Below, in pieces: positions 1 to 64,000 of a stretch of DNA of 64,000 nt. Numbering within the stretch: position 1 is the first letter of the stretch; the number at the start of each line of letters is the position of its first letter. The position numbers and the translations under genes were made by a program. Source of the stretch: Leptobrachium leishanense (lineage: Eukaryota; Chordata; Amphibia; Anura; Megophryidae); NCBI GenBank assembly GCA_009667805.1, contig CM019064.1:110768328-110832327 (forward strand), given 5' to 3'. The notes under the pieces were generated by a model. That model saw only the letters and a list, made by a program, of their open reading frames with translations, did not search any database and was not told the DNA's origin.

Positions 1-286
1 CAATGACATTACTGCCTTCTGTTAGAGTTTTGCAGAGAGCAGAAACTTGTCATCACCAACATAATTTTCCAGCAAAAAGATAGTCTGAAAAGAACTTGGA
101 TACACCCTCAGTCTAAACACTGCCACCTCTAAGACTACATTGTGGTGTGTCAAAGAGACATTTCACACATCAAGCTTATTCAAGTAATGCCCAGAACTAA
201 GTGTCATAACATTCAGTAAACTAATGCTAAATCTGACAAAGTAACCACATACAACCACTCATTGCTCATATAACCAGCAATGGGCC
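1..286. other. AT-rich DNA, nothing recognised
   Basis: No coding potential, RNA gene or repeat boundary could be identified here. Confidence 0.5.
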
Positions 287-410
287 CAATCCAAGGTTGG
301 TGTTAACTTAACCAGAGCTGTTGTAAATTTACCAGTCATTATAGTCTATGGAATTGCTACGTATACAACAATTAAGTTTACACCAGGGTTGTAATATACA
401 CAGCCTATAA
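287..410. repeat. Diverged copy of a palindromic MITE
   Basis: The segment carries the phrases 'ggtgttaacttaaccagagc' and 'aagtttacaccagggttgta', matching the two arms of the cleaner palindromic MITE at 5444-5574. This copy is degraded, especially in its right arm, so the ends are approximate. Confidence 0.6.
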
Positions 411-1095
411 GAGCAAGAGCACTGGGGAATAAATAAAACCCTAATGGGCATTACCCTATTGTGTAGCAATCAAAAAAGAAAAAGGTAGACCTGTTTAAAC
501 TTTATTAACGTGTACATTAAACCATATCACGCACACATAAAAACACACATAATTGAAAAGATTTTCACCCCTACCCGCAAAGGATAGGGTACCATGCCAT
601 GAAGTAACAGGTGTTAGGTAGATATCATAGGATATTCAATAAAAAATACAAATATATGGATACATATACCCAGCGTAAGCTGCCACCTAAGTGTATTATG
701 AGGGATAGTCAATTAATAATCCGTCAGGCATTCCACATATAGGTACAATAGCTGAGATGTAATACTCAAAGAAAAGCAACTCCAAGCCCGAACCAATACC
801 GAATATGAAGTATGAAAGCCAGCCATCCGCCATACAATACACATACGCCCTCATTGTGTAGGGGCAAAAAACGCTTAACCTGGCAGGTATGACATAACAA
901 GGACAACTGTTAAAATAGCCTCCCTTCTCGACTCGTTTTGCCGCTATCCAACTGCGGCTTTATCAAGAGATGTCATCACATAAATGAAAATCTTTTCATT
1001 TATGTGTGTTTTTATGCATTCGTGATATGGTTTAATGTACACGTTAATAAAGTTTAAAGAGGTAGCCGGTGTCTACCTTTTTCTTTTTTGATTGT
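411..1095 (-). mobile_element. Non-autonomous element with inverted arms and a hammerhead-like hairpin
   Basis: About 100 bp at 467-567 reappears in reverse complement at 983-1095 with few changes; both arms include 'acgtgtacattaaaccatat'. Between them, read on the minus strand at 967-931, lies a ribozyme-like core: CTTGATAAA, a 5-bp stem GCCGC/GCGGC with a 9-nt loop, then CAAAACG. An imperfect direct repeat, about 'tgtaatacacagcc', occurs near 393-408 and 1092-1106 and may be a target duplication. Penelope-like elements often have terminal repeats in inverted orientation and carry hammerhead motifs, so a Penelope-mobilised short element is the best guess. Family assignment is inference. Confidence 0.5.
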
Positions 1096-1289
1096 AATAC
1101 ACAGCCCAATATTTTTTATTAAAGACAATGAGATGAGGACCAACATTTCCATCAGAGTGAGTGAAGGAACCAGCAGGCAGATAATATGAGCAGGCCCACT
1201 GTGTGTGGCCCAATAAATTCAATATATGTGAGACAAAAACTGCATCATGGAAATATTTTCTAGATCTCACAATCAATCTAAGTGGCTTA

Positions 1290-1470
1290 CAGGTCTATTC
1301 AAAGAAAGGTGAAAATCAGGAGAATTAGCAGGAGACGAGAACAATCTAGACCAAATAGCTGATTTGGAAAATTATATAAATGGAAGAATTTTCTGGTTTG
1401 ACTATTTTGATCTAGAATTTTCACTTCTTCAGTCATTCTCTTGAGTATCACCTTTCTTTGAATATGCCTG
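1290..1470. repeat. Palindromic MITE (caggg-ttattc family), diverged
   Basis: Begins 'caggtctattcaaag' and ends 'ctttgaatatgcctg', so the ends are imperfect inverted repeats. The interior has two complementary arms about 'gattctagatc'. Better preserved relatives lie at 47903-48083 and 49331-49521. Confidence 0.65.
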
Positions 1471-2530
1471 AACGTTTTCCTTGTCTACTGTTTGCCATGA
1501 GATATACTGTGACATTGTATGCTTCCATGTTGTGTATTTTCCATGACAGGTACACAGGTTTTAATCACAGCTCAAGACTTAGCTGGTACCTCACACTTTA
1601 AAGACCTAAAAGTTCTAAAAGCTGGCAATCTTGAATTGCAACTACAAGGTCTTAAATAACTTTTATATAAGAGTATAAACACTTTACCAACAACTCATGT
1701 CTACACAAATGTGTTTACTATAAGGTATGCACATGCAGTAAGTCACGAAGACCAAATATTTGACTTTTTATGTTTTGTTTTAAACATTCCAACATTTGTA
1801 GGAGATGCCAAATAGAAAACAGGTGCATGATGTTTTAAAGTGCTTTTCTCAAGTGGAATGTTCTGTCCTCCATACATCTCTGTCGGTAATGGTGATATAC
1901 ATCACTGACTCATTAGCAAATCATCTGCCTTACGGCCTTAACATCATTTACCACTGCATGACATGATCCTGGACTAAACTTTATGATACATATGGGAGAG
2001 ATTGAGAATAAATGGGATTTGTGTATGTTTTTAGTTTGTTACAGAAAGGTGCACTTGTGATTCACTGCTTGCAAGATTCTCAAAAAAATTCACATGGTTA
2101 ATCGTTAATGTTATGCATAAAACTAAATTTAGAGAAATGTGTTTTGTTGTTTCTTTCTGTCATGTATAGAAACAATTGGGCATCTTTGTATTTTTGCTGT
2201 TTCTTGGTGATTACCTGAACCATGAATGTGGGGAGAATTGCACCTGAACTGCAAGAATATTTCCATAATAGTAGAGTCTGGGTCTGAGCAGAAAAGATCA
2301 TTCTATTTCCCATATTGCATGGATCCCCGCTGATTTCGATAAAGAAAAAAATCATTATGCAAATATATCACATTGTAGCTACCACAAAGCAAAGTGTCTT
2401 CATAATGAAATTCTATGAGTGCTTGCGTTCAGTGTCAATAAATGTATATTAATTATTATTACTATAGAGATCCATTTATAATTTATCACTAAATTATTAA
2501 TTGTCTTCTGAAGGTATGATCCCCCAAATA
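1471..2530. other. AT-rich DNA, no gene seen
   Basis: Only short, unconvincing open frames are present. No splice-framed conserved protein, RNA gene or clear repeat boundary is visible. Confidence 0.5.
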
Positions 2531-2745
2531 AGTATTGATGTTTGATATCGGGTATTGTCAGGGCTTTTTTTATCTGCTGTTACGTACAGTCACCGACCAT
2601 GTGCGGAGGACATCTCCCCCTATCATGAAAGTTCCGCGGATTGGTACCAATCACAGACTTCTCCCACAGGGGGCTAACATCTTGGATGTCAGCCCAACCC
2701 GCAGGACCTCCCGCAGCCCACTGACACCATCGCGTATTCTCCTCA
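2531..2745. repeat. GC-richer repeat fragment
   Basis: A moderately GC-rich stretch in AT-rich surroundings. It shares phrases such as 'ttggatgtcagcc' and 'catcgcg' with the GC-rich repeat at 37540-37620, so it is probably a fragment of the same unclassified family. Confidence 0.4.
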
Positions 2746-2960
2746 TTACAGTGTGTTTTATTGCTGTGGAGCTTAGTGATATACACATGCACACTGCACA
2801 TTACTGTGAGTTTTATTGCTGTGGAGCTCTGTAATATACACATGCACACTGTACATTACTGTGAGTTTTATTGCTGTAGAGCTCTGTGATACGCTCATAC
2901 ACACAGGAGGTTACTGTGAGGAACTTATTTATATACATATAAACCACACATTACTGCAAT
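2746..2960 (+). repeat. 55-bp minisatellite, about 3 to 4 units
   Basis: Units of about 55 bp built on 'ttactgtgagttttattgct' followed by 'gtggagctctgtgatacgct' and 'catacacac'. The same unit recurs at 4266-4325, 20822-20925 and 59805-60090, both orientations, so it is a dispersed satellite-like family and not a locus-specific expansion. Confidence 0.75.
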
Positions 2961-3499
2961 GTTTGGTGGGAATAGTTTGAGGGGTTTACAGAATTTAATC
3001 CTTGGACCCAGGCAACGCTATGTCGTGGACCTGGCCTTGGCTCTATTCATAGGGCTACCCACTGCTGTGCGCCCTCTATTCATTGGCTGCATGCAAGCGT
3101 ACACCAGCTCTTCGTTGGCTGCGCTCTGCCTGGCACTTTATGAGACTTCATGGTAAGTAGTGATGGGCCGAACACCCCTGTGTTCGGTTCGCATTCGAAC
3201 TCGAACACCCAAAAAAGTTCGACCGCGAACTCGAACACAATGTGAACACAATGCAAGTCAATGGGGCTCGAACGTTCAAAAATTAAGGTCCCCTCCAAGA
3301 GGGCATAGATGCAAGTTATTGGCCATAAATGGTGTATGGGGGTCCGGGAACTGCCCTGGGGGACAGGAAACAATGAATTATTTAAAAAAAAAGAAAAAAG
3401 GTTTTAACCCTTTCACTGCTGAGTGCTAAGCCATTTCACTGCTGTGCGCAGAGCTAATTTTTGCCGCTTTTGCTCATGTTTAAACGCGATTTGAAGCCA

Positions 3500-3830
3500 T
3501 GGGAAATGTTTTATCACTAACAAGTGGGAAATGTTTGACCAACAATGAGTGGGAAATGTTTGACCAACAATGTAATGGCTGGGTAGAGGTAACATCACTG
3601 CTCTGCATGGAGAGAGCCTGTGGGGACATGGGTTCGATCCCGGCAAGAGCTCCTTTCTAGTAAGTGTCCTTGGCCAAGACACCTAACGGTACATACTCGC
3701 CACCCAGGACATACTTGATAACAAGAGAAATCTCAATGTTTCCTTCCTGGTAAAATCCTTTCTAAAACAAAAAAAAATGAGTGGGAAATGTTTGACCAGC
3801 AATGAGTGGGAAATGTTTGACCAACACACA
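3500..3830 (+). repeat. 25-bp minisatellite interrupted by a SINE
   Basis: Copies of about 25 bp containing 'gagtgggaaatgtttgacca' lie at 3500-3575 and again at 3777-3830. The SINE at 3574-3778 sits between them, so it inserted into a pre-existing tandem repeat. Confidence 0.7.
3574..3778 (+). mobile_element. tRNA-derived SINE
   Basis: The head carries an A-box-like 'tggctgggtagagg' and a textbook RNA polymerase III B box, 'gggttcgatcccgg', near 3630-3645. The body ends 'ccttcctggtaaaatccttt' followed by an A-rich tail. Two reverse-strand copies lie at 32737-32925 and 39319-39527. The split promoter makes a tRNA-derived SINE very likely; it is not a tRNA gene because it lacks a cloverleaf and acceptor end. 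Confidence 0.8.
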
Positions 3831-3884
3831 GGACAGGATATACCTGAAATATGCCAGACGGCTTGCAATGACGCACTCTAACAC

Positions 3885-4045
3885 AAGCTCAAATCGATCA
3901 GTGTTAGAGTGGTCAGGGATAGCCAAAACGGTACACAAGGGGTATCTATCATATAAGCCAAAAATCAATCAGAGTTAGCATGGTCAAGGAATAGCCAAGG
4001 ACTGGTACACGGGGGTGGTTCTCATACAAGCCAGGTAACAACGGA
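3885..4045 (+). repeat. Diverged tandem pair, about 75-bp unit
   Basis: Two neighbouring copies share 'gttagagtggtcagggatag' against 'gttagcatggtcaaggaata' and both end near 'catataagcca' or 'catacaagcca'. Function unknown. Confidence 0.55.
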
Positions 4046-4642
4046 GACTGAAAAATCAACCAAGTAGTGAATCGCCACTGAGGGAAGCAAACTCCATGAC
4101 ATGGCGATGAGCCGTATCGCGCTGTCTGTATTTATTTATTTATAAAATATTTTACTAGGAAGGATACATTGATGATTTAAACCTGGCGGGCGCGAGTCAT
4201 CATGCCCGGCACCCGGCTTGTCGATGACGCCGCAAGGTGGCGGGGCCCCTCTGAGCTCCAGACGTGACAGATACGCTCATACACACCACACATTACTGTG
4301 AGTTTTATTGCTGTGGAACTATGTTATGTCTTTTTTTTGTTTTGGAAGGGGTTGAAAAGCTGTTACGGGTTGAGGAAGTTTATGGGGGGCCCCATTGTGA
4401 GGTTCAGTAAGGGGCCCATCATTTCTGATTGCTGCCCTGTATGCATCCAGTACACAGGTCAGTGCACCCAAATATTTGGCCTTTGGGGCCAGCTAGTGCC
4501 TTCACACCGTAACCCATCTGAGGTATTGTGGAAGATTGCAGGGTTGGACCCTGTGGTCAAATATTGAAATGATATGCACCTGTCACATTCAAGTGCAGAA
4601 AAATTGTGTCTTAGTCGGTGGTGCATGACACCGAGAATCTAA

Positions 4643-5070
4643 CAGCGTTATTCAAAGAGATCCGAATTGTGGCCGAAAGGTAACCGAACACTGAAATTCA
4701 GCGTACGGTTACCTTTCCTGGCCATTCGGCTACTCAGAGAGCAGGCAGTTCGCCAAATGTTGGCAAATTGCCTGCACATACAGTGCCTGGTCGATGCCTG
4801 TTCTAGGGCAGTGAAATCCCTATAGAGAAGCAATGCTTCATCTATTCATAGAATAAAAACCAGCAGTGAAAAGTTGCCGAAAGAAATGCCCTGCTGTTCG
4901 ATAGTTTCATTCGGCAGGTTTATTCAGGAGTATCCCATAGGCTTAAATGTTAAAAATATTTCCGTTTTAATTCAATATCTAATAGCCCGTTTATTACTAT
5001 ATACTGCAGTAAAGAGTCTCCTTATTTTTAGATTTTTTTATTTAAGCATCTTTTGGATTTTTTTAAAAAC
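4643..5070 (+). repeat. Partial copy of the ttattcaaagag repeat
   Basis: Begins 'cagcgttattcaaagag' and then follows, in reverse orientation, the right part of the element at 31801-32705, including 'gcagtgaaatcccta', 'taatagcccgtttatta' and 'gcagtaaagagtctc'. It lies inside the hAT-like composite and lacks its other terminus. Confidence 0.65.
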
Positions 5071-5443
5071 TTTTTTTTCTCAAACTTTCTGCGAACGTCC
5101 TGAAAAGTTTGAGTTCGCGAACTTTCGAACAGCCAATGTTTGAATCGAACGTCGAACTGATTCGAACCACAGCCCATCCCTAATGGTAAGTACCCCCATT
5201 TTCTTCCTAGAGAAAAAGCACTGAGTACAGTTGTATATTTCTTTTGGAATGGTTCTGATGCTATGACTAGTTACTGCAAAGCATTGCTTTGCATTTATAT
5301 TTTTCATTTTGTAATCATTAGATAATACTAGTATTAATAGCTATATACTATTCTAATTGCATTATCATATTTACACTTATACTGCATTAGTTATAAACTC
5401 CAAAAACACTAATATAATTTAACTTAATATTAATAAAACACTT

Positions 5444-5574
5444 TGGGCCATATTACATACTTGGTGCTAACTTAACCAGAGCTGTTGTAAACTTCCCAGA
5501 GCCTTAATAGCCTATGGAGGTTTAAGTTTACAACTGCTCTGGTTAAATTAGCACCAACATTGTAATATGGCCCT
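5444..5574. mobile_element. Palindromic MITE, 131 bp
   Basis: Ends are 'gggccatatta' and 'taatatggccc'. The arms pair through 'ggtgctaacttaaccagagc' and its reverse complement with a short centre, so almost the whole element is a hairpin. A diverged copy is at 287-410 and related phrases begin the element at 55133. Confidence 0.75.
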
Positions 5575-6090
5575 TTATAATTTGGAGAATCCATATAACC
5601 ATTTTTCTGAACACAAATTCACCAATAGTGGATGTTTTAGATACCTAGGGTGCACAGCGTGCAGCCACGTAACACCTGGCAAGGTGTTCTATCACCCACG
5701 TAATGGCAAAAAAAAACGGATTAGACACCACATCACATGCACAACGCCGTATGTGGTATATAAAATTCTATGCCCATGTGGATTAGCCTATGTAGGCAAA
5801 ACCATCAAAGGCCTTTGTGAACACCTTGCAAACCACCGTTCATCCATTAGGGCAGCCCTGGCAGGCCAAGACAGTGCCCAACCGGTGGCACGACATTTTT
5901 GGAGGTGCAACATCCATTGCCCTCACTCCGTGTGATGGCAATTGACCATGTCCCCCCCCTGACTAGGGGAGGTGACAGAGCGACTGTACTGCTTAAACAT
6001 GAATCCTTTTGGATTTTCACGCTGGAAACTATGAGGCCATTTGGCCTGAATGAAATCAATTCGTATACTGCTTTTCTATCTAGGCGCTGA
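5575..6090 (+). pseudogene. Penelope-like element, GIY-YIG endonuclease end, frameshifted
   Basis: Conceptual translation gives a Cys pair (GCTAC) about 40 residues before an ITC motif, then VVYKILCPCGLAYVGKT and an EHLANHRSSIR helix. This is the linker and GIY-YIG nuclease of Penelope-like retroelements, which nick the target DNA used to prime reverse transcription. A frameshift near 5900 moves the end into another frame, where HVPPLTRGGDRATVLLKHE and SFWIFTLETMRPFGLNE complete the family's C-terminus before a stop at 6088-6090. The reverse transcriptase that should precede it is absent, so the copy is 5'-truncated at the neighbouring MITE. It is not functional as read. It matters because Penelope-like elements are the known autonomous group that carries hammerhead motifs, and many such motifs occur in this window. 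Confidence 0.85.
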
Positions 6091-6727
6091 TTAGCTAAAT
6101 GGAGTTATGTAGTATGTATTTGCTTAATACATGTGTAACACTGTGTTTAACTTGGCTCTGAGAACTAAAACCATATTGCCTCTAGAGGGAGCCAGAGCGT
6201 AATGTACTATAATGTACTTATGGACTATGGACTACATCCCCCAAAAACCCTTGGGAGGGAGGAAGGAAGCAAGCGGACTGGCGCCATGAAGTGTGGAGCA
6301 TCGTGTTCAGCGTGGACAGAAGAGAAGGACCTCATTTAAGGAGGCCTCAGACAGAGGGGAGTGCTGGCGACATTCGACTTCTGGCTGAGGAGAGTCAGTC
6401 CGGGAGTGTAGATTTTGGCAGCCTCAGGTTCCAGTCGGCAAAGAAGGAATTTCTGGCAGAGTTCATCGGTCCGGGACAAGCTGTTTCACCAGTTGGGTGA
6501 GAAGGCCTCAGGCCTATGACTTTGCTAACAGTGCGCACTTATTTGAAAGCTTCAAATTTCAGGGCCCCAACGTTGACTAGTCGAAGATATTCGTCCATCC
6601 ACTGGCCAGTGGACATAGTACCCGGGTACCCTAGGACATAACTAACGAGCATTATTGAGTGGAATTTTGAACCAAAGAACTGAGAACATTAACTTATTAA
6701 CAGTTTATTCGCCATATATATAGTATA
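6091..6727 (+). other. Probable 3' untranslated part of the Penelope copy, then unassigned
   Basis: Non-coding sequence follows the endonuclease stop. I see no hammerhead core or terminal repeat. The boundary between the retroelement and host DNA cannot be placed. Confidence 0.4.
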
Positions 6728-8372
6728 CAGTCAGGTCCAGAAATATTGGGACATCAACACAATTCTAACATCTTTGGCTCTATACACCACCACAATGGAG
6801 TTGGAATGAAACAAACACAATGTGCTTTAACTGCAGACTGTCAGCCTTAATTTGAGGGTATGTACATCCAACTCAGGTGAACGGTATAGGACTTACAGCA
6901 GTTTGCAGATGTGCCTCCCACTTGATAAGGGACCAAAGGTAATGGGACAGAATAATAATCAAATCAAACTTTCCCTTCTTAATACTTGGTTGCAAATCCT
7001 TTGCAGTCAATCACAGCCTGAAGTCTGGAACGCATATACATCACCAGACGCTGGGTTTCATCCCTGGGGATGCTCTGCCAGGCCTCTACTGCAACTGTCT
7101 TCAGTTCCTGCTTGTTCTTGGGGCATTTTCCCTTCAGTTTTGTCTGCAGCAAGTGAAATGCATGCTCAATGGGATTCAGGTCAGGTGATTTACTTGGCCA
7201 TTGCTTAACATTCCACTTCTGTCCCTTCAAAAACTCTTTGGTTGCTTTTGCAGTATGCTTTGGCTCATTGTCCATCTGCACTGTGAAGCGCCCTCCAATG
7301 AGTTCTGCAGCATTTGGCTGAATGTGAGTAGATAATATTGCCCGAAACACTTCAGAATTCATCCTGCTGCTTTTGTCAGCAGTCACATCATTAATAAACA
7401 CAAGAGAACCAGTTCCATTGGCAGCCATACATGCCCACGCCATGACACTACCACCACCATGCTTCACTGATGAGGTGGTATGTTTAGGATCATGAGCAGT
7501 TCCTTTCCTTCTCCATACTCTTCTCTTCCCATCACCCTGGTACAAGTTGATCTTGGTCTCATCTGTCCATAGGATCTTGTTCCAGAACTGTGAAGGATTT
7601 GTTAGGTGTTGTTTGGCAAACTCTAATCTGGCCTTCCTGTTTTGAGGCTCACCAATGGTTTACATCTTGTGGTGAACCCTCTGTATTCACTCTGGTGAAA
7701 TCTTCTCTTGATTGTTGACTTTGACACACATACACCTACCTCCTGGAGAGTGTTCTTGATCTGACCAACTGTTGTGAAGGGTGTTTTCTTCACCAGGGAA
7801 AGAATTCTTCGGTCATCCACCACAGTTGTTTTCTGTGGTCTCCCGGGTCTTTTGGTGTTGCTGAGCTCACGGTGCATTCCTTCTTTTTGAGAATGTTCCA
7901 AACAGTTGTTTTGGCCACACCTAATGTTCTTGCTGTCTCTCTGATGGGTTTGTTTTGTTTCTTCAGCCTAATGATGGCTTGCTTCACTGATAGTGACAGC
8001 TCTTTGGATCTCATCTTGAGAGTTGACAGCAACAGATTCCAAATGCAAATAGCACACTTGAAATGAACTCTGGGCCTTTTATCTGCACATTGTAATTGGG
8101 GTAATGAGGGAATATCACACACCTGGCCATGGAACAGCTGAGAAGCCAATTGTCCCATTACCTTTGGTCCCTTAACAGGTGGGAGGCACATCTGCAAACT
8201 GCTGTAAGTCCTACACCGTTCACCTGAGTTGGATGTACATACCCTCAAATTAAAGCTGACAGTCTGCAGTTAAAGCACATTGTGTTTGTTTCATTCCAAC
8301 TCCATTGTGGTGGTGTATAGAGCCAAAGATGTTAGATTTGTGTCAATGTCCCAATATTTCTGGACATGACTG
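6728..8372 (-). mobile_element. Tc1/mariner element with about 220-bp inverted repeats
   Basis: Terminal inverted repeats begin 'cagtcaggtccagaaatatt' and are flanked by TA on both sides (6726-6727 and 8373-8374). The repeats extend about 220 bp with few differences, the IR/DR-like long-terminal layout of many vertebrate Tc1 elements. The transposase remnant is on the minus strand. A second copy of the same family is at 55811-57371. Confidence 0.92.
6979..8014 (-). pseudogene. Tc1-family transposase, broken
   Basis: Cut-and-paste DDE transposase, normally about 340 residues; the coding span here fits 345. The N-terminus starts at the ATG for MRSKELSLSVKQ and holds the paired helix-turn-helix (IRETARTLGVAKTTVWNIL), then a GRPQK motif and second helix-turn-helix. 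The C-terminal 188 residues are one open frame (7545-6979) with the second catalytic Asp in QMDNEPKHTA and the catalytic Glu/Asp position in SPDLNPIEHAF, spaced D34E. Frame changes near 7850 and between 7623 and 7545 separate the parts, so the copy cannot make a full enzyme. Homologous C-terminus in the copy at 56821-57117 is nearly identical. Confidence 0.9.
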
Positions 8373-8381
8373 TATATCCAC

Positions 8382-8859
8382 TGTGAGCTGGGAAACAGGT
8401 AGCGGGTGCAATTGCTCTCTGGGGTGAGCACTCTTGAAAGGTTCAGAGACCAGACCAGTGACTTTTCTTCAAACGGGGGTACATTTATTGCAGCAACCCA
8501 CAGGTTATACACCACACTGTATATTGCTCAAAATAAACAGTTCAAAAGCAAAGAAAATTCCTAGCCGTGTCCCGGCACTAACTAAACATACAATAGCCCT
8601 GACTAACAACCTTTGCAAACCTAGTGTTTGTCAGGCTTCAGCAAACTAGCATGACCAACCTTGTGCTCCAGCAGATAGAGACCATCTGCTCCCCAGACTC
8701 CAGAGCGATGTCTGTTTGCCTCACCTGCACTAAATTGCCACTGAGGCAAAGTGCAAAACCAGGTGCTTAGAGGTTCCGGAAGGTGTAAGAGAGAAATCTG
8801 GGTGACACATAAACCCCGGAGAGGACCTTTCCTTGCTCTCTACATGATGCCCTGTTACA
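8382..8859 (-). repeat. 3' LTR of the Gmr1-like element
   Basis: 478 bp; on the minus strand it begins TGTAACAGGG and ends GCTCACA, giving TG...CA ends. It differs from the 5' LTR at three sites that I can see (two substitutions and one 1-bp indel). It begins only nine bases from the end of the Tc1 element. Confidence 0.95.
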
Positions 8860-8873
8860 TACCCTCCCCCCTT
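8860..8873 (-). promoter_or_regulatory. Polypurine tract
   Basis: On the minus strand, 'aaggggggagggta' lies directly before the 3' LTR, the place where plus-strand DNA synthesis is primed in LTR retrotransposons. Confidence 0.8.
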
Positions 8874-8884
8874 GTTTCAACCCC

Positions 8885-9520
8885 CTGGGTGGAACACTGT
8901 CAGCTACACAAGCGTAGACTCTGGACAGAGCATCTACATTGGCCATTTTTTTACCCGGGCGATGCTTCACAGTGAAGCTGTAGTCCTGCAATGCCAGAAA
9001 CCAATGGTTCACACGTCTATTGGTCTCCTTTTTTAGAGCCATCCATTTGAGGGGAGCATGGTCAGTCACCAGATCAAACTGGCGCCCTAATAAATAATAT
9101 CTTAAGGCATCCAATGCCCATTTAATAGCCAAACCCTCCTTCTCAATCACGGCATATTTCTGTTCATGATCGTTTAGTTTTCTGCTTAAGTACACTACAG
9201 GGTGTTCCTCACCATTATGTACCTGTGACAAAACTGCCCCTAGACCAACATCAGATGCATCAGTTTGGACTACAAAGTCCTTGGAAAAATCAGGGGAGTA
9301 GAGGATTGGCTGTGCACAAAGAGCCCTCTTCAGGACCTGGAAAGATTCCTCAGCTTCTGGGGACCATTTGACCATTAAATTCTTCCCTTTGGTAAGGTCT
9401 GTCAACGGGGCTGCAAGAGTTGCAAAGTTTGGGATAAACCTCCTGTAGTATCCCGTTATCCCAAGGAAAGCTCTGACTTGTTTTTTACTGGTGGACGTGG
9501 CCACTCCTGAATGGCTTCTA
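8885..9520 (-). pseudogene. RNase H domain of the Gmr1-like pol
   Basis: After the RT connection (GYYRRFIPNFATLAAPLTDL) the RNase H domain shows VQTDASDVGLGAVLSQ with the first catalytic Asp, EKEGLAIKWALDAL with the Glu, and LVTDHAPLKW with another catalytic Asp. It degrades the RNA strand of the RNA:DNA hybrid. The frame is offset from the upstream RT frame, with the change near 9480, and closes at 8767 through the polypurine tract into the LTR. Confidence 0.9.
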
Positions 9521-10103
9521 CTTTGTTTAGCTGGGGTTTTATGACTCCACGCCCAATCGTGTAACCTAAATTTTTGGCTTCCTCTAACCCCAGGGCACAT
9601 TTTTTTGGATTAGCAGTGATACCTGCTCTATGGAGAGTTTCCAAGACAGCTTGGACTCGAGGCAAATGATATTCCCAGTCAGTGCTATGTACTACGATGT
9701 CATCCAAGTATGCTGCTGCATACTGTTGGTGGGTCCTCAAAAGTTTGTCTATAGCTCTCTGAAATGTAGCAGGTGCATTTTGTAATCCAAAAGGCATCTT
9801 TTTATATTGAAACGAACCCTCAGGGGTTACGAAGGCCGTCTTCTCCTTGGCACCTTCTGTCAGGGGAATTTGCCAATATCCTTTGGTCAAGTCCAAAGTT
9901 GTCAAATAACGAGCTGTGCCCAGTCGGTCTATAAGTTCGTCTACCCGGGGCATAGGATAAGTGTCAAACTTGGTCACTGAATTGAGCTTCCTAAAATCAT
10001 TGCAAAACCTCCAACTCCCATCTGGCTTTGGGACTAGGACAATGGGACTGGACCAGTCACTACTGGACTCTTCAATGATGTCTAGCTCAAACATTTTCTT
10101 CAC
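9456..10103 (-). pseudogene. Reverse transcriptase domain of the Gmr1-like pol
   Basis: A 215-residue open segment with the Ty3/gypsy RT signatures in order: SSPIVLVPKPDGSWRFCNDF (about residues 18-37), LTTLDLTKGYWQI with a catalytic Asp near residue 71, FGLQNAPATFQ near 105-115 and the active-site YLDD at 132-135. The catalytic residues are intact. A one-base frame change near 10100 separates it from integrase and another near 9480 from RNase H, so the present copy would not give a full polyprotein. Confidence 0.92.
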
Positions 10104-11857
10104 CTCCCTACTGATGTCTTTCCTCCTGCCTCAGGAATACGGTAAGGTTTAAGTTTAACCCGTGCCCCTGGTTCAGTAACAATGTCATGTTGTGTTACCG
10201 ACGTCTGACCAGGCATCTCTGAAAATTTTTCTCGTTTTTTTATTAAAAACTCTCTGACTTCCTGCTCTTGTGACTTAGACAGCGACTCAGCAATTTTTAC
10301 TTCAGGGACCTGAGGGTGTTCAGTATCCAGCTGGTGGGTTATTGGGATGAACCCAGCAGCTAGCGATACTCTATCTTTCCAGGGCTTTAGCAAGTTCACA
10401 TGGTATATTTGCTCTGGTTTTCTTTTCCCTGGTTGGTGAATTTTATAATTTACTTCCCCAACTCTTTCTATCACTTCAAAGGGACCCTGCCACTTAGCAA
10501 GGAACTTGCTCTCAACTGTGGGAACTAATACCAGCACCCTGTCGCCAGGTGAGAAAATGCAGACTCGAGCATCCCTGTGATATATTCTCTGCTGAGCTGC
10601 CTGCGATTGAGCTAAATGCTCTTTTACAATTGGCATTACTACTGTAATTCTGTCCTGCATCTGCGAAATATGCTCAATAATGCTTTTGTGGGGTGTCTTC
10701 TCCCCCTCCCAGGTCTCTTTGGCTATGTCCAGAAGTCCCCGAGGGTGTCTCCCATAGAGTAATTCAAATGGAGAGTACCCTGTAGAGGACTGAGGAACTT
10801 CTCTGATGGCAAACATCAGATATGGAAGCAAATAGTCCCAGTTTTTCCCATCCTTGTCAACAACCTTTTTCAGCATGCTTTTTAAGGTTTTATTAAATCG
10901 CTCTACTAGTCCATCGGTTTGAGGATGGTATACCGAGGTTCGCAAATGCGTCACCTTAAACAACTTGCACAATTCTTTTGTCACTCGTGACATAAATGGG
11001 GTACCTTGGTCTGTCAGAAGGTCCTTAGGGATCCCGACCCGGCTAAACACCTGTAATAACTCCTTAGCTATATTCTTGGCTGATGTCTGGCGTAGGGGAA
11101 TTGCTTCAGGGTAACGGGTAGCGTAATCCATAACGACCAGGATATACTGATGCCCTCGGGCAGACTTCGGAAGCGGGCCCACAAGGTCCATAGCAATTCT
11201 CTCAAATGGCACCTTGATTATTGGCAAGGGTACTAAGGGACTCCAAAAATGAGGTAGGGGTGCAGACATTTGACAAACCGGACAAGATTTGCAATAGTTT
11301 TCAATATCTTTTTGTACCCCAGGCCAGTAAAACCTCTGTAAAACCCTTTCAGTGGTTTTCTCAGTACCTAAATGACCCCCCAATAAGTGTCCATGGGCAA
11401 GCTCCAATACCACCTTTTTGTACGGTTTGGGGACCACTAATTGCTCAATAATTTCATTGTTCTTTTTATACACACGATATAGCATGTCATCATTACTAAT
11501 GAAGTAAGGAAAAGAGAGCCTATTCCCTGGGTCAACAGGTTCCCCATTGATCATCATAACATTTTCCCAGGCCCTCACAAGAGTAGGATCCTTCCTCTGC
11601 TCACTACCAAAGTTCTCTCTATGAGTGTTAAGATCTGCAAACTCTAGAGTAGCTTCAGTTTCAACAGAGGGCGGTCTATCCTCATTGGCTATAGGGCCTT
11701 CAGACTCTTCCAATTCTCCTGCCAAAACAGAGAAGGGAAAGTCTGGGGACCCCCAAGAGGGATCCTCTGAATACAACTGCTCTGCAGCATTCATGTATTC
11801 AGATTCAGTCTCTGGTTTAGAAACTGTGGCACAGTCTGGGTGTTCCCAGAGTTCCAA
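10100..11857 (-). pseudogene. Integrase of the Gmr1-like pol, long open segment
   Basis: A 585-residue open segment. The zinc-binding HHCC domain is visible (H157-x4-H162 and C192-x2-C195), followed by the catalytic core with D224 in MDLVGPLP, D283 in LLTDQGTPF and E319 in TDGLVERFN, exact D,D35E spacing. A GPF-containing module (KWQGPFEVIERVG) near residue 470 matches the chromodomain-free GPY/F C-terminal domain. The segment continues into the linker before RT, so integrase precedes RT. The true N-terminus is upstream: frame breaks near 11860 and 11935 separate it from protease. All catalytic residues remain. Confidence 0.93.
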
Positions 11858-11882
11858 AATTCAGGAAAGTCTCTCCCTATAA

Positions 11883-12332
11883 TTACATCATGCAACAAAT
11901 GAGGCACAACCCCACCAAGTGCCTCAGATCACCCCGTGTGGTTCCAAACTTCACAGCTACAATAGGATACTCCCGAGTATCACCATGTACACACACTACA
12001 GCAACCTTTTTAGCCCGGAAGTTCACAGAGTCTATCAATTCAGCCTTAATAAGGGTTACTAAACTTCCAGAGTCCAGCAAAGCTGTAACATGCTTATCAT
12101 TCACAGTTATTGCACACATGTGTTTTCCCTTTACTGGCACCGCAGTGCATGAAACAGTGGAAAACAAAGACTGCCGTCTTTCCTTGAAAGACAAGTCACA
12201 CTGCATAGGCTCATCAGTTAATGGACAGTTCGCAGCTAAATGCCCAAGTTCACTTTTTTTCTTTTTCACTTCAGTAACTGGCCTTTTGAATAGCAGGTTC
12301 TTGCTATCACTTGCCCAAAGTGCTCCACCATA
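11883..12332 (-). pseudogene. Gag end and aspartic protease of the Gmr1-like element
   Basis: Translation from the 5' LTR edge gives a short gag remnant ending in ELGHLAANCP, half of a CCHC zinc knuckle with its first two Cys lost. The protease follows, with the active-site triplet in TALLDSGSLVTLI. Most of matrix/capsid is missing, so about 1 kb or more was deleted next to the LTR. A one-base shift near 11935 ends this frame at 11883. I find no convincing tRNA primer-binding match just inside the LTR. Confidence 0.85.
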
Positions 12333-12809
12333 TGTGAGCTGGGAAACAGGTAGCGGGTGCAATTGCTCTCTGGGGTGAGCACTCTTGAAAGGTTCAGAGA
12401 CCAGACCAGTGACTTTTCTTCAAACGGGGGTACATTTATTGCAGCAACCCACAGGTTATACACCACACTGTATATTGCTCAAAATAAACAGTTCAAAAGC
12501 AAAGAAAATTCCTAGCCGTGTCCCGGCACTAACTAAACATACAATAGCCCTGACTAACAACCTTTGCAAACTAGTGTTTGTCAGGCTTCAGCAAACTAGC
12601 ATGACCAACCTTGTGCTCCAGCAGATAGAGACCGTCTGCTCCCCAGACTCCAGAGCGATGTCTGTTTGCCTCACCTGCACTAAATTGCCACTGAGGCAAA
12701 GTGCAAAACCAGGTGCTTAGAGGTTCCGGAAGGTGTAAGAGAGAAATCTGGGTGACACATAAACCCCGGACAGGACCTTTCCTTGCTCTCTACATGATGC
12801 CCTGTTACA
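12333..12809 (-). repeat. 5' LTR of the Gmr1-like element
   Basis: 477 bp, the same ends as the 3' LTR and about 99 percent identical by eye. It would hold the promoter for the element; I do not assign a TATA box. Confidence 0.95.
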
Positions 12810-12929
12810 CCACGGTATGTATTACTGTCATTCATTCCTAGTCTGATCGATTTCATGTTTAAAGTACTACATGTTTAAAGTACTACTTCCTCAGTAAAAC
12901 TTTAACTATCAGAAGCAACATCCCAACAC

Positions 12930-14773
12930 AAGATAGTTATCTGCCACCTCCACTCCCACAGGTCCCCTCTGCCACCCTCTGCCGCTTCCTCCCAGCCACT
13001 GAGGAGGAAGTCAATTCCTTAATGTCCTCTCACATCTCACCACGTGCCCGCTCGACCCCATTCCCTCACATCTAATTCTCCCCTCTCCTCCTCCCTCACC
13101 CCTGCTCTCACACACATCTTCAACCTATCTCTCTCCACTGGCTCCTTTCCATCTGCCTTCAAACACGCGCTAGTTACCCCTTTACTAAAGAAACCATCCC
13201 TAGACCCCAACTCTCCATCCAACTACCGCCCTGTATCCCTGCTTCCCTTCACATCAAAGCTCTTAGAAAAACTAGTCTTCAACCGCCTCTCCCTCTTCCT
13301 GTCCTCCAATTCCCTACTTGACCCCCTGCAATCTGGCTTCCGTCCCCTACACTCAACTGAAACTGCCCTCACCAAAGTCACCAACGACCTCCTAACTGCT
13401 AAAAAACACGGCCACTATTCTATTCTCATCCTGCTTGACCTCTCGGCTGCTTTTGACACTGTTGACCACCCCCTCCTTCTACAGACCCTCAACTGTCTGG
13501 GTCTCGGTGACACTGCACTTGCTTGGGTTGACTCCTATTTATCCAACAGGTCCTTCTGTTGTCCTTTGCTGGTAACTCCTCCTCTTCATTGCCTCTATCT
13601 GTTGGTGTACCTCAAGGCTCTGTCCTTGGTCCTCTGCTCTTTTCCATCTACACCTCCTCCCTGGGCAAAATCATCAACAGCTTTGGCTTTAATTACCACC
13701 TCTACGCTGATGACACTCAGATCTACCTCTCTACCCCTGATCTCTCTCCCCTGTCCTCTCAAAAGTCAGTGACTGTTTATCTGGCATCTCCTCCTGGATG
13801 GCCTCCCACCACCTAAAGATCAACATGTCAAAGACTGAGCTCCTACTTATTCCTCCCTCCAATGCCTCCCCACCTCCTGACTTCTCTATCACGGTGGAGG
13901 GTATCACCATCTCCCCATCAAACCAAGTTCGCTGTCTTGGAGTTACACTTGATTCTGCTCTTTCCTTCATCCCCCACATCCAGTCTCTTTCCTTCTCCTG
14001 CCGATACCAACTGCGTAATATTTCCAGAATTCGGCCATTTCTTACCGCTGTCACCACAAAACAACTCATACACGCCCTGGTAATCTCCCGACTCGACTAT
14101 TGCAATAATCTCTTATCTGGCCTCCCTCTATCCCGCCTCTCCCCCCTACAATCCATCCTGAACGCCTCCGCCAGGCTAATTCACCTCACCCGCCGCTCTG
14201 TCTCTGCCGCTCCCCTCTGCGAGTCCCTTCACTGGCTCCCCATCCACTGCAGAATTAAGTTCAAAATCCTTATCCTTACCTACAAAACCCTCACTAACTC
14301 AGCGCCCCACTACCTGTCCCCACTAATCACCAAATACACCCCAGCCCGCTCCCTAAGGTCAAACAGTGACCTGCGCCTAGCTTCTCCCCGTATCACCTCT
14401 TCCCATGATAGACTGCAGGACTTCACACGCGCAGCCCCCACTCACTGGAACGCTCTCCCTCGTACTGTCAGACTTTCCCCTAACTTCTCTTCCTTCAAAC
14501 GCTCCCTTAAAACGTTCCTATTTAAGGGAAGCCTACCACCCAACTCACTGACGCAACCATCAATCACTCTCACCTTACAGTCCTCTCCTCCTGTTTCCAA
14601 CCCCAACCCTCCTAGATTGTGAGTTCCTACGGGAATAGGGCCTTTATCTCCTCCTGTACTGTTTGTCAAATGTTGTTCAATGTATTGTAACCCTGTCTAT
14701 ACTGTGCTTATTGTACAGCGCTGCGGAATATGCTGGCGCTTTATAAATAAAGAATAATAATAATAATAATAAT
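12930..14773 (+). mobile_element. L2-type LINE, 5'-truncated
   Basis: Covers the last part of the endonuclease-RT linker, the reverse transcriptase and the 3' end. The 3' end reads 'gtacagcgctgcggaatatg', then 'ggcgctttataaataa', and closes with an AAT-type microsatellite, the usual L2 tail. A short second copy of the same 3' end is at 21320-21930. No target duplication is evident. Confidence 0.9.
13044..14622 (+). pseudogene. L2 LINE reverse transcriptase, frameshifted
   Basis: Three overlapping frames together give an RT. Frame one (13044-13560) holds [34 protein letters not shown] and [13 protein letters not shown], including a catalytic Asp. Frame two (13559-13770) holds [18 protein letters not shown] and the active site YADD. 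Frame three (13798-14622) holds the thumb and C-terminus, [14 protein letters not shown] onward, including LDYCNNLLSGLP and LHWLPIHCRIKFKILIL. The two frame changes, near 13560 and 13780, inactivate it. The motifs fit the L2/Maui group better than CR1; compare the CR1 copy at 17910. Confidence 0.9.
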
Positions 14774-15230
14774 GTATACTTATTGCCGTTTATTGCTTCA
14801 GTAAAGCCTAATTGAGAAAAATCCATAAAGGTGTGCTGGTATACAGTGAATTGTTAGTGCGGTGAGACCAATCCTGGGGTTATTCAGCGGCTCCTTCAGG
14901 GGTGAGCACTACACATGTATTTACTATCTTTGGTTAGTATCAGTATGCATTTTTTGTTTGTAGGTCCAGATAGGCCCAGCAAATCCTGGTCTTTTAATTG
15001 ATGCTATATATGAAGTCTTTATAGTGACACCGACCTCTAGTACTGACTTTAAACACAAAGCTATTGGTTATGTTGTATTTTGCCTTTGATTGCGGAGGAA
15101 AGTTAAGGTACACATGAGCTGAATGAGGGTCAGGTGCATTCTATTTGGCTTTCTGTGGTGCTCATTGGCACTAAGTAGTTAATTGTTTTTCAAGTCTGTG
15201 TTGTATCTATGTAATGATGTATGTTATTTA
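14774..15230. other. No gene seen
   Basis: Non-coding, no clear repeat boundary. It leads into the ribozyme-like hairpin at 15255. Confidence 0.4.
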
Positions 15231-15254
15231 TATGTTGTTTCAGTATGTATTAGT

Positions 15255-15300
15255 TATGTCTTGAGAAAAGTCCAGATGGACTGAAACGACGACTTGTTTA
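15255..15300 (+). ncRNA. Degenerate hammerhead-like core
   Basis: Reads CTTGAGAAA, a hairpin AGTCCagatGGACT, then GAAACGACG. The hairpin and GAAAC match the stem II and conserved 3' core of a hammerhead; CUGANGA is degraded to TTGAGAA, so activity is unlikely. It is followed by A/T-rich sequence like that after other cores here. Confidence 0.4.
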
Positions 15301-15354
15301 AATAAGTATTTACTCTTTATTATCAAGTCTCCAGAGTGTGCTATTCATCCTCCA

Positions 15355-15392
15355 TGATATATATGTATATATATATATATATATATATAAAA
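15355..15392. repeat. (TA)n microsatellite
   Basis: An uninterrupted alternating TA run of about 25 bp with flanking near repeats. Confidence 0.9.
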
Positions 15393-15437
15393 GGATTGTG
15401 GTGGAGGCCAAAAGTGAGATAAAAAGCCTCCACACTA

Positions 15438-15562
15438 TAATAAGTGTGTTTATTATTGCAGAAGCCACCTGCAGATCACAACAATTCCATGAATTGCATC
15501 CCAGAGCTCCTGTGCCACTTGTGATGTGCAGGTGGCTTCTGCAATAATAAGCACACATATAT
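15438..15562. repeat. Inverted repeat, about 37-bp arms
   Basis: 'ttattattgcagaagccacc' at the left is matched in reverse complement by 'ggtggcttctgcaataataa' at the right with a spacer of about 50 bp. Likely a MITE or folded-back repeat; family unknown. Confidence 0.7.
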
Positions 15563-15579
15563 ATATATATACACACTCT

Positions 15580-16285
15580 GATTCTACATATTTTACGATA
15601 AGATTTTTTTTTTCCACTGATGGTCTTCGCTGCTATGGATTGTGACCATGTCCAATCGAGTGTGTGCACTTTATCAACTTTATCAACATAAATATTTAAA
15701 AATATTAATTTTTTTGAATTATGTGCATTTTTATGAGAAGATTATAAATATTTATTGTGTTATATCTAGTGGGAATTATCCAAATATATGTTTTGATAAA
15801 ATATTTATTATTGGCCTTTTATATCATCATTATTTTCCTTTAATTTTGTATAGTGGAGTTGTTTTTAAATCCAGAATTACAAAAGTGGGTGGGTAGCAGA
15901 TTTAATTGAAATCCATGTGCCACTTCCTAAAAAAAATATATGTTTTTTTTAACAATAAATTTAATTGTTTTAATGGGTTTTAGTAGAAATGCCTAGTTAC
16001 ACATTTCTTATGAAACATACATATGTGAAGGATAAATATTAGTTTATGAAGTGTATGCTATACTAGTGTCTAACAAACATGATACAAATAATATTAATAT
16101 AAAACAGAAAAAAAAGAGTTAATGTGGCCAGATTATGTGAATGGTATCCTTAATCTGCACGGGTTTAATTCAATCAGAAACTAATTAACAGTTTTCAAGT
16201 GGTGGCCAGCACATATGTTGTGTGCATGTGTGTTTATGGGGTTAACAGGTAATTTAAGGAATATTGTTAACCCAAGGCGTGCAAC
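15580..16285. other. AT-rich DNA, no gene seen
   Basis: Only low-complexity open frames are present. Confidence 0.5.
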
Positions 16286-16287
16286 AC

Positions 16288-16402
16288 AGATGTATCCAAC
16301 GGAATATTTTTATGCATGAGTAAGGTCTTTTAGGACCGAAACGTCGCATTTATTTTATCTGCTGTCTATTCGTCTTCAATAAATATTCCGTTGGATACAT
16401 AT
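16288..16402 (+). ncRNA. Hammerhead-like hairpin inside a short inverted-end repeat
   Basis: Ends 'tgtatccaacggaatatt' and 'aatattccgttggatacat' are inverted copies. Inside, TGAGTAA is followed by a perfect 4-bp stem GGTC/GACC with a 6-nt loop, then GAAACGTCGC. This is the core-stem II-GAAAC arrangement of a hammerhead, with the 5' core altered. Confidence 0.45.
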
Positions 16403-16436
16403 ATAATATGTCTGGGTCATATAATAAAATGTGACT

Positions 16437-16525
16437 TCATATCGCGTTTAAACATGATTAGCGAAAGCGGTAAAAATGAGCTCAGCACAGAGGTGTGAAA
16501 TGCCTCAGCAGTGAAGGGGTTAAAC
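16437..16525. repeat. Fragment of the 'aaccccttcactgctga' repeat
   Basis: Shares 'cagcagtgaaggggttaaa' and neighbouring phrases with 3403-3497 (reverse) and with the end of the element at 26936-27517. Confidence 0.6.
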
Positions 16526-17460
16526 AAATTAGTTTTCAACTGTTCTGTGTTTCCACATCCTGTTTACTTAATATTGGGTGACTTTTTGGTGTTACCAAAG
16601 ATTGTGTAAATTCGATCCTTGTAGTACAGAGGATAAAGGAAAGTGTTGTCTCTGAACTCCCATCACATGATGGAACGTGCTAACACCATCAGAATGGAAA
16701 GTTCTCTGAAAAATATAGGAAAGAATTATGTGCTAGATAAATCATAACTCATATTTTATTAGAGAGGGTGCGCTAAATTGGTGGACTGCTCTTACTTTTG
16801 AAATTTTAGGTCTACATTTTGTTTCTAACTTGGTCCATGATAAAGAGCATGAAAAATAGCAGTGTGTATTAATTTAAAACCCTAAAATAAGGGCTATGCA
16901 CACCTATGATTTAATTAATGAAATCCTTTAAGTTTAAATAGCTTATAAATCATGAAGTGATTTTTGCTTTTTACTTTTTAGTTAAATTCATTAAATGCTT
17001 CATTTGCTGACTATGTATGACACCTTTATACACCTGTTCATCTAAATGACAAAAAGTCACAATCTGTTGCATCCATAAATGCACATCCTGCTAATAGATT
17101 GTCTTCATATGCTGGAGACAGCTCATAAAATATGTATGTTTCATTAATGTGCCAATTCCATTGTACTTCTCCCAAACAAACGTGAAATAAATATTTCATA
17201 TTAATGGCAAATAGTTGCATGCAAGGTATGCTTGATAAAACATGAGCCAGTGGCAATGTTTGAAAAGATTTTGAAATGTTAGTGCTACGTTATAATTAAC
17301 TGACTGCTGTTTTGTAGAAACGTTAAAGGCAAGAGTTTGTTGGTCACTGGATATTGTTTTGTATTACATGTGACTTTATGATACTTTAAAAGTTCTTTGT
17401 GTCATTAAAGAGTGTCTACATGTAATCAGTGGCATAGGGACTCTTTCAGCCATATAGATA
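16526..17460. other. AT-rich DNA, no gene seen
   Basis: No protein, RNA gene or repeat family recognised. Confidence 0.5.
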
Positions 17461-17909
17461 TACAGTAATACCTTGGATTACGAGCATAATTGGTTCCAGA
17501 AGCTTGCTTGTAATCCAAAGCGCAAGATCTTATATCAAAGCGAGTTTCTCCATAAGAAATAATGGAAACTCTGACGATTGGTTCCACAACATAGAAACAT
17601 AGAAACATAGAAACATAGAAAAATGTCGGCAGATAAGAACCTTTCGGCCCATCTAGTCTGCCCAATTACATGGATACTTGACCTGGAATTATCTTTTGTT
17701 TAGGATAGCCTTATGCCTATCCCATGCTTGCTTAAATTCAATTACTGTTTGGGCCTCTACCACTTCTACTGGAAGACTGTTCCATGTATCCACCACCCGC
17801 TCAGTAAAATAATGCTTCCTGATGTTACTTTTAAACCTTTGCCCCTCTAATCTAAGACTATGTCCTCTTGTTTTGCTATTTTGTTTCCTTTTAAATATAC
17901 TCCCTTCCT

Positions 17910-19142
17910 CTACCTTGTGGATTCCCTTACATATTTAAATGTTTCTATCATATCTCCTCTGTCTCGTCTTTTTTCCAAGCTGTACATGTTAAGATCATTA
18001 AGCCTTTCTTGGTAACTTTTCTCCTTCAAGCCGTACACCATTTTAGTAGCCCTTCTCTGAACTCTCTCTAAGATGTCTATATCCTTCTGGAGATACGGTC
18101 TCCAGTACTGCACACAGTACTCCAAGTGAGATCTCACCAGTGCTCTGTACAGTGGCATGAGCACTTCCCTTTTCCTACTGCTAATACCTCTCCCTACACA
18201 ACCAAGCATTCTGCTAGCATTTCCTGCTGCTCTATTACATTGACTACTTACCCTTAGATCCTCTGAAATAATGACCCCTAAATCCCTTTCCTCAGATGTT
18301 GAGGTTAGGACTGTATCAAATATTCTATATTCAGCCCTTGGGTTTTTACGTCCCAGGTGCATTATCTTGCACTTATCCACATTAAAACTCAATTGCCACA
18401 ACTCCGACCATTTTTTTAGTTTACCTAAATCATTTGTCATTTGGCTGATCCCTCCAGGAACGTCAACCCTGTTGCAAATTTTTGTGTCCTCAGCAAAAAG
18501 ACATACTTTTCCATTAACACCTTCTGCAATATCACTAATAAAAATATTAAAGAGAATGGGTCCAAGTACTGACCCCTGAGGTACCCCACTGGTAACAAGA
18601 CCTTGCGCCGAATAAACTCCATTTACCACAACCCTCTGTTGTCTGTCACTTAGCCATTGCCTAATCCATTCAACAATATTGGAATCCAAACTCAAAGATT
18701 GCAATTCATTGATAAGCCTTCTATGCGGAACAGTATCAAAAGCCTTACTGAAATCTAAATAAGCAATGTCTACTGCACCACCTGTGTCTATTATTTTTGT
18801 TACCCAATCAAAAAAATCAATAAGATTAGTTTGGCATGATCTCCCTGAGGTAAACCCATGTTGTTTCTGATCCTGTAATCTATGTGTTTTTAGATGTTCA
18901 ACAATCCTTTCCTTTAACATGGTTTCCATTAATTTCCCCACTACTGACGTAAGACTAACTGGCCTATAGTTCCCCGATTCCTCCCTACTACCCTTCTTGT
19001 AAATGGGCACAACATTTGCTAATTTCCAGTCTTCTGGGACGACTCCTGTTAACAAGGATTGGTTAAATAAATCTGTTAACGGTTTTGCTATTACATCACT
19101 GAGCTCTTTTAATAATTTAGGATGGATCCCATCAGGCCCCAT
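17910..19142 (-). CDS. CR1 reverse transcriptase, long open frame with altered active site
   Basis: A 410-residue open frame with RT signatures in order: NYRPVSLTSVVGKLME (58-73), QHGFTSGRSCQTNLI (94-108), AYLDFSKAFDTVPH with a catalytic Asp (127-140), [16 protein letters not shown] (184-199) and FAEDTKI at 216-222. The family normally has F/Y-A-D-D; here the first Asp of the pair is Glu, which should impair polymerisation. The C-terminal thumb (LEYCVQYWRPY, RRATKMVYGL, LEKRRDRGDMIETFK) is intact. The start used is an internal Met; the real ORF2 began upstream (19794-19456 carries linker residues in another frame). Probably a dead copy with an unusually long surviving frame. Confidence 0.85.
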   Translation of the reverse strand: MGPDGIHPKLLKELSDVIAKPLTDLFNQSLLTGVVPEDWKLANVVPIYKKGSREESGNYRPVSLTSVVGKLMETMLKERIVEHLKTHRLQDQKQHGFTSGRSCQTNLIDFFDWVTKIIDTGGAVDIAYLDFSKAFDTVPHRRLINELQSLSLDSNIVEWIRQWLSDRQQRVVVNGVYSAQGLVTSGVPQGSVLGPILFNIFISDIAEGVNGKVCLFAEDTKICNRVDVPGGISQMTNDLGKLKKWSELWQLSFNVDKCKIMHLGRKNPRAEYRIFDTVLTSTSEERDLGVIISEDLRVSSQCNRAAGNASRMLGCVGRGISSRKREVLMPLYRALVRSHLEYCVQYWRPYLQKDIDILERVQRRATKMVYGLKEKSYQERLNDLNMYSLEKRRDRGDMIETFKYVRESTR

Positions 19143-19455
19143 TGACTTATTTGTCTTTACTTTAGACAGCTGCTTTAGAACCTCCTCCTCTGTAAACTCA
19201 TATGTAAATGTCTCTTTAGTGTTCTCTCCTAACTGAGGTCCCTTTCCTTCCTTTTCTTCTGCAAAGACTGAACAAAAATATTCATTGAGGCAGTCAGCGA
19301 GACTTTTATCCTCTTCTACATACCTTCCTTCCTTTGTTTTTAATCTAACTAATCCTTGTTTTACTTTTCTTTTCTCGTTTATGTATCTAAAAAATGTTTT
19401 GTCCCCCTTTTTTACTGACTGAGCTATTTTCTCTTCTGCGTGTGCTTTGAAGCTC

Positions 19456-19880
19456 TTATAAATTGCTTTGCCTCTTTCTGCCTAATCTTATAGGTTTGCC
19501 TATCCTCTTCACGCTGAGTTTTTTATAATTATTGAATGCTATCTTCTTGTTCTTCACTATTTTGGCCACTTCTGCAGAGTACCACAGTGGTTTCTTCCCT
19601 TTTTTGTTTTTGCTAACAAGCCGAATGCAATTTCCTGTGGCCTTCAATAATACTTCCTTTAAATAATCCCATTTCTCCTGGACTCCCTTTAAACTCCTCC
19701 AGTCTGATAATGACTCCTTCACACAAAATCTCATTTTAGAAAAATCTGTTTTTTTAAAGTCTAAAACTTTTGTTTTTGTGTGGTGCGGCTCCATCCCTTT
19801 CTTATATTAAACCATACTGATTGGTGATCACTAGATCCCAAATTTTCACCTACAACAACGTCCGATACCAAACAACCATT
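19456..19880 (-). pseudogene. CR1 endonuclease-RT linker, frameshifted
   Basis: Minus-strand translation gives SSDHQSVWF, the end of the CR1 endonuclease, and then MRFCVKESLSDWRSLKG and NKKGKKPLWYSAEVAKI, the typical linker. It ends at a stop at 19456 before the RT frame. One or more frame changes between 19456 and 19142 separate it from the RT. Confidence 0.8.
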
Positions 19881-20821
19881 TATTCATATGATAATGATTA
19901 TAGTAATACAAAATACTGAACAGTATAAACTAAAAATAAAACCAATTAACCTGCACATTGCCTTTGAGAAGAATCGTGGCTGGTGGAAGGGAGAGAGAGC
20001 GAGAGAGGAGGAGGGTTATTGGCCGGACGTTTATCACTAACGGGATCATTGCTATCTGTTGTGAGAGTTTCAGCATGTCCGGTGTAATGTGCGACACTAT
20101 TACGAATGTTACACCGTCAAGCTGCCAGAATGCTGCGACGGACGCTGGGAGGAAAGGTGACCATGGCCATAGTTGTGACGTGTCGCTCGGCAGACAAAGC
20201 GTACGTACTTTGAAATCGCTTGTATACCAAGACATTGCTTGTAAACCAAGTCAAAATTTAAAAAAAATTGTTGCTCTTCTTGAAAAACGCTCTCAAACCA
20301 AGTTACTCTCAATCCAAGGTTTTACTGTATTCTTTATTATGAAACATCGTACAGTGATAACATGATGATGATGTTATTTTCAAAGATCTTAATTTTTTTT
20401 TCTGTTACCATATTTCAACCGAACGTTAATTGCAGCTCTCTGATTAATTGTGTGTGAGCCCGTTATCAGGGGCGGACTGACAACTAATTGGGCCCCCGGG
20501 CAATAGGAGGTCATGGGGCCCCCCTTGTTCTGCACCCACAGGAGACCACACCCATAAAAAAAAACACCCCCTACAATGCAACAACCACATGTACGTTATT
20601 GTGCTAAAGAATTAATTTCTGAACTCCTAAAAATAACTTTTTGAAAATCCACTTGGACCCAGCAGCGAATTGTGCCCCCTCCATACTTACAGATGGCCAC
20701 TGCACTGCTGCAGCAGCCATCACCCATTCATTGCAGCTAAGGCTGCGCCGCTGCACAGAAAGTCCCTGTGGAAAATGTGGGAAACTGCCGATCACTTTAA
20801 CAGATACTGTAAATCCTGACA

Positions 20822-20925
20822 CACTGCACATCACAGAGCTGCACAGCAAAAAACCTCACAGTAATGTGCAGTGTGTATGAGCGTATCACAGAGCTCCACA
20901 GCAATAAAACCCACAGTAATATGCA
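20822..20925 (-). repeat. 55-bp minisatellite, two units
   Basis: Same dispersed unit as at 2746-2960, here reversed ('cacagtaatgtgcagtgtgt'). Confidence 0.75.
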
Positions 20926-21095
20926 GCTCACACATGGATATATATTGCCCCCAGCAGCTCACACATGGATATATATTGCCCCAGCAGCTCACACATGGAT
21001 ATATTTTGCCCCCAGCAGCTCAAACATGGATATATATTGCCCCCAGTAGCTCAAACATGGATATATATTGCCCCAGTAGCTCACACATTGATATA

Positions 21096-21175
21096 CACTA
21101 TATTGCCAAAAGTATTCGCTCACCTGCCTTGACTCACATATGGATGGGTGAGGGAATACTTTTGGCAATATAGTG
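21096..21175. mobile_element. 80-bp Tc1-type MITE
   Basis: Begins 'cactatattgccaaaagtat' and ends with its reverse complement, flanked by TA on each side. The centre is only about 35 bp, so this is an internally deleted Tc1 element inserted in the satellite. Confidence 0.8.
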
Positions 21176-21319
21176 TATATTGCCCCTAGTAGCTCACACA
21201 TTGATATATATTGCCCCAGCTCACACATGGATTTATATTGCCCCTGCTCACATATGGATGTATAGTGCCCAGCTCACACATGGATGTATAGTACCCAGCT
21301 CACACATGGATGTATATTG

Positions 21320-21930
21320 CCGCCAGGCTAATTCACCTCACCCGCCGCTCTGTCTCTGCCGCTCCCCTCTGCGAGTCCCTTCACTGGCTCCCCATCCACT
21401 GCAGAATTAAATTCAAAATCCTTATCCTTACCTACAAACCCTCACTAACTCAGCTCCCCACTACCTGTCCTCACTACTCAGCAAATACACCCCAGCCCGC
21501 TCCCTAAGGTCAAACAGTGACCTGCGCCTAGCTTCTCCCCGCATCACCTCTTCCCATGATAGACTGCAGGTTTTCTCACGCGCAGCCCCCACTCTCTGGA
21601 AAGCTCTCCCTCATACTGTCAGACTTTCCCCTAACTTCTCTTCCTTCAAACGCTCCCTTAAAACGTTCCTATTTAGGGAAGCCTACCACCCAACTCACTG
21701 ACGCAACCATCAATCACTCTCACCTTACAGTCCTCTCCTCCTGTTTCCAACCCCAACCCTCCCAGATTGTGAGTTCCTACGGGAATAGGGCCCTCATCTC
21801 CTCCTGTACTGTTTGTCAAATGTTGTTCAATGTATTGTAACCCTGTCTATACTGTGCTTATTGTACAGCGCTGCGGAATATGCTGGCGCTTTAGAAATAA
21901 AGAATAATAATAAAATAATAATAATGATAA
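21320..21930 (+). mobile_element. L2 LINE 3' end, strongly 5'-truncated
   Basis: Aligns closely with 14170-14773 of the larger L2 copy, including the C-terminal RT sequence, 'gtacagcgctgcggaatatg' and an AAT/AATA tail. Its insertion splits the 26-bp satellite, so it postdates that array. Confidence 0.92.
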
Positions 21931-22303
21931 TTGCCCCTGCTCACACATGGATGTATAGTGCCCAGCTCACACATGGATGTATAATGCCCAGCTAACACAT
22001 GGTTGTATCATGGATGTATAGTGCCCAGCTCACACATGGATTTACAATGCCCAGCTCACACATGGATGTATAGTGCCCAGCTCACACATGGATGTATAGT
22101 GCCCAGCTCACACATGGATGTATATTGCCACGCTCACACATGGATGTATATTGCCCAGCTCACACATGGATGTATAATGCCCAGCTCACACATGGATGTA
22201 TAGTGCCCAGCTCACACATGGATTTATAATGCCCAGCTCACACATGGATGTATATTGCCCAGCTCACACATGGATGTATACTGACCCCAGCAGCTCGGCG
22301 GCG

Positions 22304-22444
22304 GCGCTCCAGCGTGCCTTCCTGGGCCCCACGTGCACCCTGCATTGACACCGCCCCCCACGTGATGCGCGCATTTCACATGAGGGGGCAGCATCAATGC
22401 AGGGTGCACGTGGGGCCCAGGAAGGCACGCTGGAGCGCTGCTGC
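22304..22444. repeat. 140-bp hairpin near the end of the hAT-like element
   Basis: About 55-bp arms: 'gcgctccagcgtgccttcct' at the left is matched by 'aggaaggcacgctggagcgc' at the right, and the pairing continues through 'gtgcaccctgcattga'. GC-rich, able to form a stable cruciform. Confidence 0.85.
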
Positions 22445-22742
22445 CATGGTCCCTTACAAAACCGGGGCCCCACTGACCCACGGGCCCTCGAGCAGCACCC
22501 GAGTGCCCGATGGGTCAGTCCGCCCCTGCCCGTTATCCATTAGCTGCTCAATGTTGTATTAGAAGCTCGAGTCACAATATTTGAGAGCTACTTTGATATA
22601 CAGGCAGCAGCGCAACGTGCTGCTGTTATCAACTTCTGGAGTCCATAGGACTCCATAGATCCTTGAGAGGTTCTGCATGGGCTCTGAGCAAACTTGCATT
22701 TATGGGGTTGCACCACATGGACAGTTGGAACTATATGTTCCT

Positions 22743-23490
22743 AAGGGGTTATTCAAAGAGCACCAAAATTTCACTGAAATTTTGTTGCCCTTTAATTGGG
22801 TACCCCTTCGGGGAACTCAATACACAGGCCTTGTGAAGAATTCAGCATTCACTGCTGGGTCCCCGAAGTGTGCCGAATGGACCTGCCAAACGCATTCGAT
22901 AAACCGCCGAACGCAGTCGGCCATCCACCGAACAGACCATCGAATGCCTCTAATCAGCTGCCAAATGCTGGCGATGAAAGCCGATCGGCTGCCGAACAGG
23001 GATAAAATAAAACTGCAGTTTTTAAAAGGTGGTTTAAACAAAAATAATGCATGAAAATGCATGGAAAGGTCCTATGAACAACAATATAAAGGTCAGTTAC
23101 ACAATTTTATAAAAAAAGGCACTTTAAAAATTTGGAATCAAAAATTTCGCCACAAAATTCTAAAAAATTAATTAATAAAAAGAATTTTTTCTGCAATTGA
23201 ATAAAAAATATTGTAAAAACAGGAATTCATTTTTACATTGAAACCTATGGGATACTCCAGCTTAAACCTGAAAAACGAAACCACGGAAAATCTGGCATTT
23301 CGCCAACTTTTCAATGATCTTCGGTGTTCTCTGAATAGAGTAATCATTACTTCTCTATAGGGAATTTCACTGCCGTCGAATTACACCATATTTCGCTGGC
23401 AATTCACTAATATTTGGCAACTTGGCAGCTTTCTGAATAGCCGAATTGCCACAAAATTGCACCGTACAGTGAAATTCAAAGTAAAGGAGC
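22743..23490 (+). repeat. Element of the 'ggggttattcaaag' family
   Basis: Starts 'aggggttattcaaagagcac' and shares long stretches with the copy at 63293-64000, including 'cactgctgggtccccgaagt' and a run of 'gccgaatgcctc'-type phrases. Right end is approximate, near 'ctgaatagccgaattgcc'. Related in its first 17 bases to 31801-32705. Confidence 0.65.
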
Positions 23491-23509
23491 CAATAATTTA
23501 TAGCAAGCA

Positions 23510-25720
23510 GCTTTTAATTCAATTTTTTTTATTGTGAAGTAAAGTCAGCATGACACACATAAGGAAAAGGCCTCACAGGGCCAAAACGAGTCATCGAAGA
23601 AAACGGCCACACAGGGCCATAACCTGTCATCTCATGAGGTCACAGAAAGAGACATCTAAAATACTAACTAGGCATCTAGAAAGCACAGCTGGGGAGAAAT
23701 AAGAAAAATAGTCTCTGGAGTAAATAATGAGTCCTCAGGAATTAGAACAAAATCGAAGACATAAAATATAAACTCAGAAAATTTTGCGAGCATACAAAAT
23801 GTCTTCAGAAAATAGTACGAACGTGAACAGCAAGGGGTATTGAGAAAATAAAAAATAATAGGGAAGAGAGGGGTTGCTATACACATCACTGTTTAAAAGA
23901 TGGTGACCCAGAGGAAGAATAATAAGAAAAAAAAAGTGTGGGGGTGAGGGGAGTGGCAAAGGCCATCACCGTGACGGTCCTGGCGCACTCCCAAAGGAGG
24001 CGATGGAGGGATAATGTCACGAGGCCCAGGAGTCCGAGGGCCAACCATGACAGTAAGAGCCATGGTGGCGCACCGCGGGGCTACCCGGTAGACGCCAAAG
24101 AGAAAAAAAAAAGAAGGGGGGTACACCATCGCCAGCAGGGCGAGCACCAAGCAAAAATGTAAGGGAGGTACGAATAAAAAAATTAAACAAGAGTCCCCAG
24201 AAAGGTCAATAAACTTGACAAGGAGGGGAGAGGGGGGAAGGAGAAAAAACACTTTTACAGAAGTCAGGGAAATATATAACGTCCTCAGGAATAAAATACT
24301 CAATGTAGGGGATGCTCAGGAAAAACTGTAACTCAGCCCAGAGAAGAAGTCGTTGGGTCCAGGGACAAACCAATGCCAGAAAGCATAGGCCAGGCCCCAG
24401 CTGGGTCAGAAACAGTATAAGGCACATTTTCATGAGTCACCCACAAGGGAGCCAGCCAAACCCCAGCGATAAACGACCCCCCCGAAGACAGAGTAATGCC
24501 GTCACATCCCTGTACCGACTCCATGCCAGCAGGGTCACAAATGCTAAATAATTGTATAACATCAGCGACGCTCTGTAAAATGTCACCGCAGACCACGCCC
24601 CGAGGGCCGACATGATCCGTTTCTTGACCGCCGCAGTCTTGGTATCCGCGATGACATCCCTTTGGGAATCCCGGGGGGCCGTCGCTGACTTGCGGATCTG
24701 GAACGCCGATTAAACAGCACTGTCACATTAGGTGATGATGTAGATACTGATTTGGGGATGTCTCGTATATGTATATTTTGCCTGCGGTGTCAGGACTCGA
24801 AAACCTCCACTGAGTGGGTCAAAAGGTCAACCTGGGACTTCAAGGTGCTGACCTGGGACGAAAGAATTACCTGCTCCGTGGCCACTTCAGCATTCTGCGC
24901 CTGCACCGCCGCCACCTGAGTTCCTATCAAGTCCACCTCAGTCCGTACCCCAGACACCGCAGCGGACCACATACTCTTAATTTCCACGATGAATCTGCGG
25001 TAATCTCCCATTGTGGTGGGGCTGGCATCATCTTCCACATCAGGGGCAGCTTCAGCACCTCGTCTTTGGGAGGGTGGGCCAACACCCGAGGGTGTCTCAT
25101 TCCCGCCAAAGACACCCTCCGTAGTCTGTGCCACGGTCTTCAGGAGGACAGGGTTCTGGAATCATGATATCCAGTACCCCCCTAAGAGAGCAGCAGGTCA
25201 TCATCTTCGATGCAGTGGCGTGAGGGATCAGAGGTAAGCTCCTGGGACCTGCTGGATAAAGCTGCCTGTTCTTTATGTTTTTTTCTGGCCCGCTTCTTCG
25301 TGGCCGTGCCCACAGCTGTACCCCTTCTGTCTTGGGACGTTGGGGCAAGCCAGTCGATGCCAGCCCCATTACCAAGGGCCCAGGAGCAAACATCAACCGC
25401 TGAGGAGCAAAAATTTTTGCTTATCACTCGGGCCCAGGTAAGCCACTCGCGGGACCCGGCGATCCGCAGGAAACTCCCCGGCTCCACCACATGGACTAGG
25501 CCGCACTAGGCCCAAAACTCACCGGGTTGTTTAATACACCAGTGGCCGCACAGCGAACTCCATCGCGGGCACCCCAGGTGGATGGAAGGCACCAGCACCA
25601 CCAGGTAGTCCAGGTAGGGCACAAAAACCCTGCTATAGTCAGCTTTAAATACAAGTTGCTGGAGGAGCTCCGCAAGCAGCTTAAAGCAAACATTAGTGGC
25701 TTGAGTCATTACTGTTACAA
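23510..25720 (-). mobile_element. Unclassified retroelement fragment with ORF1-like coding
   Basis: GC-richer than the surroundings and with coding-like segments on the minus strand. The most convincing segment is at 24790-25134. Upstream, 25182-25490 encodes a basic stretch (TKKRARKKHKEQ) followed by acidic residues. The plus-strand left edge has a short T-run followed by 'attgtgaagtaaagtcagca', compatible with a retroelement 3' end. I cannot name the family; an L1/Tx1-type LINE first ORF is the leading possibility. Confidence 0.4.
24790..25134 (-). pseudogene. Coiled-coil ORF1-like fragment
   Basis: A 114-residue open frame. Residues from about 47 to the end show heptad-like hydrophobic spacing (FIVEIKSMW, VRTEVDLIGTQVAAVQ, VILSSQVSTLKSQVDLLTH), as in trimeric coiled coils of LINE ORF1 RNA-binding proteins. 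No RRM or CTD is seen downstream before the stop. Identification rests on the coiled coil and context, so it is weak. Confidence 0.35.
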
Positions 25721-26935
25721 CTGTGTTGGAATAAGGCCCATGGTTTCTGTAACTATCAATCCATTAAAGGTTGTTTAACATGTCAAAGTGGATAGAGCCC
25801 TTTAATAGACTTTACTTGACCGATGCAAAATCAAGGTTGTCATGTAAACCAAAAAACTGTCCTAAAGGGAATGTACATGAAAATGTTAAAGGAAAGCTAG
25901 AAGAAAATAGAGGACAGAAATAAGTGATCATGTGCAGTTTCCATTCTGAACAGCTTTCAATACTCCTAAGTGTATTATGACATCAATAGTGGGTGTTGAA
26001 TATCGTTTCTTCTGTGGAAGTGTTAAAAACATCTACATTTTAAAGCGCAACATAAAGCAGCAGATCAAAGACTTTTCTGAGTACATTACTATGATTTACC
26101 ATTTTTTTCCCCACAAAATCCAGAAAAATATCCTTTTACATCAGCTTAACTAAATACAGTTGTTAGAAGATGAATGCAAAGAACACATATTTCACCGTAC
26201 AAAATTTACGGTGAGAAACCATCCATAGAATCATGTGCTTCAAGCTGAGTTCTATAACTACTATGACCTCGCTTTTAAATATCATTCGATGATATATTTT
26301 AAGGTCGGGGAGACAAAGTTCAGCACAAAATGGGCATCATCCACAACTATTCCAGATATATTAATAATGCTATTTAGAAATTAAAAGCAAATAATAAGGA
26401 CGGCTCGTGATTGCGTTATTAGTTGCAGATATGGAAATGCTCATCACTAGGTTGTATTCACTGATAGTGAATATCCATGTGTGGGAAAAATGAAAAGAAG
26501 TTGGACATGAACATCCAAAAGCAATCTCACGCACATCCATATGATTTCAAAGCAACATATGCAGGAAACAGCATGCATAGATATATTTTCACACGTACAG
26601 CAGGCGCCTGATATCCAAGAATAATATTAAGAGCTGGAATTGAATTCTTGTCTTTCCTGCATAAAGGATATATGTCTTAATTAATTATCTTTATCGCCCG
26701 CATTCCTCAAACTCTGCAACCGATTTATTATTATCGGACAACTTTACATAAAGATAAACATCACCTGCTTTTGGTCGATGTTTTTTTTTCAAAAAATAAG
26801 CTGAATTAACTGAAAACAATTCACCCAGAAGTGATATTTGTAAAATGACGTTTGTCAAACAAAATAGCTGGCTAGCAGGTAAAATGCTCAAAAAAAGTGT
26901 TTTTTCAGCCAGCATTATAAAGATTTGGGCCTTTG
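25721..26935. other. AT-rich DNA, no gene seen
   Basis: No recognised repeat boundary or coding segment. Confidence 0.5.
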
Positions 26936-27517
26936 ACCCCTTCCTGACTGCTGACGTACCATGTTCGTCTGATCAGGAAGTCTTCCTTACACCCACGGAC
27001 GTACATGCTATGTCAGTGTCCCCTAACCTCCCTCCCACCCTATACTTACCTTCCTCGCTGGGCTCCCACAGCAGACTGGCAGGCTGGAAGCCTTCCCTTC
27101 CTATTCAGGGGACCCAGCCGGCGCGATGACGTCATCACGGTGCATGATGACATCATCAGCAGGTGCCATCTGGCGCGTGCTGCAAAAATCAGGAAGGGGA
27201 GGGGGGCTCTTGTGGAGTCCTCTATCTCCCCAAATATTTTAGCTAGGAAACCCAATTTTTTTTATTATTATTATTTTTACACTAAACCTGGTCATGTTTG
27301 AAATCATTGGAAAGGCCTGATCACGGCCTTTCCAATGATACCAAACATGACCAGGTTTGGTGTAAAAATAATAATAATATATATATATATATATTTTTAA
27401 ATTGTCTGTGGGTTAATTAAATAGGACTTAAGCTGGCATCTAAAAATTATGAGCATAAAACGGTCAGAATGAGCTCCGCCCACAGAGGTGAACTGGCTCA
27501 GCAGTGAAGGGGTTAAA
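26936..27517. mobile_element. Element with 'accccttcctgactgctga' ends and a perfect-type hairpin
   Basis: Left end 'accccttcctgactgctga' and right end 'tcagcagtgaaggggtt' are near inverted copies. At 27272-27370, two 45-bp arms pair through 'aaacctggtcatgttt' and 'aaacatgaccaggttt' about a 7-bp centre. Fragments of the family occur at 3403-3497, 16437-16525 and, for the hairpin sequence, 37725 and 60180. Non-autonomous DNA element, superfamily unknown. Confidence 0.6.
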
Positions 27518-30345
27518 AAGCAAAAACATGTAAAAAATGGGTATTTCTAATCTCAGGACAAAATTTCAAAACTATTTAGCCGGTGTCTTTTTTTTTTAGA
27601 TTTTGGGGATTAAATTTAGAAAAAAAGTGAGTTTTTTCAATTTTTTCATCATATTTCATATTTTTTTTATAGTAAATTATACGATATGATGGAAATAATG
27701 GTATCTTTAGAAAGTCCATTTAATAGCGGGAAAAACAATATATAATATGTGTGGGTTGCATAAATGAGTAAGAGGAAAATTTGACCTAAACACAAACCGC
27801 GCAGAAACGTAAAAATAGCAGCGGGCACTAAAGGACGGATTTTCGAAAAAACGCCCGGTCACTAAGGGGTTACACTTCACTAATAAAAAAAATCGGATGT
27901 TTACAAAAATGTTTCAGGCTAATTCGCTCAAATTATGATTTGTAAGTTTTTCCAGAAATCAACATACCGATAAACTCAAACTGATTCGCTAAAGCCGATA
28001 TTTCCATTAAAAAGTATAGCTGCGGGAGGCAATATTTGAGGCAAATTTTTATTGGGAATCAAAATGCCTGTAGGCTCGAATTTGATTCTCCCGAAAAATG
28101 GACAAAATGCAGCCAATAAAGGTGACAGTTTTGGCTGAATTAAATCGAAGCCTCAATTTTTTGTTTGTGTGTTATTTTTGTTGCAGATAGTGTCTTCAAC
28201 GAGCATTAACATGCCATTTCATCCACATCTATTCATTTATATTACTTAACACCAGCTGGCTGTAACATGGTGTATCTAAATTCTTTCACAGAATTTAAGA
28301 ATATATGATTTATATTAGCGTACAAGCAACATTCAAGACTCTACTATAATCCATGATACTAACTAAAACTGACACAAACATATCACAATTGTTTTAATGT
28401 CATGTTCATGAATGTTCAATAGAAGTTTAGGATCCAACATAACAAACCCTGGTAAAATCAAAGCTGATGTATACAAGCAGAACCCTATTCTAGTCAAACC
28501 TAAAGACAGTAGGAGCGATGTCAGCAGCTCAGCTCATAATGAGTGATTGTCACTCATACGAGCAGCAGCGTAGTCTTCCTTCACAAGCCATCACTGATCT
28601 CTATTTATCTTTTTTAATTTGTTCTTACAATGTACTATTTGTGTTCCATTGTTTATTTTCATACATAGTAATTTTCAGAATCAACATCTCAATTAAATTA
28701 TATTATATTTTTCTCTTTAACAGTTTATTTTCATTGATGGTAGACATAGTAAAAAATGTTTTGCCTATACATTCCAATACAGCAATTGTTATATATTTTC
28801 AACATGGAACGTCCAGCTAATCGTTCAATAAACAATTAAATACAAATTAAATCACCTCAAAAGAAGTGCTAAGCTCTGGGTCAGCCAAGTAAACAGATAA
28901 GGCTGATCAGGTCGCCCCTACAGGGATAGGGTCAACACCTCTGATTTGACTTTCCAAATACCAAGATGTAAACTGAAATGTGTTGTGAAGGGAAGTACAA
29001 CTAGATCCGAGAAGATGAGATGAGGTTGTTACAGAGGCCCACCCATCTGCCTTATTACTCCCGATAGTAGATCCTAACAGACCTATTTTGGGGCCTGAAC
29101 CAAGCCCAAGGTAACAATCATGGGGGTTGTAGTGGAGGTAGGCATAGCCGTCTGAAAGCCTCCTTCATATCCTCCTGTCGGTGTCCTGAAAAAATGGAAA
29201 CACAAAAGGGAGTATTCCAAGCTAAACAGTTTGTGTGTATGTGTGGGGCGAATATGTATCTGTGTTGGCAGGTGGGTTATACTCACATGGATATTTTTTC
29301 TCTGTAATAACACAAGTGGAAAACAGTTGATGTGTCCAAAAAAATTCAGCTTTGTTCTGATCTCTTTCCACTTGACTCAGAAACTGCCAACTAAAACCAA
29401 TTTGCCAACCTTTAATTGCATATATAATTATTGAAGAATTTGAAAATTTCTCTGACATGTGAAATTAGGTAGTGGTTAAGCAAATTCAATGTTGATTTCA
29501 ATCATGAGCAAAAACAAATATTCTACTGAGACAAGATTGTTGAACATATTTTAGTTGGAGTTGGAATCCTCATACAATAGACTTGTTTATGTTTTATAAA
29601 GCCAGCCTGCAGGATCAAATTATATTAAAAGGCTTCCAGGTCGGTTGATGAATAGTTATTCTTCTTGATTATAAACGTTGCTGGAATTTCAATAATAAAA
29701 ATGAAAAGAAAAATTTCACAAAATGATTAACACCACATTGTAATAGCACAGAAAAGTAAATCTTCATTTAATTGCTCTAAAGTTATATAATCGACTACAG
29801 AGAAATGAGCCCATAATCTTGTTTCTGTTGGAAACAAAACCATTAAAAAAACTCCAAAGAATTAGACATGCTTCAAATGTCAAAAATATGGCAATGTAGT
29901 TTATGTTAAAAAAAGAGAACAGTAACTTTTAAACATCATTTAAGTCCTTTATTGCCAAGATCAATCATACTCGATCTATAAGGCACCTATCAATGCCTCA
30001 GTATTGAGTATAGTCGATGTGGACTAATTCTGGAGTGGTTTTTTTTTCCAAACAAAATTAGTTTTGACTCCAGAATATGTCTCTAAAGTTATCGCACCTC
30101 CAGCATGATGCCCAAGGTTCCAAAACCGACCGAACTGCTTTGAATCTATTTTTTTTTATATTCAAGGAAAAGCACATATCCCAAGCTGTGTTACAGAGGT
30201 TTAGTATAAAACACACAGATGAGTGGTAGAGAACACTAAAAACATAAAACACCCGATCTCACCTCGGCGTCCCCTCCTCTTGACACAATCGTGAACAGAA
30301 TGAGTAAAAAGAGAATATGGGGTAGAGCTAAATTATATAAACATA
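27518..30345. other. AT-rich DNA, no gene seen
   Basis: Contains an interspersed stretch rich in 'aattcgct' and 'ccgata' phrases at 27890-28150, reminiscent of the element at 33351, but no clear ends. No coding sequence recognised. Confidence 0.45.
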
Positions 30346-30591
30346 AATAACCATAATAGTGCTGTATAATATACTCTTGAAATAGTAATACAGAAGCCCG
30401 CTGGGACCTCACTCACACAATATAGCGGTAATATAGGCACATCAATAATACCACTTCACGATTCCACAGGACGGACTTCTGATGTAACCCAGCAATGCCC
30501 AGAACAACAGGGAAAACTCTGTAGGAAGAATAGGTCATTGAAATGTGGGTTTATTAATATAGAAGAATAAAAACAAAAGTAATTCTGATGG

Positions 30592-30624
30592 GTTTCTTCT
30601 TTAAATAAATATGGACTTCATCAG
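30592..30624 (-). ncRNA. Hammerhead-like core, left arm
   Basis: Minus strand has an exact CTGATGA, then AGTCC and an A/T-rich stretch, then GAAAC. The 5' core is canonical, but stem II is poorly paired, so self-cleavage is doubtful. Confidence 0.45.
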
Positions 30625-31144
30625 GGAATACTGTACATATTAAATAACTGTGTTTTATAGGTCTTTTACGCAGACTTTCCGCAGAACGTCCTGCACGATC
30701 AACGTGGTAAGCGTCATTCGCGGAGTGTCGCCGACTCGTTGTCGCACTTTCAGTAACGTCATTTGTGCCGCTATCTCATCGATGCTCTTCCTGGTACATC
30801 ATTTCCTCCTTGCATTCCGGCAGTCAGTATGATCGTCATCTCTATGTGCCGAGGAACATCTCAGGAAAGGCGCGCATGCTCCGTTTGGTTATCTTCTGGA
30901 TCCGATCGCCACCTTGGCGGGGTAATATACCCCCATTCACTTGTCCATCGATAGAGTCCCGTACAAACCCGCATACAAGAAAGGAAAAAAATAAAAATAT
31001 TCCCATATTTTGTATGCGGTTTGTGCAGGACCTTATATGCACTATTGATGGACAAGCGAATGGGGGTTACCATGCCGGATGTGAAAGACGAAAGCCTGCG
31101 TAAAAAACCTATAAAACATGGTTATTTGCTACGTCCAGTATTCC

Positions 31145-31173
31145 CTGGTGAAGACCATATTTAAGGACGAAAA
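31145..31173 (+). ncRNA. Hammerhead-like core, right arm
   Basis: Reads CTGGTGA, then GACC with an A/T-rich loop and GGAC, then GAAAA. It is the diverged mirror copy of the core at 30592-30624. Confidence 0.4.
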
Positions 31174-31205
31174 GCTGAATTACTTTTGTTTCCATCCCTC
31201 TATAT

Positions 31206-31389
31206 CAGTGGTTCCCAACCGAGGTCCTCAATTACCCCCAACAGGCCAGGTTTTGCAAATCAGTTTGCAGGATTCAGTCTGCATTTCCCCAATCACTGAG
31301 CAGCAAATCATATAACCAGTGCTGTACTTCAGATATCTGGAAAACCTGACCTGTTTGGGGTACTTGAGGAACGCGGTTGGAAACCATTG
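31206..31389. mobile_element. hAT MITE, 184 bp, with 8-bp target duplication
   Basis: Ends 'cagtggttcccaacc' and 'ggttggaaaccattg' are inverted repeats of the well-known hAT MITE type. Perfect 8-bp target duplication 'ctctatat' at 31198-31205 and 31390-31397. It inserted into the right arm of the inverted duplication. Confidence 0.92.
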
Positions 31390-31800
31390 CTCTATATTAA
31401 TAAACTCACTTTTTATTGACTGACTCCTACACAGTCTTCCCTGTTGATCCGGGCATCGTTGCATGACATCAGAAGGGCTTCCTGTGGAGTCGTGAAGTGG
31501 TATTATTGAGGTGCCTATATTATCGTTATATCGTGTGAGTGAGGTCCCAAGGGGCTTCTTTATTTCAAGTGTCTATTATACTGCACTATTATTGTTAATT
31601 ATGTTTACTGAGGTTTAGTACCTCTATTTGGCCAGCAGATGGTGCCACCTGCCTGTCAAATAATGCACACATGTTGAAAATGTGCATTTCATAGTTTCAA
31701 TGTATATCTTGAAAAACTTAGTTAATTTTGACAATAGGTTTATCAGCAATAATCATCTCTATAGCTAATACATAAAAAAACTAACGTCAAAATTAACTAA

Positions 31801-32705
31801 CAGGGTTATTCAAAGAGATTCGAAAAGTCACCGCACGTTCGGTGACTTTTCGTTCTCTTCAATTCGGTTCCTTTTGCCGATCCCATTTCGGTGAACCTGC
31901 GGTGTATTCAGCAAACACCACAGTGTCCCCGAATTGCAGGGAAAGGCTGCCGCAAACCTGACGAAAACGAACCGCAAAACCCAGCGAATGCACGCCGAAA
32001 ACCCTCAAAAACATCTGGATTAACCCACCGAAAACCACGGAAAAACCCGAGCAGGAGCCGATCACCCACAGCGAAGCCGCCGGAAAAAGCCGAGAAAGCC
32101 GAGACCGCAGACAGAGTGAAGTGAATAAATTAGGAAAACAGTTTGCATGAATGTTTGAAAAGTGAAACACTGTTTGCAAAGAAACTACTGAGCGAAAATG
32201 TCTGAAATTTACAAATGAGGTCCAGGGAATGATAATAAAGAGGGCTGTTACAGAAAAAATACGTAAACTTAAAAAAAAAAAAAAAAATCTGAAAAAAATG
32301 CTTAAAATATCCTAAAAAATCTATAAATAAAGAGACTCATTACTGCAGAATTTTATAATGAACGGTTTATTAGATATTGAATTAAAACGGGAATATTTTT
32401 AACATTGAAGCCTATGGGATTCTCCTTAATAAATTTGCCGAATTAAACCACCGAATGGCAGGGCATTTCGGGAACCTTTCACTGCTGGTTTGTGTTCTCT
32501 GAATAGCCGAAGCAGTGCATTTTCATGGGGATTTCACTGCCCTCAAACAGGCACCGAACAGGCACCGTATGTTCAGGCAATTCGCCAGGATTTGGCGAAT
32601 TGCCTGCTCTCTGGATAGCCGAATGTCCGAGAAAGGTAACAGAACGCTGATTTTCAGCGTTCGGTTACCTTTCTCAAGCAATTCGGATCTCTTTGAATAA
32701 CCCTG
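31801..32705. mobile_element. Non-autonomous element with 'cagggttattcaaagag' ends
   Basis: Starts 'cagggttattcaaagagatt' and ends 'aatctctttgaataaccctg'-like ('gatctctttgaataaccctg'). Interior has GC-rich quasi-repeats ('ccgaaaaccc', 'gaaagccgag') at 31940-32110. No transposase and no clear target duplication, so the superfamily is open. Part of it recurs at 4643-5070. Confidence 0.7.
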
Positions 32706-32736
32706 TAGGTTTTTCAAGATATTAGCTCTTTTTGAG

Positions 32737-32925
32737 AGAAAGGATTTTTACCAGGAAGGATACATTGAGATTTCTCTCGTTCTCAAGTATGTCCTGGGTG
32801 GCGAGTATGTACCATTAGGTGTCTTGCCCAAGGACACTAACTGGAGAGGTGCTCTTGCCAGGATCGAATCTGTGTCTCCACAGTCTCTCTAAACGGTTAT
32901 AGAGCAGTGATGTTACTTGCACTAC
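32737..32925 (-). mobile_element. tRNA-derived SINE, reverse copy
   Basis: Reverse complement of the SINE at 3574-3778, including 'aaggatacattgagatttct' at the 3' end and a mutated B box (ATTCGATCC in place of GTTCGATCC). Confidence 0.8.
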
Positions 32926-33183
32926 TTGTCCTATAACTTAATGAGTCCAATGCAGGGTGCCTGCTACAAATGTATCGGTAACTCATATTCCAACTGTGTA
33001 GCTGAGGATTCGTAAGGTGCCAGATGTCTAAGTATAGAATTCCAGGTATTTTCTCAGTACCAGAATATAAATTTATCCTAGCAGACACTGTTAGCATATT
33101 TGTGATAATTTGACTTGTTACTAACAATAATTCCTTTCTTGCATGGGGGTATCTGAGCATCCATAACCAGGCAATTTTCCTGC

Positions 33184-33340
33184 CATAGAAACATAGAAAC
33201 ACAGAAAATTTCGGCAGATAAGAACCTTTCGGCCCATCTAGTCTGCCCAATTACATGGATACTTTACCTGGATTTATCTTTTGTTTAGGATAGCCTTATG
33301 CCTATCCCATGCTTGCTTAAATTCAATTACTGAATGTATG
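33184..33340 (-). mobile_element. CR1 LINE 3' end fragment
   Basis: Matches 17591-17748, including the TTTCTATG-type tail and 'aagaacctttcggcccatct'. The hAT-like element at 33351 follows ten bases later. Confidence 0.9.
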
Positions 33341-33350
33341 CACTGCTTGG

Positions 33351-34000
33351 TAGGGATGTGTGTTTTGTTTTGTACCGATTTGTTTTTCTCACAAAACGGG
33401 CTGATTCGTGCTTCAGATTCATCTGACGTTCCGAACCGGACCAGCAACGAAATATACACCATCCGAAATATTTCCCGATACGAAATGAAAAAAAAAATTG
33501 TTATTTTGTATGGACATGAAATTTGTAAAATCGCAAGTCATTTTCGTTCTATTCGCGATTTCGGTTCCGTTTCGGTTCATTTCGGACAACGTATTTTGGT
33601 ATCATTTCGAGTCCATTTCGGTTCCGTTGCTGATTTCGTAATTTCGTATTGTCAGTCACTTTTTTCACTTGTTCCAGTGCTTTCTTTCTGCATTAATAAT
33701 ATATTTATCGAATCGGCAGGATTACCGTATCGACCAAAATATCGGAGCATCCAAAATACCATACGTTTAAAGTCAAAACGAAAATCCGAGAACAAGGATG
33801 GACCCTTTGAAACAAAGAGAACAGATGATCCGAAAGACCGAAATTCCACGCTCTCACGAAACAAAAATTGATACAAAACGGCGAGCCGAAACGAAACGAG
33901 CCGAAACGAAAACGGGCCGAAATGATCCGAAACAAAACTTTTGAAAAACCGAAGGTGCCGAAACTAGACTAAACGAAAAAAAAACACGTGCACATCTTTA
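33351..34000. mobile_element. hAT-like MITE, 650 bp, with 8-bp target duplication
   Basis: Left end 'tagggatgtgtgtttt' and right end 'aaaacacgtgcacatcttta' are imperfect inverted repeats, flanked by perfect 'ctgcttgg' direct repeats at 33343-33350 and 34001-34008. The interior is full of 'cgaaacgaaa' and 'tttcggttc' phrases that fold on each other. A related left end occurs at 59222. Confidence 0.85.
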
Positions 34001-34008
34001 CTGCTTGG

Positions 34009-35045
34009 CATCTAGCTGCAAGATATTATGTCTTGGTGATATAACAGGATGGGTGATAGAACTTAATTTGTTGGTATGAGTATAATATAACTCTTCTGTG
34101 AGACAGCTGACAGAAATATTGCAAAAAAGATAGAAATTTAAAAAAAGAAAAGTGTAAAATAAGTTAAAAAAAAGAAGTAAATGCTGTCTGCGTTTAAAAA
34201 TTTGATTTAGAGCATCATTAGGACCTGCATTGTTAAAAGAGCAGAAAGTGGATGGATATATTTGATTTTATATAGAGGTATTTCATTCAAACATTATTTA
34301 ATAAATATATATCATGTAAATATATAAAGAAATACTGTACATCAAGAACATAACATTTTATTTTATGGAAAAGTGTCCTAATTTTTAAATGCTGACATTT
34401 TTAAACTGTTTTCTTCCATGCTATCTTAAATGTTAATTTATTCAATAACCGCAGGCATTTCTATGAAAGATAGATGAATTATATTTACATACACATCTAC
34501 TTGTGTTACATAAGACAAAATGAACGGATCTGAAGGAATATTTTGAAAAGAGGCTAAAAAAATGTATTTTCTGTGATTTTAGCAGTTAGAGTATTAGAAG
34601 AATATTCAGCAGGAAATGGAGGTTAGAGAATAAATTATGCATGCTGCTAATAATTGGTCGTTCAGAAGTATAATTCAGGAATGCAGCTTAAAAATTAAAA
34701 TAATATATGTTTAATACTAAAAAATTTATTTTACTATTAAGTATTACAAGAACCCAGAGCTTTAAATCTAGGAGTAACAGCTGTAAAGAAATTGCGTTGA
34801 GACTCAACACATTTTGTGCGACATCTCTGTAAGAACAGAAAAGGCATAGACCTTTTTTTTGCACCCGAGTTGCGCACCTCAACACATATACACTGTGCAT
34901 ATGTTTACAAGTGAAAACAGAAGCTGGTTAAGTAGACGTCTGCACAATAAATGATTTAATTACTAATGGTATCTATGTCAAAAATATTTTTGTTTGGAAA
35001 TTCTATTTTCTACCTGTAATTTATATAATAGTTTTAATGCGTTTT
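34009..35045. other. AT-rich DNA, no gene seen
   Basis: Nothing recognised on either strand. Confidence 0.5.
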
Positions 35046-35474
35046 AGGCTGGGGTCAGACCAGCGCACTTTTAACGTGCGTTCTGGCGCACATAATTACG
35101 GCCGCACTAGCAGCAGATGACGGGCAATGACGGACACTATACAATGTACGGCCGCACAAAAGTCCGGCCGTGCAACGCAAGTGGAATTTGAACGCATTTT
35201 TCTGAGAACGCTGAACCGCTAGTACTGACGTACTGAGTGCGCAGCTGCGGCATAGCGGCATGTGTGCGTGATTAGGAGATGTCAGACACTGCTAATGTCC
35301 AGCCTACATAACGTCCAGACGCAAAAAGAGTTTTATTGACGATCCGTACAAAATCACGCCCGAAAATGCGCGTCGTCTGACTGTTTTTGCGCATTCCGTG
35401 AAAAAATACGTCAATGCGTTCGGACGCACTTTTTCACGTTCGCGGGAAAAAATGCTTTCGTCTGACCCTAGCCT
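35046..35474 (+). mobile_element. 430-bp MITE, copy 1
   Basis: Ends 'aggctggggtcagac' and 'gtctgaccctagcct' are inverted repeats; the interior is CpG-rich with phrases such as 'ttacggccgcac'. A near-identical copy lies reversed at 53728-54158. Target duplication is unclear. Confidence 0.85.
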
Positions 35475-36560
35475 TAGCATAACGCACAGGTGGTTAAGCA
35501 ATGCCTGCATTGTTGTTGTTAGGTATTAATTCCACTAATGCTTGAATACTAATTATCCTAAAGATTGTCTTAATGTTTGTGACCATTAATTATATCTGGT
35601 CTATTACTTGCAAGTAGGCCTCTTGCTCTCTCTTGCTTGATCCTGCTTTTCACAGTGGTTTCTAATCTGCTGTATCAGCTAAATTCTGTTATTCTGTACC
35701 TTGATCAGCTCTGGGCCTATGTATGTTTACTTAACATCTGCTAACCCGGCAGAACAAACAATATTATAGATCCGGTCTCTCATGGTCTCTAGAAATAGTT
35801 TGGGTCACCTTGACCAAAGTTAATTGATAACTTCTTACGTGCGGTGGTGGTCTTAATTGATGAATAACCAAAGCTCCAGCCTTTTATATACTCAGATGTA
35901 CTTAATTCATGCTATGTATATTTATGATTGGTGAACTGCGTCTCACACGATATTGTACCTCCCCGATGGCGTCCCCTATTTTTCCTGTATCCTCCCCACA
36001 AGCACCTTATAAATACTCTGCATCAAAGATGAATCAATAGAATAGATTACACACGAAACTCCACTCGTTTGTGTTTTTTATTCTCCGGTCGACCGTCACG
36101 TGGCTCGGACAGAGTATGATGGAGAAGTGTTGCAGATAGTTGACTTGACTCTTTCAGTTGTATCTATGCTTGTAATGTATCCATGTTCTCTAGTTATTAT
36201 TTTAGCTATTATAATATGCTGGTGATATAACTTGTATATTGTTTTACTAATTTAAAAAAAGTCAAAGTGAATATTGAGTAATATGGATCTTTTTTCTAAT
36301 TGATCATATTAAACTTTTAATCACAAGCAGCATTGCTCTGTTGCAGACACAGCTGTCTTTCTATTGATCTGGCTTTAAACATGCATCCATAAATTTTCAG
36401 GACTGAGAGGACTAAATTGTAGAAAAAATAGATGACAATCAAATAGCATTCACTGAAAGTCAATTACAACTTACAAGAATGGCATATATTAGGAGAAGGA
36501 AAATATTTGCAAAAAAAAATTAGAAATGCAGATTGGATAAGTAGTATTTAGTGTCTACTT
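35475..36560. other. No gene seen
   Basis: AT-rich, with no recognised coding sequence or repeat ends. Confidence 0.5.
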
Positions 36561-36564
36561 TCTC

Positions 36565-36880
36565 TCACTCTGTCTATCTATCTATCTATCTCTTTAGCTA
36601 CCTAGCTAGGAATTTATATTTGCTATCTTGTCCTTTATGTAATCATTTATCTAATCATCTATAATCATTTGTGCAGCTATCTATTTAACAATCTGTCAGT
36701 TTAGCCCTATCTTTTTAGCCATCTACCCATCTAGCCAACTATCTACTTAGCTATCGATCTGTTTAGCCATCTATCTAGGCATTGTAGCCATTTATCTATC
36801 TAGCCACCTATCTATCCAGCCTCCTATTCTTTTAGCCATCTACCCAACTATTTATTTATCTATCTGTTTAGCCATCTATT
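36565..36880. repeat. Degenerate (CTAT)n microsatellite
   Basis: A pure 'ctatctatctatctatct' core at about 36572-36592 extends as a decayed CTAT repeat with recurring 'ttagccatctat' for about 300 bp; a short echo is at 38025-38060. Confidence 0.85.
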
Positions 36881-36889
36881 TGTGTCAAC

Positions 36890-37165
36890 TATGGCCCCTA
36901 TCACCTGGTGTGAGCTAACCCTACTGTCAGCATGTTTTTGCAATAGCGCCAGATAAATTCAGTCTAGCAACTGACCAACAGATTGTTTGCCTCTTGCTAC
37001 CAATGGAGAAAACCACTTAGCGTGTGGTAATTTGCAATTTGTACCGTGAGCTTGCTGTACTTACTGCGTCCTATACTTAACATGGGGAGCGCTAGAGATC
37101 ACTTGCGTTTTTGTAACCAACAGATCATTTGGTCCCAGCGCTAATTTCTCCACATACACTAATCG
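36890..37165. repeat. Fragment of the 'cctatacttaacatgggga' repeat
   Basis: Shares 'gagcttgctgtacttactgc' and 'cctatacttaacatgggga' with 54780-54850 and 55260-55310, so this is one diverged interspersed family. Ends not defined. Confidence 0.5.
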
Positions 37166-37255
37166 TAAAAATTTACCTACTGTGTAACCCTGGTGTTAAC
37201 TGATGAAAGGAGCAAAAAAGCAAGGGAAAAAAAGTAAAAAAGTCCTTGCACCAAA

Positions 37256-37925
37256 TTAACCACTTCGCTGCGGAGGACGCGCTCAGTGCGTCCAGCCGCG
37301 CAAAGCCTTGGATGCGGAGGATGTGCTGAGCGATGACATCTATTCAGGCACCCCCCGCCAGTGCGGGAAAGGTGCCTGAAGGGGAGGGTGGGTCTTTTGG
37401 ACCTCTCTCCCTCCCCATCCATGCGGAGCAGCCCAAAAAGGCAGGCACCGCTTGGAAGTGCACAGCCTGCCTTTCCAGGTGGCGTCTGTCTTTAACGCCT
37501 AGGGGCCTGGATTGCAATTCACAATATCGCAGTCCCCTCCCGGAGCTGGCCGACATGTTGGATGTCAGCCAAGCTTCCGGGATCTTCCCCTGATGACTGG
37601 CGTCATCGCGCATAGCGTGATGACATCAGTTCTGGAGTTAACCCCTAGCTGCCACCTATGGTTGAGATAGGGGGTTCCAATGAACCCCCTATATACCGAT
37701 CCGTGGCAGCTAGGGGTTAATGTTTGGTATCATTGGAATGATGATTGGCCCGTGCCCCAGAATAGGCCCAGAGAAAAGACAAGTATGCCTGCATTGGTGG
37801 GCATTTGGACCCCTGTATCCTCCATAGCAGCTAAAGGGTCATGTGAGGTATCACTGGAAAGGTCATGGAAAGGTATGTTACCCTTCTTCAATGTATTGCC
37901 AGTGTAATTAAAGAAGGGTACCATA
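37256..37925. repeat. GC-rich composite repeat with a hairpin
   Basis: CpG-rich relative to its flanks. The first 80 bp hold two versions of 'tgcggaggacgcgctcagtg' in tandem. At 37637-37720 'ttaacccctagctgccac' pairs with 'gtggcagctaggggttaa' around a GC-rich loop. The sequence 'tttggtatcattggaa' after it recurs at 27330 and 60187. No gene. Confidence 0.55.
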
Positions 37926-39310
37926 CCTGAAGTCTGTATTTGATGCTCATCTTATGAATTAAACACAGATGACACTAGTGCACCTTTTTGAAGAAAACCA
38001 GCACTGTCTCTGCTCTTTCTATGTCATATCTATCTATTTATCTTGCCATCTGTCAAGCCATCTTTTAATGCAGCTATATTTTAACATAGTTAAATTTTAA
38101 GTTTTTGGAATCAGAAAAGAACTAATTTTTATTATTATAATAATTTGTTATGCTTAATCTTATATTGTTTCACAGAGAATTATAACTAACAGGAATTTGT
38201 TTCTTACGGCAAAGTGCTGAAGACAAAAGAAATTATGCACCATATGGAACCCATTGAAAATATGCTCTGAAGCTAGTTTTAAAATTTCATTCCATTAAAC
38301 TGTATTTTTACAAACTGAGTTAATATCTGAATTTAGAAAGTTATTGGCAAGAGAATTGATTTGGGGAAATACGGAGTGTCAGACTTCGCTATTCCCATCT
38401 AATGACAAATATGTACAGGAGAGCCAACTATGCATGGAGAAATAGATCTAATGTACATTCCATAATACTGTTGTTGTCAAATGAATCAACAGAAATTCCA
38501 CTGTGCAATTGAGGCCTGAGCTGAAATAAACTGATTAAAATCCACATGCTTAGATGACATTTTCTAGTTTATGCTTGTCCTAGTGATTGAAGATAATATA
38601 TTAGACAAAATGTAAAGAAAATACTCAAAATGTACTGCTTTTGCAGATGTTCCAAACAATTAAACAATTTTGTAACAATGATAAAGAATAAAAATTGTTA
38701 TTTGAATACTCATTACATTAATAATTTACAAACAGGTGGGTTTCTTTGCTGATCCTAACAACATGGTCCGTGTCTCTCGCAGACTTTCCGGCCCGCGTCA
38801 GACGAATGCAGTGATCACGTCCGTGTCGCCGCACAGTTTAACGTCTGTCGTAGCATAGAATCATGATCAATAGAGACCCACACAGGAAGTATGTGAGCAC
38901 CGAAGTGCGGACGCACCATGCAGATGGCAAATGGACGCAATTTAGGCATGAAAGTACAACCTGAATTCTCTTTTCTTCACAGAGCGAGAGAGATAGGCAA
39001 TTCAGATTGTCACATAGCATAAAGTTCACTGCGATTACCTGTCACCGAGATCACATATGCTGGGGCATCACTACATTTCCTGGTGAATCTCAAAGACGGA
39101 AGCACCCAGTAACAGCATTAACCCACACATCACAGCTTCTGTGACTGCACAGCATAGAGTAAGCCATATGACAGAATCACTCTGTCATGGCTCCGTAACT
39201 GTAGGACATCCATAAATAATTCCATTATGCTGTGGTGAAGGTGCTAAAGCATAATGAAATAAATAAATACAGGCAATAGTTAATTAAATATAAAAAAAAG
39301 AGAAAAGCAC
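37926..39310. other. No gene seen
   Basis: AT-rich DNA without recognised features. Confidence 0.5.
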
Positions 39311-39318
39311 TGAATCAC

Positions 39319-39527
39319 TTTTTTTTTTTTTTGTGAAAGGATTTTACCAGGAAGGATACATTGAGATTTCTCTCGTTTTCAAGTATGTCCTGGGTGGCGA
39401 GTATGTACCGTTAGGTGTCTTGCCAAGGACACTTACTGGAGAGGTTGCTTGCTGGGATCGAACCCATGACTCCACAGGCTCTCTCCATGCAGAGTGGTGA
39501 CATTACCTCTACTCCACCCAGCCGGTA
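39319..39527 (-). mobile_element. tRNA-derived SINE, best-preserved reverse copy
   Basis: Reverse complement carries the intact B box GGGTTCGATCCCAGC and an A-box-like region near 39520; the 3' tail is a 14-base T-run on the plus strand. Same family as 3574-3778. Confidence 0.85.
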
Positions 39528-39559
39528 CTTAACTTTTCTATATGTAGGATCTCCCTTCT

Positions 39560-39765
39560 GCAAGCTCCTGGTAAGCTTGTATCAGCCAAAAAAGAACACA
39601 AATGCATTTTGTTTTTACTGATGTACCTTTGACTGCATCTGTAATGCTCCTGAGGCAGTCTATTTAGACGAAATGCGTTGAGCGTTAGCAGTCTTTTTTA
39701 CTAATAAATATCCCTTTTATTTATGCTGGTACTCATGTTCTTTTTTGGCTGATCCTGGAGTGTGC
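39560..39765 (+). mobile_element. Short repeat with inverted ends and a hammerhead-like core
   Basis: 'atcagccaaaaaagaacac' at the left is reversed as 'gttcttttttggctgat' at the right. Between them, 39650-39675 reads CTGAGGC, a perfect 4-bp stem GTCT/AGAC with loop ATTT, then GAAATGCGTTGAG. The order core, stem II, GAAA is that of a hammerhead with changes at two conserved sites. A terminal 'aataaatatcccttttattt' follows. Confidence 0.5.
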
Positions 39766-42110
39766 CGGATGTGAAGGACATCGAATTCGAACACAGACTC
39801 AAAGGCACCCCTGGAACGGTGATAACGTTTTCATTTTAAAATGTGTGTGAATTGATTTCATATTTTAATTGCTTAGAAGTGCATGTCTATATACAATCTA
39901 GTTTGTTTTGGGATCACCCACTACCTTTATTAATTGAATAGTTAATTAAAATTTGAAATTAATAATCAATTGAAATACATTGCTTGAAAATTACACATCT
40001 TATTGTATATACAAGGCCATTAGTTGAACTCCTCTTTTAACTATTTGCTATTGAGTGGTAATGTGATGGCAGGCCATGTTTTTACTTACCAGTCCCAAGC
40101 CTGGCATCAATCCTCAGGGTTGAGGGTTGCTTGCTTCAGCCAGTGGCGGTGATGAGACAGTTCCTATACATTACACCACTGGGGACATACCTGGTTCTGT
40201 TGTTGCCAACTTGCTTCAAAAACTGATTCCTGTATCTAGTGAGTTAATAATAGCATACAGTACTACCTGAAACATCCGTTAATCATTGACATTCAACCTG
40301 ATGCTAGTATGAATCTGATTTTTGCAGAGATTGGGTAACCCAGCAACACCGGCATGACCACCAACCTGCAATTGCCAACATTCCTGTTCCTGTTTCTTCC
40401 CTTACATCCTTTGACTTGGCCTCCCAGCTTTTTTACCTCGACTTGTCTTCTGGACTTCTGCTCTTCGTTGCCTTCTCTGACCCTTCGCTTTGATTGACTT
40501 TGGATATACTCTGCTCCTCTGGTGTATCTACTAGGATATCCTCCTGACTCCTGATAATCCCATTCTGTTACCACCTACTTTCAAGGAACCTGATTCCATC
40601 TTTATAAGAGTTTCATAAACATGAGCTCTCTCCTGTGTACTTGGTTCCAGTTCTGTAAGTTTGTGGGGTTTCTACTCATAAGCGTGACAGGTAATTTAAA
40701 TTTTCTAACACTTTATTAATATTGATATATTTTTAGGAATTTGGGCAATGGCACCAGAACTGCTTTCAATATATTTGGGCCATGTCGGTCTATCCTTGTA
40801 ATATTTATACTCCTCAGTACTATAAATGCCTCTGACTACTTGCAGTTGGGTGTCAGATGTAAAGGTTATGTAAATGGAAGTACTAATTCCATATGCCCAG
40901 ATCGTTATAGCCTTAAGGTAGACTTCACTAATCAGTGATATGGTGTCCAATATCACAGTGAAGCATTCCGTCTCATTTGCAAAATACTCAACTGGCACTG
41001 CAACCTAACCATGGCACATGGCCATCCAGGTCTGCGTGGTGGAGCAGTGATGTTACAAGTTCCTGCCCGGAACATTGGGTTGCTGGTATAAGCCACCATA
41101 TATCCACACTGCAAAGTACAGTAATAAGTTAAGAACACATTATATCATTCCCACACTCCTATTGTTATATATATTAATAAAATAATATAAAATATATCAT
41201 TTAAATATGTACAAACTTTTTATTACACTTTCATTGAGTCTTTGTAATGTCATTTTTCATGCATTCATTTGTGAGATACTTTCTATCACAAACTGTCAAG
41301 AGTTTGTTCTAATTTTATATTCATCAGGTTTAACCGAAATACACAACACCTTTTTTTCTTTTTAATATTTCTAAGATGTATCTGCAAGTATATATAGTGG
41401 TGCATGAATAACGAAAGTCTGCTTGAAGATAACCGTTGAAGGAATTTTAAGATTAACATTCTGTTCATAGTGAGAAAAGCCGCATGCTGCTTGGCGCTTG
41501 GCCAGTCTTGTGATGAAAGGGGGAAGAAAATGAAGAATTTATTTAGACCTGTTCACACTTTCGTTAACAGAAGCAGAAATTTTTATGTGTTCTGAAATGA
41601 AAGGTCATGGAAAAAGAAGTAGGATCGTGTCCATCTTTTCTTCAGAGTGTTTAGGTAATAACTTCATTAGCCTTATATTTTTCATCAAAATTGAAGAATA
41701 ACATTTAAGAAGTCATTGAAATCTCAAAGGTGATGATAATAGATGAAGATGAGAGTGACTACCAGAAGACTATATTTATCTAACTAGGAAGAAACTGGGA
41801 AGAAAAAAAATTGTCTTAAACTAACTTGACCACCCCATTGGCATATACAAACATACAACCAAAAAGCAAGTTTACATCATAGATAAAGGAATATACATAT
41901 ATCAAACATGTATGATTTGCTCTGGACTAATTCAGAATTTGGCTGATTTATCAGTAATTTGGACCGATCTGAATTGCTGATATCCAAACCAAATCACATG
42001 TCAAAAAAAATCTGAATTCACCAAAACTGATCTGAATGTAATCGAACAGTTCTGATTATAATCAGATCTATTCAGAATAATTAGGAATTTTGCACATAAT
42101 TTAAAAATGT
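39766..42110. other. No gene recognised
   Basis: Short open frames near 40290-40940 show no known domain. No repeat ends found. Confidence 0.45.
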
Positions 42111-42119
42111 GAAAACAAG

Positions 42120-42535
42120 TAGAACCTGCGAATGTAATTGTAACATGAACCGTAATCAAGACATAAGCAGACACAGTAACTCTAACTATAACCCTAGCCT
42201 CAATTTTAATAAACAAGTAAAAGCTGTAAACCTAAGCCTAAATGTAACTCTAAAAAAAAAACAAGCAGCAATTGTAACCCTAACCATAATTGTAACCCTA
42301 ACCGCAGTTAGGAAACAAGCAGAAACAGTAACCCTAACTGCAAACCTAAATCTAACCCTAATCCATAAACAAACAGAAACTGCAACCCTAACCCTAATAA
42401 CAAAAACAGAAACTCTAACCCTGACCTTAACTGTAACCCTAACTCTAACCCTAATCAACGCACAAGCAGAAACAGTAACCAAAATACTAATTAATAACAA
42501 CCAGTAAATGTAATCCTAACCCTAACCATGAAACA
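42120..42535. repeat. Degenerate interstitial telomere-like repeats
   Basis: Dozens of perfect or near TAACCC/CCCTAA hexamers, the vertebrate telomere repeat, are interrupted every 50-60 bp by 'aaacaagcagaaacagta' or variants of it (near 42150, 42205, 42258, 42312, 42368, 42400, 42465). All hexamers have the same orientation. Confidence 0.85.
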
Positions 42536-42689
42536 AGATGAAATACTAAGCTATCTATATTGCAGTCCTGAATATTGGAAACAAACGAGCATATAAGAGG
42601 CTTCTGATAATTGATGGGTGCTGATTATTTTGAAATCCAAAATATTTGAATTCCAAAATATTCTTAATGAAACCAATTTTTTGGGGTCT

Positions 42690-43480
42690 GCACATGCCTA
42701 ACATATATTGATATCTTTGTCCAGCTGGTTTGCCCTGCCATTGAACAATCACATCCCCTCAGTGCTCAGAAACCTCAATATATATGAACTGTTAGCTCTC
42801 CTTGAATTACAAAATAATGATAATGTGGTCATCAAATCATCACATAAGGGTAGAAATACTGTATCCATTGCTAGTTCTAACTATATCTCTCAATAAGTGA
42901 AAAGGGTGCACTGAAAATAAGGAGCAAAAAAACACCATAGCGTTATACTTAAACAACAATGAGTATAGTAACCCCTGCTGTGATTGTGTGCTTATAGGAT
43001 TAAAATCAATTTTATGCATATATAGAATACTCAGCCAAACTGGTCTCCAGCCTTGGACTCCGCGAATATTCCCAAGGAAGTATTTTGGATGAATATCCAT
43101 CCAGGTTCCGTTCTGGATCATAAATATAAAATGATCAAGGATAGGAGTAAAATAGAATTTAATAAAAGTAAAATCACTGAAACAATTTAAAAAGTTAAAA
43201 TAAATTAAAGTAAAAAGTAATGGAAGTCCTTAATCCAACATGTTTCGTCTTGGACCTCTTCAGGGGGTAACTATATCTGTATGACTTCTTCTAACTATAT
43301 TTGTATGACACACAAATTACTACAAGATGACAGTACATACAAAATCTTACAAAGGAATCCAACCACCAGGTATATGTCTCAGTTGTACCTGATACTACAG
43401 AGAGCAATGAAAACAAATTGAACTCTAATAGAGAATTCGAGCTCATACTGCCTAAAGATCCCACCATCGCCACATTTATT
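42690..43480 (+). pseudogene. Penelope-like RT N-terminal fragment, split by an insertion
   Basis: Translation before the break gives NVVIKSSHKGRNTVSIASS, corresponding to the Penelope-like motif around a conserved K-x-DKGG segment, here with DKGG decayed. After the insertion at 42889-43267, the frame resumes as MTHKLLQDDSTYKILQRNPT, the expected next block (tyrosine-rich helix then D/N-P-T). The RT palm with the catalytic Asp residues is not present. Match is from remembered family pattern, so moderate confidence. Confidence 0.5.
42889..43267 (-). mobile_element. 379-bp insertion with a hammerhead-like end and 11-bp target duplication
   Basis: Direct repeats 'taactatatct' occur at 42878-42888 and 43268-43278. 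At its right end, minus strand, 43263-43242 reads CTGAAGA, a 3-bp stem GTC/GAC, then GAAACATG. CTGAAGA and GAAAC are both canonical. The insertion interrupts a Penelope-like coding fragment. A short non-autonomous Penelope-type element is likely. Confidence 0.6.
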
Positions 43481-45405
43481 CTGCAACAGACCTTTTTTAT
43501 TTTTTAAAGGACTTTTTTTATGATTTGGACACATGTTATTGATTTATACTCCTATTAGGAGAATAGGAGTCTTCCTTTTCTTTTCCAGATTGCGGATTCC
43601 GCTGATGCCAATTGTCACAATTCGGCGGGTATCGGTGCACTTCGGTGGTTTTCGCATATGTCCGATAACTGCTTTGGCGACTCTAATTTCGACTAAATAG
43701 TGAATTCACCTTATTTTCGGAGAAACGGAATCACCGAAATGGGCCGATACACAAAGCACCAAAACTGCACGCAATTTCTGTGCTTTGTGACTAGACCCTT
43801 TAGTGTCAGGTTCTGTCCTATAATGCCGCTCTACAATGGTGTGTTTGTTCTACCTAGTGATAGTTTCTCCTTTTTTTTCTCCCAATTCTGTGGATTTACA
43901 AGTTTTACAATTATCTCTAGTTAAAGGTAGCCAGAGCAACGCTATTAGCTCTCTGACCAGACATTGCAGGCAGATACTCAACACCTTTCCGTTCATACAT
44001 GAATGCTGCTTAAGCACTATAAAACATTGTTAATGTGTTTTACCTTTATTCCTTTTTTTCTTTCTTAGATCATTTTGGCATACTTAACAGTGGTACTCTT
44101 CTGCACATTATGCTTTATGTAACGTCATATAAAAGTTAAGTTTGATTCTTAATCCAGCTGTCACCCCAGGTTGTTCATACTATTTATCTCAAGAGTTACC
44201 TATTTTTCCAGTGATTAGCTGATATCTCAACTCTCAATTTATTTCCAGGTACAAACTAACACTTTACCAGGCACTGGTCTCCCTATACTGACACTATACA
44301 TAAAGAGAAAACTGAAGTATGTACAAAATGCTTATACAATGAGAGAATGGTATGACATATCTGTAAAAAAATAATACAATACACTAGAAAACAAAAAAGA
44401 TGACTGAATTGTTTAAAATTTGTAAAGAAGAGGGAAAATATCAACAACAATAATGCCTCCGCAGTTGCAGAAGCTAAAAGGCATCTTTCAAACATACCGG
44501 GCAGACAAGAAAGGATGGATCTGCAACTGAACCAGACAAGCCAAATAGAGGTTAATCCTATAGACAGATGTGTGAATGGTTCAGATTAAATAACACCAGC
44601 CCCGGTTGTGGAAACATGGACGGTGTTAATGCAGAAGTAGATATGTAAGATGAAAGAAACAAATGAGTCCCAGATCATCTAATCAAATAAATTGCTCGGC
44701 TGATCAATGCAAGAGTCTGGAGGAGAACATTAGATAGCACAGAAGCGTGTGACGCATGAGACAAAAACATATTTACTATAAGCTGCAACAGTGCCAAGTC
44801 TTTAATATGTAAGCTTCGACATTGGCTTCATGCTGATTTTATCCTAATCTAGGAAATCATATCAGAGAACCTTCAACAGATTTACTTCACAATTTACAGT
44901 CACAATTAAATTGCCCTAAAACAAACCCAAAATAGCAGCACATTTTATGGAGATGACATTTTCCAAAATATTTTTAAAAAACCAGTGAAAATATAAATGC
45001 TCTAGACATGTTATTGCACGATTGGCTACACAGTCATAAAATAATAGACCTTATGAAACTGGGTTAAGGGGAGATGAATTTATTTGTGAAATAAGTATTT
45101 AATATGTCTGACAGTGATTTGTACGAGACCATCTGTCAAGTTTACTCCTAACAGATGTTTGACTAATGTATGGCTATATAAACTCTGATTGCTTAGATGC
45201 AACACATGCAGTGAGAAGCATATCGATTGACAGAAGCCCATTCATTTATTAATTTATTTAATTATGATAATTGAAAAATAAAGGCATTTGCAGTAGAAAG
45301 ATCATGGCGATTGGGAGTCCCAATGTATTGTTTAGTGCCTGAGCATATGGACTATTGGTATAGACCTATATATAAGTATAGATTAGATTGGATAAACCAT
45401 GTTAA
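43481..45405. other. No gene seen
   Basis: AT-rich. A stretch at 43590-43760 has 'attcggcgggtatcggtgc' and similar phrases, possibly an old DNA-element remnant, but without clear ends. Confidence 0.45.
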
Positions 45406-45409
45406 TCCA

Positions 45410-46055
45410 GATGCCAACATCACCAGAGTATAGCAGTACATATGATGCCTTTTTTACTGGGCTAATGTTACATTTAAAAGACAAGATTTTGAGAGTATAA
45501 CTCTCTTCTTCAGGTCTGGAAGCTGTACTGAACAAAATTATAGAATTGAACAATAAAGAGTCAAGCAGAATGATGGGGTGGTTAGGATGGGTGTCGCAAA
45601 TACTATTAGTAGAATAGTATAGTCCTCTCTGTTTACCCTTCTTGACATACTATTCCACTATCAGTATTTACGACACCCATCCTATCCCCCATCCTCCTGT
45701 TGGCTCTTTATTGTTCAATTCTATAATTTTGCTCAGTATAGCTTCCAGACCTGAAGAAGAGTGGCACACTCTCGAAAGCTTGTCTTTGAAATGTAACGTT
45801 AGTCCAATAAAAAAGGTACAACTATGTACTGGAATAGTATGGTCAAGAAGGGTAAACTGAGGACCATACTATTCTACTAATAGTATTTGCAGCACCCATC
45901 CTAACCACCCAATCGTTCTGCTTGGCTCTTTATTGTTGAATTCTATAATTTTGCTCAGTATAGCTTCCAGACCTGAAGAAGAGAGGTACTCTCGAAAGCT
46001 TCTCTTGAAATGTAACGTTAGTCAAATAAAAAAGGTACAACAATATACTGCTATA
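45410..46055. mobile_element. Cluster of three hammerhead-like repeats, one inverted and two in tandem
   Basis: Three copies share 'gcttccagacctgaagaaga', then a CTC-type stem, GAAAGCTT and 'aaaaaaggtac'. The first is on the minus strand (core 45513-45488); the second and third are on the plus strand (45750-45786 and 45973-46001), about 222 bp apart in tandem. All have CTGAAGA followed by an AGAG/CTCT stem and GAAA, the hammerhead layout, but the C after GAAA is replaced. Intervening DNA includes 'gctctttattgttcaattct'. Penelope-type pLTR fragments are a good candidate. Confidence 0.6.
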
Positions 46056-46106
46056 CAATTGTGATTTTTATATAAAATCTACTCTCTCTTTCTCTCTCTA
46101 TATATA

Positions 46107-47723
<1,617 letters not shown>

Positions 47724-47902
47724 TATATAGTATATACTGCATTAAAATCTTTATTCATTTGAGGGATGTACAATTCTTATGACAGGTTTCTTGAATATTT
47801 ATAGAATTATTTGTGATGTGATGATAATGAAATAAAATGATATTGCAATTCAGTATTTTTTAGTCAGGTGAATAAAATCAATGTGCTATGAAAAAAGTCC
47901 TA

Positions 47903-48083
47903 CAGGGCTATTCAGAAAGAGGTGAAAACCTTGAGAATGACTGGAGAATTGAAAATTCTAGGTCAAAATAGTTAAACCAGAAACATTCTCCCATTTATCT
48001 CACTTACCAAATTGGCTATTTGGTCTAGATTGTTCATTCTCCTGGCAGTTCTCAAGGTTTTCACCTCTCTCTGAATAACCCTG
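47903..48083. mobile_element. Palindromic MITE, 181 bp
   Basis: Ends 'cagggctattcagaaagagg' and 'cctctctctgaataaccctg'. Arms pair for about 70 bp on each side. Same family as 1290-1470 and 49331-49521. Confidence 0.8.
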
Positions 48084-49330
48084 AATGTGTATTATTATTA
48101 TTATTTTCATAAATACTTAATTGTTTAACATACTAGGACTCAATACGAGTCTACATGAGACAGATGAGCTGCTTGGACTTTCATTAATTATGATATGACG
48201 CCAAATTTTGTTGGATTTGAAATTTTTCTGCAAATTGCAACATGCCCTGGGTCAAAATAACCCAGAGGCATCTTGGCATCTTGCCCTAAACTCAACTTTA
48301 ACCTCAAATGCCAAGCACATGTTGTTAGAATATCCTGCAATTAAGAGGATCAGCATAAAATGGGTAATTCAACATGATCTAAATGACCCCCAAATCATCT
48401 CGTCTGCCAGCTTCACTGATCCTTGCTACCTTTTCTGGGTTTTAGAGCAGGCCCACTTTAAACCTATTACTTGGTAGAAAATAGCTGCAGGTAAGCCATA
48501 TATTATTAAAGAAACTGACCTGATCTGTACGGTCAAAAAATTATAATATATTCATAACAACTGCATTTTGCTATGAACATAAGTACTAAAGTGGATTTGT
48601 AACAAAAAACTGTCAAAACAGAAGAATGATGAATGAGTCCTTAATATTTTGCAAAAAATGCTTTTTTTTCATAAACACGTGTTCAGGAATTTTTAGTCTG
48701 CCCATTTCAGTCTGGAGGGTTCAGCTAGTGCATGTGTTCCCTATGTAAATAGCATTATATGTGTAGTATAGGAACTACAGCACAAAATTAGAGGAAGCAA
48801 ATTATCAGAGTCTGGGTAAATTCTGTCATTATAATATGATTAATGGTTTTCCTGCTAATGTTAAAAAATGGTTTTAATTCATCACGGTTGCACCGTACTT
48901 CATATACTGTTGTTCCCCGAAGGTCCCCTGAGCTAAATCCACTGTTCTTTCAATGACAGAACAATGGTTAATAAATAACCCATTTAACCCCTTCATTACC
49001 AAGCAATTTTTTTTTAATAAATGCTATCATAGCATCTATTTGAAACATGGGATGCAAAGTTTACAATAAATAAAGGGTAAAATAGAAGTTTCCTACAGAA
49101 ATTGTTATTCTGAGAAAGTTAAAAAAAATAAAAATAATGTTCATTCTCTCATTTTTAAGTTTTTCATGTATTTGTTTTCCTTCACAGAAATATTGTTGAA
49201 CTGTAAGATTTTGAGCTCTAGATGGTGTCCCTTATATTACACAATTTAAAACGGGGTCTACATTATTATCATACAGGCAGAAAAGACCTTTGTATTAGAT
49301 ACTGTAACAGTGATAAAGATAAATCATTTA
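48084..49330. other. No gene seen
   Basis: AT-rich. The open frame at 48208-48477 shows no recognisable domain and is not supported. Confidence 0.45.
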
Positions 49331-49521
49331 CAGGGTTATTCAGAGAGCGTGAAAAGCAGGAGAATGACTGGAGAATGACTGGAGAATGAAAAATTCTAGG
49401 TCAAAATAGCCAAACCAGAAAAATTCTCCCTTTCATCTCACTTCCCAAATCGGCTATTTTGACCTAGAATTTATCATTCTCCAGCCATTCTCCTGCTTTT
49501 CACGCTCTCTGAATAACCCTG
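49331..49521. mobile_element. Palindromic MITE, 191 bp, well preserved
   Basis: Ends 'cagggttattcagagagcgt' and 'acgctctctgaataaccctg' are perfect inverted repeats over 20 bases, and the arms continue through 'gaaaagcaggagaatg'. Contains a local duplication 'gagaatgactg'. Confidence 0.88.
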
Positions 49522-49611
49522 AAAAATTGTGAGATCTCCACCTTATGGGGATTTGTAGTGATCATATTGAGATTATTAGCAATGCGGCTTCCAAAAAATA
49601 CCAACAGAATC

Positions 49612-50470
49612 TAAAAATAATATGTGTATGTGACATAATGCCTGAATTAGGGAAATTACAGTACCACCTTGTATCTGTACTGTACAGGGATTTTCACTCA
49701 TTATAACCCCTGACTCCTATCCCTGTAAAGCAGTGATGACCCCCAGAGCTCTAACTGTGTTCTGACAAATCCCTCGCTGCTGTAATGCAGTAGTAATATA
49801 TTTGAACGTTTTGTTACAGTGAGATTTAGGGCTGCTATGTGCAGCTGGTTTTATGTCTCTACAGGCTATTTGGAGAGACATAAAATAAAGGATTTTGTTT
49901 CTCCACAGGGGACACACTAATCCTGCTTTAAAAAGGTGTGAAAATTATCTTTTAATATGCTAATGAGTGCTTTTCAATGCATTACAATGCAAAATCGAGA
50001 GATCTTGATTTTGGGTGTGAAGCGGTTAATGTTATTGAGAAAAGTAAAAATAATATATGTTTGTGGCATAATGCCTGCATATGGAAATTAGAATCACACC
50101 TTATGTCTGTACTGTACAGGGATTTTCAGTTATTTTAACCACCTTGGTCTTATCCCTGTACAGCAGGGAGTGACCCCAGAGCTCTCCTTCTATTCTGCTC
50201 TCTCTGTGGCTGCTATAATGCTGATCAACATTTATTGAACATTTTGTTACAGTGATTCAGGTAGTTACAGTGCTACAGGTGGAGACTGCTCCTTGTACCT
50301 TCTTTGCAGTAATACGGTATGATCTGGGTGGCATCTCACAAAGAATTTAGTTTCTCTACAGAAGGCACACTACAGAGAATTTATTTTCATCTGGAGAGCA
50401 CACTAATCTTGCAATAAAAGGTGTACGAAATGGTTTGTATATGCTAATCTCAGATTTTCATTGTATTGCA
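49612..50470 (+). repeat. Diverged tandem duplication, about 430-bp unit
   Basis: Two consecutive copies share, in order, 'cataatgcctg', 'tctgtactgtacagggattt', 'agagctct', 'ttttgttacagtga' and 'cacactaatc', with the second copy starting near 50047. Several substitutions and small indels separate them. No coding content. Confidence 0.75.
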
Positions 50471-50820
50471 ATGAAATATCGTCATAGGCATGCACAAGAG
50501 GTATTTTTGGATAAAGAGGTCTTCATTCTCCTCCTACATTCACATTGTATATGTCCCTTACCTGGTTCAAGAAAAATATCATAAAAACTGTCTGTATTTC
50601 GGATTACAGGCTTGCTATTTCTAATGAAAAATGTGAATTTTGTACAATAATCCTGTAAACATAAGTTTTCAGTTAGTAAAAGTTCCATGGGTGCACATCC
50701 TAATGCAATGAGCTGCCCATCTCAGTGAATATACACATTTTTGGTAGTGAAGAGGTTGAATGCTCCCTCCCTGAGGGACTTGTATTATCTCTCTGTTTTC
50801 TTTGTGTTTTGCCATATACA

Positions 50821-51130
50821 GTTGTTGTGACATCCTCTGCCCCTGCGGCACTGCCTGGGGGTCTGGGCTCCCGGCGGCATTGCTGGCTGGCCGAGTGCCA
50901 GGTTCGAGAGCTGGCAGATCGGCATCTGAAGGGGCGGGGCCTGGCATGATGATGCAGAGCCACCAGCCTTAAATACAGGGCGCGAGTCTTTACTCGTCGC
51001 CCTGACGTGGAGTAAATTTTCCCGCATTGCCAGCTGTACCTTGAGTCAGTTTTGCTTTTTTGCTTATCCAGTTACCGATTGATTGCTTGTACGAGGACCC
51101 TGATTTGTTGACAGACCCGGCTTCCCCTCT
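50821..51130. other. GC-rich island, unassigned
   Basis: CpG- and GC-rich relative to both sides, containing 'ccttaaatacagggcgcgag', which resembles a weak TATA context before a GC-rich start region. It could be part of an LTR or an unrelated GC island. No gene is supported downstream. Confidence 0.3.
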
Positions 51131-52438
51131 GACGATTCTTACGCTTCATTCCCTGTATGTTTGTCTGTATTGCAGGCCTATGTTGCGCCACTTGTTTCCC
51201 TCTGGAGTTCTGCCCTACAGGTTGCTCACTTAATCAGCTTCCCGATTTGCTTAACGAGTCCTCAGCCTGGGTACTCTGCATCTCGCATATTCTGTGCAAG
51301 TAAACCTGTCCGTCAATTCATTGAATCTATCAAGCCTCTATATAGAAGTCCTGCCCTGCAGGCTGCTGAATATAGAGAGTGCCAACGTTGTTTTGTTGAG
51401 AGCAAGTATAAAAGTATTTCCTCTAATATATATATACTTCATGCACCACGACTGTTGTTAAAAGCAATCTAAACAATATCAATAACCACGCTTTTCTGAC
51501 TCACGTTATGCTCAAGCCTTAAGTCTCTATATCTATGTACAAAGAGTTGAAGTGCTTTCGCTCTGCAGCCTCTTGGTCTTGAAACCAGTTGGTGTTGAGT
51601 GGTATTCAGGATTATGTAATGCCTCCCTGGTTTGGGACTTAAGGTATCACAGTGTTTTTTGCCTTGAACCTTCGTATTGTACTCATCTGTCCATTAAGAT
51701 CCAAACTACGCTTATCCTGGGTGAGCGCCATAGCGCCCGTTACAGTTGTGCTCCCAGCTGCACATATATTTATCTTCTGACTTACACTGCAGGACACAGA
51801 GTACAACATCATGCTAGTCATCATTATGACATCATATTTCCTCTCTAGATGTGGTCAGTATTTCAGAATGAAATAACAAGAGGAGAGAGGTGTGTACCAG
51901 AACGCACATACACCTCAACAACAAGAACCAGAACTAGGTTTACTTATACTTGCTGTATATAGGAGAAGGTAGACAGGACATAATTGTTAGGGATAAAGAG
52001 ATGCTGAGGTGAAAGGTGGAATGGATAATGATATGTGCGTATGATGGGTTATGAAATAAGAGTAAAACCAGGGGAAGAAAAGAATGTGGTGGGCACCAGT
52101 TATTGCAGTATTATAGTGGGGACAGACTATAACTGTGATGAAATTGGAGCAAAAAGGGATTGAGGTGTGGTACAGGGGCTGGGCAGTGCAATGAGGGAAT
52201 TTGGGTTTGTGAAATGGGACAGCAGAAATATGACAGGTGGTGAAGGGTTTGTGATGTGGGTGGGGAGGGTTGGAAGATGGCAAAAGCTTAAGTATGTACT
52301 GTAGAATGTAAGTTGATATGTGATAGTATCCAATTATGGGTATTGTTAATGAGTTATTTAATTATTAATATTTATTCTGTTTTTGATTTGTTGAAAAATA
52401 AACACAGACAGCATCCAAGTAACTTGGCCTCTAAATGA
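51131..52438. other. No gene seen
   Basis: No recognised coding region. The stretch 51990-52300 is purine-rich on the plus strand. Confidence 0.45.
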
Positions 52439-52774
52439 GGCCCCGTTCACACTGTGCTTTGAAAATCGTGCGAATTTCATATTCGCGACGTCGCGCGATA
52501 ATGTCGCACGATGTCACGCAACATTGCGGTTTTGGGCTTTTTTGCAAAGTACCACCAATGGAAATCGCAAAATCGCAAAATGCAAATCGCAAAAAAAGGG
52601 TCATGTACAAGCGACATGCTACCGCAACGCGCGACATCGCGCGACGTCGCGCGGCAAGATGTGAACAGCTCCAATGAAATGCATTGGAGATGCTACATAG
52701 CGCGACATCGTGCGGATTTTACTGCGATTTTGCGGCAAAATCCACGTGATAAATCGCACAGTGTGAACGGGGCC
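52439..52774. mobile_element. CpG-dense MITE, 336 bp
   Basis: Ends 'ggccccgttcacactgtgc' and 'gcacagtgtgaacggggcc' are perfect 19-bp inverted repeats ('gcacagtgtgaacggggcc'). Interior is dense in 'cgcgacgtcgcgcg'-type palindromes. Target duplication is unclear. Confidence 0.85.
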
Positions 52775-53727
52775 TAAGAGAAAAATTATTTAAATACAAA
52801 TTAGCCAACTGAAGTAAAATCTGTATATTGACATGTCTCTGCTTTACTCTTTCTTAACATTGAGAATGTTTGCTTTTTTCAGTTCCACCATAACGTTGCA
52901 TAAAGAATCAAATATATACATACAATTCCAAAGTCATTCTATTAATTATGCAACAGTAGTAATAGCAAACAAATTGGATATAGGCTTAAGGAACAATAAC
53001 CAGAGGTGGCAAGATGTCGTCAGACTAATATATTGTGTCATTCTTACTTTAATAGGTTTGTTTATATAAAAAGATTTTTATTTGGTCTGCTTTAATAGTC
53101 TTCTGTTACCGTTGCCATAAATGTTTAAACAACCTAACAGGACTCCTCACTTAACAACCAATACAAGCACATTCTATAAAAAATATTTTTCAATACTTTC
53201 AAATTACGTTTAGGAAAACAAAGGGAAATGTAACGATTCTAAAAGACATAAAACTGAATTTGCAATTCCAATCCCTAAAAGCTAATTCACACTTTTCCAC
53301 ATAAAATAAGAGTGGATTTCAAGTCAAGATTAGCATTAAAATGCTTTCCTAAGGCATTTCCTGTGTGTTACGGCACGGTGGCCTACAGCCAGAAAACAAA
53401 TTGCAGGTGCGCGTAATCAGAACAAATGACAGCGTTCAAGGTTGCTTTAGCTTTATATTTAATAGATTTTTAGATAATTTAGGTGAAAGGGTAGAGCACC
53501 TCAAGCATTGATGTTGAACAAGTGTGGGTGCAGTTCATTTGGAATTTTATTTTGTTAAATCATAATAGATATTTATAGAGAGTTATATTATGGGTCAGTT
53601 GTAAAGGCACCGCTCAGAAAAATAAAAAAGAAAACATGCATTTTTTAACAGTCCTCATTCTTATTGGTAAAAAGTTATTGCCTTTTCTTGCGGACTTCTA
53701 CGGCTTGGCAGCAATTTGCATGTCTTT
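52775..53727. other. AT-rich DNA, no gene seen
   Basis: Nothing recognised. Confidence 0.5.
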
Positions 53728-54158
53728 AAGGCTAGGGTCAGACGAAAGCATTTTTCCCCGCGAACGTGAAAAAGTGCGTCCGAACGCATTGACGTATTTT
53801 TTCACGGAATGCGCAAAAACAGTCAGACGACGCGCATTTTCGGTCGTGATTTTGTACGGATCGTCAATAAAACTCTTTTTGCGTCTGGACGTTATGTAGG
53901 CTGGACATTAGCAGCGTCTGACATCTCCTAATCACGCAAACACGCCGCTATGCCGCAGCTGCGCACTCAGTACGTCAGTACTAGCGGTTCAGCGTTCTCA
54001 GAAAAATGCGTTCAAATTCCACTTGCGTTGCACGGCCGGACTTTTGTGCGGCCGTACATCGTATATTGTCCATCATTGCCCGTCATCTGCTGCTAGTGCG
54101 GCCGTAATTATGTGCGCCAGAACGCACGTTAAAAGTGCGCTGGTCTGACCCCAGCCTT
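53728..54158 (-). mobile_element. 430-bp MITE, copy 2, reversed
   Basis: Reverse complement of the MITE at 35046-35474 with few differences along its whole length, which suggests both inserted fairly recently. Confidence 0.88.
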
Positions 54159-55132
54159 AGTCCTGTGGGCATAATGCCCAAATAGTTAAAACTGTAAAAT
54201 AAGCTGTTCAAAGCTCTGAAATATCGGGCTTTCAGCAGCCGATGAAGGGAGAAAAGGAAGAAAATAGACCAGCTGCTCAAACCTCTAACTCAACTTGGCA
54301 GTAGATGGCACCATCTACTGTCCAAATAAGCTATTTACAGTAAGACATAAAATCGGTATAAACTTAATTATTTCTTACTTTAAAATTTATTTTAAATGAT
54401 TTTTAAAAAAACAGTGGTTTCTGATAATGTTTTTTTGGAAAATCACTTGGTAGTGCAGGGGTTAAATTAAGTGCTAATGTACAGTGTTAGAATGCATTCC
54501 TGATATAAAATTTTAAGTGCGTGAATCCATTGAGTTCTTTCAACGCAATTGTAGAGTTTATTCATTGTAATTTAGATCTCACTCATATCATCCTCTGTGA
54601 CTGCAAAGTAGCTCTAAGAATAGCCACCACAATGGGTATTCCATAGCAAACGCAGACAGTAGCGTTCATATGAGTGACTGGTAACGCAAGGATAAGTGTT
54701 TTTAACGCACGTCCCCCATATTACCTTACTAACAATAAACCCATAAGAAATGCGGTAGCGCATCAGTGATTACACTAGCTTCCGCGAGCTTACTGTACTT
54801 TTCGCATCCTATACTTCAAATGGGGAGTGCAATCATTAATTAGCATTTGATAAGTAAGGTATTACAAAGTCCTAGCGCTAATTACAGCAGGGATGCAGAC
54901 AGCCATTATTTTACCAAGGACTAAAAGCTGGTGCTAAATGATTCTGCATTTGCAAAATCATTTAGCACCCCCTGACCCCCCCCCCAATTAACCCCATACT
55001 CACCTATCATCCCGCAGCAATATTGGTGGCCCATTCCTCTTTTTGTCCCTGGGTGCAGAGTGAGACTGGGAACAAATAGTACCCAGTCTTCTTTCATGAT
55101 TTTAAAAGACTGGGATATATTACATTGTTGGT
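54159..55132. other. Unassigned DNA with an interspersed fragment
   Basis: 54780-54850 shares 'cctatactt' and 'atggggag' phrases with 36890-37165. No gene. Confidence 0.45.
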
Positions 55133-55803
55133 GCTAAGTGCTAACGTTAGCACTCATCTGCGTGGGCGTTAACGTTAGCCCCGGTGGCCACCGCATATTA
55201 CAATCCAAACGCTAATGGGTTAAGAAACCCATTACCATTTGGTACCTTGCGCTTTTCAGCGCGAGGTTACTGTACTTTGCGCTCCCTATACTTAACATAA
55301 AAAGTCCTAATGCTGATTAACACTGATTAACGTCCGGCTGTGGCTAGCAAAAAGTTAACTACAGCAGAATCCATTAGCACGAGCCAAAACCCCCCACCCC
55401 CTGAAAAAATCCAGTTACTCACCTCCTATCCCACGGCGAGGACCGTGGCTCCATCCACCTCCTCCATTCGGCGGGAGCAGAGAGAGACTGGAGGAAAAAG
55501 TCCCCAGTCTCTCCCTGCGGATCACTATGCCAACCTGCCGGATCTCACGAGGCGAGATCCAGGAGGTCATGTGACTGCCAGAGTCTGCCTCGATGGAGTA
55601 CTAGACTCCATGGAGAGGATGCGCATGGCGGCACTTAGCGCTACCGTGCGCATCCCGTGGCTTAGCACCCGTTAACAATGCAGGCAGCTTTTCTAGCACC
55701 TGCATTGTAATTACACGCTAAAACGGGGCGCAAAGGAGAAACCTGCAGTCGCAGGTTTTTCTCCTTTGCGTCCCTGTTTTAGCGTGGACAATGTAATGTA
55801 GCC
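55133..55803. mobile_element. Element with 'attacattgt' ends and a 68-bp hairpin
   Basis: Left end 'tattacattgttggtgctaa' and right end 'gacaatgtaatgtagccc' are short inverted repeats. At 55716-55785, arms 'cgcaaaggagaaacctgc' and 'gcaggtttttctcctttgcg' pair almost perfectly. The left end resembles the MITE at 5444-5574. The interior is GC-rich and non-coding. Confidence 0.6.
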
Positions 55804-56183
55804 CTATATACAGTCAGGTCCAGAAATATTGGAACATCGACACAATTCTAACATCTTTGGCTCTATACACCACCACAATGGAGTTGGAATGAAACAAACA
55901 TAATGTGCTTTAACTGCAGACTGTCAGCTTTAATTTGAGGGAATGTACATCCAACTCAGGTGAACGGTGTAGGACTTACAGCAGTTTGCAGATGTGCCTC
56001 CCACTTGTTAAGGGGCCAAAGGTAAAGGGACAATTGGCTTCTCAGCTGTTCCATGGCCAGATGTGTGATATTCCCTCATTACCCCAATTACAATGTGCAG
56101 ATAAAAGGCCCAGAGTTCATTTGAAGTGTGCTATTTGCATTTGGAACATTCTCAAAAAGAAGGAAAGCACCGGTGAGCTCAGC

Positions 56184-56505
56184 AGGGCCGTCTTTAACGC
56201 GGGGCAAAAGGGGCAGTTGCCCCGGGCCCAGTCACTTGAGGGGCCCAAAGCAGCTGCCCCCTTGGGCCCGCGGCAAAGATCGCTGGCGCCGCTGAAAACG
56301 AGTTGTGTATGTGTGTTGCAACTACTATTTGTTGTCCTCCAGGCTCCACTCTGTATGAAGCTGCCAGCGACGCCGTCTGGCTGTGGGACTGTAACTCACA
56401 CAGAGGGCCTGGGCTGGCAGCAGGCAGCCACAGAGCCGCTGCAGCGCCAACCCAGCGTGCGTGCCTTCCTTCAACCGGACGCAGGGCTGGGATGGGAACT
56501 GCACT
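56184..56505. mobile_element. GC-rich insertion inside the Tc1 copy
   Basis: The match to the 6728 copy stops after 'ggtgagctcagca' and resumes at 'cctaacaaagccttcacag'. The inserted 320 bp starts 'gggccgtctttaacgc', has a self-complementary 'gggcagttgccccgggccc' start and is much more GC-rich. About 230 bp of transposase is missing at the site. Family unknown. Confidence 0.65.
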
Positions 56506-57117
56506 CAACAAAGCCTAACAAAGCCTTCACAGTTCTGGAACAAGATCCTATGGACAGATGAGACCAAGATCAACTTGTACCAGAGTGCAATGATCCACTG
56601 CTCATGATCCTAAGCATACCACCTCATCAGTGAAGCATGGTGGTGGTAGTGTCATGGCGTGGGCATGTATGGCTGCCAATTGAACTGGTTCTCTTGTATT
56701 TATTCATGATGTGACTGCTGACAAAAGCAGCAGGATGAATTCCTTGTGTTTCGGGCAATATTATCTGCTCACATTCAGCCAAATGCTGCAGAACTCATTG
56801 GACGGCGCTTCACAGTGTAGATGGACAATGACTCAAAGCATACTGCAAAAGCAACCAAAGAGTTTTTGAAGGGACAGAAGTGGAATGTTATGCAATGGCC
56901 TAGTCAATCACCTGACCTGAATCCCATTGAGCGTGCATTTCACTTGCTGAAGACAAAACTGAAGGGAAAATGCCCCAAGAACAAGCAGGAACTGAAGACC
57001 ATTGCAGTAGAGGCCTGGCAGAGCATCACCAGGGATGAAACCCAGCGTCTGGTGATGTCTATGCATTCCAGACTTCAGGCTGTGATTGACTGCAAAGGAT
57101 TTGCAACCAAGTATTAA
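56500..57117 (+). pseudogene. Tc1 transposase C-terminal remnant
   Basis: Open from 56821 to 57117 with the second catalytic Asp in MDNDSKHTAKATK and the third position in SPDLNPIERAFHLL, spaced D34E. Upstream residues (around 56560-56820) match the other copy but are broken by a stop at 56818-56820 and frame changes. The N-terminal DNA-binding part is replaced by the GC-rich insertion, so the copy is dead. Confidence 0.88.
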
Positions 57118-57373
57118 GAAGGGAAAGTTTGATTTATGATTTATTATTCTGTTCCATTACCTATGGTCCCTTAACAGGTGGGAGGCACATCTGCAAACTG
57201 CTGTAAGTCCTACACCGTTCACCTGAGTTGGATGTACATACCCTCAAATTAAAGCTGACAGTCTGCAGTTAAAGCACATTGTGTTTGTTTCATTCCAACT
57301 CCATTTTGGTGGTGTATAGAGCCAAAGATGTTGGAATTGTGTCGATGTCCCAATATTTCTGGACCTGACTGTA

Positions 57374-59220
57374 GGTATCGATATGGCACATATTGCTTGT
57401 GCATCTCTGAATGTGCAAATATCGATCTAAGATATCTTTATATTCACAATTTGTATCTGCTGGAGAAAATAATCATAGTAGAGAATAGTAACTAAGCTTC
57501 TGTTAACATAAAACTAAAGTATATTAACAGTCTGAGGTTCATGACAATTAATGATATGCATTAAAATATACATCTTTTGTTCGTTTGTTAGTCATTAGTT
57601 CGTTAAAGTAATGTATCCTGCAGAATTATGTTTATCGTTTATTAGCTCAAATATTTTAAAGACTCATGTGAAAACTTTAAGGTTTTGGGCATTCTGTTGC
57701 ACCCAATTATATTATGACGAACATAGCATCTGGGATTGTTTTTCTTCATAGGTCATCAAGGGCATTGTTATTTTAGAGCTATAGACTAAATTACAAAAGC
57801 TGTGACCTCTACCTAAACCTGAGTGTAGTACTTGTAGGTCTTTCATGACCTCTCTGATGACCCTGACTATTCTTTCTAGGCCAGTCAAGACAGTGAACCT
57901 TGGTTGGTCACAACCAATGCGTATTAGATTAATAGATTCATCTTCAAAACATGTTAGAAGTAACTTGAGTATTAAATCAGTATTAACATTGCCGAGGCAG
58001 GGTCATTAGTTGTTAATCACAGACATAATTTTATAAATTTTATCCAGATTCATCTTGTCCTTCAAAAACATCCAGGGAAGCTAATTTTATGGAATATGTT
58101 GATAATCACCATACCATAACATGTCATTTAAACGCTTCCGCCTTAATCTTCTGTTGTTTCATTAACTGCAGAACAATCAAGTTATTATAAATGCCATACC
58201 ATGATTGTAATTGCAGTGGCACATGACAACCATATCAACCAATCAGCAGTTATGAATATTGTGATGTATCCCCAATCCTCTACATACCCTGATATCTGGC
58301 AATTTAGTCAATATGAACGCCATTCCTCTCCAAAAACATGTTGACATATTTAACTAGAGTGATGGGAACCTGTATTGACAATGTATTTCAACTATAACTT
58401 GTTACAATGCACTTCAAAACAATAAACACACAGACACACAGTATATGAATTTAGAATGGATTTATATTATATATAGGCAAGGAACTTTTACTAGGGTTGG
58501 AATAATGTAGGGGAGGTGGCCATTGCTAGATATGGAAATGGCTTTTCCCCGATTAGCTGTATATTGGACCAGGGTGACTTTCTTCCTGGAAGAAAGCACA
58601 GAGAAGAAACAAATGTGGATCCTGTTGTGTTGCCCGCAGCGAATAATATTGAAAGTCCTGACCAGGCAGAGCACTCACATTGTTTGCTCTCCTCATCAGG
58701 TCGCTAAAAAAGCCTCAGTGGCATCCTTGATGATTTTGTGAGAAGCCTTGCAGAGCAGCCTTCACAAATCAATTCAGCATCCCAGCCATTTCTCAAGCCT
58801 GGTGTGGAAATTTGATACTCTTGCTGAAAAAGCAGGAGAATTATTAACAAATTTTACCAGAGGCAGTGTGAAGGATGGCTGGATCCTTTCCCACATTTAT
58901 GGGGAGGTCACTACAAGTGGGCAAATGATGGGTGGAGTAGAAAGCAAGAGTTACGGTGGGGGCATAAATTGCACAGTATTGGCAAAGAGCAGGGCTCGAG
59001 CAGGGCTTAGAGTTTCTCGCCACCAGTTGCCCCACCTGACCCCTACCCCTTTCCCACATAAATACACCCCCTTGCATTCACACACTTACCCCCCCATAAA
59101 TACACCCCCACCCCCACACTCACACAAAGTGAAAAAAAGAATTAATCCTACACTATCTGCCTATGGCGCTTGTTAAATGCCGTGGGGACATTGGGCTGGC
59201 AGGTGAGATCTGTATGATCT
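57374..59220. other. No gene recognised
   Basis: AT-rich with a few open frames (58516-58741, 58748-59176) that show no domain. 59080-59130 is C- and A-rich low-complexity DNA. Confidence 0.45.
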
Positions 59221-59221
59221 A

Positions 59222-59520
59222 TAGGCATGTGCATTTCGTTTCGTTCTGAATACAAATTCGGACGAAAATCACCATTTTGTTGCTTTTTCCCATAACTGAA
59301 AAACCCGGATTAATGAATTGATCCAACAATAAGAATCGTGGGACATATCCAAAGATCCAAAGATGAAAAATTGGACCGAAAATGATCCGAAAAACAATGT
59401 GAAACAAAAAAACGAGACAAAAACGATCCAAAACAAAAAAAAGACTAAACGAATGACCCAAAATGAAGAAAATATAGAACGAAATGATTCTGAATGAATA
59501 AAAACTTGTTTTTTTCCATC
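59222..59520. repeat. Fragment related to the hAT-like MITE at 33351
   Basis: Begins 'taggcatgtgcatttcgttt' and continues with 'aacgaaatga' and 'gatccgaaaa' phrases like the interior of 33351-34000. I cannot find the matching right end. Confidence 0.5.
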
Positions 59521-59804
59521 GAAACCTATAGGATTTGACTGATTAAACATGTCGAACGAACCACCAAAAATAAGGTTTGAAAAAAATCCCAATTTCTACA
59601 CAAATCTGGTGTCAACTGAATATGTTTAATAAAAATCTGAACATTACAACAACTGAGAAAGATAAAGTGCTTGCAAAATAACTTAAATAGCTTTCCAGAA
59701 CACAGAAAAATGGCAAAAAACCCTGGAAACATCACACATTAAACGTCACTACTAGAAAGCTATACAATATTTTGGGTTAAGGAATCACAGCACTCTATGT
59801 GACG

Positions 59805-60090
59805 GTTAAAATAATAAAACTCACAGTAATGTGCACTGTGTATGAGCATATCACAGAGCTCAACAGTAGTGAAACTCACATTAATGCACACCGCACATTA
59901 CTGGGAGTTTTATTGCTGTGGAGCTGTGTAACACGCTCATACACACCACACATTGCTGTGAGTTTTATTGCCGCGCAGCTCTGTGATACGCTCATACACA
60001 CTGCACATTACTGAGAGTTGTATTGTTGTGGCCCTCTGCAACAGTAACGTGCGCTGTGTATGAGCGAATCACAGAGCTTCACAGTACAGC
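59805..60090. repeat. 55-bp minisatellite, about five units in mixed orientation
   Basis: Units occur first reversed (59818-59895), then forward (59890-60035), then reversed again (60040-60085), all matching the 2746-2960 unit. Orientation switches inside a short array are unusual. Confidence 0.75.
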
Positions 60091-60099
60091 ATCATTGTT

Positions 60100-60607
60100 C
60101 ACTTATAATTATGAATAATAGTGCTGCATTAGAAAAGAAGAAAGAAAATGTATTTATTTTAATTTACATAAACACTGGTCATGCTTGGTATCATTGGAAA
60201 AGCCATGCTTTGGCACCCATCTGGTGCTGAGCCGCAGAACTTTGACGATGGGCTGCAGATGTCCTCCATAACTTAGTGGAGGAGCGTCTGCCCTGCGTGA
60301 GTATCGGCATGTACAGGCAGCACTACCCCTGTTATCGGTATATCGGCTATGTAGCATTCCCATACCAATAATACAGAAAAAAAACTCCACTCCGCCCTCA
60401 CTTAATTTCCACTTGCCAAATGCGAGCAGCCGAGTGGAAATTTTGAGCCCTGGGCAGGAGTATAGGCAGTTGTTGGAGTGGCTGCCTCATTTCATACTGA
60501 GGTGCTTGGAATGCCTTCAAGTGGGATGATAATGGCTGTGAAGCAGCCTCATGAACATGTGGGTGGCTACAGCTTCATAAAGTAAGTGGGTCAGCAGATG
60601 GGACAAC
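60100..60607. other. Unassigned DNA before the ribozyme array
   Basis: Contains 'cttggtatcattggaaaagc' shared with 27330 and 37725. No gene. Confidence 0.45.
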
Positions 60608-60620
60608 AGGAGGGTAAATT
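60608..60620. repeat. 13-bp direct repeat, left edge of the array
   Basis: 'aggagggtaaatt', identical to 62850-62862. Candidate target site duplication. Confidence 0.7.
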
Positions 60621-60830
60621 CAGTGAGAAATAAGGGGGGTGTTTGTGAGGGTCCTGAGAACGAGCAACAGCACAATGGCCTGCTCTACGTTGGGTGCCCG
60701 CTCAGGTCTCACAAACAAGGTTTTATCTTGATTGTGCCATTACAGGGATGAATTTTTCATATGCAAATCAGCCTGCTCTCACCCAGAAAGGGTGGCCAGT
60801 GCTGATTGCCAAGGACGTCATCCCTGCATG

Positions 60831-60906
60831 AGAGGTGCAGCAACCCCCGATGATCGTTTCGGCCTTATTGGGCCTCGTCAGGAGGGTATAGCTGACACCC
60901 CTCTAG
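60831..60906 (-). ncRNA. Hammerhead ribozyme copy 1 (type A)
   Basis: Minus strand: CUGACGA at 60881-60875; stem II GGCC/GGCC with loop CAAUAA at 60874-60861; GAAAC at 60860-60856; stem III with a 2-nt loop AU; predicted cleavage after C at 60849. Stem I pairs GGGGGU (60848-60843) with ACCCUC (60887-60882), then, past a UAU/U internal loop, GCUG with CAGC, and CACC and UCU with GGUG and AGA around small bulges. One flaw: stem III has a C-A mismatch, so the cleavage triplet is AUC where GUC is usual. It should be slow but the fold is intact. Confidence 0.85.
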
Positions 60907-61161
60907 GCACATCAAGCAAGGGGTCCACGTCTGGATGACCCTTTACAATTACAGTGAGAAACAAGGGGGGTGTTTGTGAGGGTCCTGAGAACGAGCAACA
61001 GCACAATGGCCTGCTCTACGTTGGGTGCCCGCTCAGGTCTCACAAACAAGGTTTTAGCTTGATTGTGCCATTACAGGGATGAATTTTCCATATGCAAATC
61101 AGCCTGCTCTCACCCAGAAAGGATGGCCAGTGCTGATTGCCAAGGACGTCATCCCTGCACG

Positions 61162-61236
61162 AGAGGTGCAGCAACCCCGGACGATCGTTTCGGCCTTATT
61201 GGGCCTCGTCAGAGGGTATAGCTGACACCCCTCTAG
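61162..61236 (-). ncRNA. Hammerhead ribozyme copy 2 (type B)
   Basis: Same core. Stem III is perfect (ACG-AU-CGU) with a GUC cleavage triplet, cleavage after 61180. Stem I is weaker beside the core: position 1.1 is C, and one G is lost from the 5' strand, shifting the pairing register. Confidence 0.85.
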
Positions 61237-61490
61237 GCACATCAAGCAAGGGGTCCACGTCTGGATGACCCTTTACAATTACAGTGAGAAACAAGGGGGG
61301 TGTTTGTGAGGGTCCTGAGAACGAGCAACAGCACAATGGCCTGCTCTACGGTGGGGCCCGCTCAGGTCTCACAAACAAGGTTTTAGCTTGATTGTGCCAT
61401 TACAGGGATGAATTTTCCATATGCAAATCAGCCTGCTCTCACCCAGAAAGGGTGGCCAGTGCTGATTGCCAAGGACGTCATCCCTGCATG

Positions 61491-61566
61491 AGAGGTGCAG
61501 CAACCCCCGATGATCGTTTCGGCCTTATTGGGCCTCGTCAGAAGGGTATAGCTGACACCCCTCTAG
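61491..61566 (-). ncRNA. Hammerhead ribozyme copy 3 (type A)
   Basis: Like copy 1, including the C-A mismatch in stem III. A G-to-A change on the plus strand at the stem I 5' side (agaaggg) alters one base pair. Predicted cleavage after 61509. Confidence 0.85.
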
Positions 61567-61821
61567 GCACATCAAGCAAGGGGTCCACGTCTGGATGACC
61601 CTTTACAATTACAGTGAGAAACAAGGGGGGTGTTTGTGAGGGTCCTGAGAACGAGCAACAGCACAATGGCCTGCTCTACGTTGGGTGCCCGCTCAGGTCT
61701 CACAAACAAGGTTTTAGCTTGATTGTGCCATTACAGGGATGAATTTTCCATATGCAAATCAGCCTGCTCTCACCCAGAAAGGATGGCCAGTGCTGATTGC
61801 CAAGGACGTCATCCCTGCACG

Positions 61822-61897
61822 AGAGGTGCAGCAACCCCGGACGATCGTTTCGGCCTTATTGGGCCTCGTCAGGAGGGTATAGCTGGCACCCCTCTAG
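61822..61897 (-). ncRNA. Hammerhead ribozyme copy 4 (type B)
   Basis: Perfect short stem III and GUC triplet, cleavage after 61840; C-C mismatch at the first stem I pair; rest of stem I intact. Confidence 0.85.
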
Positions 61898-62152
61898 GCA
61901 CATCAAGCAAGGGGTCCACGTCTGGATGACCCTTTACAATTACAGTGAGAAACAAGGGGGGTGTTTGTGAGGGTCCTGAGAACGAGCAACAGCACAATGG
62001 CCTGCTCTACGTTGGGTGCCCGCTCAGGTCTCACAAACAAGGTTTTATCTTGATTGTGCCATTACAGGGATGAATTTTTCATATGCAAATCAGCCTGCTC
62101 TCACCCAGAAAGGGTGGCCAGTGCTGATTGCCAAGGACGTCATCCCTGCATG

Positions 62153-62228
62153 AGAGGTGCAGCAACCCCCGATGATCGTTTCGGCCTTATTGGGCCTCGT
62201 CAGGAGGGTATAGCTGACACCCCTCTAG
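62153..62228 (-). ncRNA. Hammerhead ribozyme copy 5 (type A)
   Basis: Identical to copy 1 across the ribozyme, cleavage after 62171. Copies 1 and 5 also share 'ttttatcttgattg' upstream, marking them as the same higher-order position. Confidence 0.85.
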
Positions 62229-62483
62229 GCACATCAAGCAAGGGGTCCACGTCTGGATGACCCTTTACAATTACAGTGAGAAACAAGGGGGGTGTTTGTG
62301 AGGGTCCTGAGAACGAGCAACAGCACAATGGCCTGCTCTACGTTGGGTGCCCGCTCAGGTCTCACAAACAAGGTTTTAGCTTGATTGTGCCATTACAGGG
62401 ATGAATTTTCCATATGCAAATCAGCCTGCTCTCACCCAGAAAGGATGGCCAGTGCTGATTGCCAAGGACGTCATCCCTGCACG

Positions 62484-62559
62484 AGAGGTGCAGCAACCCC
62501 GGACGATCGTTTCGGCCTTATTGGGCCTCGTCAGGAGGGTATAGCTGACACCCCTCTAG
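62484..62559 (-). ncRNA. Hammerhead ribozyme copy 6 (type B)
   Basis: Same as copy 4, cleavage after 62502. Confidence 0.85.
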
Positions 62560-62813
62560 GCACATCAAGCAAGGGGTCCACGTCTGGATGACCCTTTACA
62601 ATTACAGTGAGAAACAAGGGGGGTGTTTGTGAGGGTCCTGAGAACGAGCAACAGCACAATGGCCTGCTCTACGGTGGGGCCCGCTCAGGTCTCACAAACA
62701 AGGTTTTAGCTTGATTGTGCCATTACAGGGATGAATTTTCCATATGCAAATCAGCCTGCTCTTACCCAGAAAGGGTGGCCAGTGCTGATTGCCAAGGACG
62801 TCATCCCTGCACG

Positions 62814-62849
62814 AGAGGTGCAGCAACCCCCGACAATCGTTTCGCCCTT
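62814..62849 (-). pseudogene. Truncated hammerhead, edge of the array
   Basis: Only GAAAC, a stem III (ACG-AU-UGU with GUC triplet) and the GGGGG side of stem I remain. CUGACGA and most of stem II are missing, so this copy cannot cleave. Its 3' half lacks the type A and type B defects. Confidence 0.8.
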
Positions 62850-62862
62850 AGGAGGGTAAATT
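62850..62862. repeat. 13-bp direct repeat, right edge of the array
   Basis: 'aggagggtaaatt', identical to 60608-60620. Its first nine bases also occur in every complete unit, at the 5' side of stem I. Confidence 0.7.
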
Positions 62863-63292
62863 CCCCTGCAGACCACAACCACCGTGAGGAGCCAATGGTG
62901 CTTTTACAGTGGAGCTTGCAGCACTGATCTTGCGGTCTTCATGTGCTGTAAGAGGAGAGGGTCCTACAAAACAAAGACGTTATCAATTAAAATATTAAGA
63001 TTACCCAATCATACCATGAGAAACCTTATATAGCTTCAATATATCTCATGTAAGCCAACTCTTGAATATCCTCTCAGCTATCTACACATGCTAATAACAA
63101 ATCACCTATGTGCTACATAAATCATGGACAAAGCATTTGGAAAACCAAAACATAAATATAATTTAGGAGACCTAGCTGGACTTGGATCCAACCCTTCCTA
63201 GGTTCTATAGGCTGCATCCCAATGGAGATCTGTACCTGATTACTCTATATTGCTAGTTTATATTCACTGAAAAGCTAGACTTTAGGGGTTAT
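62863..63292. other. No gene seen
   Basis: AT-rich DNA between the array and the next repeat. Confidence 0.5.
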
Positions 63293-64000
63293 TCAAAGCG
63301 CACCAAATTTCAGTGCTCTTTCATTTGGTGCACTTTGGCGAGTTGAATTCGCTGACCCTGCAGTGAATTCAGCATTAACGGCAGGGTCCCTGAAGTGTGC
63401 CGAATGGATCCGCCTAACGCCGGCAATAAACCCGCTGTATGCTACTGATAAATCACCAAATGGCTCCGATAAGCCCCCGAATGCTTCCGGTAAACTGCAG
63501 AGCGCAGCAGAAAAACCACAGAACGCATCCGTTATACCACCAAAAGCTACCAAAAAAAACACAGAACGCATCCGATAAACCACCGAATCCCACCGAAAAA
63601 TCATCAAATGCATCTGTTAAACCACCAAATGCAGCAGCCGCCGAATGCCTCCAATCAGCTGCCGAAAGCCATAGAAAGAATCCGACCAGCTGCTGAACGC
63701 CGCCAAAAAAAGTCGACCAGTCACCGAACAGGAGTAAAAAAAACCATCTATTTTTAAAAGGCGTTTTATACAAAAATAATGCATGAAATTGCATGGAAAT
63801 AATATATAAGGTCCTATGAATAACAATAAAAAGGTCTGTTACAGACTAAAATCAAACTCCATTTAAATAAAATCAGAATAAAAATGTTGCCAAAAAAATC
63901 CAGAAAAATGCCTGAAAAATTCTAAACTATGAATTAATAAAAAATACTTTTTGCTGCAAAAGAAAAAGTTAAACGGTTGCATAAAAAAATTATAAAAACT
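63293..64000 (+). repeat. Second copy of the 'ggggttattcaaag' element, running off the window
   Basis: Starts 'aggggttattcaaagcgcac' and parallels 22743-23490. Its middle, 63420-63720, is a quasi-periodic series of 'ccgaatgcatccgataaacc'-like phrases with a spacing of roughly 18-36 bp. Both copies keep 'cgttttatacaaaaataatg' or a near match after this region. Right end lies beyond the window. Confidence 0.65.

Follow-up and report, generated by a model that had tools for sequence, protein, structure and literature searches.

Introduction

Close counterparts of the repeat studied here are known among amphibian retrozymes. According to the available text of Cervera and de la Pena (PMC7229834), axolotl Rtz_331 / HHR_Amex1 and newt satellite 2 combine, as does the frog repeat, a type I hammerhead with a tandem repeat of ~330 bp and many dispersed copies; their stem III is a very weak one with a palindromic loop, and the amphibian ribozymes work as dimers. 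The same text states that the target-site duplications of animal repeats, when present, exceed 4 bp, and it names LINEs and, more strongly, Penelope-like elements (PLEs) as candidates for the return of animal retrozymes to chromosomes; duplications are given there, with no junction map. Repeat-associated, interspersed hammerheads were described from Xenopus tropicalis in 2011 (PMC3088659, available part), and the accessible portion of PMC8490949 reports one schistosome satellite element with a duplication, as well as inverted repeats within elements. As far as the available text of PMC4918200 and PMC7761336 goes, plant LTR retrozymes are likewise non-autonomous, hammerhead-bearing and copied via circular RNA, as we infer for the frog repeat, whereas they are described as having type III hammerheads, LTRs, a primer binding site, a polypurine tract and duplications of 4 bp, against 14 bp here.

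PLEs, which differ from retrozymes in encoding their own enzyme, furnish the other line of comparison. In the accessible parts of the respective papers, Anolis Poseidon (PMC11167929) and Adineta vaga Penelope (PMC3846280) jointly resemble the frog copies described below in a fixed internal start of reverse transcription, extension of both target strands, AT-rich targets, partial tandems, inverted head-to-head terminal repeats and target-site duplications, with a hammerhead also in the Anolis RNA. The in vitro work of Frangieh et al. (PMC11167929, available text) has the anole PLE start at a fixed internal RNA position and cut and extend both strands with no need for homology; for the Adineta elements, whose inverted terminal repeats are accompanied by duplications of 8-10 bp, self-priming is the cause preferred in the available text of PMC3846280.

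The present study concerns a 64-kb stretch of frog DNA (the window), in which a sequence-only reading had recognized a vertebrate retrozyme-like array with bounded ends. This assignment is upheld by Rfam matches, an exact 14-bp duplication, the frog host and dispersed copies, and the repeat displays traits of non-LTR retrozymes: a canonical type I hammerhead, a unit of 331 bp within the 150-450 bp range, and dispersed copies with duplications >4 bp. Compared by description only with the available account of axolotl Rtz_331, the frog unit matches it in length, palindromic stem III and looped stem I. It departs from the retrozymes of PMC7229834 (available text) in its frog host and in a unit GC content of 52-53.5%, against <50% for animal retrozymes; we take the latter value as a group trend rather than a defining trait, with the frog unit lying above it. 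The expectation that such an array would extend the known hammerhead group was partly pre-empted by the Xenopus tropicalis repeats, which likewise come from a frog, are interspersed and carry hammerheads, whereas the accessible part of PMC3088659 gives no description of arrays, ends or insertion mode. Since retrozymes and frog hammerhead repeats are in print and the PLE architecture is known, the new part is the insertion mode. Hence, we treat retrozymes in axolotl, hammerhead repeats in Xenopus and the two-armed architecture of PLEs as known, and the retrozyme insertion mode as new evidence. The available text of PMC7229834 contains no mention of head-to-head arms or of a fixed internal start such as the frog copies have, and a two-armed insertion mode for retrozymes was not found in the literature searched, which comprised main texts only and few subscription journals.

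The hammerhead array of the window

A single tandem array occupies positions 60617-62850 (period 331, 6.8 copies, 97% matches by TRF over the 64-kb window). It is a one-way series of about 6.7 units of a 331-bp repeat, six of them complete (331, 330, 330, 331, 331 and 331 bp) and followed by a 245-bp partial unit, and it is bounded at both ends by an exact 14-bp target-site duplication. The first 9 of the 14 bases also occur inside four units, so part of the right copy could be taken for unit sequence; the complete 14-base sequence is confined to the two ends. The features are as follows (position in the window, strand, description; unit starts are set by anchor).

60608..60621, no strand: left target-site duplication copy, AGGAGGGTAAATTC; exact repeat at 62850-62863; the last base also fits unit column 1
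60621..60951, minus: unit 1, B type
60622..60634, minus: putative cDNA start, unit columns ~2-13, from clean priming ends and RNA-3'-side edges
60843..60887, minus: type I hammerhead of unit 1 (Rfam, 31.7 bits)
60952..61281, minus: unit 2, A type
61174..61218, minus: type I hammerhead of unit 2 (Rfam, 35.4 bits)
61282..61611, minus: unit 3, B type
61503..61547, minus: type I hammerhead of unit 3 (Rfam, 27.7 bits)
61612..61942, minus: unit 4, A type
61834..61878, minus: type I hammerhead of unit 4 (Rfam, 34.3 bits)
61943..62273, minus: unit 5, B type
62165..62209, minus: type I hammerhead of unit 5 (Rfam, 31.7 bits)
62274..62604, minus: unit 6, A type, the reference unit
62414..62421, no strand: octamer ATGCAAAT, unit columns 141-148, candidate enhancer of an snRNA-type promoter; conserved in diverged copies
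62496..62540, minus: type I hammerhead of unit 6 (Rfam, 34.3 bits)
62605..62849, minus: partial unit 7, stopping inside hammerhead stem II (RNA 5' side); set by anchor and duplication boundary
62850..62863, no strand: right target-site duplication copy, exact match to the left copy

The tandem array with one minus-strand type I hammerhead per complete unit had been proposed from the letters alone, and the Rfam model RF00163 (Hammerhead_1) indeed matches the minus strand of all six complete units. Relative to its gathering score of 34 bits, three units lie above (35.4, 34.3 and 34.3 bits) and three below (31.7, 31.7 and 27.7 bits; E 0.00065 to 0.013); hence the covariance-model check that had been suggested does not place every unit below threshold. 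Stem II, its 6-nt loop and the GAAAC are as originally described. Stem III, which had been drawn as a stem with a 2-nt loop, is better read as the 8-nt self-complementary palindrome ACGAUCGU; in the modelled self-duplex it yields -10.0 kcal/mol for the A and genome forms, -4.8 for the B form and -5.8 for the truncated unit, and would be able to pair between two ribozymes. The predicted segmentation of stem I holds as well, with several paired segments around internal loops in all six units (duplex -29.3 to -30.6 kcal/mol). The predicted cut lies between unit columns 229 and 228, which by alignment corresponds in unit 2 to the step between 61180 and 61179.

All six complete units deviate from the common genome form, and two types alternate: the three A units carry C228G, which leaves the first stem I position unpaired, and the three B units carry C231T, which breaks one stem III pair. 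Judged by these changes, the ribozymes in the window are weaker than those of the common genome form. Since each complete unit has a change unpairing a stem I or stem III position, the array in the window would probably yield few 331-nt circles.

The octamer ATGCAAAT lies at the same place in the other units and is kept in diverged copies. Newt satellite 2 reportedly has an snRNA-type promoter with such an octamer element, and by analogy the frog octamer possibly acts as an enhancer of a promoter of this type.

Dispersed copies across the genome

Across the 3.54 Gb searched, at least 57 type I hammerheads were found at E <= 1e-3 (Rfam; 74 scored of 424506 candidates); all 57 matches listed exceed the cut-off, and none of them is a unit of the window. 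The genome search proposed for the unit likewise recovers dispersed copies, unit 6 having at least 121 DNA matches, many at 98-99% (40 scored of 2041 candidate places), and for a single 21-base hammerhead variant there are 228 occurrences in the genome; these copy-number figures are lower bounds or candidates. We fetched 40 loci, chosen by hammerhead score, which account for 41 of the 57 Rfam matches, the remaining 16 lying outside the sample. The highest scores (48.8 bits at L001, 46.9 at L002-L007) surpass the window's best of 35.4. Conservation in diverged copies is highest over the hammerhead, columns 222-266 (0.946), with columns 131-155 nearly equal (0.944); this hammerhead value says nothing on selection because the loci were picked by hammerhead score. 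The exact 26-base hammerhead core has no match in viral contigs and none in genome contigs, both being collections without frog genomes.

The 331-bp unit is present in 38 of the 40 loci and absent from L023 and L029, which hold isolated type I hammerheads (3433-3477 with 42.6 bits and 3340-3384 with 39.8 bits, respectively). These two hammerheads are 90% alike over 48 bp in otherwise dissimilar surroundings and, by analogy, are possibly the frog equivalents of the conserved vertebrate hammerheads in introns that the available part of PMC3088659 discusses.

Against this genomic background the alternation of A and B in the window can be examined further. The unit pairs U1/U5, U2/U6 and U4/U6 differ at a single site each, and U3/U7 at 5 of 246. 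The A change C228G has 8 genome matches, 3 of them in the window array, and the B change C231T, a CpG transition, occurs 228 times in the genome; among 116 typed unit pieces, a set that includes the window and derives from the score-picked loci, neither change was seen outside the window. The simplest reading of these sequences is that the alternation arose by local block duplication after insertion, and a mixed template is a possible source. A multimeric circle was considered as a possible cause, permutations of the unit order giving 0.03 to 0.06; local duplication fits at least equally, the A allele being nearly confined to the window array. On the choice between a circle and an uncut multimer as template, the evidence points both ways. 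Over the full units of 12 young elements, the window included, the mean difference is 2.7% within and 3.9% between elements, which favours one source per element; in the other direction, some elements (L011, L046; column 111) combine alleles that are widespread in the genome.

A common start zone and run-through of the ribozyme cut

The RNA-3'-side outer edges of the copies are strongly concentrated: 51 of 63 fall in columns 316-331/1-25, i.e., in 41 of the 331 columns (binomial 3e-35), and 12 lie outside this start zone. Where a duplication sets the boundary of the priming end, 19 of 24 ends gave a clean alignment, and each of the 19 lies at columns 0-13. That search covered only the neighbourhood of column 1, so that the edge count provides the fair test of a common start; 5 of the 24 ends were not cleanly aligned, and the set left out L021, L027, L042 and every element with <11 shared bases. 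Taken together, these ends suggest that copying began at columns ~2-13 in the window copy and in most sampled copies.

Relative to the hammerhead, this start lies 215-228 nt downstream of one cut; measured from the 3' end of a cut monomer, it lies 103-116 nt inward. The RNA-5' ends of the 51 arms that begin in the zone are not distinguishable from a uniform distribution (KS p 0.33), with 2 of 51 at <=10 columns from the hammerhead cut. Of these arms, 41 are longer than 235 nt and therefore run through the cut, and 29 exceed 335 nt. The clean priming ends share a mean of 1.42 nt with the RNA (controls 0.375), whereas the anole PLE start needs no homology in the available text of PMC11167929. 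ATT shows no clear enrichment close to the priming end (11/24 vs 108/384), and a conserved entry signal is not favoured since in diverged copies columns 1-30 are the least conserved (0.78 vs 0.88-0.95 elsewhere).

Two-armed copies, duplications and an empty site

Some copies consist of two arms joined head-to-head, and the polarity of the joints is one-sided: 19 have their RNA 3' ends outward (plus arm then minus arm) and 1 is inward, the latter sitting in L031, a complex locus. A first arm mapping also showed a small second arm in L012, which is missing from the later mapping. Further joints at four otherwise unsampled loci, scored by eye with ~50 bases visible beyond each match, are all outward (4 vs 0). 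At 12 of the 19 two-armed loci both outer edges fall in the start zone, the exceptions being L009, L027, L031, L033, L035, L037 and L043; the 12 loci suggest that both target strands were primed. None of the 19 outward joints brings together arm columns within 20 of each other.

The ends of 18 of 45 elements share >=11 bp, two of these being TA repeats, as against 8 of 1968 cross-locus pairs. Without the TA repeats there remain 16 duplications of 11-18 bp with 70% AT, longer than the 8-10 bp given for Adineta PLEs in the available text of PMC3846280. The clearest event is L016, where two arms lie between copies of ATGTGCCAGAGATT; its joined flanks are continuous in L015, which represents the empty site (97.5% over 314 bp) with one copy of ATGTGCCAGAGATT. 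For the window copy no empty site emerged, its flanks matching only themselves in the genome. A second candidate, the L018 flanks against window 51545-51746, is 83.7% alike with a differing duplication and was not counted.

Penelope-like elements of the same genome

The window itself contains a plus-strand reading frame at 5552-5935, without Pfam match, whose motif we take to be the GIY-YIG of a PLE. At least 150 of its relatives were scored among 20790 candidates, some with open frames of ~800 aa. Neighbouring matches within 15 kb form 16 pairs: 15 are head-to-head and have their 3' ends outward, 1 is tandem and none is inward. We fetched seven PLE 3' ends and sorted them into four groups according to how closely they match the query; each of the seven has a minimal hammerhead (pattern match). 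All seven also adjoin (TA)n (L053-L055 by eye), as against 2 of 18 duplication-bearing retrozymes, and by this count a target preference common to the two was not found: frog PLE ends run into (TA)n, whereas the retrozyme targets differ. In comparisons of the start zone with these four frog PLE groups, no similarity was significant (shuffle p between 0.06 and 0.68, vs p <= 0.007 for PLE-PLE comparisons) and no common start motif was found. Overall, retrozyme insertion resembles in its working that of a PLE.

In one PLE group, L049-L052, there are two alternative end sites 75 nt apart (L049 and L051 vs L050 and L052), resembling the optional 'tail' known in other PLEs. Elsewhere in the window, at 43242-43263 on the minus strand, a hammerhead-like core, CTGAAGAG...GAAAC followed by ATGTTGG, resembles the minimal hammerheads of the fetched PLEs and is perhaps a decayed PLE remnant.

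Proposed mechanism and its alternatives

The fold, the dispersed copies, the duplications, the start zone, the arm polarity, the run-through and one empty site together lead us to regard it as probable that this is a frog non-LTR retrozyme inserted by target-primed reverse transcription, with one or both cut ends priming at a fixed internal RNA site and a PLE-type helper as the likeliest enzyme. Briefly, the minus strand of the 331-bp repeat would be transcribed into RNA of one or more units; this would be cut by the type I hammerhead of each unit, its weak palindromic stem III favouring pairing of two ribozymes, and the monomers, by analogy with axolotl, would probably be ligated into circles. 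A staggered cut, usually at an AT-rich place, would expose two 3' ends ~14 nt apart, of which one or both would prime at the fixed site (columns ~2-13), >200 nt downstream of the hammerhead cut. Copying would then pass the cut site, often for more than one lap, which implies that the template was a circle or an uncut multimer. When both ends prime, the two cDNAs would meet and produce a head-to-head element; when one primes, a one-way array such as that of the window would result. As such steps are PLE habits, a PLE-type enzyme appears the likeliest candidate helper.

The chief alternative is that a LINE enzyme moves the repeat and that the inverted arms are 5' inversions due to twin priming. 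In LINE fashion, the duplications measure 11-18 bp and the priming ends show microhomology; the available text of PMC4918200 likens the 15-bp duplications of Nematostella repeats to LINE insertions, and two of the window's reading frames are of LINE type and contain a reverse transcriptase domain. One of them is 97% identical to a protein of the megophryid frog Leptobrachium leishanense, a match that also points to Leptobrachium or a near relative as the probable host. In L1 twin priming, the outer end of the inverted piece falls at a varying internal RNA position. Such variation is at odds with the 12 two-armed loci at which both RNA-3'-side outer edges lie in one zone, and we consider the LINE alternative unlikely as an account of the family, while some of the other 7 loci may be of this kind. 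The head-to-head shape could also be generated through self-priming by fold-back of cDNA or antisense RNA, as favoured for rotifer PLEs of the same shape from palindromes at their joints (PMC3846280, available text). Yet fold-back should join equal columns, and the lack of any outward joint within 20 columns makes a simple version of it highly improbable, even slightly more so than the satellite scenario considered next.

That scenario treats the repeat as satellite DNA of the ordinary kind, which unequal crossing-over spreads and in which the hammerhead is a passenger. The A/B alternation, the near-identical unit pairs and an A allele almost confined to the window array are of the kind that it would produce, and look like local block duplication after insertion; the duplications, the empty site, the common start zone and the one-sided polarity speak against it. 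Unequal crossing-over may have contributed to growth of the window array, and is very improbable as the source of the family. The least credible proposal, to which we give almost no weight, is that the templates were linear hammerhead-cut monomers copied from their 3' end. Such a monomer is the simplest ribozyme product, but the starts lie well inside its 3' end, hardly any arm ends near the cut, and the 41 of 51 arms long enough to cross the cut refute it for most sampled arms.

Target-primed insertion at a fixed internal RNA site, with a PLE-type helper, is thus the reading that we retain, and in it the ends of the frog copies record insertion itself: one start zone, both strands apparently primed, and a template continuous through the ribozyme cut. 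This junction record makes the question of the helper testable with purified PLE protein and retrozyme RNA, and retrozyme copying would be one way in which tandem and palindromic repeats originate in large amphibian genomes. More tentatively, and with somewhat less than even confidence, we suggest that animal retrozymes are moved by Penelope-type machinery that primes on a circular RNA from both staggered-cut ends, using a single entry site, and that two-armed, multi-lap copying rather than unequal crossing-over was the original source of the tandem and head-to-head hammerhead satellites of vertebrates.

Other features of the window

Pfam transposase, integrase/RNase H and reverse transcriptase domains occur at 6979-7656, 8767-9606, 10100-11857, 13023-13769, 17910-19478, 46496-47206 and 56821-57114; going by their domain content, these regions are assigned as Tc1-like, Gypsy-like and LINE remnants. 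Long hairpins at 22303-22437, 5453-5565 and 27285-27357 score below the cut-offs of microRNA families and are probably palindromic transposon remnants.
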